Source: Brachybacterium ginsengisoli (GTDB lineage: Bacteria > Actinomycetota > Actinomycetes > Actinomycetales > Dermabacteraceae). Taken from it: a stretch of 64,000 bases of DNA. Position 1 is the first letter of the stretch; every line of letters starts with the position of its first letter. Shown here one piece after another: positions 1-64,000 of this stretch. The stretch covers positions 372,001-436,000 of the forward strand of contig NZ_CP023564.1 in the NCBI RefSeq assembly GCF_002407065.1, written 5' to 3'. The translations under genes were made by a program, and so were the position numbers. The notes below the pieces were generated by a model that was given only the letters and a program-made list of their open reading frames with translations, ran no database searches and was not told the DNA's origin.

Positions 1-93
1 GAGAAGAGCCCTCGACCGCCCGGGCGATGACGCCCCGGCGCTCCCGGCCCCGTGCCGCATGCCCGTCCTGACGATCGTCGAAGGAAACGCCCG

Positions 94-1044
94 ATGACCA
101 CCGCCGAAGCCCTCGACGTGCCGCCCACGGCGGCCGTCGATCCCGACTCCCGCTCGATCGGGCGCGCCCGACGGCGTCGTTCCGAGAACCTCCGCGGCTG
201 GATCTACTGCGCGCCGTTCCTCATCGCCTTCGGCCTGTTCCTGATCTGGCCCACGGTCTACGGGCTCTGGATGAGCTTCACCGGCACCAGCCTCGCCGGG
301 ACCAACACCCAGTTCGTCGGCCTGGCGAACTGGAAGGAGGCCCTGGGGGACCCCCAGGTGTGGACCTCCCTGGGCAACACCGCCTGGTTCACCCTGCTCT
401 CGACGATCCCGCTCGTCCTGGTCGCGATGGTGCTCGCGGTCCTGGTGAACATCGGCCTTCCCGGGCAGTGGTTCTGGCGGCTCGCCTTCTTCATGCCGTT
501 CCTGCTGGCCTCCACCGTGGTCTCCCAGTTCTGGAACTGGATGTACAACCCGCAGCTGGGGCTGATCAACACCTTCCTGGGGTGGTTCGGGGTCACCGGT
601 CCCGCGTGGCTGCAGGACCCGAACACCGCGATGATCTCCGTGGTCATCACCACCGTGTGGTGGACCATCGGGTTCAACTTCCTGCTCTACCTGGCCGCCC
701 TGCAGAACATCCCCGACCAGCTCTACGAGGCCGCATCGCTCGACGGCGCGGGCTCCTGGAGGAAGTTCCTCTCGATCACGCTGCCGCAGCTGATGCCCAC
801 CACGGTGCTGGTGCTCGTGCTCCAGCTGCTCGCCTCCCTCAAGGTCTTCGATCAGATCTATCAGATGACCGGAGGCGGCCCCGGCGGCAGCACGAGGCCG
901 GTGCTGCTGTACATCTACGAGGTCGGCTTCACCGGCTACCGCCTGGGCTACGCCTCGGCGATCTCGTACATCTTCTTCTTCCTCATCATCATCGTCTCGG
1001 TCGCCTACATGGTGATCTCGTCCCGACGGAGCGTGAAGGCATGA
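94..1044 (+). CDS. Sugar ABC transporter permease, MalF type
   Basis: Inner-membrane subunit of a carbohydrate importer, 316 aa. A cytoplasmic N-terminal tail of about 45 residues precedes six hydrophobic segments. The ATPase-contact (EAA) loop is visible near residue 210 as YEAASLDGAGSWRKF followed by a conserved ITLP. I chose ATG 94 rather than the upstream in-frame ATG at 52 because AAGGAA lies at 81-86 with normal spacing. The stop overlaps the start of the next permease (ATGA), so the two are translationally coupled. The binding protein gene is probably upstream, outside the window, and no ATPase is encoded here. Arabino-oligosaccharide as substrate is inferred from the GH43 and GH51 neighbours. 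Confidence 0.9.
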   Translation: MTTAEALDVPPTAAVDPDSRSIGRARRRRSENLRGWIYCAPFLIAFGLFLIWPTVYGLWMSFTGTSLAGTNTQFVGLANWKEALGDPQVWTSLGNTAWFTLLSTIPLVLVAMVLAVLVNIGLPGQWFWRLAFFMPFLLASTVVSQFWNWMYNPQLGLINTFLGWFGVTGPAWLQDPNTAMISVVITTVWWTIGFNFLLYLAALQNIPDQLYEAASLDGAGSWRKFLSITLPQLMPTTVLVLVLQLLASLKVFDQIYQMTGGGPGGSTRPVLLYIYEVGFTGYRLGYASAISYIFFFLIIIVSVAYMVISSRRSVKA

Positions 1045-1958
1045 GCGCCGCGAACCCCACCAGCCCGACCCTGAACCGGCCCGTCCCCGGGGTGGAGGCG
1101 CCGGCGCTGGGCGCGGTGCGGACGTCCCGACGTGGCCCCGCTCCGGCGCGCATCCTGGCCTTCGTGATCCTCGCGGTCCTGGCGCTGGCCTGGCTCACGC
1201 CGGTGGCGTGGGCGGCGCTCACCTCGTTCAAGTCCGAGGCCGAGGCCGCGGCGATGCCGGTGACGATCGTTCCCGAGGACGGCTTCACGCTGCGGGCCTA
1301 CCTCAACGTGCTCACCGAGGGTCTGGTGCCCCGGTGGGCGTGGAACAGCCTGCTCACCTCCGCGGCGGTCACGCTGATCACGGTGACGATCTCGGCGCTC
1401 GCCGGCTATGCGCTCTCGCGGCTGCGGTTCGCGGGGCGGCAGATGCTGATCACCCTGATCGTCGCCTCGATCATGATCCCCGGTCAGATCCTCATCGTGC
1501 CGCTGTTCCACCTGATGCTCTCGCTGAACCTCGTGGACACCTACTGGGGGATCATCCTGCCGCAGGTGGTCGCGGCGCCGATGGTGTTCATCCTCAAGAA
1601 GTTCTTCGACCAGATCCCCTTCGAGCTCGAGGAGGCCGCACTCATGGACGGCGCGAGCCGCCTGCGGATCTTCTGGTCGATCGTGCTGCCGCTGTCGCGG
1701 CCGATCCTCGGGGCCGTCGCGATCTTCGTGTTCATCGGCGCCTGGAACAACTTCCTGTGGCCCTTCATCGTCGTCAACGATTCCACCCTGATGACGCTGC
1801 CGACGGGCCTGCAGACCGTGATCAGCGCCTACGGCATCCAGTACGCGCAGAACATGGCCCAGGCCGTCCTGGCCGCGCTCCCGCTGATCGTCGTGTTCAT
1901 GTTCTTCCAGCGCCAGATCATCAAGGGCATCGCCACCACCGGCATCGCCGGCACCTGA
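1041..1958 (+). CDS. Sugar ABC transporter permease, MalG type
   Basis: Second membrane subunit of the same importer, 305 aa, with about six membrane segments. The EAA loop reads EEAALMDGASRLRIFW and is followed by a conserved VLPLSRP. The start codon overlaps the stop of the MalF-type gene by 4 bp, which fixes the start. The gene ends at a hairpin shared with the convergent arabinanase gene. MalF/MalG pairs without an ATPase gene usually share one general ATPase (MsiK/MsmX type) in Gram-positive bacteria. Import of arabinan fragments is inferred from context only. Confidence 0.9.
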   Translation: MSAANPTSPTLNRPVPGVEAPALGAVRTSRRGPAPARILAFVILAVLALAWLTPVAWAALTSFKSEAEAAAMPVTIVPEDGFTLRAYLNVLTEGLVPRWAWNSLLTSAAVTLITVTISALAGYALSRLRFAGRQMLITLIVASIMIPGQILIVPLFHLMLSLNLVDTYWGIILPQVVAAPMVFILKKFFDQIPFELEEAALMDGASRLRIFWSIVLPLSRPILGAVAIFVFIGAWNNFLWPFIVVNDSTLMTLPTGLQTVISAYGIQYAQNMAQAVLAALPLIVVFMFFQRQIIKGIATTGIAGT

Positions 1959-1969
1959 GGCCCGCGCGG

Positions 1970-2017
1970 CAGCGCCCGCGGATCCTGCAGCGAGAGCTGC
2001 GGGACCGGCGGGCGCTG
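1970..2017. terminator. Bidirectional hairpin between convergent genes
   Basis: Perfect 10-bp arms CAGCGCCCGC (1970-1979) and GCGGGCGCTG (2008-2017) enclose a second, imperfect CTGCAGC/GCTGC stem. The hairpin lies between the stop of the MalG-type gene and the stop of the leftward arabinanase gene. There is no clear T-run, as is common in GC-rich actinobacteria. Confidence 0.55.
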
Positions 2018-2037
2018 TCCGCTGCACGGGAGCGGCC

Positions 2038-3522
2038 TCAGACCTCCTTCGTGCCCCAGAGGCTGCGGCCGTCGGCGCCCAGCACGCTGAACGTGAGAGT
2101 CCACGCTCCGGCGCTCTCCCTCCACCCCCGGGTGAAGACGCCCTCGAAGGTCTCGCCGTCGAGGACCACGGCGGCCCGATGCCCGCCCTCGAGGCGCCAG
2201 CGACCGGTGACGGCTCCGGTGATCCTCCCGTCGCCCTGGAGGACGATGCGGCGGGAGGGGATCACCTCCGGGCTGATCGCCCGCCCGTGGTCCACGAGCT
2301 GCCAGGCGCCCTCGAGCTCGGAGCGGTGCGGCAGGGCGCCGCGCTCGTCGGCAGGGGGCTCCCCGGCGTAGCGGTGGGGTGAGACCACCGGCCAGCCGTC
2401 GCGGCTGATGTGCATCCGATGCACGCGGACCTGGTGGAGCTCGCCGGTGCCGGGGAACCTGCTGTGGAGGAAGAGGAAGGTGTCCTCCTCATCCGGGCTG
2501 CTCCAGGCGGAGACGTGACCGGGGGAGACGTAGCCGGCTCCTGGTCCGTCCTCTGCGACATCCGCGTAGCGGTGGTTGCCCAGCAGCTTCGCCCCGTACG
2601 GCTCGATGGAGGCGTCGTCGAACAGCGGCAGCTCGGGATCCGCCTTCGCTTCGCGCAGGTCCTGGCCCATGGGGTCGAGATACGGGCCCTCGACATCGCG
2701 GGAGCGCCCCACCCGCACGTTGTGCCCGCCGTTCGCGTCCAGGCCGCCGAAGGTGAGCAGCAGGTAGTAGTAGCCGGCCGCCCGTGAGTGCAGGATGTAG
2801 GGGGCCTCGATGCGGGCATGGTTGCCGCCGATGAGGTGGATCCCGTACCCCTGGCCCGGGAACGGGTGCCCGGTGGCGGGGTCGAGGTCGAGCAGGAAGA
2901 TCCCGCCCGAGTACGAGCCGTAGACCAGGCGGTGGAGGCCGTCGGCGTCCACGAAGGCATGCGGGTCGATGGCGTTGGGGTGGATCCGCGCGTCGTAGAT
3001 CGTGCCGTCCTCGCTCGGCTGGTCCCACATGCCCGAGCGGAGGAAGATCCCCTCGTCGCGGTACGGGCCCTCGACCTGGTCGGCGATCGCCGTGCCCATC
3101 GCGGAGCGCGGTGACGAGCCCTCGCAGGCGCAGTAGTACATGCGGAACCGGCCGTCCGGGGTCTCGCTGACGTCCGCCGCCCACAGCGTGTCCGTGTTCG
3201 CCCACTCGAACGCCTCGGCCAGCTCCGCCGTGACGTCATCGAACAGAGGGTTCTGCGGGGTGACGAGATCGGCGACGCCCTCCCAATGCATCAGGTCATC
3301 GCTGCGCGCCGCGGCCAGGTGCGAGCCGAACACGTGGAAGCCGCTCCTCGTGACGATCACGGAGGGATCGTGGACCGAGACCTCCGTGAAGTCCGGATCG
3401 GGCGGCACCGTGGATCGCGGTGGCCCGGCCTCGGCGCGGGAGGCGCCGAGCAGGGTGCCTCCTGCTGCAGTGGACAGGGTCGCGGTGGCTGCGAACAGGC
3501 CGCGTCGAGAGATGGTCGCCAT
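2038..3522 (-). CDS. Exported GH43 endo-1,5-alpha-L-arabinanase
   Basis: Cuts the arabinan backbone of pectin side chains outside the cell; 494 aa. A twin-arginine signal (SRRGLF, then an Ala-rich stretch ending about residue 32) opens the protein. The five-bladed GH43 fold follows, with the three expected acids: Asp in VHDPSV (about residue 48), Asp in IDPHAF and Glu in RIEAPY. From about residue 390 a C-terminal beta domain (ELEGAWQLVDHGR onward) matches the extra domain of two-domain bacterial arabinanases such as the Abn2 type. The reading frame stays open upstream to 3843, but ATG 3522 is preferred because it sits directly before the Tat motif and after a promoter. Expression is probably repressed through the operator at 3619-3630. 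Confidence 0.85.
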   Translation of the reverse strand: MATISRRGLFAATATLSTAAGGTLLGASRAEAGPPRSTVPPDPDFTEVSVHDPSVIVTRSGFHVFGSHLAAARSDDLMHWEGVADLVTPQNPLFDDVTAELAEAFEWANTDTLWAADVSETPDGRFRMYYCACEGSSPRSAMGTAIADQVEGPYRDEGIFLRSGMWDQPSEDGTIYDARIHPNAIDPHAFVDADGLHRLVYGSYSGGIFLLDLDPATGHPFPGQGYGIHLIGGNHARIEAPYILHSRAAGYYYLLLTFGGLDANGGHNVRVGRSRDVEGPYLDPMGQDLREAKADPELPLFDDASIEPYGAKLLGNHRYADVAEDGPGAGYVSPGHVSAWSSPDEEDTFLFLHSRFPGTGELHQVRVHRMHISRDGWPVVSPHRYAGEPPADERGALPHRSELEGAWQLVDHGRAISPEVIPSRRIVLQGDGRITGAVTGRWRLEGGHRAAVVLDGETFEGVFTRGWRESAGAWTLTFSVLGADGRSLWGTKEV

Positions 3523-3614
3523 GCTCAACTCCTTCGTCGAGTCCCCGGAGACGCCCGGTGGTCGAGCGCCGGGGGGAGGGCGGCGGTCGCTCGTCGACCG
3601 TCGCTCCACCCTTG

Positions 3615-3643
3615 ACGTTACAACGTTGCAAAACGTGGGGCAA
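3615..3643 (-). promoter_or_regulatory. Arabinanase promoter with LacI-type operator
   Basis: On the minus strand a -35 TTGCCC (3643-3638), a 17-bp spacer and a -10 TAACGT (3620-3615) fit a sigma-70 promoter for the arabinanase. The sequence TACAACGTTGCA (3619-3630 on the plus strand) lies in the spacer and touches the -10. Its reverse complement occurs at 6269-6280 before the GH51 genes, so both are probably bound by the LacI protein encoded at 5089-6174. Confidence 0.65.
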
Positions 3644-3724
3644 CGGCCAGGACGAGAGGGCGGCACGGGCCAGATACGTGGGCGATGGCCGACGCCGCCA
3701 CCCGTCGCCGGGGCCCCGGTCCGC

Positions 3725-4240
3725 TCAGCGGGTGTAGGTGAGCATCCGGTAGCGGGTGCCACCGGCGGCCTCGTGCCATCCCGCGGCGGGGTCGGCGGAG
3801 GTGAGGGTGAAGTCCTCCGGGATCGCCGGCGCGCGGGTGTCACCGTCGACCTCGAGGTCGATCTCGGTGACGACCAGGAGCTCCGCGACCTCGATCGCGT
3901 CGGCGTAGATCGACCCGCCGCCGATCACCCAGGTGGTCCCCTCGGGGCCCGCCTCGGTGGCCGCGAGCTCGAGCGCCTCGGGCAGGGAGCGGGCCCGCAC
4001 CGCGCCGGGCAGCTCCAGCGCGTCGTCGCGGGTGATGACGATGTTGGTGCGCCCGGGCAGCGGGCGGAAGCGCGCGGGGAACGAGTCCCAGGTGCGCCGG
4101 CCCATCACGACCGGGGACCCGGAGGTGGTGCGGCGGAAGTGCTTCAGATCCTCCGGCAGGTGCCAGGGCATGCTGCCATCGGCGCCGATGACCCCGCCGC
4201 GGGCCTGCGCCCAGATCATCCCGATGGCCGGGGTGCTCAT
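3725..4240 (-). CDS. folA: Dihydrofolate reductase
   Basis: Reduces dihydrofolate to tetrahydrofolate with NADPH; 171 aa, normal length. Visible family features are the N-terminal [11 protein letters not shown] loop, the active-site acid in LPEDLKHF (about residue 30), the NADPH-binding MGRRTW and the GGGSIY turn near residue 107. The start ATG (4240) overlaps the stop of thyA by 4 bp, which is the usual thyA-folA arrangement and regenerates the folate consumed by thymidylate synthase. The intergenic stretch 3644-3724 holds nothing else I recognise. Confidence 0.95.
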
Positions 4241-5040
4241 ACCGCCACCGGCGCCTTGATGCCCTTGTGGTGCTGGTAGTCGCGGATCTCGACGTCCTCG
4301 AGCGCGTAGTCCAGGATCGTCTCCGGCCGACGCCGCAGGTGCAGCGTCGGGTACGGGAACGGCTCCCGGGACAGCTGACGCTCGACCTGCTCGATGTGGT
4401 TGTCGTAGATGTGGCAGTCGCCGCCGGTCCACACGAAGTCGCCCACCTCGAGATCGGTCTGCTGGGCGATCATGTGGGTGAGCAGCGCGTAGCTGGCGAT
4501 GTTGAACGGCACCCCGAGGAAGAGGTCGGCGCTGCGCTGGTAGAGCTGGCAGGACAGCGTGCCGTCGTGCACCTCGAACTGGAACAGCGCGTGGCAGGGG
4601 GCGAGCGCCATCTGCGGGATGTCCGCCGGGTTCCAGGCGGAGACGATCAGCCGGCGCGAGTCGGGGTTGGTGCGGATCTGCTCGACCACGTCGCTGATCT
4701 GGTCGATCACGCCGCCGTCGGCCGTGGGCCAGGAGCGCCACTGCGCCCCGTAGATCGGGCCGAGGTCGCCGTTCTCGTCGGCCCACTCGTCCCAGATGCT
4801 CACTCCCTGCTCCTGCAGCCAGCGCGCGTTCGTCTCCCCGCGCAGGAACCACAGCAGCTCGAGGATGATCGAGCGGGTGTGGACGCGCTTGGTGGTGATC
4901 AGCGGGAAGCCCTGGGAGAGGTCGTAGCGGATCTGCTTGCCGAACAGGCTGCGGGTTCCCGTGCCCGTGCGATCCCCCTTGGGATTGCCGGTCTCCAGGA
5001 CCTCGCGCAGGAGGTCCTCGTACGGGGTGGGGATGCTCAC
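4237..5040 (-). CDS. thyA: Thymidylate synthase
   Basis: Makes dTMP from dUMP and methylene-tetrahydrofolate; 267 aa, the usual size. The catalytic cysteine is in [10 protein letters not shown] near residue 150, the dUMP-binding arginine loop in [14 protein letters not shown] just before it, and the folate and nucleotide contacts in the GDCHIYDNH segment. The start is GTG (5040). It forms an operon with folA downstream. These two essential genes stand inside an otherwise arabinan-specific cluster. Confidence 0.96.
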
Positions 5041-5088
5041 CGGGGGTGCTCCTGGAGCTCGGGGACGGGCGATCGTCGGTGCCTGATC

Positions 5089-6174
5089 CTAGTCCTTCTG
5101 CGACCCCTCCTGCAGGGGCCCACCGGTGCTCTCCCGTGCCACCACCCGGTGAGGGACCGTCGCCGTGCGGGGCGGCCCGTCGTAGCCCTGGATGCGCTCG
5201 GTGAGGAAGTCGAGGGCGGTGCGCGTGAGCACCGAGGTGTCCGGGGAGACGGAGCTCAGCGGCGGACCGGCGAAGGGGGCGTCAGGGGTGTCGTCGTAGC
5301 CGATCACGGCGATCTCCTCCGGCACGGACCGGTGCAGATCCCGCAGCGCGGCCAGCACGCCGATGGCGAGGTCGTCGTTCGCGCAGACGATCCCGTCGAC
5401 CTCGGGCTCGCGCGCCAGGAGGGCGCGGACCGCGTCGGCGCCGTCCCGGCGGTGCCAATGGGTCACCTGCTCCACGGGGGCGGCGTCGGGGTCGAGGTCG
5501 AAGCGGGCGAGCGCCTCGCGGAACCCCTGCAGGCGCAGCGTGGCGGAGCCGTGGGGGCGCGCGCCGCCGTCCTCGGGGAGCGCGCCGAGGAAGGCGATCC
5601 GTCGGCGGCCGTGCTCCAGCAGGTGAGTCGTCGCGTCGGCCGTGGCCTGCACGTTGTCGATGCGCACGTAGTCGGAGCCGGCGGGGAGATCGTCGGGCAT
5701 GTGCTCCCCGATGAAGACCGTGGGCTGGGAGAGCCGGTCCATCGAGGCGAGGGCCTGCTCGTCCAGGTGTAGGGGGTTGAAGATCACGCCGTCGCCCAGG
5801 AGCCGGTCGAAACCCTCGAGTACGGCCCGCTCGGCCTCCTTCCCGGCGGAGGTGCTGTGTAGCAGGATCGTCAGGCGCCGGCTCTGGGCCTCGTCGATGA
5901 AGGTCTGGGCGAGGTCGGAGAAGTAGCTGAAGGCGAGGCTCGGCACGGCCAGGGTGAGCAGGCGGCTGGCGCCGGTGCGCAGCTGCTGGGCGGCGGCCTG
6001 CGGCCGGTAGCCGACCTGCCGGATCGCGTCCTTCACCGAGGCGCGGGTCGAGTCGCGCACGTGGGGGTAGTCGTTGACGACGTTGGAGACCGTCTTGATC
6101 GACACCCCGGCCAGCTCCGCGACATCGCGCAGGGTCGGTGGTCGGCGAGGGGTGGGCGAGGCGGAGGAGGGCAT
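5089..6174 (-). CDS. LacI-family repressor of the arabinan genes
   Basis: DNA-binding sugar sensor, 361 aa from ATG 6174. The helix-turn-helix with the LacI signature ([19 protein letters not shown]) covers residues about 13-60 and the periplasmic-binding-protein-like effector domain fills the rest. The open frame continues upstream to 6315, but the translated extension is not conserved-looking. The gene diverges from the GH51 genes. The identical operators at 3619-3630 and 6269-6280 flank it, so it is the best candidate to repress both the arabinanase and the GH51 operon and to release them on arabinose or arabino-oligosaccharide. The effector is inferred. Confidence 0.88.
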
Positions 6175-6235
6175 GGTCGGATTCTCGCACCACGCCCGGG
6201 GGGTCTGGGGTCGGCACGAAGGGCGCATCACGCCA

Positions 6236-6280
6236 TTGACGCCTCCCGGAGCGCTGTGGAATGCTCTATGCAACGTTGTA
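6236..6280 (+). promoter_or_regulatory. GH51 operon promoter with LacI-type operator
   Basis: A good -35 TTGACG (6236-6241) is followed by a weak -10 region around 6259-6264. The 12-mer TGCAACGTTGTA (6269-6280) is the exact reverse complement of the arabinanase operator. Bound repressor would cover the start-point region. The site also lies about 95 bp upstream of the divergent lacI start, so it could autoregulate that gene. Confidence 0.6.
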
Positions 6281-6355
6281 GAAATCGTAGGACCGATCGT
6301 CGCACCGCAGCGCACGCACCGGCGCCGCCCACCTTCCCGAAGGACTCAGACACCG

Positions 6356-7876
6356 ATGTCATCGCAGGTCTCCCTCCTCCTGAACCCCGCCTTCCGCGTC
6401 GCCCCCGTGCGCCGCCGCACCTTCGGCGCCTTCGTCGAACACCTCGGCCGCTGCGTCTACAGCGGCATCTTCGAGCCGGGCCATCCGTCGGCCGACGAGG
6501 ACGGCTTCCGCACCGACGTCCTGGCGCTGACCCGCGAGCTCGGCGTCAGCTCCGTGCGCTACCCCGGCGGCAACTTCGTCTCCGGCTACAAGTGGGAGGA
6601 CGGCGTGGGTCCGGTCGAGGACCGCCCCGCCCGCCACGACCTCGCCTGGCACTCCACCGACCCCAACACCGTGGGCCTGGACGAGTTCATGACCTGGGCG
6701 AAGAAGGCGGAGGTCGAGCCGATGTACGCGGTCAACCTCGGCACCCGCGGCATCGAGGAGGCGCTGGACGTGCTCCAGTACGCCAACTCCCCGCAGGGCA
6801 TCGCCCTCTCGGACCAGCGCGCCGCGAACGGCAGCCCGGAGCCCCACGGCATCCGGATGTGGTGCCTGGGCAACGAGATGGACGGCCCTTGGCAGGCGGG
6901 CCACAAGACCGCGCACGAGTACGCGCGGATCGCGACCGAGGCCGCACGCCTCATGCGTCAGGAGGACCCGGACCTCGAGCTCATCGCCTGCGGCTCCTCG
7001 AGCTCCTCGATGGAGACCTTCGGCGAGTGGGAGAACGTGGTCCTCACCGAGGCCTACGACCACGTCGACATGATCTCCGCCCACGCCTACTACTCCGAGA
7101 AGGACGGCGACCAGGCCTCCTTCCTCGCCTCCGCCGACGACATGGACCACTTCATCGAGTCCGTCGTCGCCACCGCCGATCACGTGCGCGCCAAGCTCAA
7201 GAAGGACAAGCGCATCATGATCAGCTTCGACGAGTGGAACATCTGGTACCAGCACCGCGCCGAGTCCCGCCCGCCGAGCGGCGACGACTGGCCCGTGGCC
7301 CCGGTGTTGCTCGAGGACACCTACAGCGCCATGGACGCGGTGGTCTTCGGCAACCTGCTGATCTCCCTGCTGCGCCACAGCGACCGCGTCGCCTCCGCCT
7401 CGCTCGCCCAGCTGGTCAACGTGATCGCCCCGATCATGACCGCGCCGGGCGGGGCGAGCTGGAAGCAGACCACCTTCCACCCCTTCGCCCTCACCTCCGC
7501 GCACGCCCGCGGCGAGGTGCTCGACGTGCGCCTGGACGCGCCGTCCTTCGAGAACACCCGCTTCGGCACCAGCTCGGCGGCCGACGCGGTCGCCACCTGG
7601 GACGAGGAGTCCGGCGACCTGGCCGTGTTCGTGGTCAACCGCGGCAACCAGGACGCGCTCGACCTCGACGCCGACCTCTCCGCCTTCGGCGATCTCGAGC
7701 TGGTCGAGGCCCTCACCCTGCACCACGAGGACCCCTACGCCGCCAACACCGAGTCCGCCCCGGAGACCGTGGTCCCGCAGGCGAACGACACCATCCGTCT
7801 CGACGGGGGCCGGCTCGTCGGCTCCCTGCCCGAGATCTCCTGGTCGATCGTGCGTCTCACCCGCACCTCGGCCTGA
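6356..7876 (+). CDS. GH51 alpha-L-arabinofuranosidase (first copy)
   Basis: Releases terminal arabinofuranose from short arabino-oligosaccharides in the cytoplasm; 506 aa, no signal peptide, standard GH51 length. The N-terminal TIM barrel carries the acid/base Glu in CLGNEMDG (Glu174) and the nucleophile Glu in ISFDEWNIW (Glu293). A beta-sandwich follows from about residue 380. ATG 6356 is chosen because GAAGGA stands just upstream and the usual family N-terminus ([12 protein letters not shown]) begins there. The neighbouring second GH51 is a distant paralog, not a recent duplicate. Confidence 0.93.
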
Positions 7877-7922
7877 CCCCGACTGCCCCCTCGGCCGGCC
7901 GTGGCCGACGGGGCCCAGGGAC

Positions 7923-7963
7923 CGACGGACCCGCCTGCTCCTCGTCGACCGGCGGGTCCGTCG
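7923..7963 (+). terminator. Hairpin between the two GH51 genes
   Basis: Perfect 13-bp arms, CGACGGACCCGCC (7923-7935) and its complement (7951-7963), enclose a 15-nt loop. No T-run follows. It could terminate, attenuate, or protect the 3' end of the first GH51 message, setting unequal levels of the two enzymes. Confidence 0.45.
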
Positions 7964-7998
7964 ACCCGTATCCAGCCCTCTCTGCTCCAGGAGAACCC

Positions 7999-9639
7999 AT
8001 GACCGACTCCGCCCCCGCACCCACCCTCGCCTCCGGCCTCGTCGGCGCGCTGACGCCCACCCACGCCCGGACCAGCGGCTCCACCGGCCCGTCGGCCGCC
8101 CCCACCGACGGCCCCGCCCGCGTGGTCATCGACCTCGACCTGCCCGGCGCGACCATCAGCCGCCACCTCTACGGCCATTTCGCCGAGCACCTCGGGCGCT
8201 GCATCTACGAGGGCTTCTACGTGGGCGAGGACTCCGAGATCCCCAACACCCGCGGCATCCGCGATGACGTGGTCGAGGCGCTGCGCGCCCTGCAGATCCC
8301 GAACCTGCGCTGGCCCGGCGGCTGCTTCGCCGACGACTACCACTGGAAGGACGGCATCGGCCCGCGCGAGCAGCGCCCCCGGATGGTCAACTCCCACTGG
8401 GGCGACATCGTGGAGGACAACTCCTTCGGCACCCACGAGTTCATGGACCTCGTCGAGCTGCTCGGCACCGAGGCGTACGTCAACGGCAACGTCGGCTCCG
8501 GCACCGTCGCCGAGATGAGCGAGTGGATCGAGTACCTCACCCGTGCGGACGACTCCCCGATGGCGTCGCTGCGCCGTGAGAACGGGCGCGACGAGCCGTG
8601 GAAGGTGCCCTTCTTCGGCATCGGCAACGAGGCCTGGGGCTGCGGCGGCAACATGCGCGCCGAGGACTACGCGGCGCTCGCCCGCCAGTACGCCACCTAT
8701 GTGCGGGACCACGCCGGCAACGAGGTCACCCGCATCGCCGCCGGCGCCAGCGACCACGACTACGCCTGGACCGAGGCGCTCATGCAGGCCATGAAGGGTC
8801 TCGAGAAGCGCGAGGGCCAGGCCGGGCCCTTCCAGGCCATCTCGATGCACTACTACACGATGTCCGGCCCCTGGCAGGACAAGGGCAGCGCCACCGAGTT
8901 CACCGACGAGGAGTGGTACCTGACCCTCTCGCGCGCCGCCCACGCCGAGGAGCTCGTGGCGCGCCACGCGACCGTCATGGATCACTACGACCCGCACAAG
9001 AAGGTGGGTCTGGTGTTCGACGAGTGGGGCACCTGGTGGAACGTGGAGCCCGGCACGAATCCCGGCTTCCTGTACCAGCAGAACACCGTGCGCGACGCGC
9101 TCGTGGCCTCGATCCACTTCGACGGCTTCCACCGTCACGCGGATCGCCTGCTCATGGCCAACATCGCCCAGACCGTCAACGTGCTGCAGGCGATGATCCT
9201 CACCGATCCCGATACCGGTGCGCTCGTGCTCACCCCCACGTACCACGTGTTCGCGATGAACGCCGGGCACCAGGACGCCCGTGCGCTCGCCGCCCACGTG
9301 CTGCTGCCCGAGGAGGTCGCCGAGGTCGACGGCCGCGCGCTGCCGATGATCTCCGCCTCGGCCTCCACCACCGGGTCGACGGCGCTGGTCTCGCTGTCCA
9401 ACCTGGACGTCGCCGAGGAGCGCACGCTCGTGCTGGACCTCCGCGGCCGCTCCGTCACGGGGCACACGGCGACGGTGCTCACCGGCGCGAGCTCCGCCGC
9501 GCACAACACCCCTGAGCAGCCCGACGCCGTGGCTCCGACCGAGCTCGCCGACGTTCGCGAGCTCGAGCAGGAGGGTCGTCTGGAGATCACCCTGCCGCCG
9601 CACTCCTTCGCGACCGTGGAGCTGCAGCTGGGGGAGTGA
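7999..9639 (+). CDS. GH51 alpha-L-arabinofuranosidase (second copy)
   Basis: Second cytoplasmic arabinofuranosidase, 546 aa. The catalytic Glu residues are in GIGNEAWG (Glu211) and VFDEWGTWW (Glu342). The first 40 residues are a Ser/Thr/Ala/Pro-rich tail absent from the first copy, without a signal peptide. The RBS is CAGGAG at 7988-7993 before ATG 7999. The loops around the active site differ strongly from the upstream GH51 (for example the [16 protein letters not shown] insertion), so the two probably divide substrates by linkage or chain length. That division is inferred. Confidence 0.93.
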
Positions 9640-9780
9640 GTGCGTCGGCATGGTCGGCTGCTGGCGCCCAGGCGGGCTCTGCGGAGCCATGGGCATACTG
9701 CCCGCCCTGTCGCCTGTACCCGACCGGCCGACGCCCCGCGGAGCTCAGCCCAGCGCCGGCTCCGCCTCGGCCTCGTCCAC

Positions 9781-10200
9781 GTGAACCTCGCGGGCGTCGA
9801 CGTGGCGACCTGCCAGTGGGGGCCCGAGGGCGTCCCGCCCCGCGGAGACGTCGCGCTCTGCCATGGAACGCCCTGGTCGACAGAGGTCTGAGCCCCGATC
9901 GCACGGGCTCTCAGCGCGCGGTACCGCGTCCATCGGTGGGACATGCCGGGCTACGGGCGCTCCGCCCCGGCCCCTGGTCGGGGCGCTGGGGGATCTTCGG
10001 TGCCCCGTCGCGGTCGGCTGGGGTGAGAGGGACCCCTGGATCCCCGCCCGACAGGCGGCGCGGCTCCGTCGCCTCCTGCCCGGGGATCCACCCGGCGTGG
10101 TGCTCTCAGGCGTCGGGCATCCCGCCCTCTCGAAACACGCGATGCGGTGCTGACCTCCATCGACGAATGGCTCCGGAGCCGAATTCAACCAAGGGGTTGA
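9781..10200 (+). pseudogene. Decayed alpha/beta-hydrolase gene
   Basis: Pieces of one alpha/beta hydrolase appear in order but in changing frames. In the first frame the start (NLAGVDVATCQWGPEG) and oxyanion strand (VALCHGTPWSTEV) run into a TGA at 9889-9891, where relatives have Trp. The same frame then continues with RWDMPGYGRSAP. The middle of the protein, including the nucleophile elbow, is missing. From about 9970 another frame gives the acid-residue strand (VGWGERDPWIP) and the His motif (SGVGHPA). Near 10127 the frame changes back and ends with SIDEWLRSRI and a stop at 10198-10200. One nonsense change, one large deletion and a frameshift make it non-functional. The rest of 9640-10260 holds nothing else recognisable. 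Confidence 0.75.
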
Positions 10201-10225
10201 CCAAGGATCTCCCGCAGAGTAGCGT
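10185..10225 (+). promoter_or_regulatory. Promoter and palindromic operator of the arsR operon
   Basis: A perfect palindrome TCAACC-AAGG-GGTTGA (10185-10200) overlaps the -35 TTGACC (10197-10202). A 17-bp spacer leads to the -10 TAGCGT (10220-10225). The palindrome is well placed for autorepression by the ArsR protein encoded next. Confidence 0.6.
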
Positions 10226-10260
10226 CCCTGTCATCAACCACTCGGTGGAGAAAGGGAGGG

Positions 10261-10608
10261 ATGGACGACGACAGCTTGTCGAGGGCCTTCGCGGCCCTCT
10301 CCGACCCCACCCGGCGGGACCTCGTCTCGCGTCTCACCCTCGGTGACGCCACCGTCGGCGAGCTCGCCGCTCCCTATGACATGTCCCTGCAGGCCGTGAG
10401 CAAGCACATCACGGTCCTCGCCGCGGCGGGCCTCGTCACCCGCCGTCGCGACGCCCAGCGGCGCCCCGTTCACCTCGATGCCGAGGTGCTGGGGGAGCTG
10501 ACGCGATGGATCGATCGCCATCGCCTCGCCGCCGAGGCGCGGATGTCCCGCCTCGACGACATACTGCACGACTCGAGCAGTGCCGACACCACGGAGCGCA
10601 CGCCATGA
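10261..10608 (+). CDS. ArsR-family winged-helix regulator
   Basis: Small dimeric repressor, 115 aa. The winged helix spans residues 5-85 with the typical LSDPTRRDLVSRL helix and the recognition helix in MSLQAVSKHITVL. No metal-binding CxC motif is present. This form, paired with an SRPBCC gene, is common in actinobacteria. A strong RBS (AAAGGGAGG) precedes ATG 10261. The stop overlaps the SRPBCC start (ATGA), and the palindrome at 10185-10200 is its probable target. Confidence 0.9.
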   Translation: MDDDSLSRAFAALSDPTRRDLVSRLTLGDATVGELAAPYDMSLQAVSKHITVLAAAGLVTRRRDAQRRPVHLDAEVLGELTRWIDRHRLAAEARMSRLDDILHDSSSADTTERTP

Positions 10609-11114
10609 GCATCACCGAGCATCTGACCACCGCCACCATCGAGGCCGACCCCGAACTCCCGCTCATCCGCATCACCCGGGACTTCGCCACCTCTCCGGGT
10701 CGCCTGCTGCGCGCCCACACCGACCCGGAGCTGTACGCGCAGTGGGTGGGGCCGGAGTCCCTCTCCACCCGGATCGACCGCTGGGATGCCCGCACCGGCG
10801 GGGCCTGGGCGTTCACCAACATCGACCGTGACAGCGGCGAGAAGTACTCCTTCCATGGCAGCTTCCACGAGGTCGCCGAAGGCCGCATCGTCCAGACCTT
10901 CACCTTCGACGGCTGGCCCGAAGGCGTCTCCTTGGAGACGACGCGGTTCGAGGATCTCGGCGACGGCTGGACCCGGATGCTCAGCACGTCGCTCTTCGAC
11001 TCCTTCGAAGGTCGCGGTCAGATGCTCGGCAGCGGCATGGAGGTCGGGATCAACGAGGGCTACGCCGCGCTCGATGCGCTCCTGGCCTCCGGCACCGCTC
11101 CCGGAGCCTCCTGA
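10605..11114 (+). CDS. SRPBCC (AHSA1-like) domain protein
   Basis: 169-residue protein of the activator-of-Hsp90-ATPase-like START/SRPBCC fold. It starts with an ITRDFATSPGRLLRAHTDPE segment and keeps the family WVGPES and GGAWAFTNID motifs. Such proteins bind small hydrophobic ligands and are usually encoded with an ArsR regulator, but the ligand is unknown. Start and stop both overlap the neighbouring genes, so the three genes form one transcription unit. Confidence 0.85.
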   Translation: MSITEHLTTATIEADPELPLIRITRDFATSPGRLLRAHTDPELYAQWVGPESLSTRIDRWDARTGGAWAFTNIDRDSGEKYSFHGSFHEVAEGRIVQTFTFDGWPEGVSLETTRFEDLGDGWTRMLSTSLFDSFEGRGQMLGSGMEVGINEGYAALDALLASGTAPGAS

Positions 11115-11704
11115 TGAGCGGCTCCCTGACCCAGCTGCCTCCCGCGGAGAAGTACCGCGAGATCGCCGCCGGGTTCACGGCGGCCGTCGCCGGCGTCACC
11201 GACTGGGACGCGCCGACGCCGGTCGCCGAGTGGTGCGCCCGGGACGTGGTGGGACACCTGGTCACGTGGCTGCCGGAGATGATCCAGGGCGGATCGGACG
11301 TCCGCTTCGCGGAGGGGCCGACGGCCGACGAGGACCCCGTCGGCGCCTGGGCTCATCTCGACGGCCAGCTCCGTGCCCTCTTCGCCGACCCGGAGTCGGG
11401 CCGACACCTGCACTCCAACCCCCACACGGGGTCCGACCGGCCGGTGCCCGAGGTGATCGACCAGTTCTTCACGGGCGACGTCTTCTTCCACACCTGGGAT
11501 CTCGCGCGCTCCTCCGGTCAGGACGACCGCCTCGACCCCGGCATGGTCCACGACGCCTACACGGGGATGAGTGCGGCCGAGGAGCACCTGCGCCCCACCG
11601 GCCAGTTCGGGCAGCAGCAGCCGGTCCCGGCCGACGCCACCGAGCAGGAGCGGCTGTTCGCGTTCCTCGGCCGCGACCCCCGCTGGACTCCGCCAGGGGC
11701 GTGA
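11114..11704 (+). CDS. TIGR03086-like metal-binding protein (DinB/MDMPI fold)
   Basis: 196-aa protein of the mycothiol-dependent maleylpyruvate isomerase N-terminal/DinB fold. Candidate metal ligands are His in VVGHLVTWL near residue 50 and His in VFFHTWDLAR near residue 130. Members of this group are often thiol-dependent transferases or isomerases, but no reaction can be assigned here. It is the last gene of the ArsR-SRPBCC operon and its ATG overlaps the previous stop by 1 bp. Confidence 0.8.
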   Translation: MSGSLTQLPPAEKYREIAAGFTAAVAGVTDWDAPTPVAEWCARDVVGHLVTWLPEMIQGGSDVRFAEGPTADEDPVGAWAHLDGQLRALFADPESGRHLHSNPHTGSDRPVPEVIDQFFTGDVFFHTWDLARSSGQDDRLDPGMVHDAYTGMSAAEEHLRPTGQFGQQQPVPADATEQERLFAFLGRDPRWTPPGA

Positions 11705-11789
11705 CCGGGGCGCTCGAGCCGCCGTCCCACGGAGCGGACCGTGTGCCCCGAATCACCCTGGGAATGCGGTGTCCGGATAGGCTTTCGGG

Positions 11790-12638
11790 ATGTTCACGAA
11801 TCTCTCGGCCGGCGCACTCGGCCTCTCCCTCGACCATCCCGCTGCGATCGACAAGGCTGCCGAGCACGGCTACGGCGGCGTCTCTCCCGATCTCGGCCAC
11901 CTCCGCTCCCTGGACTCCGCCGCCGCGGTCGCCGAGCACGGTGCCGCCGTGCGCGAGTGCGGTCTCGAATGGGGCATGGCGGGGCTGCCGATCGGCCTCG
12001 ACGCCCCCGCCGAGGAGTTCCGCGCGCAGCTCGTCGAGCTCCCCGGCGCCCTCGCCCTGCTGAACGGCGCCGGCATCGGGCGCGTGGGCACCTGGCTGCG
12101 CCCGATGCACGACGAGCTCGACCACCGCCAGAACTGGCGCCTCCACCTGGGCCGACTCGCCCTGGTCGCGGAGATCCTCGCCGACGCGGGGATGCGGCTG
12201 GGCCTGGAGTACATCGGCCCCAAGACCTTCTGGTCCACCGAGCGCTTCCCCTTCATCCACTCGCTGCGCGAGACCCGCGAGCTCATCGCGGAGACCGGTG
12301 CGAGCAACGTGGGCCTGATCCTGGACAGCTACCACTGGTACACCGCCGGCGAGAGCGCGGCGGACCTCGAGGGCCTCACCGATGCGGACATCGTCTCGGT
12401 GGACATCAACGACGCCCGCGCCGATCGCGAGCGCGACGAGCAGCAGGACCTCGACCGCCGCCTGCCCTTCGACACGGGCGTCATCGACCTCGAGGGCTTC
12501 CTCGGCGCGGTGCACGCGGCGGGCTACACCGGGCCGGTCCTGGTGGAGCCGTTCATGAAGGAGCTCGCGGACAAGCCGGTCGACGAGGTCCTCACCGACA
12601 TCGCGGCCCGTCTGGACCGCGCCGTCAGCGCGCGCTGA
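11790..12638 (+). CDS. Sugar phosphate isomerase/epimerase-like TIM barrel
   Basis: 282-aa xylose-isomerase-like TIM barrel. Metal-binding acids are visible in LGLEYIGPK, LILDSYHWY, SVDINDA and VLVEPF. No Shine-Dalgarno is seen. A TAGGCT hexamer at 11778-11783 lies exactly 6 nt before ATG 11790, so the message may be leaderless. The 3' end overlaps the convergent SGNH gene by 14 bp. The substrate is unknown; a sugar or inositol derivative is likely from the family and the pectin genes nearby. Confidence 0.82.
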   Translation: MFTNLSAGALGLSLDHPAAIDKAAEHGYGGVSPDLGHLRSLDSAAAVAEHGAAVRECGLEWGMAGLPIGLDAPAEEFRAQLVELPGALALLNGAGIGRVGTWLRPMHDELDHRQNWRLHLGRLALVAEILADAGMRLGLEYIGPKTFWSTERFPFIHSLRETRELIAETGASNVGLILDSYHWYTAGESAADLEGLTDADIVSVDINDARADRERDEQQDLDRRLPFDTGVIDLEGFLGAVHAAGYTGPVLVEPFMKELADKPVDEVLTDIAARLDRAVSAR

Positions 12639-13341
12639 CGGAGGGCTGCGCCCCGCGCGTCGACCGGACGAGCGGGGCCAGCAGCTCGGCCACGATCTCC
12701 GCCACGGCGATGGCGCCGTCGACCGAGTAGTGCGTGTTGTCCTCGACCCCGTCCGGGTAGAGGAGGCTGCTCCCGGCGGGCAGCTGGGTGAACAGGCTCC
12801 GGGAGGGCTCCTCGCCGAGACCCTCGATGAGGTCTCGGGTGCGCGACTGGAGGTCCAGCAGCGGCACGTCGAAGGTCTCGGCCAGGGCGAACACCGCCGC
12901 CGGGTGCTCGCCGTGGGTGCGCAGCAGCCTCCCGTCCGCGTAGTGCCGCCGAGCCACCGGGGTGCACAGCACCGGGTGGGCGCCCCGGTCCCGCACCTCC
13001 TGGATCATCCGCGCCAGGTTCTCGGTGTACCCGGACCACGCCGAGAGATGCTCGTGCTTCTGGTCGTTGTGCCCGAACTGGAGCAGCACCAGGTCCCCGG
13101 CGGCCACGGCGTCGAGCACCGCCGCCCACAGCCCGTCCTCGCGGTGGGACTGGGTGGTCGCGCCGTTCTTGGCGAGGTCGACGACGTGCAGCGGGGTCGC
13201 GTCCCCGCCTGCGCAGCGGGCGGACAGCGCCGCACCGAGATGGGCGCCCCATCCGGACATCGGGTAGGCGGTCGCGACGTACGGGGCGACGGTGGAGTCG
13301 CCGGCGAGGATCACGCGCGGGAAGCGCTCCCGCGCGCTCAT
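12625..13341 (-). CDS. SGNH hydrolase, rhamnogalacturonan acetylesterase-like
   Basis: Probably removes O-acetyl groups from pectin fragments; 238 aa. SGNH blocks are in order: GDSTVAPY (Ser16), SGWGAHL, KNGATT, FGHND near residue 90, and a C-terminal DNTHYSVDG that supplies the Asp/His pair. There is no signal peptide, so it should act in the cytoplasm on imported oligosaccharides. ATG 13341 overlaps the stop of the LacI-DUF6807 gene, making it the last gene of the leftward three-gene operon. Confidence 0.85.
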   Translation of the reverse strand: MSARERFPRVILAGDSTVAPYVATAYPMSGWGAHLGAALSARCAGGDATPLHVVDLAKNGATTQSHREDGLWAAVLDAVAAGDLVLLQFGHNDQKHEHLSAWSGYTENLARMIQEVRDRGAHPVLCTPVARRHYADGRLLRTHGEHPAAVFALAETFDVPLLDLQSRTRDLIEGLGEEPSRSLFTQLPAGSSLLYPDGVEDNTHYSVDGAIAVAEIVAELLAPLVRSTRGAQPSVSAR

Positions 13342-15302
13342 GCGGGCATCTCGGCGAGGAGGGCGTCCACCTCGTCGGCCTCCACCAGCTGGTCGAGCAC
13401 GGCGGCGCGCACCCGGACGTCGAGCGACTGCGAGGCGGGGATGTCCCGTGGCTCCGACCAGGCCAGGCTGGTGCCGACGCCGACGTAGTCCATGAGGCGC
13501 ACGAACCACGGATCGATCCGGCCCTGGGCCTGCTCGTCCTGGACCATCAGCAGGCTCGTCCAGTCCGTGCCGTGGCGGCGGCTGATGACGATGAAGTCGC
13601 TGGTGGAGCCATGGGCGACGGACTCGCCCCGGCCCTCCCGCACCAGGATCCGCGTCTCGTCCGCGCTCGGGAGGCGCCAGAAGAGGCCGCCGTACCCGGC
13701 GCCGTGACGACCCCGGGTGGCGGGACTGGTGAGGTGGAGGTCCCCGCGGTCCGCTTCGAGGCGGCTCGCCCAGGTCAGCCCCCAGCCGCGATGGTCGGGC
13801 AGCAGGAAGGCGCCGATGCGGCGGTGCTCGAGCAGCAGCTCGGTCCCGTCGTGCGTCCGCCAGCGCACCTCGGCATGCAGGTCGCGGCCGTTCTCCGCGA
13901 GCTCCTCCGAGAGGGACTCCTGGCGTCCCTGGTTGGACAGCAGCGTGGGCCCCTGCCCCTCGACGTAGGTGCGGCCGCCCCAGTAGGTGGTGCCGTTGAC
14001 GTCGGAGAGGGCGAGCGAGAGGCCGAAGTGGTGGCGATGGTCCACCGGGTTGGTCACGGTCATCGCGTGCCCGCCGAGCGAGCGGACGGGGTGCAGATGC
14101 GGTCGGGGGCTGTGCACCGGGGCCATGGAGGCGCCGCTCGTCGCCACCGTGAGCAGGGTCCCTCCGTGCAGCAGCGTCCAGTCCCGGCCCTCGCGCACCC
14201 AGCCCAGGGGCTTGTCCGTGCGGTCGATGCCGGTGGTGGCAGCGGCCGACGGGCCGGAGGGCCGGGAGGGGACGCGGGAGGGCGGGACCCTCCCGGTGCT
14301 GTCGCCCACCAGGATCTGCGGCTCGAGGAGGACGTGACCGGGAGCCGTGGAACCGTCCGCCCCGTCGGACCGCGTGCCCTCGATGTGAGGGGCGAGGAGC
14401 GCCCAGGCCGCGGCCCCGGCGTCGAGCTCCTCCTGGGCGACGGTGGTCAGGCTCGGCACCGCGTACCGCGTCAGCGCGATGCCGTCGAAGCCCGTCACCG
14501 AGAGATCGCCGGGCACGGCGACACCGAGCTCGTTCAGACGCGCGAGCAGGCCGAACGCCGAGAGGTCGTTGAAGGCGAGGGCCGCCGTGGCTCCGGAGTC
14601 GAGCACCTGCTCGGCCACCTGGAAGCCGTCGGACATCATGGATCCGCCCTGGATCGTGCGCAGCGACATGGCCGGGTTCGCGTCGGTCAGCGCGTTCAGC
14701 GCCCGGAGCCGCTCCCGGTTCGCGGCGCTCCGCGGAGGTCCGGCGACGTACAGCAGGTCGCGATGGCCGAGGTCCTCCAGGTGCTGCACCAGCTGGCGCA
14801 TGCCGGCGGTGTAGTCGATCCCCACCGAGGCGATGCGCGGGTGCGCCGAGCGTCGGTTCACGAGCACGACGGGGGAGATCTGCTCGACCAGCTCCTCGAG
14901 CGTGACGTCGTCCATGCGCGGCGCGACCAGGACGACCGCGTCGCAGCGCCGTCGGGCGTCGCGGGCGGTCGCCGCCTCGCGCTCCGGGGAGGGCGCCTCG
15001 GCGACGAGCACGCTGTAGCCGTCGGCCTCCGCGGTCCGGGAGATGCCGCGCAGGATCGCCTGGAACATGGGGTTGCCGAGATCAGGGATGACCAGGGCGA
15101 TCGTGTAGGTGCGCCCGGTGGAGAGGTAGCGCGCGGTGAGGTTCGGTCGGTACTGCAGCCTGTCGGCGGCCTCCCGCACGCGCGCCCCGATCGAGGGGTC
15201 GACGCTGGTGCGACCGTTGAGCACCCGGGACACGGTGGCGCGCGAGACCCCCGCCGCCTCGGCGACCTGGGTGATGGTCGGTCCCCCGCTGCTTCGAGCC
15301 AT
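13338..15302 (-). CDS. LacI-type regulator fused to a DUF6807 (PmoA-like) domain
   Basis: 654 aa, almost twice a normal LacI protein. Residues about 8-60 are a LacI helix-turn-helix (ITQVAEAAGVSRATVSRVL) and 65-345 the sugar-binding-protein-like effector domain. After a Pro/Ser linker, residues about 365-645 form a beta-rich DUF6807/PmoA-like domain with HLHPVRSLGGHAMT, NPVDHRHHFGL and GRHGAGYGGLFWR motifs. The His-rich NPVDHRHHFG is typical of that family. There is no frameshift or stop at the junction, so this is a genuine fusion. It sits in an operon with GH43 and the acetylesterase and probably acts on the operators at 16920 and 17143. Confidence 0.85.
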   Translation of the reverse strand: MARSSGGPTITQVAEAAGVSRATVSRVLNGRTSVDPSIGARVREAADRLQYRPNLTARYLSTGRTYTIALVIPDLGNPMFQAILRGISRTAEADGYSVLVAEAPSPEREAATARDARRRCDAVVLVAPRMDDVTLEELVEQISPVVLVNRRSAHPRIASVGIDYTAGMRQLVQHLEDLGHRDLLYVAGPPRSAANRERLRALNALTDANPAMSLRTIQGGSMMSDGFQVAEQVLDSGATAALAFNDLSAFGLLARLNELGVAVPGDLSVTGFDGIALTRYAVPSLTTVAQEELDAGAAAWALLAPHIEGTRSDGADGSTAPGHVLLEPQILVGDSTGRVPPSRVPSRPSGPSAAATTGIDRTDKPLGWVREGRDWTLLHGGTLLTVATSGASMAPVHSPRPHLHPVRSLGGHAMTVTNPVDHRHHFGLSLALSDVNGTTYWGGRTYVEGQGPTLLSNQGRQESLSEELAENGRDLHAEVRWRTHDGTELLLEHRRIGAFLLPDHRGWGLTWASRLEADRGDLHLTSPATRGRHGAGYGGLFWRLPSADETRILVREGRGESVAHGSTSDFIVISRRHGTDWTSLLMVQDEQAQGRIDPWFVRLMDYVGVGTSLAWSEPRDIPASQSLDVRVRAAVLDQLVEADEVDALLAEMPA

Positions 15303-16876
15303 CAGGCCTCCCGCCCTTCTCGTCGTACGGCCACCGGCCCGAACTCGGCCCGGCGCTCGGAGAGATCATGCTCCACCGGCGAGTCGATGGAGGCGAACAG
15401 ACCGATCTCGGCCCCGATCCAGTGGCCCTCGGTCGCCTGCCAGTCTGACAGCAGCACGGCCTGCTCCTCGTCGCGTCCCACGCCGGGGATCGTCGCGGCG
15501 AACGTCACCCGTCCTGCGGCGTCGATCGTGACCTGAAGGCGCACGGCGGCCGCCTCCGACGACCCTCGGGTGAGCAGGCTGTGCACGGCGACCTCCTCAT
15601 CGGCCCCGTCGGCCGCCATGGTGCCGTGCACCAGCGCGATGCCGTCGGCGTCGCGCCGCAGGCCGGCCCAGGCGTAGGAGTACCCCAGCACGACCGCTCC
15701 CGCGCGCTCGGCGCCGGTCCCGGCCTCGGTCGTCGCGGCGGGCAGATGCAGCTCCACCTCCCAGGACGAGGGCCGGCCGGGCATCTGCTGGCAGAGGATC
15801 GCGCCCTGGTCCCGCAGATCCCCGCGCGGGCTGGGGGCGAACGCGAGGTCCAGGCGGCCCTCGCCGGTGCGCCACCACCCGGCCTGCGGGTTGGCCTGCC
15901 AGTGCCAGCGCGGGTGCAGCTCGGCGGATCCGAAGTCGTCGGAGCGCACGGGCTCGCGGTACGGCTCGCCCGACAGGTCGTCTCCGAGCAGAGGGACGAC
16001 GACGACCGGCCGACCCCGGACCTCGTCGATGCTCTCGCCCAGGTGCGGCCAGCCGTCGGCGTCGAAGCGCACCGGCTGGGTGTGGGTGACCCGGCCGAAC
16101 ACGCCCCGGTCCTGGAAGTGCACGAACCACCATCCGCCGTTGCCGTCGTCGACGAGGGCGCCCTGGTGGGGGCCGTTCACAGGGGTGGAGTCCTGTTCGA
16201 GCACGATCCGGTGCTCGTAGGGTCCGCGCAGGTCACGGGACCGGAAGACCACCTGGTAGCCGTCGGCCACCCCGCCGGCCGGCGCGTAGATCCAGTACCA
16301 GCCGTCGTGCCGATAGGCCTTGGGTCCCTCGAGCGTGAGCATGCCGGGGAGGTCCGCTCCGTCGATGATGACCTGCGAGGTGGACAGGGGAGCGGTGAGG
16401 TCGGGGGTGACCTCGAGCAGCGAGAGCCGGTTCTTGACCCGGGCCCGGGAGCGGGCCCAGCCGTGGACCAGATAGGTCCGGCCGTCCTCGTCCCACAGCG
16501 GGCACGGATCGATCAGGCCGCGGCCTGCCAGCAGCAGCCGCGGCGCGCTCCACGGACCGGAGGGGTGCGGGGCCTCGAGCACGTGGATCCCGTGGTCGGG
16601 GTCGGGATAGACGATGTAGAAGGTGTCCTCGTGCTCCCGGAAGGACGGCGCCCAGACGCCGCTTCCCCGCCGCGGGAGCGCGTAGTGCTCCGCGGGCACC
16701 AGGGCGGGCAGCGCATTGGTGACGTGCTCCCAGTCCACGAGGTTCGAGGAGCGCAGCACCGGCAGGCCGGGAGCGCGGTTGAAGCTCGAGGCGATCATCC
16801 AGAACTCGTCGCCGACGCGGAGCACGTCGGGGTCGGGCCAGTCCGCGTCGAGGACGGGGTTCGAGCGGTGGTGCAC
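15302..16876 (-). CDS. GH43 beta-xylosidase/alpha-arabinofuranosidase-like enzyme
   Basis: 524 aa, no signal peptide, so cytoplasmic. The five-bladed propeller contains the expected acids: Asp in WPDPDVLR near residue 14, Asp in IDPCPLWDEDG near 125 and Glu in LTLEGPKAY near 180. From about residue 320 a C-terminal concanavalin-like sandwich (DDFGSAELHPRWHWQ onward) follows, as in two-domain GH43 enzymes. The start is GTG 16876 with GGAGGAG six bases upstream; the open frame extends to 17221 but without family sequence. The stop overlaps the LacI-DUF6807 start. The exact sugar specificity cannot be read from sequence. Confidence 0.85.
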   Translation of the reverse strand: MHHRSNPVLDADWPDPDVLRVGDEFWMIASSFNRAPGLPVLRSSNLVDWEHVTNALPALVPAEHYALPRRGSGVWAPSFREHEDTFYIVYPDPDHGIHVLEAPHPSGPWSAPRLLLAGRGLIDPCPLWDEDGRTYLVHGWARSRARVKNRLSLLEVTPDLTAPLSTSQVIIDGADLPGMLTLEGPKAYRHDGWYWIYAPAGGVADGYQVVFRSRDLRGPYEHRIVLEQDSTPVNGPHQGALVDDGNGGWWFVHFQDRGVFGRVTHTQPVRFDADGWPHLGESIDEVRGRPVVVVPLLGDDLSGEPYREPVRSDDFGSAELHPRWHWQANPQAGWWRTGEGRLDLAFAPSPRGDLRDQGAILCQQMPGRPSSWEVELHLPAATTEAGTGAERAGAVVLGYSYAWAGLRRDADGIALVHGTMAADGADEEVAVHSLLTRGSSEAAAVRLQVTIDAAGRVTFAATIPGVGRDEEQAVLLSDWQATEGHWIGAEIGLFASIDSPVEHDLSERRAEFGPVAVRREGREA

Positions 16877-17195
16877 GGAGGTCTCCTCCAGGGGACGAGG
16901 CAGGATCCGAGAAACGAGAGGAACCGGTTTCTCGGTGGTGCGTCCAGACAGTACCAGGGCGCTGCCGAGCCGGCCTGCAGGAGGTCGGCCCGCCGCCTCC
17001 GGCGAGCGAGACCGAATCGTGACAGCCCTGCCACCTGCGCACATGCCAACCATCACACCTGGCAACACCCCTCGACCCCTCGCGGATCCCCCCGAAGTCG
17101 TTGACAGGATCGAAATCCTCCCTCCACACTGGGGCCTCACCGGGAACCGGTTTCCCGTAGATCGGTTTCCCCTCGACGCAGAGCAAGGATGGCCA
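16877..17195. promoter_or_regulatory. Divergent control region with twin LacI-type operators
   Basis: This gap separates the leftward GH43 operon from the rightward pectin operon. The same 12-mer GGAACCGGTTTC occurs at 16920-16931, near the GH43 start, and at 17143-17154, near the permease start. A further half-site-like ATCGGTTTCC lies at 17161. A clear -35 TTGACA stands at 17101-17106 with a weak CACACT at 17125-17130 for the rightward operon. One regulator, most simply LacI-DUF6807, could control both directions. Confidence 0.6.
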
Positions 17196-18194
17196 ATGGT
17201 GGCTGACCCCGTGATCGACACCCGTGTGACCGCGCCCCGGCTCGAGGAGCCTGCGAGGCCCGCGGGGTCCGCGCCCCTCGTCCCGCGGCGTCGGAGCCTC
17301 GGCGCACAGCTGTGGAGATACCGGACCCTCTACCTGATGGCGATCCCCGGCATCCTCTACTTCCTGGTCTTCAAGTACGTGCCCATGGGCGGGCTGGTCA
17401 TCTCGTTCCAGGACTACAAGCCCTTCCTCGGGATCCTGAACAGCCCGTGGGTCGGGTTCGAGCACTTCGTGCGGCTGTTCACCCAGGACACCTTCGTGAT
17501 GCTGCTGCGCAACACCCTGATCCTCTCGGTGCTGCTCATGGTGATCTCGTTCCCGGTGCCGATCATCCTGGCGCTGCTGCTCAACGAGCTGCGCTCCAAG
17601 TGGTTCCAGCGCAGCGTGCAGACGATCATCTACATCCCGCACTTCATGTCCTGGGTGATCGTGGTCTCGATCTTCTACGTGATGCTCACGATCGACGGCG
17701 GCGCCATCAACAACGTCATCCAGCAGCTGGGCTTCCAGCCCATCGGGTTCCTCACCGACCCCGAGTGGCTGCGGCCCATGTACGTGTTCCAGCACATCTG
17801 GCGCACCGCCGGCTGGGGGACCATCGTGTATCTCGCCGCGCTCACGGCGGTCGACATGAACCTCTACGAGGCGTCGGAGATCGACGGCGCCAACCGCTGG
17901 CGGCAGACCTGGCACATCACGCTCCCCGCCATCCGCGCCACGATCATCGTGCTGTTCATCCTCTCGATCGGCGACTTCCTCGAGCTGGGCTTCGAGCACA
18001 TGTTCCTGCTGCTGAACTCGCTGAACCGCGAGGTCGGAGAAATCTTCGACACCTTCGTGTACACCGCCGGCATCCAGAACGGCCAGCTGAGCTTCGCCAC
18101 GGCCGTGGGCCTGTTCAAGGGCCTCGTGGGGCTGATCCTCGTGATGGTCGCCAACTCGCTCGCCAAGAAGTTCGGCGAAGAAGGCGTGTACTGA
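17196..18194 (+). CDS. LplB-type oligosaccharide ABC permease
   Basis: 332-aa membrane subunit of the importer class used for polygalacturonate and rhamnogalacturonan fragments. Six membrane segments follow a 45-residue cytoplasmic tail. The EAA loop is EASEIDGANRWRQTW with ITLPAIR after it. ATG 17196 is preferred over the ATG at 17189, which leads to an immediate stop, and CAAGGA lies 6-12 bases upstream. Its partner permease is 5.5 kb downstream in the same operon. No ATPase gene is present. Confidence 0.9.
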   Translation: MVADPVIDTRVTAPRLEEPARPAGSAPLVPRRRSLGAQLWRYRTLYLMAIPGILYFLVFKYVPMGGLVISFQDYKPFLGILNSPWVGFEHFVRLFTQDTFVMLLRNTLILSVLLMVISFPVPIILALLLNELRSKWFQRSVQTIIYIPHFMSWVIVVSIFYVMLTIDGGAINNVIQQLGFQPIGFLTDPEWLRPMYVFQHIWRTAGWGTIVYLAALTAVDMNLYEASEIDGANRWRQTWHITLPAIRATIIVLFILSIGDFLELGFEHMFLLLNSLNREVGEIFDTFVYTAGIQNGQLSFATAVGLFKGLVGLILVMVANSLAKKFGEEGVY

Positions 18195-18221
18195 GCGGCC
18201 CCGCCGCTCAGGAGGTCGGTC

Positions 18222-18881
18222 ATGCTCTTCTCCTTCGAATCCTTCGCGACGCTGAACCACTGGCTCGCAGCCTTCTGGCGCCTCATCCTCCTGAACCTGC
18301 TGTGGGTCGTCGTGACCCTGGCGGGCCTGGTGGTCATGGGCCTCGGCCCGGCGAGCTATGCGCTCGCCGCCTGCCTCGACGGATGGATCCGCCGCGGCGA
18401 AGGGCCGCCGACGGCGGCGACCTTCTTCCACCGGGCGCGGGAGCAGGGCTTCCGCCCCGTGCTCATGGGGTGGGTGCTGCTCGGGGCGGGGAGCGTCATC
18501 CTGGTGAACCTCCTGAGCCTGACCGACTGGTACCTGCGGGTCGCGAACCTCGTGGCGCTCGCCGCGCTCGTGCTCATCGGCGCCTACGTGTTCTTCGTGA
18601 TGGCGGCGACGGAGGTGGTCGGCGCGAGGCGACAGATCGTCACCGCGCTGCTGCTGGGCGTCGGCTCGCTGCACTGGAGCGTGCTCGGCGCCACCGGCAT
18701 CACCCTCGCCTACCTCGCGATGTTCCGCCTCGCGATGCCCCTGCTCCTCCTCCTGGGGGCCGTGCTGCCGGCCCTCCTGGTGGCCCTGATCCTGCGCTCG
18801 GCCTGGCGGGATCTCCCCCGAGACCCTGAAGCGGTGCGCACCGACGCGCCCGCACCCCTGACGAAAGGTGTTCCCGCATGA
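18222..18881 (+). CDS. YesL family (DUF624) membrane protein
   Basis: 219 aa with about five hydrophobic helices, starting after a textbook AGGAGG. DUF624 proteins such as B. subtilis YesL are encoded beside LplB/LplC-type importers for pectin fragments, but their role is unsettled; an accessory part of the transporter is likely. The C-terminus is polar and the last bases overlap the start of the first binding protein. Confidence 0.85.
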   Translation: MLFSFESFATLNHWLAAFWRLILLNLLWVVVTLAGLVVMGLGPASYALAACLDGWIRRGEGPPTAATFFHRAREQGFRPVLMGWVLLGAGSVILVNLLSLTDWYLRVANLVALAALVLIGAYVFFVMAATEVVGARRQIVTALLLGVGSLHWSVLGATGITLAYLAMFRLAMPLLLLLGAVLPALLVALILRSAWRDLPRDPEAVRTDAPAPLTKGVPA

Positions 18882-20380
18882 TCCAGCGCAGAAGTCTCCT
18901 CAAGGCCCTCCCCGTCGCGGCGGCGGGTGGGCTCGCCCTCTCCGCCTGCGGCGGGAACAGCGGCTCCGGCGGGTCCGGCGGCTCCGACGGGTCCCTGACC
19001 TGGATGTCGATGCTGCACACGCCCACCACGCCCGACGCCGCCGGTCCGGTGATGACGGGGCTCCAGGAGCATGCGGGCGTCGAGTTCGAGTTCCAGTGGG
19101 TGCCGGACGCCTCGAAGGAGGAGAAGATCACCGCCGCGCTCGCCTCGGGCTCGCTCGCCGACATCAACACCCTGAACCAGGGCATGGCCGCGGTCCGCGA
19201 ACCGCTGGCCTCCGGGCTGTTCTGGGACGTCGAGCCGCTGCTCGCGGACTTCCCGAACCTCTCGGCGATCAATCCCGCCATCATCGACGCGGCACGGCTG
19301 GACGGGGCGCTCTACGGCATCCCGTTCCAGAAGCCGATGGCCCGCTACGGCGTGCTGGTGCGTCAGGACTGGCTGGATCGTCTGGGCCTGGAGGTGCCGC
19401 ACACGACCGCCGAGCTCGAGGAGGTCGCGAAGGCCTTCGCGGAGGGAGACCCCACCGGCACCGGCGCTGCGACGACCGGGTTCATCGACCGCGAGGAGAG
19501 CTTCGTCGTGGGCTTCCGCTCCCTGAGCGGGTACTTCGGTGCGGGGGATCGGTTCGAGCTGGACTCCTCGGGGAAGATTGTCCCGGCCGCCACGACCGAG
19601 GCCTTCAAGGAGGCGATGGAGTGGTACCGCGGGATCTACGAGGCCGGGGGGATCAACAAGGAGTTCATCACCACCCAGAAGCAGAACCAGCAGCAGGCGA
19701 TCGCCCAGGACAAGGGCGGTCTGGTGGTGACGGGCCTGTTCGAGGCGAAGAACTACGTGGCGCTGGCGAACGAGATCAACGCGGAGACCGAGGTCCAGTG
19801 GACCCTCATCAACGACATCACCCATGAGGACGTGCCGCGCCGGATCCTCTCGGACACCTCCGGCGGCATGGGCGGGCTGATGGCCCTGAACACCCAGACG
19901 CTGAAGAGCGAGGAGGACGCCAAGCGCGCCCTCGGGCTCATCGACAAGCTCCTGGACGAGAAGGCCTTCGAGCTCATGACCAACGGCGTCGAGGGAACGC
20001 ACTTCGAGATCGATGCCGACGGGGCGGTGACCATCACCGATCAGACCCGCTGGGAGCAGGAGGTCCAGCCCTACTCGAGCTCGCGACCCTCTGACCAGGT
20101 GGTCCTGTACAAGTCCACCGACGACTACGTCAATCTCGCCAATGAGCTGATGGCGGAGAACGACGAGTTCGCGATCGTGAACCCGGCCCAGTCCCTGTCC
20201 TCGCCGACCTACGACTCCCAGTGGACGACGATCGAGACCGCTCTGAACGACGCCTACAACACCTTCATCATGGGCCAGTCCTCGATGGCGGACTACGAGG
20301 CGACCATCGAGTCCCTGCGCGGCCAGGGCCTGGACGACATCACCGCCGAGTACACCGAGGCTCACGACGCCGTGAGCTGA
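18878..20380 (+). CDS. Lipoprotein sugar-binding protein (first copy)
   Basis: 500-aa extracellular solute-binding protein of the large LplA-like type. The N-terminus has an Arg-Arg Tat-like start (QRRSLLKAL) and the lipobox LSAC with Cys24, followed by a Gly/Ser linker. It captures oligosaccharides outside the membrane and hands them to the LplB/LplC permeases. Residues about 155-327 are almost identical to those of the next gene while both ends differ. The start overlaps the YesL gene by 4 bp. Confidence 0.9.
   Translation: MIQRRSLLKALPVAAAGGLALSACGGNSGSGGSGGSDGSLTWMSMLHTPTTPDAAGPVMTGLQEHAGVEFEFQWVPDASKEEKITAALASGSLADINTLNQGMAAVREPLASGLFWDVEPLLADFPNLSAINPAIIDAARLDGALYGIPFQKPMARYGVLVRQDWLDRLGLEVPHTTAELEEVAKAFAEGDPTGTGAATTGFIDREESFVVGFRSLSGYFGAGDRFELDSSGKIVPAATTEAFKEAMEWYRGIYEAGGINKEFITTQKQNQQQAIAQDKGGLVVTGLFEAKNYVALANEINAETEVQWTLINDITHEDVPRRILSDTSGGMGGLMALNTQTLKSEEDAKRALGLIDKLLDEKAFELMTNGVEGTHFEIDADGAVTITDQTRWEQEVQPYSSSRPSDQVVLYKSTDDYVNLANELMAENDEFAIVNPAQSLSSPTYDSQWTTIETALNDAYNTFIMGQSSMADYEATIESLRGQGLDDITAEYTEAHDAVS
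19341..19858 (+). repeat. 518-bp near-identical core, copy A
   Basis: This segment of the first binding-protein gene matches 20908-21425 without indels; by hand I count about 25 mismatches in 518 bp (about 95% identity). Sequence outside these borders is clearly more diverged, so the block looks homogenised by gene conversion. The two copies lie 1567 bp apart in direct orientation. Confidence 0.85.
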
Positions 20381-20441
20381 GGCCGGCGCCTCCCACCCTC
20401 CCCTCCCGGCCGACGACGGCCCCTTCGAAAGGAATCCCAGG

Positions 20442-21944
20442 ATGATTCAGCGCAGAACACTCCTGACCTCCCTGCCCCTCGCCGCGGCCGGCGCCACGGG
20501 CCTCGCAGCGTGCGGCTCCTCCGGCACCGGCGGAGGCTCCGGCGGCGCCTCCTCGCCGCTGACCTGGATGTCGGTCCTGCACACCCCCACCACCCCGGCG
20601 GCCGGGGGCACGATCGAGAAGGCCCTCGCCGAGAACACCGGCATCGATGTCGAGCTCCAGTGGGTCCCGGCCGAGTCCTGGGGCGAGAAGATCAACGCGG
20701 TCCTCGCCTCCGGCGAGGTCGCCGACATCACCACCCATGGCTCCTGGAACACCTCCTCGGTGCGTCAGGCCCTGGGCTCGGGACTGTTCTGGGAGGTCGA
20801 GGACCTGCTGGCCGACTATCCGAACCTTGCCGCGATCAACCCCACGACCATCGACGCCGGCCGCATCGACGGCACGCTGTACGGCGTCCCGATGGTCAAG
20901 GAGTCGGCCCGCTACGGGGTGCTGGTGCGTCAGGACTGGCTGGATCGTCTGGGTCTGGAGGTGCCGCACACGACTGCAGAGCTCGAGGCGGTCGCGAAGG
21001 CCTTCGCCGAGGGTGACCCCACCGGCACCGGTGCCGCGACCACCGGCTTCATCGACCGCGAGGAGAGCTTCGGCGTGGGCTTCCGGTCGCTGACGGGGTA
21101 CTTCGGTGCGGGGGATCGGTTCGAGCTGGACTCCTCGGGGAAGATCGTCCCGGCCGCCACGACCGAGGCCTTCAAGGAGGCGATGGAGTGGTACCGCGGC
21201 ATCTATGAGGCCGGGGGGATCAACAAGGAGTTCATCACCACCCAGAAGCAGAACCAGCAGCAGGCGATCGCCCAGGACAAGGGCGGCCTCGTGGTGACGG
21301 GTCTGTTCGAGGCGAAGAACTACGTGGCGCTCGCGAACGAGATCAACGCGGAGACGGAGGTGCAGTGGACCCTCATCAACGACATCACCCATGAGGACGT
21401 GCCGCGCCGGATCCTCTCGGACACCAACGGCGGCATGGGCGCTCTGTTCGCCTTCTCCACCAAGAGCCTCACGGAGGAGGCCGACGTGCGCCGCGGCCTC
21501 GAGCTCATGAACGCGCTGTGCGACGAGCCGAACTACCAGCTCATGTCCAACGGCGTCGAGGGCACCCACTTCGACTTCACCGAGGACGGCGCCCTGGAGA
21601 TCACCGACCAGGCGCTGTGGGAGCAGGAGGTCCAGCCCTACAACGGCTCCCGCCCCAACTACGTCGTGGAGATCTACAAGTCGACCGACGACTACGTCAA
21701 CCTCGCCAACCAGATGATGAAGGAGAACGAGGAGTTCGTCGTCACCAACATCGCCCAGCAGCTGACCTCCCCGACCTACGACAGGTCCTGGGCCACGATC
21801 GAGCAGGCGCTCAGCGACACCTACTCCAAGGTGATCATGGGCCAGGCCACGATGGCGGACTACGAGGCGACCATCGAGACCGTGCGCGGCCAGGGCATGG
21901 ACGACATCATCGCGGAGTACACCGAGGCGTACGAGGCCCTGTGA
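20442..21944 (+). CDS. Lipoprotein sugar-binding protein (second copy)
   Basis: Paralog of the preceding gene, also 500 aa, with the same QRRTLLTSL start and a lipobox (LAAC, Cys24). Differences gather in the N-terminal 150 and C-terminal 170 residues, which flank the shared core. The pair may therefore present two ligand pockets to the same permeases; that is inferred. RBS GAAAGGA stands before ATG 20442. Its stop overlaps the GH28 start. Confidence 0.9.
   Translation: MIQRRTLLTSLPLAAAGATGLAACGSSGTGGGSGGASSPLTWMSVLHTPTTPAAGGTIEKALAENTGIDVELQWVPAESWGEKINAVLASGEVADITTHGSWNTSSVRQALGSGLFWEVEDLLADYPNLAAINPTTIDAGRIDGTLYGVPMVKESARYGVLVRQDWLDRLGLEVPHTTAELEAVAKAFAEGDPTGTGAATTGFIDREESFGVGFRSLTGYFGAGDRFELDSSGKIVPAATTEAFKEAMEWYRGIYEAGGINKEFITTQKQNQQQAIAQDKGGLVVTGLFEAKNYVALANEINAETEVQWTLINDITHEDVPRRILSDTNGGMGALFAFSTKSLTEEADVRRGLELMNALCDEPNYQLMSNGVEGTHFDFTEDGALEITDQALWEQEVQPYNGSRPNYVVEIYKSTDDYVNLANQMMKENEEFVVTNIAQQLTSPTYDRSWATIEQALSDTYSKVIMGQATMADYEATIETVRGQGMDDIIAEYTEAYEAL
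20908..21425 (+). repeat. 518-bp near-identical core, copy B
   Basis: Second member of the direct repeat described at 19341-19858. Recombination between the copies would fuse the two binding-protein genes in frame and delete 1567 bp. Confidence 0.85.
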
Positions 21945-23230
21945 ACTCCGTCGTCGACCAGATCCCCGGTCCGTCGGCCGTCCCCGGGACGGTGCACGAC
22001 GACCTCGCCACCGCGCGCCTCCAGCACGACATCGACGCCGCCGCCGCGCGCGGCGGCGGGCGGGTCGTCGTCGGCCCCGGCGTGCACCGCACCGGGGCGC
22101 TGCGCCTGCGCTCCGGCGTCGAGCTCCACCTCGAGGCCGGGTCCCGCCTGCAATTCGTCCCCGATCCTGCTCTCTACCCTCCCGTCGAGGCGCGCTGGGA
22201 GGGCGTGGCCGGGACCGTGCACTCGCCGTGCCTCTTCGCCCACGGGGAGTCGGATGTGGCGATCACGGGGCTCGGCACCATCGACGGCGGCGGCGCCTTC
22301 TGGTGGGAGCACCGCGAGGAGCGCGAGCTGGCCCGGCCCACCCTCATCGGCCTCCACGAGTGCCGTCGTGTGGTGCTGCGCGACGTGGTGCTGCAGAACT
22401 CCCCGGCGTGGACGGTGCATCCCGCGCTGTGCGAGGACGTGAGCATCTCCGGGCTGCGGATCCAGAACCCCGCCGACTCCCCGAACACGGACGGCATCGA
22501 CCCCGAGTCCTGCCGGAACGTGCGCATCAGCGACTGCCACATCGATGTGGGCGATGACTGCATCGCGCTCAAGGCGGGCACCGAGCGCACACCCGAGCGC
22601 GTGGCCTGCGAGAACATCACCATCACGAACTGCACGATGGTGCACGGCCACGGTGGCGTGGTCCTCGGCAGCGAGATGGCCGGCGGGGTGCGCAATGTCG
22701 TGATCAGCGCGTGCGTCTTCCGGGGCACCGACCGCGGGATCCGCGTCAAGACCCGCCGCGGGCGCGGCGGACTCATCGAGAACGTGCGCGTGAGCACCGT
22801 CGTCATGGAGGACGTTCTGAGCCCGTTCACCGTCAACTCCTTCTACCACTGCGGCCCGGAGGGGAAGCTGCCCCTCATCGGGGACCGCAGCGCGCGGGAG
22901 GTCGACGAGGGCACCCCGCAGATCCGTGGCCTCCACCTCGCGCACATCACCGCCACCGGCGTGCGCGCGAGCGCCGCGCACCTCTACGGCCTCCCCGAGG
23001 CGCCGCTGCACGATGTCTCCCTGCACGACGTCACGGTGACCTTCGCGGAGGATCCCGTCCCCGGGACCCCTGAGATGGCCGACGGGGTGGGGCCCGTCGC
23101 GGGCGAGGGCATGCGGCTCGGCTTCGTGCACGACGCACGGCTGTCCGGGGTGCGCGTCCAGGGTGCTCACGGGGAGGCCCTCCTCCTCGAGCAGTGCGAG
23201 CGGATCTCCGTCGAGGAGGCGGGGAGATGA
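21941..23230 (+). CDS. GH28 polygalacturonase-like enzyme, cytoplasmic
   Basis: 429-aa right-handed beta-helix hydrolase of oligogalacturonides. The family signature is complete: NTDGID, GDDCIALK, GHGGVVLG and RGIRVKT, giving the three catalytic Asp residues plus the His and Arg/Lys contacts. The start is GTG 21941, overlapping the previous stop (GTGA). No signal peptide exists, so it should act on imported fragments, probably as an exo-enzyme or on rhamnogalacturonan pieces. It lies between the binding-protein genes and the second permease in one operon. Confidence 0.92.
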   Translation: MNSVVDQIPGPSAVPGTVHDDLATARLQHDIDAAAARGGGRVVVGPGVHRTGALRLRSGVELHLEAGSRLQFVPDPALYPPVEARWEGVAGTVHSPCLFAHGESDVAITGLGTIDGGGAFWWEHREERELARPTLIGLHECRRVVLRDVVLQNSPAWTVHPALCEDVSISGLRIQNPADSPNTDGIDPESCRNVRISDCHIDVGDDCIALKAGTERTPERVACENITITNCTMVHGHGGVVLGSEMAGGVRNVVISACVFRGTDRGIRVKTRRGRGGLIENVRVSTVVMEDVLSPFTVNSFYHCGPEGKLPLIGDRSAREVDEGTPQIRGLHLAHITATGVRASAAHLYGLPEAPLHDVSLHDVTVTFAEDPVPGTPEMADGVGPVAGEGMRLGFVHDARLSGVRVQGAHGEALLLEQCERISVEEAGR

Positions 23231-23676
23231 GCGTCATGACCCGGCCCATCGCCCCGACGCGCATGCGACGCACGGCGGAGATGACCCTCCTCGCCGTCGC
23301 CGTCGTGCTCTCGATCCTCACCATGGGCGGTTTCACCCTGGTGATGAACCAGATCGACATGGCCACCTTCGAGGAGGTCGTGATGCCCGCGCTGCTGGGC
23401 GGCGGAGACCTCGCCGTGGACCAGGCCCACGAGATGGCCCGCACCCTCGCGGCCTGGTTCGGGGCCTCCCTGGTGCTGATGCTGCTGCTGAGCGCGGCGG
23501 GCTTCGCGCTCGCCCGCAGCCGTCCCCACCGTCGCACCGCCGGCTGGTGGCTCTTCGCCGCGGGGCTCGTGTGCCTCCTGGGCAGCCAGCTGGTCCTGTT
23601 CCCCCTCGCCTTCCTGTACTTCCTGCCCGCAGGGCTGTTCGCCCTGCGTCCCACCCCCGAGCGGAGCCACGGATGA
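23227..23676 (+). CDS. Small membrane protein of unknown function
   Basis: 149 aa with about four predicted membrane helices (near residues 18-40, 75-98, 108-128 and 129-143) and a basic N-terminus. I do not recognise a family. The start overlaps the GH28 stop and the stop overlaps the LplC start (ATGA at both ends), so it is tightly built into the pectin import operon. A role as an accessory transporter subunit, like YesL, is possible but unproven. Confidence 0.75.
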   Translation: MSVMTRPIAPTRMRRTAEMTLLAVAVVLSILTMGGFTLVMNQIDMATFEEVVMPALLGGGDLAVDQAHEMARTLAAWFGASLVLMLLLSAAGFALARSRPHRRTAGWWLFAAGLVCLLGSQLVLFPLAFLYFLPAGLFALRPTPERSHG

Positions 23677-24620
23677 CCCTCTCGACCCCGTCCACGACGA
23701 TCCCTCCCGCGCTCGCGAGCGGGCCCGCCGAGCCCCGGCCCCGCCGCAAGGGGCGCCCCCGCCCCACCGGTCAGAAGGTCTTCGCGGTGTTCAACGGGAT
23801 CATCCTCACCGGCTTCGCGCTGATGTGCCTGATCCCCTTCATCCACATCATCGGCAGCTCCTTCGCGACCCCCGGGGAGCTCGCCACGCGGAACTTCGTC
23901 CTCATCCCGCGGGAGTGGTCCACGGCCGCCTACCAGTACATCCTCTCCACGCCGACGATCTTCCGCGCCATGGGGGTGTCGGTGTTCGTGACGGTGGTGG
24001 GCACCTTCGTGAGCCTCGTGCTCACCTCGATGATGGCGTACGCCCTCTCGAAGCCCCAGCTGCCCGGACGTCGCTACATCAACTTCCTGGTCATCTTCAC
24101 GATGCTCTTCAGCGGGGGCATGATCCCGAGCTTCATCCTGGTCACGAAGCTGGGGCTGGTGGACTCGCTGTGGTCGCTGATCCTCCCGGTCGCGATCAAC
24201 GCGTTCAACCTCGTCATCATGCGCAACTTCTTCCAGGGCATCCCCGCGAGCCTCGAGGAGGCCGCCCGCATCGACGGATGCTCGGAGCTGGGCGTGTTCG
24301 CCCGGGTGGTGCTGCCGCTGTCCCTCGCCTCGATCGCGACCATCGGCCTCTTCTACGCCGTCACCTACTGGAACACCTACATGCACGCGGTGCTCTACAT
24401 CAACGACTCCTCGAAGTGGCCCATCCAGGTGCTGCTGCGCCAGGTCGTCATCGTCTCCAGCGGCATGAACGCGGATGCCACCGCCGTGGACGTGGTCCCG
24501 CCCGCGCAGTCGGTGAAGATGGCCGTGATCGCCGTGGCCACCCTGCCGATGCTCGCGATCTACCCCTTCGTCCAGCGCTTCTTCGTCAAGGGCGCCATGA
24601 TCGGCTCCGTCAAGGGCTGA
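23673..24620 (+). CDS. LplC-type oligosaccharide ABC permease
   Basis: 315-aa second membrane subunit, partner of the permease at 17196. Six helices follow a basic, Pro-rich N-terminal tail of about 38 residues. The EAA loop reads EEAARIDGCSELGVF followed by VLPLSLA. The C-terminal FVKGAMIGSVKG ending is typical of LplC/YtcP proteins. Its start overlaps the small membrane protein gene. Confidence 0.92.
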   Translation: MTLSTPSTTIPPALASGPAEPRPRRKGRPRPTGQKVFAVFNGIILTGFALMCLIPFIHIIGSSFATPGELATRNFVLIPREWSTAAYQYILSTPTIFRAMGVSVFVTVVGTFVSLVLTSMMAYALSKPQLPGRRYINFLVIFTMLFSGGMIPSFILVTKLGLVDSLWSLILPVAINAFNLVIMRNFFQGIPASLEEAARIDGCSELGVFARVVLPLSLASIATIGLFYAVTYWNTYMHAVLYINDSSKWPIQVLLRQVVIVSSGMNADATAVDVVPPAQSVKMAVIAVATLPMLAIYPFVQRFFVKGAMIGSVKG

Positions 24621-24658
24621 GCTCCGCAGCATCCGCACCGAACAGATCGAGGAAGATC

Positions 24659-26692
24659 ATGCCTTTCGTGTCACGCCGCCGGTTCACCGCCACCCTCGGC
24701 CTCGCATCCGCCGCGGCCCTCGTCTCCACCGGTCCCGCCGCGGCGGCTCCTCCGGAGGACGCAGGAGGAGGCGAGCTCCTGCGCAGGATGCACGTCCCCT
24801 CCGGCCGAACCACGGCCGACGGCCCCATCTGGTCGCCGACCCCGACGGGGTTCGCCGGAGTGCGGACCGAGCAAGCTCCTCACGGAGCCATCGGCGGCCA
24901 GGGCGGCACGATCGTCGTCGTCCACGACGGGGAGGCTCTCGCCGACGCCGTGCTCCAGGAGGGGCCGACGGTGGTCCTCGTCGAGGGGTCGATCGTCGTC
25001 GAACCCTTCGGCACGAACCTGAAGGTCTCGAGCGATACCAGCATCCTCGGGGCGGGCCGCGGGGCGGAGATCGTCGGCGGCGGATTCCATCTCGACCGCG
25101 TCGCGAACGTGGTGATCCGCAACCTCACCTTCCGCGACTCGTACGTCCCGGGGGACTGGGACGGCAAGAGCGAGGACAACGACAACGACGGCGTCCGCGT
25201 CGACACCTCGCACCACGTGTGGATCGATCACTGCGAGTTCGCCCGGCTGGGCGACGGGCTCGTGGACGTTCGGAAGAACGCCACCGACGTCACGCTCTCC
25301 TGGTGCATCTTCCGCGACCACAACAAGACGGTCGGCGTCGGATGGACCGAGGACGTCCTCACCCGGATCACCCTGCACCACAACTGGTCCTCGAACACGT
25401 ACCAGCGAAACGCCAGTATCGACAACGTCGCCGCAGGTCACCTGTACAGCTGCGTCTTCCAGGGGCAGGGACAGTACGGGACGATGTCGCGAGGGGCCTC
25501 GCAGCTGGTCGTCGAGGCGTGCCTCTACGAGAACGGCGAGGACGCGCTCGTCGCCAAGGACCCCGCCTCGAGGATCGACTCGCGCGGGAACCGCTTCACC
25601 GGGATCCGCGGGCGGAAGGACCACACCGGCCCCACCTTCGAACCCTCCGAGCACTACGACTACACGGCGGAGCCGATCGACGACGTCGCGCGGATCGTCA
25701 CGGGGAACGCCGGGCCTCACGCCCGGACCGAGCAGGTGGGCCGACGGATCCGGGTCGCGCTCGACGGATCCGGGGACGTGGCGAGCATCGGCGCGGCCGT
25801 CGGCGCCGCGTGGCGCTCGCCGCATCCGGTGGAGATCGTCGTGGCCCCGGGCATCTACCGCGAGATCGTCCGTATCCAGCCCGGCATGCCGGCGGGGCTC
25901 GTCCTGCGCGGGGAGACCGGTGCGGCCACTGATGTGGTCCTGACCTACGACCTCGCCGCCGGGACGGAGAAGTTCTACGGCGGAGTGTTCGGCGGCACGG
26001 GCGCGGCGACCCTCGCCGTCCTCGCCGACGACGTCACCCTCCGGGATCTGACGATCGAGAACGCCTACGACGAGGAGGCGCATGGCGGCAGCCAGGCCCA
26101 GGCGCTGCGCACCGTGGGGGACAGGATCGTGCTGGACGGGGTCCGCCTGATCGGCAACCAGGACACCTTCCTGGCCGAGTCCCCCGGCAAGGGCGTCGTC
26201 TCCCGCGTGTACGTGAGCGACTCCTTCCTGGAGGGCGATGTCGACTTCATCTACGGCAGGGCGACCCTCGTGCTCGAGAACTGCGAGATCCGATCCTTCG
26301 ACCGGGGGAGCCCGGACAACAACGGGTACGTCTGCGCTCCGAGCACCGACTCGGGGGTCCGGGGGTTCCTGTTCACCGGGTGCACCTTCACCTCGGACGC
26401 CGCCGAGGGATCGGTGTTCCTGGGGCGCCCGTGGCATCCCAGCAGCAACCCGGACGTCGCCCCGTCGGCGGTCATCAGGCACTCCCACCTCGGTTCGCAC
26501 ATCCGGACCCCCGGCTGGTCGGACATGGGCGGATGGCCCTGGCAGGAGGACTTCCTGCGCGAGCACGCCAACGAGGGCCCGGGTGCCGCCGTCGGCGACG
26601 AAGGCCGCCCCCAGCTCACCGCGGACGAGGCAGCCGAGCACACCCGCGAGAACTACCTCAGCGGTGACGACGAGTGGACGCCCTGGTCATGA
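24659..26692 (+). CDS. Exported pectate lyase (PL1) - pectin methylesterase (CE8) fusion
   Basis: 677 aa. A Tat signal (SRRRFTATLG, then an Ala-rich stretch, cleavage about residue 32) is followed by a PL1 beta-helix (about 75-335) with DNDGVRVDTSHHVWIDHCE and a QRNASID segment that supplies the catalytic Arg. From about residue 360 a CE8 domain shows GIYREIV, QAQALR, GNQDTFL, GDVDFIYG and LGRPWHP, so both CE8 aspartates are present. The esterase would strip methyl groups so that the attached lyase can cut the same chain. RBS GAGGAAG precedes ATG 24659. The gene overlaps the next by 4 bp. Confidence 0.92.
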   Translation: MPFVSRRRFTATLGLASAAALVSTGPAAAAPPEDAGGGELLRRMHVPSGRTTADGPIWSPTPTGFAGVRTEQAPHGAIGGQGGTIVVVHDGEALADAVLQEGPTVVLVEGSIVVEPFGTNLKVSSDTSILGAGRGAEIVGGGFHLDRVANVVIRNLTFRDSYVPGDWDGKSEDNDNDGVRVDTSHHVWIDHCEFARLGDGLVDVRKNATDVTLSWCIFRDHNKTVGVGWTEDVLTRITLHHNWSSNTYQRNASIDNVAAGHLYSCVFQGQGQYGTMSRGASQLVVEACLYENGEDALVAKDPASRIDSRGNRFTGIRGRKDHTGPTFEPSEHYDYTAEPIDDVARIVTGNAGPHARTEQVGRRIRVALDGSGDVASIGAAVGAAWRSPHPVEIVVAPGIYREIVRIQPGMPAGLVLRGETGAATDVVLTYDLAAGTEKFYGGVFGGTGAATLAVLADDVTLRDLTIENAYDEEAHGGSQAQALRTVGDRIVLDGVRLIGNQDTFLAESPGKGVVSRVYVSDSFLEGDVDFIYGRATLVLENCEIRSFDRGSPDNNGYVCAPSTDSGVRGFLFTGCTFTSDAAEGSVFLGRPWHPSSNPDVAPSAVIRHSHLGSHIRTPGWSDMGGWPWQEDFLREHANEGPGAAVGDEGRPQLTADEAAEHTRENYLSGDDEWTPWS

Positions 26693-28209
26693 ACATCCCT
26701 CCCCGCCCGCCGGAGTCCATCTCCCGCCGTCACCTTGCTCGGATCGGCACGGCCGCGATCGGCTCCGTCGCCGCAGTCGGGGCCGCCCCGCCTCTCGCCA
26801 CGGCGCGGCCGGCCGCCGGGCCCGAGCACTCCGACGCCGGAGCGATCGACCTCCTGCGGCGCATGCGTGTGCCCCCGGGGCCGACGTCGGCAGGAGGGCC
26901 CGTCTGGTCCGCCCTCGCGACCGGATTCGCAGGAGTCCGCACCGAGGACCTCCCGCTGGGAGCGGTCGGCGGGCTCGGCGGGACTGTGGTCGAGGTGAGG
27001 GACGCCGAGGAGCTCTCCGCGGCGCTGGCCCTCGACGGCCCGACGGTCGTGCTCGTCCACGGCACGATCGTCCTGCCCTTCGGGTCGATGCTGGAAGTCG
27101 GGTCGAGGACCAGCGTCCTCGGCGTCGGTCGGGGTGCTGAGATCGTCGGCGGGGGCCTGCGCCTCCTCCAGGTGAGCGACGTCGTGCTCCGCAACATCAC
27201 GTTCCGGGACTCGTTCATCGGAGGGGACTGGGACGGCAAGTCCGAGGAGAACGACAACGACGGCATCCGCGTGGACACCTCGGACCACGTCTGGATCGAC
27301 CACTGCGAGTTCGTCCGCCTCGGCGACGGCCAGGTCGACATCCGCAAGGACTCCACCCACGTGACGGTCTCCTGGAGCATCCTGCGGGATCACAACAAGA
27401 CCCTCGGAGTCGGCTGGACCGACAACGTCCTCACCACGCTGACCCTGCACCACCTCTGGTTCTCCAACACCCACCAGCGCAACGGCAGCATCGACAACAC
27501 CGCCCTGTGCCACGTCTACAACTGCCTGCTCGACGGATCGAGCTCCTACGGCATGGCCTCCCGAGGGGCCGCACAGCTGCTCGTCGAGCACAGCGTCTTC
27601 GCGTCGGTGCGCAATCCCATCGGGGTCAGTGATCCCGAGTCGCGGGTCGCGCAGAACGGCAATCTGCGCGACGGGACGTGGGGGTCGTGGGAGGACACGG
27701 GGGTCGACGTCGATCCGGCGGATCACTACTCCTACGATCTCGACCCGGTCGAGGACGTCCGCTCCCTGCTGGCCCGCCATGCGGGCCCGCACGCCCGAGG
27801 CGAGTGGACGGCCCGACAGATCCACGTCTCGCAGGACGGCAGCGGGGATGTCCGCTCGGTCCACGCCGCCGTCGGAGCCGCGTCCCGCTCCCCGCATCCG
27901 GTCGAGGTCATCGTCCATCCCGGTGTGTACCGGGAGGTCGTGACCATCTGGCCACGCCTCGAGGGGCTCGTGATCCGGGGTGCGAGCGGGGATCCCGCCG
28001 ATGTGGTGCTCAGCTACGACAAGCCCGCACAGGACTGGGCCACGGTCACGGTCCTCACCTCCGGTGTGACGCTCAGCGCGCTGACTCTGGAAGCCGCCCT
28101 GGAGGATGGTCGTCCGGCCTACCCGTTGCGCTCGATCGACGACTCCCTCGTCCTCTCGGACGTGGTGCTCCTCGGCGGCCCTCACGGGATCTCCGATCCG
28201 CGCTCCTGA
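26689..28209 (+). CDS. Exported PL1 pectate lyase with truncated CE8 domain
   Basis: 506-aa paralog of the preceding protein with the same layout: Tat signal (SRRHLARIG), then PL1 (about 65-320) with NDGIRVDTSDHVWIDHCE and QRNGSID. The C-terminal part is the first half of a CE8 domain. It keeps GVYREVV and the early strands but ends at LSDVVLLGGPHG, exactly where the functional copy has GNQDTFL. Both catalytic aspartates and LGRPW are therefore absent, so this protein should be a lyase only. In the PL1 part HHN is changed to HHL. The start overlaps the previous stop (ATGA). Confidence 0.87.
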   Translation: MNIPPRPPESISRRHLARIGTAAIGSVAAVGAAPPLATARPAAGPEHSDAGAIDLLRRMRVPPGPTSAGGPVWSALATGFAGVRTEDLPLGAVGGLGGTVVEVRDAEELSAALALDGPTVVLVHGTIVLPFGSMLEVGSRTSVLGVGRGAEIVGGGLRLLQVSDVVLRNITFRDSFIGGDWDGKSEENDNDGIRVDTSDHVWIDHCEFVRLGDGQVDIRKDSTHVTVSWSILRDHNKTLGVGWTDNVLTTLTLHHLWFSNTHQRNGSIDNTALCHVYNCLLDGSSSYGMASRGAAQLLVEHSVFASVRNPIGVSDPESRVAQNGNLRDGTWGSWEDTGVDVDPADHYSYDLDPVEDVRSLLARHAGPHARGEWTARQIHVSQDGSGDVRSVHAAVGAASRSPHPVEVIVHPGVYREVVTIWPRLEGLVIRGASGDPADVVLSYDKPAQDWATVTVLTSGVTLSALTLEAALEDGRPAYPLRSIDDSLVLSDVVLLGGPHGISDPRS

Positions 28210-28234
28210 CCCCCCTCATAGATCAAGGACGATC

Positions 28235-29620
28235 ATGACCTCACCGACCCACCTCATCCGCGGCGCGGCCGTCGCCCTCTCCGTCCTCGCGCTCGCCGTG
28301 CCCTCCGCCGCGCTCGGCGCTCCCGGTAGGCCTGCGGAGCATCCACGCAGCCCGGCGATCACCGAGTACCAGATCCTCTCCGCCGGCGACGGCTGGGCCG
28401 GGGCCGAGGGTGCCGTCACGGGCGGCTCCGAGGCGTCCGCCGAGCAGATCGTCGACGTCGGCAGTCGTGAGGAGCTCCTCGCCGCGCTCGCCGACGCCGG
28501 GGACACGCCCTCCATCGTCCGGGTGCACGGGAACATCCCGATGAACGTCGACGACAAGGGCACCCCGCTGACCTGCGAGGGCCTCGCGGAGGGCACCGGC
28601 TTCGATCTCGACGCCTATCTCGAGGCGTACGACCCGACCACCTGGGGCACGGACCGCGAGCCCGAGGGCGAGCAGGAGGAGGCCCGTCGCGCCGCCGCGG
28701 AGAAGCAGCGTGCGCTGATCCAGGTGGATGTCCCCTCGAACACCACGATCATCGGGGCCGAGGAGGGGGCCGGGCTCACCGGGGCGTCCCTCTCGCTCCG
28801 CGGCGTGGACAACGTGATCGTCCGCAACCTGGTGCTCGCGGACACCTACGACTGCTTCCCCGCCCGGGACCCCACCGATGGGGCGCTGGGGAACTGGAAC
28901 AGCGAGTACGACAGCGTCCGCGTCGTGGACGGGGCGAGCCGCATCTGGATCGACCACAACGCCTTCACCGATGCCCCGATGACCGACGACCAGCTCCCCG
29001 AGCACTTCGGTCGCACCTACCAGCGTCATGACGGGGCGCTGGACGTCACCAACGGCTCGGATCTCGTGACCGTCAGCTGGAATGCGTTCCGCGACCACGA
29101 CAAGCTCACCCTCGTCGGCTCGACGGACAACCCTGATCGCGGCGATCCCGGGAAGCTGCGGGTCACCTTCCACCACAACCTCTACGACGGTGTGGGCCAG
29201 CGCGCGCCGCGCGTGAGGTTCGGGCAGGTCGACGTCTACAACAACCACTACGTGATCCGTGAGGCGCAGACGGTCGGGTACGGCTACTCGCTGGGCGTCG
29301 GCGTCGACTCGCATCTGTGGGCCGAGGCGAACGCCTTCACGACCGGTGGGGTCGTCGACGCCGGGGACCTGATCACCGTGCTGAAGGGGGCGGAGATCGC
29401 CACGCCGGGGAACCTGGTGGACAATCGACGCGTGGATCTCCGTACCGCGTACAACGAAGGACTCCCCGAGGCGGAGCAGCTCGCCGAGGACACCTCGTGG
29501 GAGCCCCGGCATCGTCTCTGCCTGGACAAGGTCCAGCACGTCGCCGGGGTCGTCGGCGCCTGGTCGGGGCCGCGCTTCGGCCCGGCGCCCGGGCGCATCG
29601 CCGAGGACTGCCTCGCATGA
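28235..29620 (+). CDS. Secreted pectate lyase, PL1
   Basis: 461 aa with a Sec signal peptide (cleavage near residue 28, ALG-APG). The PL1 helix carries YDSVRVVDGASRIWIDHN, a Ca-binding DGALDVTNGSD stretch and the canonical GQRAPRVRFGQ, which holds the catalytic Arg and the RxPxxR signature. It is more like classical bacterial pectate lyases than the two preceding fusion-type enzymes. It is the last secreted enzyme of the operon and overlaps the hydrolase gene by 4 bp. Confidence 0.92.
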   Translation: MTSPTHLIRGAAVALSVLALAVPSAALGAPGRPAEHPRSPAITEYQILSAGDGWAGAEGAVTGGSEASAEQIVDVGSREELLAALADAGDTPSIVRVHGNIPMNVDDKGTPLTCEGLAEGTGFDLDAYLEAYDPTTWGTDREPEGEQEEARRAAAEKQRALIQVDVPSNTTIIGAEEGAGLTGASLSLRGVDNVIVRNLVLADTYDCFPARDPTDGALGNWNSEYDSVRVVDGASRIWIDHNAFTDAPMTDDQLPEHFGRTYQRHDGALDVTNGSDLVTVSWNAFRDHDKLTLVGSTDNPDRGDPGKLRVTFHHNLYDGVGQRAPRVRFGQVDVYNNHYVIREAQTVGYGYSLGVGVDSHLWAEANAFTTGGVVDAGDLITVLKGAEIATPGNLVDNRRVDLRTAYNEGLPEAEQLAEDTSWEPRHRLCLDKVQHVAGVVGAWSGPRFGPAPGRIAEDCLA

Positions 29621-30504
29621 CGGTCCCGGCGCAGCGCGAGCGCCTCACCGCACTCCTCGCCCTCGAGCCCGAGACGCCTGACGCTCCGGCGCGCCTCGAG
29701 GGCGACTCCGGCGCACCGGGCACCCACGAGGTCGCCCTGATCGCCGCCGACGGCACCCGGATCCCGGCCCTCCTGCTCCGGCCCGACCCGTCGGCGGCGA
29801 CGGGGGCCGCAGCGGTGCTGGTGGCCGGGCACGGCCGTGGGATCGACGACCTGGTGGCCACGGATCCGGCCGACGGGTACCACGACGCCCTCGCCCACAA
29901 GCTGGTGCGGGCGGGGATGACGGTGCTGTGCCCGGAGATGGTCAGCTTCGGCCGGCGCCGGTTCCCATCGGCCGATGCCGAGAACTCCTGCGGGATCGAC
30001 GCCGCCCGGCACCTCCTGCACGGCCAGCCGGTCATGGGCCACCGGGTCGCGGACGCCCGCACCGCGGTCACAGTCCTGCGAGCGCTGGACGGCGTGGACC
30101 CGGAGCGCGTCGCGGTGGTCGGCGGCTCGGGCGGGGGAGCGGTCTCGCTGCTGCTGGCCGCGGTGGACACCCGGGTCGCGGCGGCGCTGGTCTCGAACTA
30201 CTTCTGCACCTTCGAGGCGAGCATCGGGTCGATACGGCACTGCCCCTGCAACATCATCCCGGGGCTCCTGCCGGGCCTCGAGATGGCGGACATCGCCGCG
30301 CTCGTGGCACCGCGGACGCTGGTCCTCGAGGCCGGGCAGCAGGACCGCATCTTCCCGATCGAGGCGACCCGTGCCGCGCACTCGCTGCTCGCCCCGGTCT
30401 GGGAGGCGCACGGCGAGCCCGGCCCGGAGCTGGTGGTCACCGACGGCGGTCACGCCTTCCGGGCCGAGCGCTCGCTCGAGGCGCTGCGGGAGCGGCTCGG
30501 CTGA
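29617..30504 (+). CDS. Alpha/beta hydrolase, probable carbohydrate esterase
   Basis: 295 aa without signal peptide. The nucleophile Ser is in VVGGSGGGAVS near residue 170, the acid in EAGQQDRIFP and the His in DGGHAF. The layout resembles the dienelactone hydrolase/acetyl-xylan-esterase group. As the last gene of the pectin operon it may remove acetyl or methyl esters from imported fragments; that role is inferred from position. ATG 29617 overlaps the lyase stop. Confidence 0.8.
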   Translation: MTVPAQRERLTALLALEPETPDAPARLEGDSGAPGTHEVALIAADGTRIPALLLRPDPSAATGAAAVLVAGHGRGIDDLVATDPADGYHDALAHKLVRAGMTVLCPEMVSFGRRRFPSADAENSCGIDAARHLLHGQPVMGHRVADARTAVTVLRALDGVDPERVAVVGGSGGGAVSLLLAAVDTRVAAALVSNYFCTFEASIGSIRHCPCNIIPGLLPGLEMADIAALVAPRTLVLEAGQQDRIFPIEATRAAHSLLAPVWEAHGEPGPELVVTDGGHAFRAERSLEALRERLG

Positions 30505-30519
30505 GCAGGGCCGGTCGGG

Positions 30520-31095
30520 TCAGCGCACCACGTCGTAGATCAGCTTCACCACGCCGTTGGAGTAGGCGGCGCTGTCGCGCAGGCGCAGGTCGCGGCGCTC
30601 GGCGTCCCCGTCCGGGAAGGCCCGCTTGCCGGTGCCCAGCAGGACCGGGAAGACCAGCAGGTGGTAGCGGTCGATGAGATCGGCCGCGGCGAGGTTCCGG
30701 GCCAGCTCTGCGCTGCCGTGGAGGAACAGCGCGCCGCCCTCGGTGGCCTTCAGGGCGGCGACGTCCTCGATGCTGCGCAGCACCTCGATCGGGCCCCAGT
30801 CGGCAGTGACGTCGTCGGCCTCGAGCGTCGTGGAGACGACGTACTTGGGCATGTCCTGCCAGGCGGCATGGTCCTCGGAGGTGGACCAGACGGGCCAGAA
30901 GGCGTCATAGCTGCGCCGGCCCAGCAGGAGTGCCGAGGTCTCGGCGAGCTCCTCGCCCTTGAGGGAGAACGCCTCGGGGTCGAAGGGCGTCGAGAGCACC
31001 CAGCCTCCGTGCGGGTGGCCTTCGGAGGAGTCGCCGGGGGAGTCGACGATCCCATCGGCCGTCATGAACCCTGTCCACACGATCTCGCGTGCCAT
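30520..31095 (-). CDS. Dihydrofolate reductase-like (RibD C-terminal) protein
   Basis: 191-aa member of the DHFR/RibD reductase fold. It shows the VWTGFMTADGIVD start, LLLGRRSYDAFWPVW and a late FPVLLGTGKRAF loop typical of this uncharacterised group (YyaP/YwjB type). NADPH binding is likely and the substrate unknown. ATG 31095 follows GGAGG at normal spacing; the open frame runs further upstream without family sequence. It converges on the pectin operon. Confidence 0.85.
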   Translation of the reverse strand: MAREIVWTGFMTADGIVDSPGDSSEGHPHGGWVLSTPFDPEAFSLKGEELAETSALLLGRRSYDAFWPVWSTSEDHAAWQDMPKYVVSTTLEADDVTADWGPIEVLRSIEDVAALKATEGGALFLHGSAELARNLAAADLIDRYHLLVFPVLLGTGKRAFPDGDAERRDLRLRDSAAYSNGVVKLIYDVVR

Positions 31096-31393
31096 CTCGG
31101 TACCTCCGCAGGTCGGGGCGGCACTCGCGAGCGGTCGCGGTGATCCGTGCCGGGGTGTCGCCGGGGCTGACGCTAGCAACGCGCCCGGCCCCGCGCCAGA
31201 CTTCCGGCGGCTCGGAACCCCCGCGCACCTGGGCCGACACGGGGATGTCGGAACGTGGGCTATTCGGCACGGATGAGGATCTGAGGCCGACCTGGCGTAC
31301 GTTGGAGGGTGTGACCGCTGCAGCGAGCCCTGCGACGCGCGCGGAACCGACCAGACCTCTGTCCATGACCCTTCGACGATAGAAGACACCACC
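31096..31393. other. Intergenic region before RNase J
   Basis: About 300 bp between divergent genes. I see no convincing ORF or strong hairpin. It presumably carries both promoters, but no -35/-10 pair stands out. A weak AGAAG precedes the RNase J start. Confidence 0.4.
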
Positions 31394-33079
31394 ATGCCCT
31401 CCCCCCGCACCAAGCTCACCGCACCCCCGCGCCTGGCCAAGAACGGCATGCGCATCACGGCCCTCGGCGGCCTCGGCGAGGTCGGCCGCAACATGACCGT
31501 GTTCGAGCACGCCGGCAAGCTCATGATCGTCGACTGCGGCGTGCTCTTCCCCGAGGAGCACCAGCCCGGCATCGACGTGATCCTGCCGGACTTCACCTCG
31601 ATCCGCGATCGCCTCGACGACATCGAGTGCATCGTCCTCACCCACGGGCACGAGGACCACATCGGCGGCGTCCCGTACCTGCTCAAGGAGCGGGCGGACA
31701 TCCCGCTGGTGGGCTCCGAGCTGACGCTCGCCTTCATCACCGCGAAGCTCAAGGAGCACCGCATCACCCCGAAGACCATCCAGGTCGAGGCGGGGCAGAA
31801 GCACAAGGCCGGCTCGTTCGACCTCGAGTTCGTCGCCGTCAACCACTCGATCCCGGATGCGCTCGCGGTCATGATCCGCACCAAGGCCGGGTCCGTGCTG
31901 CACACCGGTGACTTCAAGATGGACCAGTTCCCGCTGGACGGCCGCATCACCGACCTGCGCGCCTTCTCCCGGCTCGGCGAGGAGGGTGTGGACCTGTTCC
32001 TCACCGACTCGACCAACGCCGAGGTCCCCGGCTTCACCATGTCCGAGCGGGACCTGAACCCGGCGATCGACCAGGTCTTCACCTCGTCGCCGCGACGGAT
32101 CATCGTCTCCAGCTTCGCCAGCCACGTGCACCGCATCCAGCAGGTGCTCGACGCCGCCCACGCCAACGGCCGCAAGGTCGCCTTCGTGGGCCGCTCGATG
32201 GTGCGCAACATGGCGATCGCCCGCGACCTGAACTACCTGAACATCCCCAAGGGCCTGGTCGTCGACTTCCGCAAGATCCAGTCGATGCCCGACCACAAGA
32301 TCACCCTGATCTGCACCGGCTCGCAGGGCGAGCCGATGGCGGCGCTGGCCCGCATGGCCAACGGCGACCACCAGATCCAGGTCGGCGAGGGCGACACCGT
32401 GCTCATGGCGAGCTCGCTCATCCCGGGCAACGAGAACGCCATCTACGGCATCATCAACAAGCTCACCGATCTGGGCGCGAACATCGTGCACAAGGGCAAC
32501 GCCAAGGTGCACGTCTCCGGTCACGCGAGCGCCGGCGAGCTCGTGTACTGCTACAACATCGTGCGCCCGAAGAACGTCATGCCGGTGCACGGCGAGTCCA
32601 AGCACCTGCACGCCAACGCCGAGCTGGCCCGCCGCACCGGCGTCCCGGAGAAGAACATCGTCATCGCGCAGGACGGCGTGACCGTGGACCTCGTCTCCGG
32701 CCAGGCGAAGATCTCCGGCAAGGTCGAGGCCGGGCTGGTCTACGTGGACGGCCAGACCATCGGCACCGCCACCGAGGACACCCTCGCCGAGCGTCGCACG
32801 CTCTCCGGCGGCGGCGTGGTCACCGTGGTCGCGCTGATCGACCCGAAGACCAACCAGCCCGTCGAGCCGCTGGAGTTCCTCACCAAGGGCTTCGTGCACG
32901 ACGATCGCACCTTCCAGGGCGCCGAGACCCAGGTCAACAAGGCCCTGGCCCGTGCCCGTCAGGACAAGATCGACGACATCGGCGAGCTCGAGGAGATCAT
33001 CGTCGAGGCCGTCAGCGGCTACCTGCGCCGCACCTACCGCCGCGAGCCCGCGGTGATGGCGGTCGTCGTCGACGCGTGA
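31394..33079 (+). CDS. rnj: Ribonuclease J
   Basis: 561-aa metallo-beta-lactamase/beta-CASP nuclease that processes and degrades RNA (5'-3' exonuclease and endonuclease). The zinc site is in THGHEDHIGG near residue 80, further ligands lie in HTGDFKMD, the beta-CASP region starts after residue 210, and the late VSGHASAGELVY motif binds the RNA 5' end. Length and motifs are normal for actinobacterial RNase J. It has its own promoter region and a strong terminator. Confidence 0.95.
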   Translation: MPSPRTKLTAPPRLAKNGMRITALGGLGEVGRNMTVFEHAGKLMIVDCGVLFPEEHQPGIDVILPDFTSIRDRLDDIECIVLTHGHEDHIGGVPYLLKERADIPLVGSELTLAFITAKLKEHRITPKTIQVEAGQKHKAGSFDLEFVAVNHSIPDALAVMIRTKAGSVLHTGDFKMDQFPLDGRITDLRAFSRLGEEGVDLFLTDSTNAEVPGFTMSERDLNPAIDQVFTSSPRRIIVSSFASHVHRIQQVLDAAHANGRKVAFVGRSMVRNMAIARDLNYLNIPKGLVVDFRKIQSMPDHKITLICTGSQGEPMAALARMANGDHQIQVGEGDTVLMASSLIPGNENAIYGIINKLTDLGANIVHKGNAKVHVSGHASAGELVYCYNIVRPKNVMPVHGESKHLHANAELARRTGVPEKNIVIAQDGVTVDLVSGQAKISGKVEAGLVYVDGQTIGTATEDTLAERRTLSGGGVVTVVALIDPKTNQPVEPLEFLTKGFVHDDRTFQGAETQVNKALARARQDKIDDIGELEEIIVEAVSGYLRRTYRREPAVMAVVVDA

Positions 33080-33104
33080 TCCCGCGCTGATCACCGCCTG
33101 ATCA

Positions 33105-33147
33105 CGAAGGCCCCTCCTCCCGCACTGCGGGATCGGAGGGGCCTTCG
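33105..33147. terminator. Strong bidirectional terminator after rnj
   Basis: A 13-bp perfect stem, CGAAGGCCCCTCC (33105-33117) with its complement (33135-33147), contains an inner hairpin CCCGC-ACT-GCGGG (33119-33131). It lies between the convergent RNase J and HNH genes. Confidence 0.85.
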
Positions 33148-33158
33148 TCGTCCGGTGC

Positions 33159-34706
33159 TCAGAACGGAGGATCGGGGTACTGGATCGGGTCGGGCGCACT
33201 CGCGGGGTCGGGGGCGTCCTCGAGGAGCCCGAGATGGCGGGCCTCCTCCCAGACCAGCATCTCCTCGTAGATCTCGAAGGAGCGCTCGAGCGCCTCGGCG
33301 AGCACGGGCGTGACCAGATCCTTGTTCTGCCGCACGTCCATGTGCACGCGGCCGTCGACCAGCCAGGTGGTGCTCCCGTCGGGATTCCGCACGGGATCGA
33401 GGATCCTACGGGTCTTCATCGAATGGTGTCGCCAGCACAATCGATGGAGATTCTCGATCGCGGTCTGCCCGCCGTTCTCTGGATTCTGGTGATCGTATTC
33501 CTGGATATGGTCCGATTCTCCGACGGTGCAGGTGTTCCGGGTGCATCCGGGGACGGCGCAGACGGGGTCGAGAAGTCTCAGATGCTCCTGCATCGCCGGG
33601 GTGGGTGCGTAGCGGTCCGCCTTCAGCGGGAGGAGGGTGCCGTCGGCCGGATCGGTGAGGATCCGGTACCAGGTGGACTCCCCGGCGGCGAGGTGGCGGG
33701 CCATGGCCGCCGGCAGCGGGATGGTCCCGTCGATCGTGCCCGGCGCCTCCGACTCCCCGAGCAGCGTCATCGCGGGCACCACGACCTGCAGCCGCATCCG
33801 GCTCGCCGGACCCTCGATGCCGCCGGTCTCCAGCACGGAGCGGGTGAGGATCGCGTAGCGCAGCGGGGCGAGGGGCAGATGCCGACCGTCCCGGGCGGCG
33901 GATCCGTCGAGGTCGAAGGGGATGGGGGTGCCATCCGCCAGGGCGCGGCGCTGCTCATCCTGGACGGCGCGAGCGGCGGCGTCGAGACGGTGGGAGACGT
34001 CGACGATCTCGTGGACCGGCCCGGCGATGATGAGGCGCGCGGTGCCGTTGTTCTCGGGGATCACCTCGAGCGCCACATCGCGCATCTCCTGCGGCGAGGG
34101 GCGCGAGGCGGCCGAGCCGAACCAGGCGATGAGCTGGCCGAGCTCCCGGCTGAACCGATCCGCGCGCAGGTTCGCGAGGTCCCAGTCGGCCACGCGGTCA
34201 TCCAGCAGACGGCACTGGTCCGGGCTGAGGCGGCGCACGCGCCTCAGCAGCAGCTCGAACCAGGTGACCGGGAGATGGCCCGCGGCGAGGCGCTCCAAGG
34301 TGCGGGGGAGGCAGGTGACGGCGATGAAGGCGTCCCGCAGCAGCGACCGGGCCTGGTCCAGGGTCACGCGGCGCGCATCGGCGACGAGGATCGCGTAGGT
34401 GTCCCCTTCGCCGTCCTCGTCCGTCTCGTCCCAGAGGATCGCGAGGCGTCGCAGTCGCTCCGCGTACGCGCGCGCCTCCTCCCGGTGCGAGTCGAACAGC
34501 TCGCGGGCGACGTGATCCTCGACGGATCCCGGCTCGGTGAAGGCGCGCGCGGCGAAGTCGTCGGGATCGAGGGGGTTCCGGGCGCGGACCTGGCGGCGGG
34601 GAGGCTCCGTGCCGCGGGGTGTCGAGGGTCGGGTGCGATCGCCCACGGGCCGCGGGGTGGCGGCGCTCGGTCCGATGGCGGTGCGCAGGTCGATGGTGGA
34701 CGTCAT
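33159..34706 (-). CDS. DUF222/HNH endonuclease family protein (13E12 type)
   Basis: 515 aa. A long helical DUF222 region covers about residues 45-380, and an HNH nuclease-like motif follows near 400-450: CAVPGCTR, then SDHIQEYDHQ, then LHRLCWRHHS. These proteins occur in many copies in actinobacteria (the 13E12 repeat family). A DNA-nicking or mobile role is suspected but undefined. ATG 34706 follows GAGGAGG. The N-terminal 40 residues are Thr/Arg/Pro-rich and probably disordered. Confidence 0.85.
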   Translation of the reverse strand: MTSTIDLRTAIGPSAATPRPVGDRTRPSTPRGTEPPRRQVRARNPLDPDDFAARAFTEPGSVEDHVARELFDSHREEARAYAERLRRLAILWDETDEDGEGDTYAILVADARRVTLDQARSLLRDAFIAVTCLPRTLERLAAGHLPVTWFELLLRRVRRLSPDQCRLLDDRVADWDLANLRADRFSRELGQLIAWFGSAASRPSPQEMRDVALEVIPENNGTARLIIAGPVHEIVDVSHRLDAAARAVQDEQRRALADGTPIPFDLDGSAARDGRHLPLAPLRYAILTRSVLETGGIEGPASRMRLQVVVPAMTLLGESEAPGTIDGTIPLPAAMARHLAAGESTWYRILTDPADGTLLPLKADRYAPTPAMQEHLRLLDPVCAVPGCTRNTCTVGESDHIQEYDHQNPENGGQTAIENLHRLCWRHHSMKTRRILDPVRNPDGSTTWLVDGRVHMDVRQNKDLVTPVLAEALERSFEIYEEMLVWEEARHLGLLEDAPDPASAPDPIQYPDPPF

Positions 34707-34740
34707 CGCGGCACCTCCTCGGGCGATCTGCGGCGATCAT

Positions 34741-34857
34741 CTGCAGTGTTCTGCAGTGTTCTTGTTCTGCAGTGTTGTTGGTCTACAGGGCCTCAGTTTA
34801 CCACCTCAGCGATTGTCCGACCAGGCTTATCGGCAATTCTGTGGATATTGTGGATAA
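34741..34857. repeat. Short direct repeats and DnaA-box-like sites upstream of the HNH gene
   Basis: The 10-mer CTGCAGTGTT is repeated at 34741-34750, 34751-34760 and 34767-34776. An AT-richer stretch follows, with TGTGGATAT (34840-34848) directly abutting a perfect DnaA-box complement TGTGGATAA (34849-34857). The rest of the gap (34707-34970) holds no gene that I can see. Confidence 0.6.
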
Positions 34858-34970
34858 CCCTGCGGTATGGAGGGGCCGTCAATATGTCGAAGAGTTCCTG
34901 ATGTGGAAAAGAATGTTGATGAGCGGGCTGTGTGGAGGAAGGGTGCCCCGGGCCCACAGTCCACCACCCC

Positions 34971-35810
34971 TCACCGATGCCGCTGCCGGTGCTCCGTCGG
35001 GCTCATCCCGTGCAGCGAGCGGAAGCGCCGCGAGAAGTAGAGCGGATCGCGGAACCCGGCCCGCCGCGCCACCTCGGCGACCGGCGCCGTGGTGAGCTCC
35101 AGCAGCCGCGCCGCGCGTTCGAGCCGCTGGGCCTCTACGTAGCGCGCAAGGGGCGTCCCCACCTGCGCCGTGAACAGGTGCGAGAGGCGGGAGGGGGAGA
35201 GGTGCGCGACCTCGGCGAGGGCGCCCGGATCGAGGTCGGCGTCCAGGTGCGCGTCGATGTGCTCGAGCACCGCGAGCACCCTTTCGTCGAGCTGGTGGCG
35301 CTGTGGGTTCTGGGTGTCGTACCAGAGCAGGGCCGCCTCGAGGCCGTTCAGGGCGAACAGCTCCGGCCGGCCCACGGCGAGCCGGGCCGCGCGAGCCGCC
35401 CCGCGCAGTGCCCGGCGCACACGACCGTCCACCTCGGCGCCGAGACGGATCCTCCCCATCCCCAGCGCGACCTCGGGCCAGTCGAGCAGGGCGAGCCAGG
35501 CCGCCGGCGGGTGCACGTGGCTGTACAGCAGGCGCCAGTGCCCGGCCTCGGGGTCGGTGCCGTAGTCGTGTGGGGTCCCCGGGCGCAGCAGCACCGCCTG
35601 CCCGGGGTGCGCCGTATGGAGGCCCCCGTCGGCCGATCGCACGATCCCCGCGCCGGCGACGGTGTGGAGCAGGAGCCAGTCCTGCGTGCCGCGCGAGCGG
35701 CGCACCCGGTAGCTCGCGTCCTCCTCGAGCTCGCCGAGCAGCACGCGGCCCGTCTCCGGCGGCGGCACCTCGGTGCCGAGCACCTGGCGCCGTGCAGCAG
35801 GATCGTCCAT
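34971..35810 (-). CDS. AraC-family transcriptional regulator
   Basis: 279 aa. An N-terminal cupin-like arabinose-binding domain (about 20-150, with RPGTPHDYGTDPEAGHW) senses a ligand. Two helix-turn-helix units follow (about 180-279), with the signature RRAGFRDPLYFSRRFRSLHG. ATG 35810 follows GGAGGGCGAGG. It diverges from the dioxygenase gene with only 56 bp between starts, so it very likely controls that gene. The ligand is unknown. Confidence 0.9.
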   Translation of the reverse strand: MDDPAARRQVLGTEVPPPETGRVLLGELEEDASYRVRRSRGTQDWLLLHTVAGAGIVRSADGGLHTAHPGQAVLLRPGTPHDYGTDPEAGHWRLLYSHVHPPAAWLALLDWPEVALGMGRIRLGAEVDGRVRRALRGAARAARLAVGRPELFALNGLEAALLWYDTQNPQRHQLDERVLAVLEHIDAHLDADLDPGALAEVAHLSPSRLSHLFTAQVGTPLARYVEAQRLERAARLLELTTAPVAEVARRAGFRDPLYFSRRFRSLHGMSPTEHRQRHR

Positions 35811-35866
35811 GTCCTCGCCCTCCGATCACCTGGTCGACAGATGGTGCTGGTCCTCAGACTGACAGC

Positions 35867-36715
35867 ATGACCACACTGAACACCACCCCCACCGACATCG
35901 GGCTCACGATCGCCGACGCCGACGTCGACGCCCAGCAGCTCGCCGCCGCCTACGAGCAGGCCGGAGCCGTGCACCTGCGCGGAGTCCTCACCGCCGAGGA
36001 GATTCGGGAGCTGCGCGAGGCGTTCACCGAGCACATCGAGACCGACGGCGCCGGCGGAGCCTTCCACGAGATCCCCGAGGACGATCCGCTGCACGCCTAC
36101 CCGCGCATGATCCAGCCGCACCGCGACGAGCACCGCCCGGGCCGGCTGGCCCGACGCTGGCTGCTCGACGAGCGCATCATGGGGCGGGTCGCGTCGGCCG
36201 TCGGCCCGGTGTGGGCGGCGCAGTCGATGTTCTACTTCAAGCCCGCCGGGGCGCGCGGCCAGGCGATGCACCAGGACAACTACTTCCTGCAGTCCCACCC
36301 CGAGACCTGCATCGCCGCCTGGATCGCGGTGGACGACTGCGACGGCGAGAACGGCGCGCTCGGCGTGGTGCCCGGCACCCACCGCTACGAGATCGAGTGC
36401 CCCGAGGAGGCCGACGCGACGGAGTCCTTCACCACCATCACCGTCTCCATCCCGGAGCATCTGAGCGTGGTGCAGACGGACATGCGCGCCGGTGACATGC
36501 TGATCTTCCACGGCAGCCTCGTGCATGGGTCGAAGCCGAACACGAGCACCGACCGCTTCCGCCGCTCGCTGATCCTCCACTACATCCCCGAGGGCAGCCG
36601 CGAGGTGGCCTCCTCCTACCAGCCGCTGCTCGACGCGCACGGCGACGAGGTGCGCATCGAGACCTCCGAGTACGGCGGCGAGTGCGGCGAGGGCTGGGTG
36701 GTGGGCAACCACTGA
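35867..36715 (+). CDS. Phytanoyl-CoA dioxygenase (PhyH) family protein
   Basis: 282-aa Fe(II)/2-oxoglutarate-dependent oxygenase. The iron ligands are in MHQDNYF (HxD) and LVHGSKPN (distal His), and an Arg in DRFRRSLILHY binds 2-oxoglutarate. The substrate is unknown; relatives hydroxylate small lipids, amino acids or sugar-derived compounds. A CAGACT hexamer stands 6 nt before ATG 35867 and no RBS is visible, suggesting a leaderless message. It is paired divergently with the AraC gene. Confidence 0.87.
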   Translation: MTTLNTTPTDIGLTIADADVDAQQLAAAYEQAGAVHLRGVLTAEEIRELREAFTEHIETDGAGGAFHEIPEDDPLHAYPRMIQPHRDEHRPGRLARRWLLDERIMGRVASAVGPVWAAQSMFYFKPAGARGQAMHQDNYFLQSHPETCIAAWIAVDDCDGENGALGVVPGTHRYEIECPEEADATESFTTITVSIPEHLSVVQTDMRAGDMLIFHGSLVHGSKPNTSTDRFRRSLILHYIPEGSREVASSYQPLLDAHGDEVRIETSEYGGECGEGWVVGNH

Positions 36716-36741
36716 GGCTGACGGGCGGGGGACGGGCGCGG

Positions 36742-36909
36742 CTAGCCCCAGGGCTCCAGCTCCTCCGCCCGGTAGTACATCTGCTGCGTGCCGCCGAAGC
36801 GCACGAGGTAGGTGGAGTCGTCCTCCTTGAGGTAGACGATCGTGCCGTACTGGTGCTGCATCGGTCCGTCCTTGACGCGGACCCCGTCTCCGATGGCGTA
36901 CTCGTCCAT
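36742..36909 (-). CDS. Small conserved-looking protein, 55 aa
   Basis: Short basic/acidic beta-type protein starting at ATG 36909 (MDEYAIGDGVRVKDG) with TIVYLKEDDSTYLVRF and an ending YRAEELEPWG. The pattern resembles a small SH3-like or KOW-like barrel. An open frame extends upstream to 36993, but the start after GAGG at 36909 fits better. Function is unknown. It is convergent with the dioxygenase gene. Confidence 0.6.
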   Translation of the reverse strand: MDEYAIGDGVRVKDGPMQHQYGTIVYLKEDDSTYLVRFGGTQQMYYRAEELEPWG

Positions 36910-37081
36910 GCTGGCCTCGATTCCTGTGGTGGCGCTGCGGATTCCCCTCCAGGCTCGCGCAACCGGGCGGCGAGCGGTAGGGCGGTTCGTCATGGGTTCT
37001 CGGGATGGGGCGGTGCGTCCGCTCGGTCACACCGGGACCCGCGCGTCCCCGTCCGCCCGCTCACAGCGGGACGATGGAGGC

Positions 37082-37573
37082 ATGACCCACCTGTCCGGAT
37101 CTGCTGACGAGCTCCCCGCCTCCGCTGCGGGCACCCTCCCCGTCCGCGCGATCGCGCTGCTCTGGGTGATCACCGGAGGCCTGGTCGCCGCGGTGACCAG
37201 CCCGCTCGGCCTCGAGCACGGGTCCTGGTCCTCGGCTTTCCAGGTGCTGGTGGGCGGTGTCATGCAGGGCGCGCTCGGGATCGCCCAGCACCACCTCGCC
37301 GCCGGGAGGATCGGCCGACGGACCCTGCTCGCTCAGCTGCTGGCCTGGAACCTCGGCTGCCTGGCCGTGATCGGCGGGACCCTGATCACCGCGCCCCTGC
37401 TGGTCGACGCCGGCGGTCTGCTGCTGGTGGTGGCGATGGTGCTGATGATCCGCGCCGTGGGCCGTGGAGCGCGCGGGCCCGCCTGGGCGCTGTGGCTGTT
37501 CCGGGCCGCGCTCGTGGTGACCGCGGCGAGCATCCCGGTGGGCCTCGTGCTCGCGCATCTGCGCGCGGCCTGA
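37082..37573 (+). CDS. Four-helix membrane protein of unknown function
   Basis: 163 aa with four clear hydrophobic helices after a 20-residue polar N-terminus. I recognise no family motif. ATG 37082 has GGAGG close upstream. It lies in convergent position to the kinase-like gene 3' of it and no functional context is visible. Confidence 0.7.
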   Translation: MTHLSGSADELPASAAGTLPVRAIALLWVITGGLVAAVTSPLGLEHGSWSSAFQVLVGGVMQGALGIAQHHLAAGRIGRRTLLAQLLAWNLGCLAVIGGTLITAPLLVDAGGLLLVVAMVLMIRAVGRGARGPAWALWLFRAALVVTAASIPVGLVLAHLRAA

Positions 37574-37589
37574 GCGCAACCCGATCTCG

Positions 37590-38135
37590 TCAGCTCGGTA
37601 CGCCCTGCGGCTCCCACTCCAGCACCTCGTCGACGAGCGCGCCGACCGGTCGCGCGCTGTCCACTCGGAGCACCGGGACGTCGAGGGTGCTCAGCCACTC
37701 CTCGTGGCCGGCGCGGCTGCGGCCGGTGAAGGCAGGGTCGTCGTACCCCAGCGCCCACTCGCGGAACTCGGTCCACGCCTGCTGGTCGATCTCCTGACCC
37801 TCGCGCCGCACCTGCTCGCGGGCCTCGAGGCGGCGAAGGCGCTCGGCCGGGTCGAGGGTCACGAACACGACAGCCTCGCACCGGGCGAGGACCTCGTCGC
37901 CCCAGCCGTTCATCGCGCCGGAGAGCACCCACGCCTCCCTCGGGGCGAACACCTGCTCCATCAGCGTGATCCGCGCCGGGGGCTCCCGCTTCTCCCGGAA
38001 CGGAGGCGTGGTGGGCACCCAGAAGTAGTCGTCGGCATCGGCGTGGGGCACGGCCCAGCGGTCGGCGAGGGCCCTCGCGAGGGTCGTGGTGCCGGAGCCG
38101 CTGGCGCCGAGGACGTGGAGGCGGGAGCGCTGCAT
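37590..38135 (-). CDS. Adenylate kinase-like P-loop protein
   Basis: 181 aa. The N-terminal strand and loop LHVLGASGSGTTTLARAL has the shape of a Walker A motif, but the usual Lys is Thr. A DADDYFW segment and VVFVTLDPAERLRRLEARE (Walker B and lid-like region) follow. Related uncharacterised small nucleotide kinases share this GxxGSGTTT form. The substrate is unknown. GACAAT lies exactly 6 nt before the ATG, so a leaderless message is likely. Confidence 0.78.
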   Translation of the reverse strand: MQRSRLHVLGASGSGTTTLARALADRWAVPHADADDYFWVPTTPPFREKREPPARITLMEQVFAPREAWVLSGAMNGWGDEVLARCEAVVFVTLDPAERLRRLEAREQVRREGQEIDQQAWTEFREWALGYDDPAFTGRSRAGHEEWLSTLDVPVLRVDSARPVGALVDEVLEWEPQGVPS

Positions 38136-38178
38136 GCGTCCATTGTCGCCACCTCTCGCCTCCTCGGCGCCGCGCCGC

Positions 38179-39270
38179 TCAGCGGTGGGCGCGGTGGTAC
38201 GCCATCGGGATCAGGTCGGGGTCCTCGTGGTGGAGGGCGTCGGCCGCGCGAAGGGCGAAGTTCGGATCGCGGAGCAGCTCGCGGCCCAGCAGCACCACGT
38301 CCGCCTGGCCGGTGAGCAGGATCTGCTCGGCCTGGGCGGGCTCGAGGATCAGGCCGACGGCACCGGTCGGCATCCCGGTCTCGGCCCTGACCGCGGCGGC
38401 GAGCGGCACCTGGTAGCCGGGGCCGACGGGGATCTCGGCCGGGGCGTTGCCGCCGGAGGAGACGTCGACCAGGTCCACGCTGTGCTCGGTCAGCCAGCGG
38501 GTGACCTGGATGGTCTCCTCGAGGGTGAGGCCGCCCTCGAGCCAGTCCGTCGCCGAGAGGCGCACCAGCAGCGGCATGGAGTCGCCGATCTCCGTGCGCA
38601 CCGCGTCGACCACGCGCAGCAGCAGCCGGGCGCGGTTCTCGAGCGATCCGCCGTAGGAGTCGGTGCGCTGGTTGGAGAGCGGGGAGAGGAACTCGTGCAG
38701 CAGGTAGCCGTGTGCGCCGTGGATCTCGACCAGGTCGAAGCCGGCGTCGGCCGCCCGACGGGCCGAGGCGACGAAGGCGCCGACGGTCGCGTCGAGGTCC
38801 GCCTCCTCGGCGGCGCGCGGCGTCGCGACGCCGTCGAAGGGGACGGCCGACGGGGCGAGGGTCTCCCACCCGCCGTCCTCGATCGCCATCGTGGTGTGCC
38901 CGCGCCCGGTGCCCCACTCGCCCCATTCCGGCCAGAAGCTGCCCTTGCGGCCCGCGTGCGCGAGCTGGATGCCGATGGCCGCTCCCTGGGAGTGCACGAA
39001 GTCGACGATCGGGGCGAGCGCGTCGCGCTGCTCGTCGTTCCAGAGGCCGAGGTCCTTGTCGGAGATGCGGCCCTCGGGGGTGACGCCGGTGGCCTCGACG
39101 ATGATCGCGCCGGCGCCTCCGCGGGCGAAGCTGCCGTAGTGGACCATGTGCCAGTCGGTCGCGATGCCGTCGTGGGCCTCCACGGCGTACTGGCACATCG
39201 GGGGGACCCAGATCCGGTTGCGCACGGTGAGATCGCGCAGCGTGATGGGGTCGAAGAGCAGGTGGGACAC
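38179..39270 (-). CDS. Old yellow enzyme family NADH:flavin oxidoreductase
   Basis: 363-aa FMN-dependent ene-reductase of the YqjM type. Visible are PPMCQYAV with the regulatory Cys near residue 25, ATGVTPEGRIS, HAGRKGSF, EIHGAHGYLLHEFLSP with the substrate-binding His pair, and TDSYGGSLENRARL. I prefer GTG 39270 with GGAGA upstream over the open extension to 39426, because the family begins at LLFDPITL. It is divergent from an ArsR gene with two operator-like palindromes between them. It probably reduces electrophilic enones. Confidence 0.9.
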   Translation of the reverse strand: MSHLLFDPITLRDLTVRNRIWVPPMCQYAVEAHDGIATDWHMVHYGSFARGGAGAIIVEATGVTPEGRISDKDLGLWNDEQRDALAPIVDFVHSQGAAIGIQLAHAGRKGSFWPEWGEWGTGRGHTTMAIEDGGWETLAPSAVPFDGVATPRAAEEADLDATVGAFVASARRAADAGFDLVEIHGAHGYLLHEFLSPLSNQRTDSYGGSLENRARLLLRVVDAVRTEIGDSMPLLVRLSATDWLEGGLTLEETIQVTRWLTEHSVDLVDVSSGGNAPAEIPVGPGYQVPLAAAVRAETGMPTGAVGLILEPAQAEQILLTGQADVVLLGRELLRDPNFALRAADALHHEDPDLIPMAYHRAHR

Positions 39271-39360
39271 GGGGTGAATCTCCAAGCGGGTCGTGGTCGC
39301 GGCGGGGGCACGGGTCCAGGGGCCGGTGCCGACGACGCGGATGTTCGACACCGACCATAC

Positions 39361-39410
39361 TTCGATCTGCATCGAACGTCGATGTGATTCGAACATCGAT
39401 CCAGATCGAA
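39361..39410. promoter_or_regulatory. Twin ArsR operators between OYE and arsR
   Basis: The site TTCGAT-CTGC-ATCGAA (39361-39376) is a perfect palindrome with 4-bp spacing. ATCGAT-CCAG-ATCGAA (39395-39410) is a near-copy with one arm base changed. Their centres are 34 bp apart, about three helical turns. They lie between the divergent starts and are the probable targets of the ArsR protein at 39456. Confidence 0.65.
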
Positions 39411-39455
39411 CCATCGCGGGTATCATCGTGGTATCGACGCGGAACAGGAGACGAC

Positions 39456-39764
39456 GTGCGCACCCTCGAACACCCCCGGTCCGATGCGCTGTGCATCGAC
39501 GACGTGCTGACCGCGCTCGCGGACCCGATGCGTCGCCTCATCGTGCGCCGGCTCGCCGAGGGGGAGCACGAGATGACCTGCGTGGCCATCGACCTCCCGG
39601 TCGCGAAGTCCACCAGCTCCCATCACTTCCGGGTGCTGCGGGAGGCGGGCGTGATCCGGCAGACCTACGAGGGTGCGTCGATCATGAACGGCCTGCGCCG
39701 CGAGGACCTCGCCGCACGGTTCCCCGGCCTGCTGGACGCCGTCCTCGAGGCGCCACAGCGCTGA
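39456..39764 (+). CDS. ArsR-family regulator
   Basis: 102-aa winged-helix repressor with LADPMRRLIVRRL and the recognition helix KSTSSHHFRVLREAG. One Cys (TCVAID) is present near residue 43, so thiol or electrophile sensing is possible. GTG 39456 is chosen because AGGAG lies 5 bases upstream; the frame is open from 39384. It probably represses the divergent old yellow enzyme and itself. Confidence 0.87.
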   Translation: MRTLEHPRSDALCIDDVLTALADPMRRLIVRRLAEGEHEMTCVAIDLPVAKSTSSHHFRVLREAGVIRQTYEGASIMNGLRREDLAARFPGLLDAVLEAPQR

Positions 39765-39785
39765 GCGCGGTGCGTCAGCGGCGTC

Positions 39786-41291
39786 TCACTGATACGACAC
39801 GAACCACGGCCGCGGCTCGACGGCGAAGGTCTCCTCCGGGGTGAACATCGGGGTGTCCTCGTCGTAGAAGTTCTTCCACGCCATGAGGATCCCCTCCGGC
39901 AGGTCGCGCTGCAGGGCGCGGTAGGTGCCGCGCTTGTCGCCGGGGACGCCGTGGCCGTCGGCGTGCAGGGTGATCGCGAGCTCCGGGCGGGAGGTGTCCA
40001 CGTCCTGCCGGTCGCGGATCATCGAATGGGTGAACTGGTGGAGGATCAGCACCTTCTGCGGCAGGCCGTGCTCCGCCGTGAGGTCGGCGAGCCAGGTGGA
40101 GACCTCGTTGATCTCCGCGGCGTCGACCGAGCCGATCTGCGCGAGGTGCTTCTGACCCGGTGCCAGGCGCCACTCGGAGTCCAGCGCGAGCCCCACGTGC
40201 GGGGCCGTGAGCAGGTCCTCGTAGCGCCTCGCCTGGGTGAGGAAGTCGGTGGTGCCGGGCTGCAGGTCGAGCACCACGTACACCCCGGCCTCGCCGGCGG
40301 CGTCGACCCACTCGCGCAGCGGCTCGGCCGGTAGCTCGCGGGAGTAGTCGCCGTCGCCCCCTGCATCGGAGTCGGCGACGGTGGCGATGATCTCGAGCGC
40401 CGGGACCAGCGGCTCCTCGCCGAGGCCGTCGTACTCGGCGGTCAGCTCCTGCACCCGCGTGATCGTCTCGGCCAGGCCCTGCTCGCCGAGGATCCCGAGC
40501 GAGGGGACGCCGGGGGAGCCGTAGGCGGCGATCATGCGGCGGCCCGGCAGGGCGGTGATCCCGCCGCCCGGCAGCTCGGGCGTGGTCAGCGCGTGCTGCA
40601 GCCGGTCCACCCAGTCGTCGGCCGCACCGAAGCTCGCCCCGAGGCCGAGCGCGCCCGCCGCGGGGTCGTCGCCGACGGTCTCGCGGAGCGCGGCGATCGA
40701 TCCGCCGCTGCGGCCCACGTCCCCGTCGGGCATCTCTGCGACCGTGCCGCCGGCGGCGGTGACCAGGGCGTGCGCGACCTCCTGGGCGGGGGAGGGAGCC
40801 GACGGGTCCACACTCAGCAGGACGGGGACAGGATGGTTCTCCCGGCGCAGCTCCGGCAGCTCGACGTCGCTCGCGGAGAGGTCGAGCTCGAGCACGTCGA
40901 GGTCGCCCTCCAGGCCCTCGGGCACGGTCCCGTCGAGGGTGAGGATCGCGTCGGCGCCGAGCCGCTCGAGCTCCTCGGTCACCGCGTCCCCGACGCCCAC
41001 CAGCAGGGGGAGGCCGACGCGGGCGGCGAGGGGCGCGAGATCGGCGAGCGTCGCATCGGTCGCGAGGACCACCACCTCCGAGGATTCGAAGAGGGTGGCG
41101 CTCAGGGCGAGCGCGGTCGACGCAGGGTCCTCACCCGGCAGCACCGTCGAGGCGGGGGCGTCCTCGGTCAGCACCACCCGGACCTGGTCCCCGCCGGTGC
41201 AGGCCGTCAGGGCGCCCAGCAGTGTGAGCGCGGTGAGGCCTGCGAAGGCCCTGCGGGAGAAGGGTGTCGGTCCGTGCATCGCCGCTCTCAC
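39786..41291 (-). CDS. Predicted lipoprotein with TIM-barrel-like C-terminal half, unknown function
   Basis: 501 aa. The N-terminus (FSRRAFAGLT, then ALTAC) is a Tat-like lipoprotein signal with Cys near residue 31. Residues about 35-240 resemble repeated cell-wall-binding-like strands (VVLATDATLADLAPLA). The second half (about 250-500) has alternating strands and helices with acidic strand ends (GLALDSEWRL, ALEIIATVADSD, VVLDLQPG) that look like a glycoside-hydrolase-type barrel. I cannot name a family. GTG 41291 has GGAG upstream; ATG 41279 is the alternative. It is probably surface anchored. Confidence 0.75.
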   Translation of the reverse strand: MRAAMHGPTPFSRRAFAGLTALTLLGALTACTGGDQVRVVLTEDAPASTVLPGEDPASTALALSATLFESSEVVVLATDATLADLAPLAARVGLPLLVGVGDAVTEELERLGADAILTLDGTVPEGLEGDLDVLELDLSASDVELPELRRENHPVPVLLSVDPSAPSPAQEVAHALVTAAGGTVAEMPDGDVGRSGGSIAALRETVGDDPAAGALGLGASFGAADDWVDRLQHALTTPELPGGGITALPGRRMIAAYGSPGVPSLGILGEQGLAETITRVQELTAEYDGLGEEPLVPALEIIATVADSDAGGDGDYSRELPAEPLREWVDAAGEAGVYVVLDLQPGTTDFLTQARRYEDLLTAPHVGLALDSEWRLAPGQKHLAQIGSVDAAEINEVSTWLADLTAEHGLPQKVLILHQFTHSMIRDRQDVDTSRPELAITLHADGHGVPGDKRGTYRALQRDLPEGILMAWKNFYDEDTPMFTPEETFAVEPRPWFVSYQ

Positions 41292-41359
41292 TGGTCCTGC
41301 TCCTCAGCGTCGCCGTCCGTCCGCCGCGGCGGCCGCTGCCGCCGGGCGGGACCATCGTG

Positions 41360-43603
41360 TCAGACGAAGCGGTCCGCCCGGACCACCACCGGCTCCAGGT
41401 CGGAGAGGGTCACCTCCACGCTCTGCTCCCCGCGGCGCACGCGGTGGGTGCCGAGCGCTCCCGGCCCGAGCGCCCGCAGGGACAGCGCGGTCAGGGCGCC
41501 GTCCTTCCAGGTCATGTCCACGGCGATGCCGGGGCGGGCGCGCAGGCCCCGCACGGAGCCGTCGGCCATGATCTCCGGCAGCGCCGGCAGCAGCTCGATC
41601 TCGCCCCGGTGGCTCTGGAGCAGACACTCCGCGAGCGCGGCGACGATGCCGAGGTTGCCGTCGATCTGGAACGGCGGATGGGCGGAGAAGAGGTTCGGGT
41701 ACAGCCCGCTGCGCGCGGTGCCGTCGGGCAGCTCGGCGGGGCGCAGGTAGAGCTCGAGCAGGGACTGGACCCGGTCCGGGCGGTGCAGGCGCGCCCAGAG
41801 GCAGGTCTTCCACACCAGCGACCAGCCGGTCGCCTCGTCCCCGCGCGCCTCGAGGCTGCGGGTCGCCGCCTGCTCCTGCTCGGGCGTCGCCGCAGCGGAC
41901 CCCGGGTAGAGGAAGCCCAGGTGGGAGACGTGCCGGTGGTGCGGCTCCTTCTCCTCGATCCCGTCGCGGTGCCACTCCAGGACCCGCCCGTCGGCGCCGA
42001 TCCGCGGCCCGGGCATCAGGTCGAGGGCGGAGGCGGCGCTGAGCACGACGGGGTCGTGGTCCTCGCCGAGCAGCGCGGCGGCGTCCACCAGATGCTGAGC
42101 GGTCTCCCGCACCAGCCAGCGGTCCATCCCGGTGCCCTCGCTGAGGCTCACCACCGTTCCTTCCTCGGTGAGCCAGAGGTTCTCCGGCGAGGTGGAGGGG
42201 AAGGTGACCAGGTGGCCGTCCGCGCTCTCGTGGAGCAGGCAGAGCGCGAAGGCGACGGCCTCGCGCAGCGCGGGGTAGCGCTCGCGGGCGATCTCGAGCG
42301 GGTCGCGGCCGTCGTGCGAGGCGAGGGTGCCGAGCAGCTGCTCGAGCCACAGTCCGCCCATCGGCCAGGTCGACCAGGAGGGCTCGCCGCGCACCGGATC
42401 GGTGTAACCCCAGGGGTCGGAGTTGTGGTGGACGGTCCAGCCGTCGGCCCCGTAGAGCCGGCGCGCGGTCTCCTGCCCCTCGCGGCGCAGCATCGCCACG
42501 TACCCCTCGAGGGCGCCGGCGGCGTCCGGGACGTGCGCGATGGCGGCCGCCCAGTGGTTCATCTCGAGGTTGATGTTCACGGTGAAGTTCGAGGACCACG
42601 GCGCCTCGAGGCGCGCGTTCCACAGGCCCTGCAGGTTCGCCGGCGGCAGGCCGGGGCGCGAGGCGGAGCCCAGCAGGTAGCGGCCGTAGGTGAAGGAGGT
42701 GGCCAGCAGCTCCGCATCCGCCGAGCCGTCCAGCTGCAGCGAGACCTCCTCGGCGCCCGGGCGGGGGTGGTCGCCGTGGCGGCGGCGCAGCTCCTCCTCG
42801 CCGCGGGCCAGGGCGGCGTCGGCCTGCTCCTGCGCCTGTGCGAGAGCCTCCTGCACGGGGCGATCGGGCACCTCGCCGAGCCCGCGCCAGGTGGTCGCGA
42901 TCGCGCACACCACCAGCATCCTGCCGTCCTCGGCGCGGGTGCGGACCACGACGGCAGCCCGGCTCGCCCGCTCCGGATCCCAGACGGTCTCCAGCTCCCG
43001 GCGGAACTGGCCGGCGGGGATGTCGGAGGGTGCGCGCAGCACCAGGTCGAGGCCGTTATCGTGCACCTCGCGGTGCTCCTCGGCCAGCGGAGAGTCGAGC
43101 TCGAGCACGGCGCGGGCGCCCTCGGGGCTGGGGAGGGCGTGCACGAGCACCTCGTCGGCCGCGCTGGTGAAGCTGAGATGCTCACCCGCCGCGGCCAGCA
43201 CCCGGTGCTCGCCGTGCTCGAGGTCCAGGACCCGCTCGGCATCGGCGTCGGCGTCCTCCGCCGCCGCGCCGTCCAGCCGCACCGTCAGGTCGCCGACCGG
43301 CAGGTAGGCCTGGGACCAGGCGGCGCCGAGCCGTTCGATCTCCTTCTGGGCCTCCGCGATCTCCCCGTCCTCGAAGAGGGCGCGCGAACGCGCGAGGGCC
43401 GCGGCCGCCTCCCGGCGCGGGGTGCGATGGGGTGCGTCGACCCCGGGCATCCCCGACCACAGCGTGGACTCGTTCAGCGAGAAGCGGGCGCAGCTCGCAT
43501 CACCCCAGACCATCGCGCCGAGGCGGCCGTTGCCGAGGGGGAGGGCCTCGAGCCAGCGCTGCGCGGGACCGCGGCGGCGGAGGAGGGAGGGGGAAGAGCT
43601 CAC
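41360..43603 (-). CDS. GH95 family glycosidase (alpha-L-fucosidase/galactosidase type)
   Basis: 747 aa, no signal peptide. The N-terminal beta domain starts with RRGPAQRWLEALPLGNGRLGAMVWG, the hallmark opening of GH95. The (alpha/alpha)6 barrel follows with NINLEMNHWAA, HHNSDPWGYTDP and a GGLWLEQLLGTLASHDGRD region, and a small C-terminal beta domain ends the protein. GH95 enzymes remove terminal alpha-1,2-fucose, or L-galactose from plant xyloglucan and pectin. The start is GTG 43603 with GAAAGG upstream; the frame is open further without family sequence. It diverges from the Gfo/Idh operon at a shared operator. Confidence 0.9.
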   Translation of the reverse strand: MSSSPSLLRRRGPAQRWLEALPLGNGRLGAMVWGDASCARFSLNESTLWSGMPGVDAPHRTPRREAAAALARSRALFEDGEIAEAQKEIERLGAAWSQAYLPVGDLTVRLDGAAAEDADADAERVLDLEHGEHRVLAAAGEHLSFTSAADEVLVHALPSPEGARAVLELDSPLAEEHREVHDNGLDLVLRAPSDIPAGQFRRELETVWDPERASRAAVVVRTRAEDGRMLVVCAIATTWRGLGEVPDRPVQEALAQAQEQADAALARGEEELRRRHGDHPRPGAEEVSLQLDGSADAELLATSFTYGRYLLGSASRPGLPPANLQGLWNARLEAPWSSNFTVNINLEMNHWAAAIAHVPDAAGALEGYVAMLRREGQETARRLYGADGWTVHHNSDPWGYTDPVRGEPSWSTWPMGGLWLEQLLGTLASHDGRDPLEIARERYPALREAVAFALCLLHESADGHLVTFPSTSPENLWLTEEGTVVSLSEGTGMDRWLVRETAQHLVDAAALLGEDHDPVVLSAASALDLMPGPRIGADGRVLEWHRDGIEEKEPHHRHVSHLGFLYPGSAAATPEQEQAATRSLEARGDEATGWSLVWKTCLWARLHRPDRVQSLLELYLRPAELPDGTARSGLYPNLFSAHPPFQIDGNLGIVAALAECLLQSHRGEIELLPALPEIMADGSVRGLRARPGIAVDMTWKDGALTALSLRALGPGALGTHRVRRGEQSVEVTLSDLEPVVVRADRFV

Positions 43604-43779
43604 AGGAGGAACCTTTCGTCGGGCGCCGAGGGTCGGTGGGGTCGCGTCGTCCAGGAGTCGTCGTCGACCGCCCCTCCTCGCAGGAGAGCGCGTGGATCTT
43701 CCTAGCGGATCAGGGGTGATCGGGGCCACTGCTTGCCCGGTGTTGTCGGCATGCGCTTGCCCGCGCCCGGGGGATGTGC

Positions 43780-43808
43780 TTGACTTGCCACATCGGAAAG
43801 CGGTTACC
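43780..43808 (+). promoter_or_regulatory. Promoter and LacI-type operator of the Gfo/Idh operon
   Basis: TTGACT (43780-43785) is a good -35. The operator GGAAAGCGGTTACC (43795-43808) covers the expected -10 position. Nearly the same 14-mer occurs at 51849-51862 and a weaker one at 49965-49978. The region 43604-43779 contains no ORF of note and should also hold the leftward GH95 promoter. Confidence 0.6.
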
Positions 43809-43856
43809 GCTCGCATCGGCGCGAACGGACCGGACATCACGAAGGGGAGCCGCCAC

Positions 43857-45020
43857 ATGGCCGCACGCAGGATCGGGATCATCGTCAACGGCGCCACCGG
43901 GCGCATGGGCTATCGGCAGCACCTGGTGCGGTCGCTGCTGGCGATCCAGGAGCAGGGCGGCGTCGAGCTCGCCGACGGGGACCGGCTGGTGCCGGACCTG
44001 CTGCTGGTGGGCCGCAACGAGGAGAAGCTGCGCGGCGTCGCCGAGAAGCACGGCCTGACGAACTGGACCACCGACGTCGACGAGGCGCTCGCGAACCCGG
44101 ACTACGAGGTCTACTTCGACGCGCTGGTCACGAACCTGCGGGTGGAGAACCTCAAGAAGGCCATCGCGGCCGGCAAGGCGATCTACACCGAGAAGCCCAC
44201 CGCCGAGACCTTCGAGGACGCCCTCGAGCTCGCACGGCTCGCCAAGGAGCACGGCACCGTCAACGGCGTGGTGCACGACAAGCTCTACCTGCCGGGCCTG
44301 CTCAAGCTGCGCCGCCTCATCGACTCCGGCTTCTTCGGGGAGATCCTCTCCGTGCGCGGCGAGTTCGGCTACTGGGTCTACGAGGGCGACTGGCAGGCCG
44401 CCCAGCGCCCCTCCTGGAACTACCGCAGCGAGGACGGCGGCGGCATCGTCGCGGACATGTTCCCGCACTGGAACTACGTCATCGAGGAGCTGTTCGGCCG
44501 CATCGAGGACGTCTACGCCCAGACCGCCACCCACATCGGCACCCGCTGGGACGAGAAGGGCAAGGAGTACACCGCCACGGCCGACGACGCCGCCTACGGC
44601 GTCTTCCGCCTCGAGGGCGGCACGGTCGTGCAGATGAACTCCAGCTGGGACGTGCGCGTGCACCGCGACGAGCTGGTCGAGTTCCAGGTCGACGGCACGA
44701 AGGGCAGCGCCGTCGTGGGCCTGCACGGCGCGCACATCCAGCCGCGCGAGGCGACCCCGAAGCCCGTGTGGAACCCGGACGTCAAGGACTCGCACAACTA
44801 CTTCGACGACTGGATCGAGGTGCCGGACAACGCCGGGCCCGACGGCTACGACAACGGCTTCAAGGTGCAGTGGGAGGACTTCCTGGTCCACTACGCAGAG
44901 GGCCGTGAGTACCCCTTCGACTTCCTCTCCGGCGCGCGCGGCGTGCGCCTGGCCGAGGCGGGGCTCACCAGCTCCGCCGAGGGCCGCCGCATCACGCTCG
45001 ACCCGCTGACGGAGGTGTGA
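43857..45020 (+). CDS. Gfo/Idh/MocA family oxidoreductase
   Basis: 387-aa NAD(P)-dependent dehydrogenase. The Rossmann part starts RIGIIVNGATGRMGYRQH. The motif AIYTEKPTAETFEDAL provides the EKP lysine near residue 115. The C-terminal sheet domain contains GGGIVADMFPHWNYV with the catalytic-type Asp and His. It probably oxidises a ring hydroxyl of a sugar or sugar acid. ATG 43857 follows AAGGGGAG. It is the first gene of a three-gene operon with DUF993 and an isomerase. Confidence 0.9.
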   Translation: MAARRIGIIVNGATGRMGYRQHLVRSLLAIQEQGGVELADGDRLVPDLLLVGRNEEKLRGVAEKHGLTNWTTDVDEALANPDYEVYFDALVTNLRVENLKKAIAAGKAIYTEKPTAETFEDALELARLAKEHGTVNGVVHDKLYLPGLLKLRRLIDSGFFGEILSVRGEFGYWVYEGDWQAAQRPSWNYRSEDGGGIVADMFPHWNYVIEELFGRIEDVYAQTATHIGTRWDEKGKEYTATADDAAYGVFRLEGGTVVQMNSSWDVRVHRDELVEFQVDGTKGSAVVGLHGAHIQPREATPKPVWNPDVKDSHNYFDDWIEVPDNAGPDGYDNGFKVQWEDFLVHYAEGREYPFDFLSGARGVRLAEAGLTSSAEGRRITLDPLTEV

Positions 45021-45025
45021 GGACC

Positions 45026-46258
45026 GTGAGCGAGCTGCAGCTGACCCTGCTGGGGGAGGACGGCGCGCTGCGCCGCCTGTCGCTGGCCGAGTCGCCCGCC
45101 TTCGCCCGGCCCACCGCGCCGCTGCGCTCCCGCGTGGTCTACGCGGCGGTGCACGTGGTCCCGCAGGTGCACGGCGACAACACCCCCGGCGCCCCGGCGG
45201 ACATCGACTGGGACGCCACCCTCGCCTTCCGGCGCACCATGTGGTCCCGCGGGCTCGGGGTGGCCGACGCGATGGACACCGCCCAGCGCAACATGGGCCT
45301 GGACCCCGTGGCGACCCGCGAGCTGATCACCCGCACCGCCGACGCCGCGCGTGCCGCGCTCCAGGACCCGGAGATCTCCGCCGTGTTCCCCGAGGGTGCG
45401 GGCGTGAGCGACCTCGTGGTGGCCGGCGTGAACACCGACCAGCGCAGCGAGCAGGAGCTGAGCCTCGACGAGGTCGTCGAGGCGTACCTCGAGCAGCTCC
45501 GCGCCACCGAGGCCTCGGGAGCCGGGACCGTGCTGATGGCCAGCCGGCACCTCGCCCGCGCGGCGAGCACCCCGGCCGAGTACGAGGACGTCTACCGCCG
45601 CGTGCTCGAGGCCGCGACCGAGCCGGTGGTGCTGCACTGGCTGGGAACCGTCTTCGACCCGCAGCTCGCCGGCTACTTCGGGAGCGACGACCCCGCCGTC
45701 GGGGCCGAGACCCTGCTGCGCATCATCGAGGCGGACCCCTCGAAGATCCGCGGCGTGAAGATGAGCCTGCTCGACGACGCCGCCGAGATCGCGGTGCGCG
45801 GGCGCCTGCCCGAGGGCGTGCGCATGCTCACCGGGGACGACTTCCACTTCTCCCACCTCATCGTGGGCGATGGGGACGGGGCGTACTCCGACGCCCTGCT
45901 CGGCGCCTTCGCCGCCACAGCCCCCGCGGCCTCCGCCGCCGTGCAGGCGCTGGATGCCGGGGACACCGACGAGGCGCGCCGCATCCTCGACGCCTCCGAG
46001 CAGCTGGGCCGGCACATCTTCTCCGCGCCCACCTTCCACTACAAGACCGGCGTGGCCTTCCTGGCCTGGCTCAACGGCCACCAGGACGCCTTCGTCATGG
46101 TGGGCGGGATGCACTCCGCCCGCAGCCTCCCGCACCTCTCGCGCACCATCGAGCTCGCCGCCGCCACCGGCAACCTCGAGCAGCCCGCCCTCGCCGTCGA
46201 GCGCTGGCACAGCATGCTGCGCCTGGCCGGGTACACGATCGACGAAGGAGCCGCATGA
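45026..46258 (+). CDS. DUF993 protein, dihydrodipicolinate synthase-like aldolase
   Basis: 410 aa of the DUF993 group, related to the class I aldolase TIM barrel of DHDPS/NAL. A candidate Schiff-base lysine is in SKIRGVKMSLLDD near residue 250; VVLHWLGTVFDP precedes it and GDDFHFSHLIVGDGDG follows. The reaction is not established; retro-aldol cleavage of an oxidised sugar is plausible after the Gfo/Idh step. I chose GTG 45026, 10 bases after GGAGG; GTG 45017 would overlap the previous stop but sits on the RBS. The stop overlaps the next gene. Confidence 0.85.
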   Translation: MSELQLTLLGEDGALRRLSLAESPAFARPTAPLRSRVVYAAVHVVPQVHGDNTPGAPADIDWDATLAFRRTMWSRGLGVADAMDTAQRNMGLDPVATRELITRTADAARAALQDPEISAVFPEGAGVSDLVVAGVNTDQRSEQELSLDEVVEAYLEQLRATEASGAGTVLMASRHLARAASTPAEYEDVYRRVLEAATEPVVLHWLGTVFDPQLAGYFGSDDPAVGAETLLRIIEADPSKIRGVKMSLLDDAAEIAVRGRLPEGVRMLTGDDFHFSHLIVGDGDGAYSDALLGAFAATAPAASAAVQALDAGDTDEARRILDASEQLGRHIFSAPTFHYKTGVAFLAWLNGHQDAFVMVGGMHSARSLPHLSRTIELAAATGNLEQPALAVERWHSMLRLAGYTIDEGAA

Positions 46259-47091
46259 GCACGCAGCGCCTGTCCCTGAACCGCTGGACCTTCCGCACCA
46301 CGCCCCTGCAGGAGTTCCTCGAGACCACCGTCTCCCACGGGATCGAGTCCGTGGGGCTGTGGCGCCAGGACGTCGCCGAGGTGGGCCTGGACGCCCTGCG
46401 CCGACGGGTCGACGACGCCGGGCTGCGGGTCAGCTCGCTGTGCCGCGGCGGCTTCCTCACCGCCTCCGCCGCGGTGGACCGCACCGCCGCGCTCGAGGAC
46501 AACCGCCGGGCGATCGACGAGACCGCCGGGCTCGGCGCCCCCACTCTGGTGCTCGTGGTGGGCGGGGTGGACCGCGCGGACAAGGACATCGTCGGCGCCC
46601 GCACCCGGGTCACCGAGGCGATCGCCGAGCTCGCGCCCTACGCCGCCGAGCGTGGGGTGACGCTGTCCATCGAGCCGCTGCACCCCATGTTCGCGGCCGA
46701 CCGGGCCGTGGTCTCCACCCTCGACCAGGCCCTCGACATCGCCGAGGCCTCCGGCAACCCCGCCGCCGGCGTGGTCGTGGACACCTATCACGTGTGGTGG
46801 GATCCGTACCTCGAGCGCGCGATCCAGCGGGCCGCCGCGGCGGATCGCCTGTTCAGCTACCAGGTGTGCGACTGGAACCTGCCGCTCGCGGCGGAGCCCC
46901 TGCACTCCCGCGGCTACATGGGCGACGGCTACATCGACTTCCCCTCCATCACCCGCATGGTCGCGGCCACGGGCTACACCGGGGACATCGAGGTCGAGAT
47001 CTTCAACGAGGACGTCTGGGCCACCCCGGCCGACGACGCCGCGCGGACCATCGCCGAACGCTACGCGGAACTCGTCCTGCCGCACGCCTGA
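46255..47091 (+). CDS. Sugar phosphate isomerase/epimerase-like TIM barrel
   Basis: 278-aa xylose-isomerase-like barrel. Metal ligands are visible as Glu in LSIEPLHPMF, Asp in VVVDTYHVWWD, His/Asp in YQVCDWNLP and Glu in IEVEIFNED. The start overlaps the DUF993 stop (ATGA), so it is the third enzyme of the operon. With the oxidoreductase and aldolase-like protein it probably interconverts keto-sugar intermediates. The substrate is unknown. Confidence 0.87.
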   Translation: MSTQRLSLNRWTFRTTPLQEFLETTVSHGIESVGLWRQDVAEVGLDALRRRVDDAGLRVSSLCRGGFLTASAAVDRTAALEDNRRAIDETAGLGAPTLVLVVGGVDRADKDIVGARTRVTEAIAELAPYAAERGVTLSIEPLHPMFAADRAVVSTLDQALDIAEASGNPAAGVVVDTYHVWWDPYLERAIQRAAAADRLFSYQVCDWNLPLAAEPLHSRGYMGDGYIDFPSITRMVAATGYTGDIEVEIFNEDVWATPADDAARTIAERYAELVLPHA

Positions 47092-47124
47092 GGAACTCAC
47101 TCCGCCCATGGAAGGATCCTCTCC

Positions 47125-48804
47125 ATGACCACCAGCGACCCGCAGGGACTCGTCGACGCCGAGCACGACTTCAACGCCTGGTCCTTCTGGGCCGAGGCGG
47201 GGGAGGAGGAGCAGGCGCGCCAGCGGGAGCGGCTGGACGCCCTGGCGCAGGCCGGGGCCGTGCTCGGCGAGCGGTGCGTGGTCTCGACCTGGGCGGCCTG
47301 CTTCCCGGACCGTCTGGTGCTCGGGGCCGGCTCGTACCTGGCCGCCTTCAGCTACGTCACCGGTGACGTCGAGATCGGGGAGCACTCCACCCTCAACGCC
47401 TACTCGGTGGTGCGGGGCCGGGTGCGGATCGGGGACGGCGTGCGGATCGGCGCGCACACCTCGGTGCTCGGGTTCGACCACTCGATCGCCCCGGAGCTCC
47501 CGGTGCGCAAACAGCCGCTGACCAGCGCGGGCATCACCATCGGGGACGACGTCTACATCGGCTCCCACGTGGCGGTGGTCGACGGCGTCGCCATCGGCGC
47601 GCACAGCGTGATCGGCGCCGGGGCCGTGGTCACCCGGGACGTCCCCGAGTGGTCGGTGATGGTGGGCAACCCGGCGCGACGGATCCGCGACCGGCGCGGC
47701 ACCTCCGCCCCGGCCCGCGGACAGGACGCCACAGGCGCCCTGCAGCGGCTCGCCGAGAGCGCCCGACGGGACGGCGCCGCGGTGCTGGAGCGCTGCTGGG
47801 ACCCGGAGCAGCAGGCCTTCGTCGACACCCCCGGGGCGCCCGCGACCGTGCGCGCCCTCTGCGACGCGATCGAGATCGCGGCCCTGATGGGCGACGGCGA
47901 GCTGCCCGGCCTCTCCCGGGCCGACGCCGCCCGGGACCTCCTGTCCCGCCAGGACGAGGCCACCGGGCTGATCCCCGAGCGTGCGAGCGCAGGGGAGGCG
48001 GCCGAGGGGGAGAGCGTCGACGCCGTCGCGCTCGGCGGCGGCCGGATGCGCTATCACGTGCTGAGCGCCGGGTACGCGCTGGACCTGCTCGGCGAGCGGT
48101 TCGCGCATCCGGTGCGGGTGGTGGACGAGCTCGACGCCGAGGCGATGCTCGCCGCGGTCGCCGCCCAGCCGTGGGGAGAGCGCGCCTGGGGCGCCGGCGA
48201 CTGGGTCGACGTGGTGGGCACGGCCCTGACCTGGAACCGGGAGTGGTTCGGGCTCGACGGTGCCGTCGAGGCGCTGCTGGGCTGGTTGCACCTGGCCGTC
48301 GACCGCCGCTCCGGCACCTGGGGCGCGCCCCAGGGGAGCGACGGCCTGCGCCAGCCGGTCAACGGGTACTACCGGCTCACCCGCGGCACCTTCGCGCAGT
48401 GGGGACTTCCCGTGCCGCACCCCGAGCGGACCATCGACACCGTCCTCGCCCACGCCCAGGACCAGCGCTTCTTCGGCACGGGACGCTCCACGGCCTGCGA
48501 CGTCCTCGACATCGCGCATCCGCTCTGGCTCGCCGGCCAGCAGACTGCCCACCGCGCCGACGAGGTGCGGGAGTGGGCGCAGCGGCAGGCGATCGATCTG
48601 GAGCGGGCCTGGAAGCCCGGGCGCGGATTCGGCTTCGCGCAGCGACCGGATGACGTCGGCCAGGCCGCGCCGGGGCTGCAGGGCACCGAGATGTGGCTCG
48701 CGATCAGCTGGTACCTCGCGGACCTGCTCGGGGCGGCGGGGTCGCTGGGCCTCGAGCCGCGCGGGGTGCATCGGCCCTGGCCGCGCCTGACGATCACCCG
48801 CTGA
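47125..48804 (+). CDS. Hexapeptide acetyltransferase fused to a probable alpha-toroid domain
   Basis: 559 aa. Residues about 45-190 are a left-handed beta-helix acyltransferase with repeated hexapeptides (VEIGEHSTL, VRIGDGVRIGAHTSV, ITIGDDVYIGSHVAVV), a catalytic-type His in GFDHSI and a VMVGNPARRIRDR end, like LacA/VatD enzymes. Residues about 205-550 are helical with spaced Trp and Gly motifs (WGAGDWVDVVGTALTW, WGAPQGSDGLRQPVNGYY, LQGTEMWLAISWYLADLLG), resembling an (alpha/alpha)6 barrel. No signal peptide. RBS GGAAGGA precedes ATG 47125. The combination is unusual and no reaction is known; acetylation coupled to sugar processing is a guess. Confidence 0.75.
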   Translation: MTTSDPQGLVDAEHDFNAWSFWAEAGEEEQARQRERLDALAQAGAVLGERCVVSTWAACFPDRLVLGAGSYLAAFSYVTGDVEIGEHSTLNAYSVVRGRVRIGDGVRIGAHTSVLGFDHSIAPELPVRKQPLTSAGITIGDDVYIGSHVAVVDGVAIGAHSVIGAGAVVTRDVPEWSVMVGNPARRIRDRRGTSAPARGQDATGALQRLAESARRDGAAVLERCWDPEQQAFVDTPGAPATVRALCDAIEIAALMGDGELPGLSRADAARDLLSRQDEATGLIPERASAGEAAEGESVDAVALGGGRMRYHVLSAGYALDLLGERFAHPVRVVDELDAEAMLAAVAAQPWGERAWGAGDWVDVVGTALTWNREWFGLDGAVEALLGWLHLAVDRRSGTWGAPQGSDGLRQPVNGYYRLTRGTFAQWGLPVPHPERTIDTVLAHAQDQRFFGTGRSTACDVLDIAHPLWLAGQQTAHRADEVREWAQRQAIDLERAWKPGRGFGFAQRPDDVGQAAPGLQGTEMWLAISWYLADLLGAAGSLGLEPRGVHRPWPRLTITR

Positions 48805-48834
48805 GAGCGGGCGGGACGGGTAGAGAGGGCCCGG

Positions 48835-49938
48835 TCAGGAGCGGGCGGTGAGAGCGGTCGACTCGCGCAGGTGCACGTCGCCGCGCACATGGACCTCGGT
48901 CGCGGTGCTGGGCGCCTCGCCCACCTCGGCGGTGCTGTCGTCCGCGTCGGCGGTGTCGTCCTCGCCCTCCGCAGCTGGGCGCTCGAGCACCCACTCCACC
49001 GCCTGGCGCGCCATCTCGTGCAAGGGCAGCGCGATGGTGGTCAGCGTGGGGGCGGCGTCCTCGCCGTCGGGCACCCCGCCGAATCCGGCGACCGCGACCC
49101 GGCCGGGCACGTCGATCCCGCGGCGGCGCAGCTCGCCGAGCGCGCCGAGGGCCATGACGTCGGCCGGGGCGAAGACGCACAGCGGCAGGTCCTCGCCGGC
49201 GGGGGCCGAGACGAGGTGGTCCTCGATCACGGCGGCCAGCTCGTAGCCGCCCTCGCGGGTCAGGCCCGCCTCCACGCTGAGCTCCGGCTCGATGCCGGCC
49301 TCGGTGAGCGCGGCGATGAAGCCGCCGGTGCGGTCCGCGGCGGAGGGGATGCCGGAGATGCCCTGCACCACCGCGAAGCGCCGGTGGCCCTCGACGACGA
49401 GCGAGGTCGCGAGCTCGTGGGCGGCGGCGGCGTTGTCGGGGACGATCGTGCGGCCCACGCCCACGGCCTGCCCCATGCCCACGACCTTGCCGCCGTTGCG
49501 CACGAACCCCTCGAGCAGGGTGCTGATCGCGGCGTCGGAGTCGTTGCCGTAGCGGTGCGAGCCCACCAGCACCAGGGCGTCGACCTGCTGGGCGATGAGG
49601 GAGCGCAGGGCCCGCACCTCGGTGTCGATCTCGCGGTCGGTCTGGGTGAGCAGCACCTGGGACTGGGAGGCGAAGACCTGCTGCTGGACCTCGCGGGCGA
49701 TGGTCGCGAAGTAGGGATCGGCGATGTCGTGCACGACCAGGCCGATGAGGCCCGAGCGCGAGCGGGCCAGCGCCTGGGCCTGGGCGTTGGGGACGTAGCC
49801 CAGCCGATCGGCCGCGGCGCGCACCTTCTCGGCCACGGCCTTGCCGGGGACTCGGGAGGATCCGTTGAGCACCCGGGACGCTGTTGCCAGGGAGACCCCG
49901 GCGTCCTGGGCGACGTCGCTGAGGCGCACGGCGGGCAT
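48835..49938 (-). CDS. LacI-family repressor of the GH95/Gfo-Idh regulon
   Basis: 367 aa. The HTH (VRLSDVAQDAGVSLATASRVL) is at residues about 3-55 and the effector domain spans 60-335. An Asp/Glu-rich tail follows (GEDDTADADDSTAEVGE), and the last part reads VHVRGDVHLRESTAL. ATG 49938 follows AAGGAG. A related operator is found in its own upstream region (49965-49978) and stronger ones before the Gfo/Idh operon and the isomerase-dehydrogenase pair, so it most likely governs all three. Confidence 0.88.
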   Translation of the reverse strand: MPAVRLSDVAQDAGVSLATASRVLNGSSRVPGKAVAEKVRAAADRLGYVPNAQAQALARSRSGLIGLVVHDIADPYFATIAREVQQQVFASQSQVLLTQTDREIDTEVRALRSLIAQQVDALVLVGSHRYGNDSDAAISTLLEGFVRNGGKVVGMGQAVGVGRTIVPDNAAAAHELATSLVVEGHRRFAVVQGISGIPSAADRTGGFIAALTEAGIEPELSVEAGLTREGGYELAAVIEDHLVSAPAGEDLPLCVFAPADVMALGALGELRRRGIDVPGRVAVAGFGGVPDGEDAAPTLTTIALPLHEMARQAVEWVLERPAAEGEDDTADADDSTAEVGEAPSTATEVHVRGDVHLRESTALTARS

Positions 49939-49964
49939 CGGGACTCCTTCCACGGGGCAGGGTC

Positions 49965-49978
49965 GGGAAACGCTGTCC
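49965..49978 (-). promoter_or_regulatory. Possible autoregulatory LacI operator
   Basis: Read on the minus strand this 14-mer is GGACAGCGTTTCCC, matching the GGAAAGCGATTGCC site at 51849 in 11 of 14 positions by hand alignment. It lies 27 bp upstream of the lacI start. Confidence 0.45.
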
Positions 49979-50021
49979 TGCCGTTGTCAGCATATCGGGG
50001 AGGGTGCCGCCGCGTGCCCGG

Positions 50022-51011
50022 TCAGGCGGAGACGTCGCGGCGGCCGCCGTCCACCGGGAAGCGCGGCGGCTCACCGGCTCTCAGGCGTCTGACCTCCTCG
50101 AGCGCCGCCTCGCCCATCCTGTGGAGCTCGTTGCCCTGGGACCCGGCGAGGTGCGGGGTGATGCTCGCCCGTGGTGCGTTCCACAGCGGATCATCGTCCG
50201 CGAGGTCGTCGTGCACGTCCAGCACGGCGGCGATCCGGCCGGAGACCACCTCGTCACGCAGCGCGTCGAGATCCACCAGGGCGGGGCGGGCGGTGTTGAC
50301 GAAGGTGGTCCCGTCGCGCAGCAGCGCGAGCAGACCCCGGCTGACCAGTCCCCGGGTGGAGGGGACGTCCGGGGCGTGCAGGCTCACCACGTCGCTGCGC
50401 GCGTACAGCTCCTCCGGCTCGACCTTCGTGGCGCCGAGCGCGGTGACCTCCTCGGCGCTCGCGAAGGGGTCGGTGATCAGCACCTCGACGTCGAAGGAGC
50501 GCAGGTGCTCGGCGACCAGGACCCCGATGCGGGAGGCGCCGACGAGCCCCACCACGGCGCCGTGGTTCCCGATCTCGGAGGCGGCGATGCTCGTGGGCGG
50601 GCGGTGGTCACGGCGGTAGGCGTGCTCCTGGGCGAGGGTGCGCTTCCCGGCCAGCAGGATCTGGGCGAGGGTGAACTCCGCGACGGGGACCGCGTTGGCC
50701 TCGGTCGCGGAGGTGACGGTGAGGTCGCCGCGCTCCCAGACGGCGTCGGTGACGATGCCGCGCACGGTCCCGGCGGTGTGCACGATCGCACGCAGCCGCG
50801 GCAGGCGGGCCAGGGCCGCGGCGTCGACGGGGCCGGAGCCCCAGCCGGTCAGCAGCACCTCCACCTCGGCCAGCTCGGCGTCCTCGGCCGCGGAGAGGTC
50901 CGGCACGGTCCGCCCGGTGTCGATCTCGGCCAGCTCCCGTAGCCGGGAGAGCTGGGACGCGGTGAACATGCGGTGCTGCAGCCCCGCGGGCATCGCCAGC
51001 AGCGCTCTCAT
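50022..51011 (-). CDS. D-isomer-specific 2-hydroxyacid dehydrogenase
   Basis: 329-aa NAD(P)H-dependent dehydrogenase. The NAD-binding domain (about 110-290) has GLVGASRIGVLVAEHL and VVSLHAPDVPSTRGL. The catalytic Arg is in NTARPALVDLDAL and the His in ITPHLAGSQGNELH. The start overlaps the stop of the upstream isomerase gene (ATGA). It probably reduces or oxidises a small sugar-derived hydroxy acid; the substrate is unknown. Confidence 0.88.
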   Translation of the reverse strand: MRALLAMPAGLQHRMFTASQLSRLRELAEIDTGRTVPDLSAAEDAELAEVEVLLTGWGSGPVDAAALARLPRLRAIVHTAGTVRGIVTDAVWERGDLTVTSATEANAVPVAEFTLAQILLAGKRTLAQEHAYRRDHRPPTSIAASEIGNHGAVVGLVGASRIGVLVAEHLRSFDVEVLITDPFASAEEVTALGATKVEPEELYARSDVVSLHAPDVPSTRGLVSRGLLALLRDGTTFVNTARPALVDLDALRDEVVSGRIAAVLDVHDDLADDDPLWNAPRASITPHLAGSQGNELHRMGEAALEEVRRLRAGEPPRFPVDGGRRDVSA

Positions 51012-51790
51012 CGGGCGGTCTCCTCGCCGGCGGTGATGAGGGTGCGCAGCGTGTCCGTCTCGCGGCGCAGCAGGGCGGGGTCGTCGCCGGGGACGAACTC
51101 GAGCAGCGCGTCGCGGTCCGTGCCCTGGGCGGCGAGGACGGTGAAGACCTGCTCCCACAGCTCGGAGCGCTCGGACAGGGCGAGGCGCTCGTGGCCCGGC
51201 CACCACGAGAAGACGTGGATCGTGGAGGTGCGGGGGAGCACCCGGCGCAGGGTGCCGATCGCGTCCTCGGCGGGCATGTCCTGGTGGGGCTGCCAGTAGG
51301 AGTGCACGGTCGGGTGGCCGATCTCGTCCAGCAGGCGCAGGGTCGAGCCGATCTCGTCGGTGAGGGTGCCCCCGTGGAACTCGAGGCCGACGTCGATGCC
51401 GTGCGCGGCGGCGAGGTCGGCGAACTCCTGGATCCGACGAACGGTCCGGGCGCGCTCCTCGACGGTGGCCTCGGCGGAGCCGGTGCGGGAGGCCCAGACC
51501 CGGATCCGCGGGGCGCCGAGGGCGCGGGCGGCGGCGAGCACCGCCTCGCCCTCGGTCCGGACCTCCTCGTCGGCGCCGACGAACCGCAGGTAGGAGCCGT
51601 AGGACGCGACGGCGAGGCCGGCCTGCTCGGTGAGGGCCCGTGCCTGTTCGGCCGCGGCGACGTCGCCCGGCGGGACATGGACGTCCCCGGCCCACTCGAT
51701 GCACTCGAGACCGGCGGCCCGGGCGTGATCGACCACGTCCGGGACCGCGAGATCGCGGAAGGTGACGGAGCAGAGTCCGGGGCGGATCAC
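51008..51790 (-). CDS. Sugar phosphate isomerase/epimerase-like TIM barrel
   Basis: 260-aa xylose-isomerase-like barrel, starting IRPGLCSVTFRDL. Metal-binding positions are seen in IEWAGDVHV, VGLEFHGGTL, PTVHSYWQPHQ, TIHVFSWWPG and LLEFVPGDD. GTG 51790 is chosen because GGAGG lies 5 bases upstream. It is co-transcribed with the 2-hydroxyacid dehydrogenase and preceded by the LacI-type operator at 51849. Confidence 0.86.
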   Translation of the reverse strand: MIRPGLCSVTFRDLAVPDVVDHARAAGLECIEWAGDVHVPPGDVAAAEQARALTEQAGLAVASYGSYLRFVGADEEVRTEGEAVLAAARALGAPRIRVWASRTGSAEATVEERARTVRRIQEFADLAAAHGIDVGLEFHGGTLTDEIGSTLRLLDEIGHPTVHSYWQPHQDMPAEDAIGTLRRVLPRTSTIHVFSWWPGHERLALSERSELWEQVFTVLAAQGTDRDALLEFVPGDDPALLRRETDTLRTLITAGEETAR

Positions 51791-51848
51791 GGGTGCCTCC
51801 TGCGGAGCGGTCGGTGCACGGCGCGGGCCGCAGCGCCGCGGACGGGAT

Positions 51849-51862
51849 GGAAAGCGATTGCC
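51849..51862. promoter_or_regulatory. LacI-type operator before the isomerase-dehydrogenase pair
   Basis: GGAAAGCGATTGCC differs from the site at 43795-43808 at only two positions. It is part of a longer imperfect palindrome, GGAAAGCGATTGCCTTCC (51849-51866). It lies 59 bp upstream of the isomerase start and points to joint control with the Gfo/Idh operon. Confidence 0.65.
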
Positions 51863-51988
51863 TTCCAGTGTATCCGCGCAGCCCTGGGGTGCCCTGTCAG
51901 GGCCTGGTCCGGGCCGACGTGCGGTGATGGGATCAGGGGGTCCGCGGGAACCGGCCCGCATGACGCCGCCAAGGAGAACGACCCCGCT

Positions 51989-53209
51989 GTGACCGCCACC
52001 CTGCCTGCACCGACCCGCCCGGCGCTGTCCCGGGCGATGCCGTGGATCCTGCTGCTGCTGACCGTGTTCGGCCCCCTCTCGATGGACCTGTACCTGCCGG
52101 CGCTGCCCGCCCTGACCCGCGAGCTCGAGGCGACGACCTCGATCGCCCAGCTGACCGTCACCGCCTGCCTGATCGGGCTCGCCGCCGGGCAGCTCTTGGC
52201 CGGACCGGCCTCGGACCAGTACGGCCGCCGGCGCATCCTGCTGATCGGCGTGGTCGCCTACGTGCTCACCTCGCTGCTGTGCGCGCTGAGCCCGAGCATC
52301 GAGCTGCTCATCCTGGCCCGCTTCGTGCAGGGCCTCGCCGGCGGCGTGGGCATCGTGATCGCCCAGGCCGCGGGCCGCGACGTGTTCGACGGCCGGGAGC
52401 TGATCCGCTTCTACGGCCGTCTCGCCATCGCCGGACCCACTGCCGCGATCGTCGGCCCCATGATCGGCGGACTCCTGAACGTGGTGATCGACTGGCGCGG
52501 GCTGTTCGGCTTCCTGGCCGTGGTGGGCCTGGTGCTGCTGGTGCTCTCCGCGACGCTGTTCACCGAGACCCTGCCGCCCGAGCGTCGCACCGCCGGCGGG
52601 ATCGGCCGCACCGGCGCGGACCTCAAGGTGCTCTTCGCAGACCGGGTGTTCGTCGGCGCCGTGCTCTCCCAGGGCTTCGTCTACGCCGCGATCTTCTCCT
52701 ACCTGGCAGGTTCCACCTTCGTGCTCCAGGAGATCTACGGCCTCTCTCCGCAGTGGTACGCGGCCGCCTTCGCCCTGAACTCCTCCGGCGGCGTGCTCGC
52801 GGGCTGGCTCGGCGGGCGGACCGCCGAGCGCTGGCGGGTGCACGGCGCCCTGTTCGTGGGCATCGGGATCACCGCCGTCGGCTGCTCGGGGCTGCTGCTC
52901 TCCGGGCTCGTCGCGATGCCGCTGCCGGTGGTGATCGCCTCGTTGCTCCTGCTGGCCTCGGGGGCGCAGTTCGCCTCGCCCGCAGGCACCACGCTCGCCC
53001 TGTCCGAGTACCCGCAGATGGCGGGCATGGCCGGATCGGTGCTGGGCACCGCCCGGTTCGGGCTCGGCGCCGTGGCCGCGCCCTTCGTGGGCATCGCCGG
53101 GTCGATGAGCATCCTGCCGCTGGGGGTCGTCACGACCGGCGCCGCCCTGCTCGCCCTCGGGGCCGCGCTGCTCACGCTGCGGCGCAGCCCCGTGGCGGTC
53201 GCGGCCTGA
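51989..53209 (+). CDS. MFS drug exporter, Bcr/CflA type
   Basis: 406 aa with twelve membrane segments. The Bcr/CflA signature SMDLYLPALPAL is in helix 1, the MFS loop motif appears as GPASDQYGRRRILLIG, and the antiporter motif C region reads GPTAAIVGPMIGG. The start is GTG 51989; AAGGAG at 51971-51976 is rather distant. It probably exports a toxic small molecule by proton antiport. The neighbouring flavin genes suggest no specific substrate. Confidence 0.87.
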   Translation: MTATLPAPTRPALSRAMPWILLLLTVFGPLSMDLYLPALPALTRELEATTSIAQLTVTACLIGLAAGQLLAGPASDQYGRRRILLIGVVAYVLTSLLCALSPSIELLILARFVQGLAGGVGIVIAQAAGRDVFDGRELIRFYGRLAIAGPTAAIVGPMIGGLLNVVIDWRGLFGFLAVVGLVLLVLSATLFTETLPPERRTAGGIGRTGADLKVLFADRVFVGAVLSQGFVYAAIFSYLAGSTFVLQEIYGLSPQWYAAAFALNSSGGVLAGWLGGRTAERWRVHGALFVGIGITAVGCSGLLLSGLVAMPLPVVIASLLLLASGAQFASPAGTTLALSEYPQMAGMAGSVLGTARFGLGAVAAPFVGIAGSMSILPLGVVTTGAALLALGAALLTLRRSPVAVAA

Positions 53210-53234
53210 GGGAGGCGGCCGACGGGCGGGCGGC

Positions 53235-53942
53235 TCAGCGCCGGCCCAGCAGTGTCCCCATCGGCACGAAGTCGGAGAACTCCGGGTCCAGAGCCGGGGC
53301 GGCCGGGGCGTCGGCCGTGGCGGGCGCCGCGTCGGCCGCCGGGTCCAGCGCGGGCTGTGCCGCCTCGCCCCGTCGTGCGCGCAGCATCGCCGCGAGCTCG
53401 CCGGCCGCACGGCGCACCCGCGCCCCGAGCGGCAGCTCGTCGGCCTGTCCCTCGGTGTCGGCGCCGAAGTCGGCCGACGCCGCGAACACCGCCGTCGGCA
53501 CCACGTCCGCCTTCAGGTAGCCGGCCATGGGCCGGATCGCGTAGTCGATCGCGAGGGAGTGGCGGGCCGTGCCCGCGGTCGCGCCGAGCAGCAGCGGCTT
53601 CCCCTTCCAGATCTCCAGGTCCACCGCGTCGAAGAACATCTTGAACAGGCCCGAGGGGCCCACGTTGAAGACGGGGGTCACGGCGATGACGGCGTCCGCG
53701 GCACGGATCTGCTCGATCACGAGCGAGAGCCGCTCGCCGGGGAAGCGGGTCAGCAGCGCATCGGTGATCTCATGGGCGTGCTCGCGCAGCTCGATGGTGG
53801 TCACCTCGACCTCGACGCCGTCCGTGCCGAGCGCCGCCGCGGACTCGCGGGTGAGCTGGTCGGCGAGCATGCGGGTGGAGCTCGGGGTGGAGAGCCCGGC
53901 GGAGAGCGCCAGGATCCGGTAGGTGGTCGGTGCCGTGCTCAT
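53235..53942 (-). CDS. NADPH-dependent FMN reductase, CE1759 type
   Basis: 235-aa flavodoxin-fold reductase with ILALSAGLSTPSSTRML at the phosphate-binding loop, TPVFNVGPSGLFKMFFDAVD and LLGATAGTARHSLA. A 50-residue Ala/Pro-rich tail follows the fold. It supplies reduced FMN to the LLM-class oxidoreductase encoded just upstream, with a 1-bp stop/start overlap (TGATG). Confidence 0.88.
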   Translation of the reverse strand: MSTAPTTYRILALSAGLSTPSSTRMLADQLTRESAAALGTDGVEVEVTTIELREHAHEITDALLTRFPGERLSLVIEQIRAADAVIAVTPVFNVGPSGLFKMFFDAVDLEIWKGKPLLLGATAGTARHSLAIDYAIRPMAGYLKADVVPTAVFAASADFGADTEGQADELPLGARVRRAAGELAAMLRARRGEAAQPALDPAADAAPATADAPAAPALDPEFSDFVPMGTLLGRR

Positions 53943-55105
53943 CAGTGCTGTCCCTTCGCGTCCTCGGCCCGCAGGCCGGTCCAGTTGTCGCCGGTCTCGA
54001 ACTTGTAGGCGTCGTCGAAGGAGCCGTTCTCCGCCTCGGCGGCCGCGACCCGGAGCGCATGCGTGGGCGCCTCGGGGACGTCGGCCGGCTTGCGGGCCTC
54101 GAGCTCCTTGCGCAGCACCGGGACCACCTCGGTGCCCAGCAGCTCGATCTGCTCCAGGACCGTCTTCTGCGGAAGCCCCGCGTGGTCCATGAGGAACATC
54201 TGGCGCTGGTAGTCGCCGACGTTGTCCGCCATGGTCAGGTAGCGCTCGACGACCTGCTCGGGGGAGCCGACGGTGAGCGGGGTCTGCGCGGTGAAGTCCT
54301 CCATCGAGGGACCGCCGCCGTAGACCGGGGCGTTGTCGAAGTAGGGGCGGAACTCGGTGACCGCGTCCTGGCTGTTCCGGCGCATGAAGGCCTGACCGCC
54401 GAGGCCCACATAGGCCTGGTGGGCCTTGCCGTGGCCGTAGTGCTCGTAGCGCTCGCGGTACAGCTGGACCATCTGCTTGGTGTGGCTCATGGGCCAGAAG
54501 ATGTTGTTGTGCAGGAATCCGTCGCCGTAGTACGCGGCCTGCTCGGCGATCTGCGGGGAGCGGATCGAGCCGTGCCACACGAACGGGGCCACGCCGTCCA
54601 GCGGGCGCGGGGTGGCGGTGAACTGCTGCAGCGGGGTGCGGAACTGGCCCTCCCAGTCCACGACGTCCTCGGTCCACAGGCGGCGCAGGAGGTCGTAGTT
54701 CTCGATCGCGATCTCGATGCCCTTGCGGATGTCCTGACCGAACCACGGGTAGACCGGGCCGGTGTTGCCGCGGCCCATCACGAGGTCGACGCGGCCGCCG
54801 GTGAGGTGCTGCAGCATCGCGTAGTCCTCGGCGATCTTCACCGGGTCGTTGGTGGTGATCAGCGTGGTCGCGGTGGAGAGGATGATCTTCTCCGTCTGCG
54901 CGCCGAGGTAGGCCAGTGTGGTGGTGGGGGAGGAGGTGACGAACGGCGGGTTGTGGTGCTCGCCGAGCGCGAAGACGTCGAGGCCCACCTGCTCGGCGAG
55001 CCTGCCCTGCTCGATCATATTCTGCAGGCGCTCGTTCTCGGTGGGCACCTTGCCGGTCAGGGGATCGGGGGTGATGTCGGCGATGGTGAAGATTCCGAAC
55101 TGCAT
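53942..55105 (-). CDS. LLM-class flavin-dependent oxidoreductase, CE1758 type
   Basis: 387-aa luciferase-like TIM-barrel monooxygenase. It begins with QFGIFTIADITPDPLTG and shows VFALGEHHNPPFVTSSP, VDLVMGRGNTGPVYPWFG and a late DHAGLPQKTVLEQIELLG. It uses reduced FMN from the downstream reductase to oxidise an unknown compound. RBS AAGGAG precedes ATG 55105, and the promoter at 55210-55238 has an operator-like palindrome. Confidence 0.9.
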   Translation of the reverse strand: MQFGIFTIADITPDPLTGKVPTENERLQNMIEQGRLAEQVGLDVFALGEHHNPPFVTSSPTTTLAYLGAQTEKIILSTATTLITTNDPVKIAEDYAMLQHLTGGRVDLVMGRGNTGPVYPWFGQDIRKGIEIAIENYDLLRRLWTEDVVDWEGQFRTPLQQFTATPRPLDGVAPFVWHGSIRSPQIAEQAAYYGDGFLHNNIFWPMSHTKQMVQLYRERYEHYGHGKAHQAYVGLGGQAFMRRNSQDAVTEFRPYFDNAPVYGGGPSMEDFTAQTPLTVGSPEQVVERYLTMADNVGDYQRQMFLMDHAGLPQKTVLEQIELLGTEVVPVLRKELEARKPADVPEAPTHALRVAAAEAENGSFDDAYKFETGDNWTGLRAEDAKGQH

Positions 55106-55198
55106 GGCAGGCTCCTTGGGGTGCGTCGGGTCTCCGGGAGGGGCTGTGGCCGGGGTGCTGCAGGGGGTCCTGCTCCCGGCCGATGAGGCCGCTCCGTG

Positions 55199-55238
55199 AA
55201 GTTGCTACAACTTTAAACTACTTTGAGGATGGGGGCAA
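55199..55238 (-). promoter_or_regulatory. Promoter and palindrome before the LLM/FMN reductase operon
   Basis: On the minus strand -35 TTGCCC (55238-55233), a 17-bp spacer and -10 TAAAGT (55215-55210) form a good promoter. The perfect palindrome AAGTTG-CTA-CAACTT (55199-55213) overlaps the -10 and start point. The cognate regulator is not encoded next to it. Confidence 0.65.
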
Positions 55239-55295
55239 CCTCAGGGTGACGGCGGTCGCCTGGTGGTGGGGAGGGGCCGGCCCGGCCCCCGGCGC

Positions 55296-55525
55296 GAGGG
55301 TCACGAAGGTGGGGGAATGGGGCCCGGATAGGCCCTCGTTCGTGACTATGGCGCTCGCCCGGCCCGGGAGAAAGGGTGCCCCCCGGCGTGAGGGTCACGA
55401 AGGTGGCGGATTGGGGCTCGGATAGACCCTTGTTTGCGACTATGGCGCTCGCTCTGGCCGTGGCGGCTGGTGCGAGTGTCACGAACATAGGGGATAGGCG
55501 CTCGGATAGCCCCGCTTCGTCATGA
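55296..55525. repeat. Three hairpin repeats, about 94 and 84 bp apart
   Basis: Three related units follow each other. The best one (55300-55346) is a hairpin: outer arms GTCACGAA / TTCGTGAC (55300-55307, 55339-55346) and inner arms GGGCC / GGCCC (55320-55324, 55331-55335) with loop CGGATA. Units 2 and 3 begin with the same GTCACGAA at 55394 and 55478, with decayed right arms. Each unit is followed by a TATGGCGCTCGC-like tail or its remnant. Two more units lie at 58132 and 58226. The rest of the gap 55239-55743 shows no gene. Confidence 0.75.
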
Positions 55526-55743
55526 GGGTGCTCTTCTGTTCGCTGAGTCATCGCACCGTCTGGTCGTCCACGGCCTCGACGACGGCTCGGGGTCCTCGGG
55601 GCGGAGGAGTTCGTTGGAGATGTGCGTGCGGGGACCGTATGCCGGGTGTTTGGAGATGAGCGACGAACAGTCTGGCTAGTGACGGGGGAGAGGTGCGGCG
55701 AAGTCCGAAGAGTCTGGTCCGAAATGACTGTTTCTGACTCAGG

Positions 55744-56187
55744 TCACGTGGAGGGCTCGGCGCTCGTCCACATCGCCGGGGTGTCGTCGAAGGCCTGGAG
55801 CCAGTAGTGCGGCATCAGGTCTCGCAGCGGCACCCAACCGGGAGTGGTGGAGTGCTCCTGCGGCACCGCTGCCAACACACCGGGCCCGTGTGTCGCCAGA
55901 CGCTCCTGGCAGACCCCGCATGGGGCCAGCACCTTCTCCGGGGAACCCGGCTCCCGGTACAGGCAGATCGTCGCCACGATCGACTCGCCGAGCCGGTGCG
56001 CTGCACAGTAGGGCTCCGTCTCGTGACAGACCTCGACCGCAGGGTTGAAGGCCTCGGGGGCGGTCCCCAACAAGATCTCTCCCGACGCCGTGAGCATGGC
56101 CGCGGCGCCCCCGTCGCTGTCCGGGAACCGCAGGTCGATGAGGTTCCGGCAGGCAAGGACCAGAGCGTCGAGATCGTGGGTGCGCAT
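55744..56187 (-). CDS. Cytidine deaminase-like protein
   Basis: 147-aa zinc deaminase of the cytidine deaminase fold. The first zinc ligand and proton-shuttle Glu are in EVCHETEPYC (Cys-His-Glu), the other two Cys in LAPCGVCQERLA. The spacing fits CDA or blasticidin-S-deaminase types. A long C-terminal tail (PGWVPLRDLMPHYWLQAF) follows. CATACT stands exactly 6 nt before the ATG, so a leaderless message is likely. It is the last gene of a small leftward accessory block. The substrate, a nucleoside or nucleoside antibiotic, is open. Confidence 0.82.
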   Translation of the reverse strand: MRTHDLDALVLACRNLIDLRFPDSDGGAAAMLTASGEILLGTAPEAFNPAVEVCHETEPYCAAHRLGESIVATICLYREPGSPEKVLAPCGVCQERLATHGPGVLAAVPQEHSTTPGWVPLRDLMPHYWLQAFDDTPAMWTSAEPST

Positions 56188-56191
56188 GGGG

Positions 56192-56824
56192 TCAGTATGG
56201 GCGAGGCGGTGGGGTGCGAGGAATCGACGTGAGGTGGCGAGGCGGCTGCCTTGCTCTGCATCGATGATCGCTGGCGGAGCCTTGCTGGTGAGCGGTTGTC
56301 CAAGGCGCCCGAAGAGACCGGACCTGTTCCACGAGCGCGTTCACCTGAGTGGGGTCAGCCGTGTCCTGGGCGTCGATCGTCAGCGCGTCCTCGTCGACGG
56401 GAGGTTCGAAGTTCGCCCGATGGTCATGGAGGACGGCATCGGTCACGTCCGGGCGGTTTGGGGACAGCCTGTTGGCACGAACGCGAGTCTGCTGGAGTTC
56501 AGGGCTGATCCGGATCCAGACGACCACGAAGGGTGCACCGCAGCTGTCGGCGACTTTGCGCCACTCATCCCTGATGAACCGCGGCGAGCCGGTGTCGTCA
56601 ACAATGACCCGGTGCCCTGCGTCGAGAAGCTCGCGTCCGCGCTCGTGAGCGATCCGGTTGGTCTCGGCCCATTCCTCCAGCGGGATGCCTTGGCCGCCGT
56701 GCAGTCCGCGTTCTTCGTTGATGAGGTCGAGACTGATGAGGCTGGCAGGCAGAGAGTCAGTGAGTCGTGCTGCAAGGGTGCTCTTGCCTGCGAAAGAGAG
56801 TCCGCACATCAGCGCCAGCGTCAT
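56192..56824 (-). CDS. Zeta-toxin/AAA-type P-loop kinase
   Basis: 210 aa. Walker A is LMCGLSFAGKSTLAARL at the N-terminus; an ISLDLINEERGL segment, HRVIVDDTGSPRFIRDEW and VWIRISPELQQTRVRANR follow, as in small-molecule or nucleotide kinases of the AAA_33 group. The last 45 residues are Arg/Pro-rich and probably disordered. TAGGTT lies 6 nt before the ATG (leaderless type). It is 4 bp upstream of the deaminase gene. No antitoxin-like partner is visible, so an ordinary kinase or resistance enzyme is more likely than a toxin. Confidence 0.75.
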   Translation of the reverse strand: MTLALMCGLSFAGKSTLAARLTDSLPASLISLDLINEERGLHGGQGIPLEEWAETNRIAHERGRELLDAGHRVIVDDTGSPRFIRDEWRKVADSCGAPFVVVWIRISPELQQTRVRANRLSPNRPDVTDAVLHDHRANFEPPVDEDALTIDAQDTADPTQVNALVEQVRSLRAPWTTAHQQGSASDHRCRARQPPRHLTSIPRTPPPRPY

Positions 56825-56960
56825 TCTCGCAACCTACCGCCGCTCAGGTTCTCTGTCGCCCGAATAACGCTGCTGGTCAGGCACCTGGGTTGCGCGGAGG
56901 ACAGGTTGGGCTCGGTCGGAGGTGAGACGGAACGTTCCGAGGAGCGAGCTGGCCGCACCC

Positions 56961-57488
56961 TCAGTCTCCGACGGTTCCCCCGAGTCCGTCCTGCATCAGG
57001 TCGCGCGAAAAGGTTCGTAATGGCCGCTTCAGGAGAGAGTGCTCGTACTCGTCGCCCACGGCCGTCCACCCCTCACTCCGGTAGAGCCCGAGCGCTGTGT
57101 GATTGTCGAGGAGGGCGTGGAGCACCGCCTGCCTGTAGCCGGCATCGGAGAGATGCCTGCCGATGGCTTGCAGCAGCGTCCGCCCCAGTCCGCGAGCCTG
57201 CTGGCTCGGTTGCACCGCGAGCAGGCCGACCACGGCTGCGTCGGGCGGGTCGGTCGGCATGCCACTTCCAGGGGCAGTTGCAAGGACGAATCCATCGATC
57301 TGTTCGCCGCTCGACGCAACGATCCATCCGATGCTCCTGTCGAACTTCGGCCGAGCCCGATCCGCGATACCGCCGATGGAACGACCGTCCCGCACAGCAC
57401 ACGCATCGACCCATAGGGCGACGCACTGCTCGATGTCGGAGGATGCTCCGGCCCGAAGAGTGAGCGCTGGATCAGCGTGGCGTTCCAT
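56961..57488 (-). CDS. GNAT-family N-acetyltransferase
   Basis: 175 aa. The acetyl-CoA loop is in VGLLAVQPSQQARGLGRTLL, giving the QxxRGxG form near residue 100; ALGLYRSEGW near residue 135 is the usual late GNAT motif. The substrate is unknown. It is transcribed in the same direction as the kinase and deaminase genes, 136 bp upstream of the kinase start; that gap has no ORF. Confidence 0.82.
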   Translation of the reverse strand: MERHADPALTLRAGASSDIEQCVALWVDACAVRDGRSIGGIADRARPKFDRSIGWIVASSGEQIDGFVLATAPGSGMPTDPPDAAVVGLLAVQPSQQARGLGRTLLQAIGRHLSDAGYRQAVLHALLDNHTALGLYRSEGWTAVGDEYEHSLLKRPLRTFSRDLMQDGLGGTVGD

Positions 57489-57593
57489 AGGGTCAGTCTC
57501 TTACCCCCGCCCTACTCATGGCCGGAAACCCGATAACTCAGCACCCGGCTCCGCTCCGCCCCAACGAACCCGCACGTACGGCACCCTGTAGCG

Positions 57594-58163
57594 ATGAGCG
57601 ACTCAGAGCTGCTGGTGATCGGTGGGGCGTCCGGGGTGGGGAAGTCGTCGGCCGCGTTCGCGCTCCACGACCTGCTGGCGGCGCGGGATGTGCGGCATGC
57701 GGTGCTGGAGGGCGATGCGCTCGACCTGGCGCACCCCGCGCCGCGGCAGGAGGGGATGGCGCTGCGGAATCTCGCCGCGATCTGGGCCAACTATCGGGAG
57801 CTCGGCCACCGTCGGCTGATCTATACGAACACGGTCTCCGTCCTGGAGTCGGCCGCGCTCGCCGAGGCCATGGGCGACCGGCCGCGCATCACGGCAGTGC
57901 TGCTCCAGGCCGGCCGCGGCACGATCGACGCTCGGCTCGCCACACGGGAGCAGGGGCAGAGCCTCGTCGCCCATGCGGAGCGGAGCCGTTCGGCGGCCGT
58001 GCGGCTCGAGGTCGAGGCCGACCCTGCCGTGCACCGGATCGACACCGAGGGCTGCACCCCGGACGAGGTGGCCCGGAAGATCGACGCCCTGCTCGACTGG
58101 GGCCGGCGACGTGGCCCTAGCCGGTGCGAAGGTGGCGAACCTGGGGGAACGGGGGTCGGATGA
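57594..58163 (+). CDS. P-loop kinase-like protein whose 3' end enters a repeat
   Basis: 189 aa. Walker A is VIGGASGVGKSSAAFAL; VLEGDALDLAHPAP and a Walker-B-like RRLIYTNTVSV follow, and DEVARKIDALLDWG ends the normal domain near residue 170. The last 15-20 residues (about 58112-58163) are read from the hairpin repeat, so the original C-terminus may have been replaced when the repeat arrived. Substrate unknown; it diverges from the GNAT gene and completes the accessory block. Confidence 0.75.
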   Translation: MSDSELLVIGGASGVGKSSAAFALHDLLAARDVRHAVLEGDALDLAHPAPRQEGMALRNLAAIWANYRELGHRRLIYTNTVSVLESAALAEAMGDRPRITAVLLQAGRGTIDARLATREQGQSLVAHAERSRSAAVRLEVEADPAVHRIDTEGCTPDEVARKIDALLDWGRRRGPSRCEGGEPGGTGVG

Positions 58164-58272
58164 GCCCGTCTTCGTGACCACCGCGCTCGCCCGGCCCGGA
58201 AGGCACGGGATGCCCCGGTGCGAGTGCCACGAACCTGGGGGAATGGCGCTCGGAGGAGCCCCGTTTGTCACA
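58125..58272. repeat. Two more copies of the 94-bp hairpin repeat
   Basis: Units start at 58132 (GTGGCGAA, with right arm TTCGTGAC at 58171-58178) and 58226 (GCCACGAA, with a decayed right arm near 58264). Their starts are exactly 94 bp apart, the same period as the first two units at 55300 and 55394. The shared interior GGGGGAAxGGxxxTCGGA and the tail GCGCTCGCCCGGCCCGG are common to both loci, in the same orientation. Confidence 0.72.
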
Positions 58273-58334
58273 GCAGGGCTACGGGATCGTGACGAGGATG
58301 GTGGCGCCGTCGGCCGGTGGCAGGATGGTGCCCC

Positions 58335-60392
58335 ATGACACACGAAAGCATCGAGACCCTGCTGGACGCGGCCCGATTGGCCGGACTCGAGACCACCGAG
58401 GGCGGTCGGATCCTCGCGAAGGTGTCCCGCCCGGACGCGAAGGGCACCTCCTACCGCAGCAGCCTCGTCGAGATCGACGGCGACCGCCTGCTCCCGCTCA
58501 CCCGCGGCAGCGCCTCCGTCGGCGCCGTCGCCGCGGCCGAGGACGGCACCACCTACTTCACCGCCAAGCGCGTGGGCGAGGACGGCGAGGAGTCCGAGGA
58601 CGCGCAGCTGTGGGCCCTGCCCGTGCGCGGCGAGGCCCGTGAGCTCGCCACCCGTCCCGGCGGCTTCGGCGGCCTGACCATCGCGGGCCGCCACCTCATC
58701 ACCGAGCTCGAGGTGCACTCCCAGGCCGCCGACGAGGCCGAGCACGCCGAGCTCACGAAGAAGCGCTCCACGGCCAAGGTCACCGCCGCCTTCCACACCG
58801 GGTTTCCCACCCGCTACTGGGACCACGACCTCGGCCCCACCCGCCCCGTGCTCGCGATCGCCGCGCTGCCGGACGACCTCGCGCTCGCCGAGCGCACCCC
58901 GGCACCCGCCGGCGCCGACGCGAAGACCCCGTCGGCCGACGGGGACGACGAGGACCAGCCCACCCAGGTCCTCCACTTCCGCCACCTCGCGATGCCAGCC
59001 GGTCGGCTCCTGGACTGGACCGTGGACCGCAGCGGCGAGAAGGCGCTGATCGCGGTGCAGGACTCCCGCGGCGATCTGCTCGCCGTCCCCGACCTCTACC
59101 TCCTGGACCTCGTGGGCGGCGAGGCGCCGCGCCTGCTGCGCGAGGGCACGGCCGAGATCGAGCACGGCCCGGGCGAGTTCAGCCCCGACGGCCGCCGCGC
59201 CCTCGTCGGCCGGTACCGCACCTGGACGCAGACGGCCACGATGGGCGTCGGCGTCGAGCTGCTCGACCTCGCCACCGGCGAGTCGACCCCGGTCTGGCCT
59301 GAGCTCGACCACTGGGCGGACCCGATCTGGCTCGACGAGGACACCCTCGTCGCCACCACCGACGAGCAGGGCCGCGGCGCCGTGTGGATCGGCGGGGTCC
59401 ATGACCCGGCCCCGCGCCGCCTCGCGGGCGGACCCGACCAGGACCTCGCCTTCTCCGGCGCCTCGGTCGCAGGCGGTGCGATCATCGCCTCCGCCTCCGG
59501 GATCGCCGTCGCCCCGCACCCCGTGCGCATCGATCCCGCCGACGGCACCGTCACCGCGCTGCCCAACCCGGCCGAGCCCGTCGACCTGCCCGGCACCCTC
59601 ACCGAGGTCACCGCGACCGCCGAGGACGGCACCGACCTGCGCGCCTGGCTGCGCCTGCCCGAGGGGGAGGGGCCGCACCCGCTGGTGGTCTTCGCCCACG
59701 GCGGCCCGTGGGGCTCCTGGAACGCCTGGACCTACCGCTGGAACCCGGGCCCGTTCGTCGCCGCCGGCTACGCCGTGCTGCTGCCGGACCCGGCGATCTC
59801 CACCGGCTACGGCCAGGCGATGATCGACCGTGGCCAGCACGAGCTGGGCGGCGCCCCGTACACCGACATCATGGCGCTCACCGACGCCACGATCGCCCGC
59901 GAGGACGTCGACGCCGAGCGCACCGCCTTCGCCGGCGGCTCCTACGGCGGCTACATGGCCAACTGGGTGGCCGGGCACACCGGTGACCGCTTCCGATGCA
60001 TCGTCACCCACGCCTCCCTGTGGGACACCGCCACGATGGGCGCGACCACCGACAACTCCGGGTGGGAGCGGCCGATGCGGGAGCAGAACCGGCTCTACAA
60101 CCCCAAGGACTTCGTGGCCGACATCGTCGCTCCGATGCTCGTGATCCATGGCGACCGGGACTACCGGGTGCCGATCGCCCAGGGCCACGCCCTCTGGTAC
60201 GACCTGCACACCTTCTCGGGCACTCCGCGCGATGCCGAGGGGCGCACCCGCCATCGCTACCTGTACTTCCCCGACGAGGGCCACTGGATCCAGGGCCGCG
60301 GCAACGCGCAGGTCTGGTACGAGACCTTCCTCGGCTTCCTGGACGAGCACGTGCGCGGCGAGGAGTGGACGCGCCCCGCGACTCTGGGCTGA
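58335..60392 (+). CDS. S9 family prolyl oligopeptidase-type serine peptidase
   Basis: 685 aa, cytoplasmic (no signal peptide). Residues about 1-410 form a beta-propeller and 420-685 the alpha/beta-hydrolase catalytic domain. The Ser is in FAGGSYGGYMANW near residue 538, the Asp in VIHGDRDYRVPI near 615 and the His in FPDEGHWI near 650. It resembles acylaminoacyl peptidases and dipeptidyl peptidases acting on short peptides. I chose ATG 58335 over the in-frame start at 58317. The stop codon lies in the first unit of a 53-bp tandem repeat. Confidence 0.92.
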   Translation: MTHESIETLLDAARLAGLETTEGGRILAKVSRPDAKGTSYRSSLVEIDGDRLLPLTRGSASVGAVAAAEDGTTYFTAKRVGEDGEESEDAQLWALPVRGEARELATRPGGFGGLTIAGRHLITELEVHSQAADEAEHAELTKKRSTAKVTAAFHTGFPTRYWDHDLGPTRPVLAIAALPDDLALAERTPAPAGADAKTPSADGDDEDQPTQVLHFRHLAMPAGRLLDWTVDRSGEKALIAVQDSRGDLLAVPDLYLLDLVGGEAPRLLREGTAEIEHGPGEFSPDGRRALVGRYRTWTQTATMGVGVELLDLATGESTPVWPELDHWADPIWLDEDTLVATTDEQGRGAVWIGGVHDPAPRRLAGGPDQDLAFSGASVAGGAIIASASGIAVAPHPVRIDPADGTVTALPNPAEPVDLPGTLTEVTATAEDGTDLRAWLRLPEGEGPHPLVVFAHGGPWGSWNAWTYRWNPGPFVAAGYAVLLPDPAISTGYGQAMIDRGQHELGGAPYTDIMALTDATIAREDVDAERTAFAGGSYGGYMANWVAGHTGDRFRCIVTHASLWDTATMGATTDNSGWERPMREQNRLYNPKDFVADIVAPMLVIHGDRDYRVPIAQGHALWYDLHTFSGTPRDAEGRTRHRYLYFPDEGHWIQGRGNAQVWYETFLGFLDEHVRGEEWTRPATLG

Positions 60393-60599
60393 TCGACGTG
60401 CTGCGAGGGACGAGCGGCAGGAGATCAGCGGGATGGCAGGGCTGATCGACGTGCTGCGAGGGACGAGCGGCAGGAGATCAGCGGGATGGCAGGGCTGATC
60501 GACGTGCTGCGAGGGACGAGCGGCAGGAGATCAGCGGGATGGCAGGGCTGATCGACGTGCTGCGAGGGACGAGCGGCAGGAGATCAGCGGGACGGCAGG
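60388..60599 (+). repeat. 4 x 53-bp tandem repeat overlapping the peptidase stop codon
   Basis: Four head-to-tail 53-bp units begin at 60388, 60441, 60494 and 60547. They look identical except for GATGG changed to GACGG near the end of the fourth. Each has the inverted pair GCTGATC / GATCAGC (for unit 1 at 60388-60394 and 60423-60429), so every unit can fold as a hairpin. The peptidase stop TGA (60390-60392) is inside unit 1. The array may act as a terminator or mRNA 3'-end stabiliser and is likely to vary in copy number between strains. Confidence 0.9.
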
Positions 60600-60647
60600 G
60601 CTGAAGTCACCGGGCGGCCGACGGGCGGGATGGTCCGTCGGTCGCCC

Positions 60648-60676
60648 TTGACATCTGTTCGAACGGGCGTTCGAAT
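60648..60676 (+). promoter_or_regulatory. Promoter with perfect SOS (LexA) box
   Basis: TTGACA (60648-60653), a 17-bp spacer and TCGAAT (60671-60676) form the promoter. The 18-bp perfect palindrome TTCGAAC-GGGC-GTTCGAA (60658-60675) contains CGAAC-N4-GTTCG, the LexA/DinR box known from Bacillus and mycobacteria. It covers the spacer and -10. Transcription should start at or next to the ATG at 60683. Confidence 0.8.
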
Positions 60677-60682
60677 AGGGTC

Positions 60683-61747
60683 ATGCGGTGGAGCGGGCAG
60701 GAGATCAGCACGGGGACCGGCGAGCAGCCGAGCACCCCGGCGCTGCTGGGCATGTCCGGGCTGGTGCGCAGCGTGCAGACCCCGGAGTTCCAGGGCGTCA
60801 CCTTCCACGAGGTGATGGCGAAGTCGGCGCTGAACAAGGTGCCGGCCGCGAGCTCCATGCCCTTCGAGTGGACGGTGAACCCCTACCGCGGCTGCTCCCA
60901 CGCCTGCGTGTACTGCTTCGCCCGCAGCACCCATCGCTACCTCGACCTCGACGCCGGGGCCGACTTCGACCAGCAGGTGATCGTCAAGGTCAACGTCGCC
61001 GAGGTGCTGCGGGCCGAGCTCGCCAAGCGCTCCTGGAAGCGCGACCTCGTGGCGCTCGGCACCAACACCGACCCCTACCAGCGGGCCGAGGGCCGGTACC
61101 GGCTGATGCCCGGCATCCTCTCCGCCCTCGCCGAGTCCGGCACGCCGATCTCGATCCTCACCAAGGGGACGCTGCTGCGCCGTGACCTGCCGCAGCTCGA
61201 GACCATCGCCGAGCAGGTCCCCGTGGACCTCTCGATGTCGATCGCGGTCTTCGACGACGCGCTGCAGAAAGCCGTCGAGCCGGGCACGCCGAGCACCGCC
61301 GCGCGCCTGGCCACGGTGCGCGCCGCGGCCGACGCCGGATTCCGTGTGACCGTCTTCCTCATGCCGATCATGCCGTGGCTGACCGACTCCGACGCGCAGC
61401 TCGACGAGGCCCTGGCCCGGATCGCCGAGGCGGGTGCGGCGCACGTGGTCCACGGCGCCCTGCACCTGCGGCCCGGTGCCAAGGAATGGTTCCTGGAGTG
61501 GATCGATCGGGAGCATCCCGAGCTCGCCACCGGGTATCGGCGCTTCTACGGGACCTCGTCCTCCGCGCCCGTCGCGTACCGGCGCACCCTCTCACGTCGG
61601 CTGGTCCCGCTGCTGCGTCGCCACGGGCTCGACTTCACCGAGGACGTCGACCAGCCCGAGCACCGGAGCCGGGCGGCGGAGGCCGCGCGCCGGCCGCGCC
61701 TCGCACCGGCGGCGCTGGATCTCCTGCCGCAGCCGGCGCTGTTCTGA
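60683..61747 (+). CDS. Rv2578c-type radical SAM protein
   Basis: 354 aa. The 4Fe-4S cluster Cys residues are in RGCSHACVYCFAR (CxxxCxxC, near residues 70-78), preceded by the family NPYRGC. GTNTDPYQRAEGRYRL and VFLMPIMPWLTDSD follow in the barrel. This group is related to SplB-like proteins and widespread in actinobacteria; the reaction is undetermined. There is no RBS, and the -10 sits 6 nt before the ATG, so the message is probably leaderless. The SOS box suggests induction by DNA damage and a role linked to DNA repair. Confidence 0.87.
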   Translation: MRWSGQEISTGTGEQPSTPALLGMSGLVRSVQTPEFQGVTFHEVMAKSALNKVPAASSMPFEWTVNPYRGCSHACVYCFARSTHRYLDLDAGADFDQQVIVKVNVAEVLRAELAKRSWKRDLVALGTNTDPYQRAEGRYRLMPGILSALAESGTPISILTKGTLLRRDLPQLETIAEQVPVDLSMSIAVFDDALQKAVEPGTPSTAARLATVRAAADAGFRVTVFLMPIMPWLTDSDAQLDEALARIAEAGAAHVVHGALHLRPGAKEWFLEWIDREHPELATGYRRFYGTSSSAPVAYRRTLSRRLVPLLRRHGLDFTEDVDQPEHRSRAAEAARRPRLAPAALDLLPQPALF

Positions 61748-61761
61748 CCGGAGGGAGGGGC

Positions 61762-62955
61762 TCAGGCGACCTGGTCGGCCGGGGCGCTCCAGGTCGTGCA
61801 CTGCCCCAGTTGGCCGCGGCTCTTCTGCCCGGCGACGACCCAGGCGGCGCGGGAGTCCTGAGAGGGGTCGCCGGCGCTGAGCGGTGCGCTCTGGGCGTCG
61901 ACCGAGGTCACGAAGTCCTCCACCCGATCGGCCGGCCGGATCCCGGCGGGGAGCTGGAAGGCTGCCGCCGAGGCGATGCAGCTCAGCTGGAGCGTGTAGC
62001 GGCGCTGCGCCTCCTCGGCCTGCTCGGGGGAGTCGGCGAGGGCGAGCAGCAGCGAGCCGTAGTAGTCGTCGAGGTCCCCGGCGGCGAGGACGAACACCGC
62101 GTAGGAGTACGAGAGGTGCCACATGTACAGGCTCGGCGCCTCCTCGGCGGAGGCGTTCGAGAACCCGGCATCCCACTGCGCCGGCCAGTACAGGGTGCGA
62201 TCGTCGTGGCAGACCACCGGGGCGGTGCCCGTGAAGCGCTCGGCCGCGCAGGAGGAGCCCTGCGGCGGGGAGTCCGTCTCGAAGACCACCACCCGCGGGG
62301 CCTCGAACGATATGCCTTCGGCCGAGAGCGCCGGGGCCCAGGAGACGGCGAGGCAGTCCGCCCCGGCCTCGAGGAAGGTGGGCAGCTTCTCCGCCGGCAC
62401 CATGCCACCGGTGGTGGCGGGCAGGGAGCATCCGGTGGGTGCGGGCAGCTGCGTGACGAGCAGCGGGTTCTCGGTGAGCACCTCGCGCAGCTCCTCCGGC
62501 CCGCCGGAGGGGATCTGGTCCTGTTCCAGCGGCTCCCACACGCCGGGCTCCGTGCCGGGCGGCGCGGTGAAGGGATCGCTCCGGGCGATCGGGGTCGAGT
62601 CGCGGTCACGGTTCGTGAGCCACAGCGCGGTCAGGCCGCCGCCGATCCCCAGCAGCAGGAGCAGGGCGCAGCCGAAGGCGATGCCCGGGATCAGCAGTCC
62701 GCGACGCCGCGGCCCCGTGGTCGCGTCGATCCCCGGGGGCAGCGCAGAGCCCGAGGACGAGTTCGCGGGAAGAACCCGCATCGGCTCCCGGGTCGCAGAC
62801 GGCGGTGGATCGAAGCGCGGCCGCTGGTCGAAACGCTGGATCGGGTCGGGGTCGACGGACTGTCCGACGGGGGAGGTGCCGGAGGTCAGCGGGCGAGGTG
62901 CGGTGTCCTCGTCGTCCGGGGCATCCGGGAACCCGACCTCGTCGTTGCTGGTCAT
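61762..62955 (-). CDS. Membrane-anchored protein resembling an inactive neutral zinc peptidase
   Basis: 397 aa. A polar, Pro/Asp-rich cytoplasmic part (about 1-85) and one membrane helix (LIPGIAFGCALLLLLGIGGG) lead to an exported domain. That domain has the order of neutral zinc metallopeptidases: CHDDRTLYWPAQWD matches the CPxDxxVYxD strand, and RRYTLQLSCIASAAAF matches their RRLELQADCxAG helix. The place of HExxH is YMWHLSYSYAV, so the zinc site is lost. Four Cys could form disulfides. A paralog follows upstream. Function is unknown; a binding or scaffold role is inferred. Confidence 0.7.
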   Translation of the reverse strand: MTSNDEVGFPDAPDDEDTAPRPLTSGTSPVGQSVDPDPIQRFDQRPRFDPPPSATREPMRVLPANSSSGSALPPGIDATTGPRRRGLLIPGIAFGCALLLLLGIGGGLTALWLTNRDRDSTPIARSDPFTAPPGTEPGVWEPLEQDQIPSGGPEELREVLTENPLLVTQLPAPTGCSLPATTGGMVPAEKLPTFLEAGADCLAVSWAPALSAEGISFEAPRVVVFETDSPPQGSSCAAERFTGTAPVVCHDDRTLYWPAQWDAGFSNASAEEAPSLYMWHLSYSYAVFVLAAGDLDDYYGSLLLALADSPEQAEEAQRRYTLQLSCIASAAAFQLPAGIRPADRVEDFVTSVDAQSAPLSAGDPSQDSRAAWVVAGQKSRGQLGQCTTWSAPADQVA

Positions 62956-62992
62956 CGTCCTCCTCCGACCGGGCCGGGCTGCGGCGCCACGA

Positions 62993-64000
62993 TCAGGTCA
63001 CCTGGTCGACGTCCGCCGTCCAGGCATTGCAGACGGAGAGGTCGCCGCCGGAGTCGAAGCCGCGCTTGATCCAGGCGGCGCGGGTCTCCGGGCGGATGGT
63101 GTTCGGCGGCTCGCCCTCGGGCCAGAACGTCGGATCGGTGAGCGCCTCACGGAGCGCCGGGGTGGGCTCAGCGGCGGTGGGGACCTGCATCGAGGCCGCC
63201 GAGGCGAAGCACTCGCGCTGCATGGTGAAGCGGCGCCAGGCCTCGTTGTAGCGCTCCTCGTCGGTGGTCTTGAGCCCGTCGCGGAGGGTCGTGAAGTAGA
63301 CGGTCAGCGAACTGTTCCAGCTCAGCGTGTTCGTGTAGATGAAGGAGAGGTCCCACAGGTAGGCCCCCGGGACGTTCTCCGGGTCATCCAGCGTCAGCCC
63401 GGAGCCATAGCCCACGGGCCAGTAGATCGTCGAATCCAGATTGCACATGCGCGGGAAGTCCGCGGAGAACTCCGAATCGCAGACGGCCGTCGAGGGAACG
63501 TCCGGGTGCTTGTACACCACGATCTTCGGGCTCACCCAGGGCAGGTTGCGGTCCGAGCTCGCCGTGGACCAGACCTGGTCCAGGCAGGTCGCGGAGGCGT
63601 CCAGAACCGCCTGCAGCTCCTCGACGCTCGGCTCGACCGGGGTCGCCGGCAGATCGCACTCGGGAAGAGTGGGGAGGGTGCCGGAGGTCAGCGGGTTGTC
63701 CCCCATGGTCTTCCAGAGCTCATCCGGGGTGCCGGTGGGCGGGTCATAGGGGACGACCACCTCGAACTCCCCGGCCTCCGACTCCTCCGGGGTCGTCGAG
63801 TCCGTCGCGCTCGGCGTCTCGGAGTCCTCCGGTGTGGTGGTCTCCGAGGGGGTGTCGGAGGCGACCGGGGCGTCGTTGGTGCGCAGGGCGAGGTAGGTGA
63901 TGCCGCCGCCGACCACCAGCAGCAGGGCCAGGACGCAGCTCAGCGCGACGCCGATGAGCAGCCAGGGGCGCTTCGGACGGGGCTGCTGGCCGCCGGGGCC
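62993..64000 (-). CDS. Paralog of the zinc-peptidase-like membrane protein (5' end outside window)
   Basis: At least 335 residues are visible. The frame is open to the window edge, with a basic stretch (RPKRPW) and a membrane helix (LIGVALSCVLALLLVVGGG) before the exported domain. A Thr/Ser/Glu-rich linker follows. MCNLDSTIYWPVGYG and RRFTMQRECFASAASMQ correspond to the same positions as in the neighbour, and LWDLSFIYTN replaces HExxH, so this copy also lacks the zinc motif. The two genes are in tandem, 37 bp apart, and probably form one operon. Confidence 0.7.
   Translation of the reverse strand, partial: GPGGQQPRPKRPWLLIGVALSCVLALLLVVGGGITYLALRTNDAPVASDTPSETTTPEDSETPSATDSTTPEESEAGEFEVVVPYDPPTGTPDELWKTMGDNPLTSGTLPTLPECDLPATPVEPSVEELQAVLDASATCLDQVWSTASSDRNLPWVSPKIVVYKHPDVPSTAVCDSEFSADFPRMCNLDSTIYWPVGYGSGLTLDDPENVPGAYLWDLSFIYTNTLSWNSSLTVYFTTLRDGLKTTDEERYNEAWRRFTMQRECFASAASMQVPTAAEPTPALREALTDPTFWPEGEPPNTIRPETRAAWIKRGFDSGGDLSVCNAWTADVDQVT

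Follow-up and report, generated by a model that had tools for sequence, protein, structure and literature searches.

Introduction

Rv2578c of Mycobacterium tuberculosis, which gives its name to a family of radical SAM proteins, belongs to the LexA regulon. A radical SAM protein has been named in the core Gram-positive SOS regulon (PMC7739468), and SplB-type proteins are under SOS control in other phyla (PMC8565304, PMC3323433). SOS control of such genes is therefore already known, and is less new than an earlier note on the DNA studied here may have assumed. The LexA sites concerned are GAAC-N4-GTTC in Gram-positive bacteria and GTTC-N7-GTTC in Alphaproteobacteria (PMC3323433). In Streptomyces venezuelae, vnz_31145, listed as a 'radical SAM protein', lies under a LexA ChIP-seq peak and was induced 19.97-fold by mitomycin C in RNA-seq analysis; the section that holds the LexA target table does not name its family (PMC9380542). 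The Streptomyces gene also serves as a prophage attachment site, and its annotation as SplB calls for caution (PMC12924846).

Spore photoproduct lyase (SPL) has a fourth cysteine, C141 in the Bs enzyme and C140 in the Gt enzyme, which is the catalytic hydrogen donor, and, right behind the third cysteine of the cluster motif, a tyrosine, Y99 (Bs) or Y98 (Gt), which acts as a relay (PMC3742179). Here we analyse a gene of the Rv2578c family in a 64,000-nucleotide stretch of the Brachybacterium ginsengisoli genome, hereafter the window, whose positions are used below unless genome positions are indicated.

A perfect SOS box overlies the promoter

Inspection of the gene and its upstream region revealed the following features.

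60648-60653, + strand: −35 element TTGACA, read directly from the sequence and conserved in orthologous loci
60658-60675, + strand: LexA operator (SOS box) TTCGAAC-GGGC-GTTCGAA, in full TTCGAACGGGCGTTCGAA, with its 16-base core at 60659-60674
60671-60676, + strand: −10 element TCGAAT, which shares bases with the right operator half and ends 6 nt before the ATG
60677-60682, + strand: six bases between the −10 element and the ATG, read directly from the sequence
60683-61747, + strand: open reading frame for an Rv2578c family radical SAM protein of 354 aa with an MRW start (NF038135, 511.3 bits), predicted to be leaderless
60893-60916, + strand: codons of the CxxxCxxC motif (C71, C75, C78), the predicted [4Fe-4S] ligands and the only three cysteines of the protein

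The earlier note had placed the palindrome TTCGAAC-GGGC-GTTCGAA over the promoter and put the −10 element 6 nt before the ATG. Both placements were confirmed by reading the sequence, with TCGAAT at 60671-60676 and the ATG at 60683. In the window sequence, TTGACA and TCGAAT are separated by exactly 17 nt. Because its second base is C instead of A, the −10 element is weak by consensus, and its support is its conservation. The operator overlying this promoter is of the GAAC-N4-GTTC type, the mark of a Gram-positive LexA regulon.

A scan of the 3,953,253-base genome found a single perfect copy of TCGAAC-N4-GTTCGA, the one at the radical SAM gene. Sites with one mismatch numbered 17, and the same pattern read backwards gave 4. 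The number of perfect 16-mers expected by chance, from a first-order estimate, is 0.002 for the window, 0.14 for the genome as a whole and 7e-6 for a 200-base stretch. When the 18-base form was searched with up to three mismatches, the window contained 3 sites against 0.93 expected; since 8 of 100 shuffles equalled this count, only the perfect match stands out.

The genome encodes both LexA (246.3 bits, cut-off 110.95) and RecA (567.9 bits, cut-off 325.3), each with one-mismatch boxes upstream. Seven of the 17 one-mismatch sites lie at SOS genes, namely lexA (2), recA, ruvA, imuA' (2) and uvrA; the remaining 10 are mostly inside reading frames, the others being unassigned. The two lexA boxes are 150 to 260 bases upstream of the gene and fall inside the opening section of a divergently oriented yneA-like frame that scores 56.6 bits, just below the model cut-off of 60. 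One box precedes uvrA at the part of that locus that was read. The ruvA box (genome 2240610-2240625) is situated between ruvC and ruvA, with 10 bases separating it from the first start codon of ruvA, a position that points to an SOS promoter of its own for this gene. Two overlapping boxes 12 bases apart (genome 1989788-1989815) lie before imuA' (109.1 bits, cut-off 65), which is followed by an imuB-like frame with weak matches to DNA polymerase IV models and then by the start of the error-prone polymerase of the dnaE2 cluster. An earlier start codon of the imuA' frame precedes the boxes, but the frame's family match begins downstream of them. From the one-mismatch boxes at these host SOS genes it follows that the radical SAM gene carries the same box, and that its match is the best of all.

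The box is conserved at a fixed distance from the start codon

Promoters of relatives were compared in the best 80 of at least 598 loci, ranked by similarity of the protein and not of the promoter. In 70 of these 80 loci, and in 30 of the 32 named genera, a box with at most two mismatches was present at −23 to −25 relative to the start codon; for 2 of the 80 no distance could be given, as no MRW start was found in them. We also scored the best box between 150 bases upstream and 20 bases downstream of the start: it had 0, 1, 2, 3 and 4 mismatches in 25, 31, 15, 7 and 2 of the 80 loci, respectively. At most one mismatch was thus seen in 56/80, against 7 of 2868 control windows of equal length from the same loci (56/2868 with at most two mismatches). 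With coding DNA among the controls and related loci in the set, this comparison gives no formal probability.

Within the genus, all 13 carriers have the perfect box, spread over three gene neighbourhoods of 3, 9 and 1 genomes, and the four central bases and the flanks vary. Streptomyces is an exception: its GGGAAC-N4-GTTCTA box lies at −46, and there is a GAGGAGG leader. A Tsukamurella relative departs in another manner: its half-sites TCGAAC and GTTCGA, at the same promoter position, are five bases apart and not four. Among remoter loci of the phylum sample, of which 20 were fetched and two with probable inteins omitted, a box with at most two mismatches lay within 350 bases in 7/18 and was absent in 11/18, the start of the match not always being the start of the gene.

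Conserved geometry predicts a leaderless transcript

Allowing one mismatch, TTGACA is found at −35 or −36 in 57 of 78 orthologous loci (from the best 80 of at least 598). The box stands at −24 in 53 loci. All of these have T(−35) and most have TTGAC; T(−12) and T(−7) are present in 53/53 and 52/53, respectively. T(−7) is not part of the palindrome, so its conservation is that of the promoter itself. In loci with the box at −25, the −35 element in most cases also stands one base further out.

Counting the start codon as +1 puts TTGACA at −35 and the −10 element at −12 to −7. A Shine-Dalgarno-like site was found in one of the 78 loci, the Streptomyces one, and in none of the other 77. The transcript is thus predicted, with high probability, to begin at the ATG, give or take a base, and to be leaderless. 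The leaderless start put forward in the earlier note is well supported, as a prediction, by the conserved −35/−10 geometry relative to the start codon.

LexA-type sites extend to Streptomyces and Alphaproteobacteria

We searched for the published vnz_31145 box string, requiring GAAC-N4-GTTC nearby, in 295 genomes of a genus taken as Streptomyces because a Streptomyces locus among the relatives has the same promoter. It occurred in five of them, each time on the opposite strand and 38 bases upstream of the start codon belonging to a frame that carries the family motif RGCxHxCxYCFAR. Judged by these promoters, vnz_31145 is very likely the ortholog of the window family gene; the published box position of −61 (PMC9380542) is at odds with the start codon in those five genomes, so the identity is very likely and not proven.

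Seven alphaproteobacterial plasmid loci out of 71 matched plasmid records were examined as well; they represent five genera, two of them twice, and 2 of the 7 are annotated as PA0069 family. A perfect GTTC-N7-GTTC lies at most 400 bases upstream of the match in six of them, and a copy with one mismatch in the seventh; no perfect GTTC-N7-GTTC occurred in the rest of each locus. That related enzymes stand under LexA-type sites of two builds argues for a role in the damage response.

Operator conservation, the boxes at host SOS genes and the published Streptomyces ChIP-seq and mitomycin C data (PMC9380542) strongly support the LexA repression that the earlier note had predicted. We regard LexA regulation of the window gene in B. 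ginsengisoli as close to certain.

The gene stands alone and is absent from part of its genus

The protein scores 511.3 bits with NCBIfam model NF038135 (Rv2578c family radical SAM protein) against an equivalog cut-off of 430. Its residues 1-317 match model positions 1-317, collinear from the start, and the MRW start is common to relatives. C71, C75 and C78 are conserved in 75/75 aligned sequences. NF038135 scored above its cut-off in 45/396 genomes of the phylum sample, 119/296 of the class and 13/38 of the genus. The gene is therefore absent from 25 of the 38 genus genomes, and from 20 if only the 33 good ones are counted. An intein is probably present in several relatives, judging from longer match spans and the intein model NF038136. 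Within the genus there was no link to photolyase, which is found in 4/13 carriers and 6/25 non-carriers.

Upstream of the gene is a same-strand S9-type peptidase gene ending at 60392, and on the other side an opposite-strand gene without a Pfam or NCBIfam match. When frames from the best 80 of at least 598 loci were clustered, the commonest neighbour cluster was found in 14 loci; by eye we take it to resemble acyl-CoA dehydrogenase. Between the peptidase gene and the SOS promoter, positions 60386-60604 form a 53-base tandem repeat of 4.1 copies with 99% matches, each unit carrying GCTGATC/GATCAGC arms. Related short arrays lie around genome positions 793267-793469, 846298, 2556188-2556317 and 3906456-3906594. 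No alignment crossed the array in two genus-mates that have the same neighbourhood.

Two other roles were considered and set aside. A match to phrog_13321 (7.6e-45) raised the possibility of phage cargo, yet the phage collection gave 8 records, all below 31% identity. As to anti-phage defence, no PADLOC family matched up to E 1. Acidianus two-tailed viruses encode a radical SAM protein that is 28.7-29.9% identical to the window protein over residues 63-231.

The predicted fold is nearest to SPL, and the fourth cysteine is missing

A structure model was computed from 75 sequences, comprising the window protein, 44 of the 80 named loci and 30 other genomes, and reached a mean pLDDT of 88.1. Its best solved matches were SPL entries (Foldseek E 3.7e-9; Z 20.0, rmsd 3.9 to 4.0, 279 to 280 aligned by VIA), followed by the pyruvate formate-lyase activating enzyme as the next family (Z 16.2). 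SPL entries had also come top with an earlier 18-sequence model of pLDDT 75.9. The 75-sequence profile found SPL by sequence as well (E 6.6e-5), with an hhalign probability of 94 against a 183-residue piece. The curated SPL model TIGR04070, however, gave only 10.1 bits (E 0.27) against a cut-off of 400.

As all three cysteines of the protein are cluster ligands, the catalytic fourth cysteine of SPL is missing. Across the 75 sequences, the only alignment columns with at least 8 further cysteines are position 222 (42) and position 46 (19). The residue after the third cysteine is Phe79 in the window protein, and F, Y and D in 62, 10 and 3 of the 75, respectively. An ungapped alignment put the lyase cysteine at T127, where the spacing to the conserved Lys fits, yet other offsets scored just as well and hhalign aligned this stretch differently; this placement is unsupported, so the argument is made from the cysteine count only.

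The low TIGR04070 score, the lack of a fourth cysteine and Phe79 together indicate a relative of the lyase and not a lyase of that type. Of the SplB-like character ascribed to the protein in the earlier note, the fold and distant homology hold, whereas a score of 10.1 against 400 bits and the absence of the catalytic cysteine speak against its being a spore photoproduct lyase.

A proposed mechanism

The best explanation overall, to which we give a probability of roughly 60%, is that the locus is a single-gene SOS unit, leaderless, for a radical SAM enzyme that works on a damaged base. A LexA dimer on 60659-60674 would, by the anatomy of the site, cover the spacer and part of the −10 element, so that RNA polymerase could not use the promoter. 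Upon DNA damage, RecA-driven cleavage of LexA would free it, and transcription would start at the start codon or no more than about a base away, yielding a leaderless mRNA in keeping with the conserved geometry. The [4Fe-4S] cluster expected from CxxxCxxC and the fold would cleave SAM to the 5'-deoxyadenosyl radical. The target would most likely be a damaged DNA base, less likely RNA, to be reverted or modified. Lacking the cysteine, and with Phe79 in place of the relay tyrosine next to the cluster, the enzyme should be unable to quench the substrate radical in the manner of SPL; another residue would have to donate the hydrogen, or SAM would be consumed at each turnover.

That the enzyme acts on damaged nucleic acid at all is the reading towards which we lean, with the limit that a shared fold shows no function. 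A search of mainly open-access literature on Rv2578c/PA0069-type proteins found no substrate, mutant, activity or functional study. In favour of a real damage-response job is that many actinomycete genes and their alphaproteobacterial relatives are under LexA through different operators. More tentatively, the Rv2578c/PA0069 group could be, beside SPL itself, a second class of enzymes with the SPL fold that repair nucleic acids by direct reversal, light-independent, SOS-induced and without the cysteine-tyrosine relay, for a lesion of growing cells that has no known dedicated repair enzyme. A lyase fold without the catalytic cysteine sharpens the question of which lesion and which hydrogen donor are involved. 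The fusion of operator, core promoter and start codon also makes the locus a compact natural SOS reporter.

Alternative explanations

The enzyme could be under the same LexA control and work with ImuA', ImuB and DnaE2, for instance by modifying a template base or a partner protein for bypass, without reversing a lesion. SplB-like proteins have been linked to ImuB-C operons (PMC3765255). An imuB-like frame lies at most 3 kb from the gene in 5 of 6 Gordonia loci (L093, L117, L123, L130, L139); the one such frame tested (L093) has weak matches to DNA polymerase IV models, and in L123, the only locus tested for it, imuA' was confirmed beside the gene (171.5 bits). Among 296 genomes, ImuA' is found in 70/119 carriers and 54/177 others, a raw odds ratio of 3.25 that is uncorrected for relatedness. 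The adjacency, however, was seen in one genus only, and by the same uncorrected count 49 of the 119 carriers have no ImuA' above cut-off and 54 ImuA' genomes no radical SAM gene above cut-off. Tight dependence on the ImuA'/DnaE2 system is unsupported because of this discordance in both directions; the association with ImuA' is loose, and we consider a bypass function unlikely.

About equally unlikely, in our estimate, is that the SOS regulon took in a radical SAM enzyme which modifies RNA or protein and has no direct part in repair. The fold has a general likeness to MiaB, RlmN, lipoyl synthase and others, and its binding of nucleic acid is putative. Those fold matches are nevertheless weaker than the ones to SPL (Z at most 16.2 against 20), and the wiring to LexA through differently built operators across phyla (PMC8565304, PMC3323433) sits poorly with such a recruit.

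Direct reversal of 5-thyminyl-5,6-dihydrothymine as by a true SPL, here in a non-sporulating organism, would explain why SPL is the closest solved fold, the profile match at E 6.6e-5 and the common EPGT motif. A C141A lyase, moreover, retains roughly one third of the normal rate in vitro (PMC3742179), so some activity survives loss of the cysteine. The same substitution makes Bacillus spores very UV-sensitive (PMC3742179), however, and the window protein combines the lack of that cysteine with Phe at the relay tyrosine (62/75 sequences) and 10.1 against 400 bits for TIGR04070, which makes this activity improbable.

Finally, although LexA control in the host species is predicted here from the sequence, a chance palindrome of no regulatory meaning has next to no probability given a perfect box unique in the genome, its conservation at a fixed distance and in 13/13 genus carriers, the conserved promoter and published LexA binding in Streptomyces (PMC9380542).

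Comparison with known systems

Our preferred reading, an SOS-induced radical SAM enzyme for a damaged base, can be set against the described systems as follows. With SPL (TIGR04070; PDB 4FHC) the window protein shares the fold, the cluster motif and the EPGT motif; it differs in having no fourth cysteine, in having Phe for one relay tyrosine, and in falling far under the family cut-off. With vnz_31145 it shares the radical SAM assignment; vnz_31145 is LexA-bound and mitomycin-induced, and its box string occurs in promoters of this family. Promoters of the Streptomyces type differ from that of the window gene in their GAGGAGG leader and in a GGGAAC-N4-GTTCTA-like box that lies mostly at −46 to −49 and, in others, at −58 and −82.

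The PA0069 family of Proteobacteria (NF033668) is related over residues 40-281, but its score of 217.2 bits is under the cut-off of 360, and the operator of its relatives is built differently. Radical SAM mobile pair protein B (TIGR04470) matches residues 55-320 with 91.4 bits, far off its cut-off of 410, and, unlike in that mobile pair, neither of the two neighbours of the window gene matches a radical SAM family. The closest system is the NF038135 family itself, with the same CxxxCxxC motif, the MRW start and a LexA box in the promoter (70/80 relatives, from the best 80 of at least 598); the window protein has a 37-residue C-terminal tail past the end of the model, and nothing essential differs.
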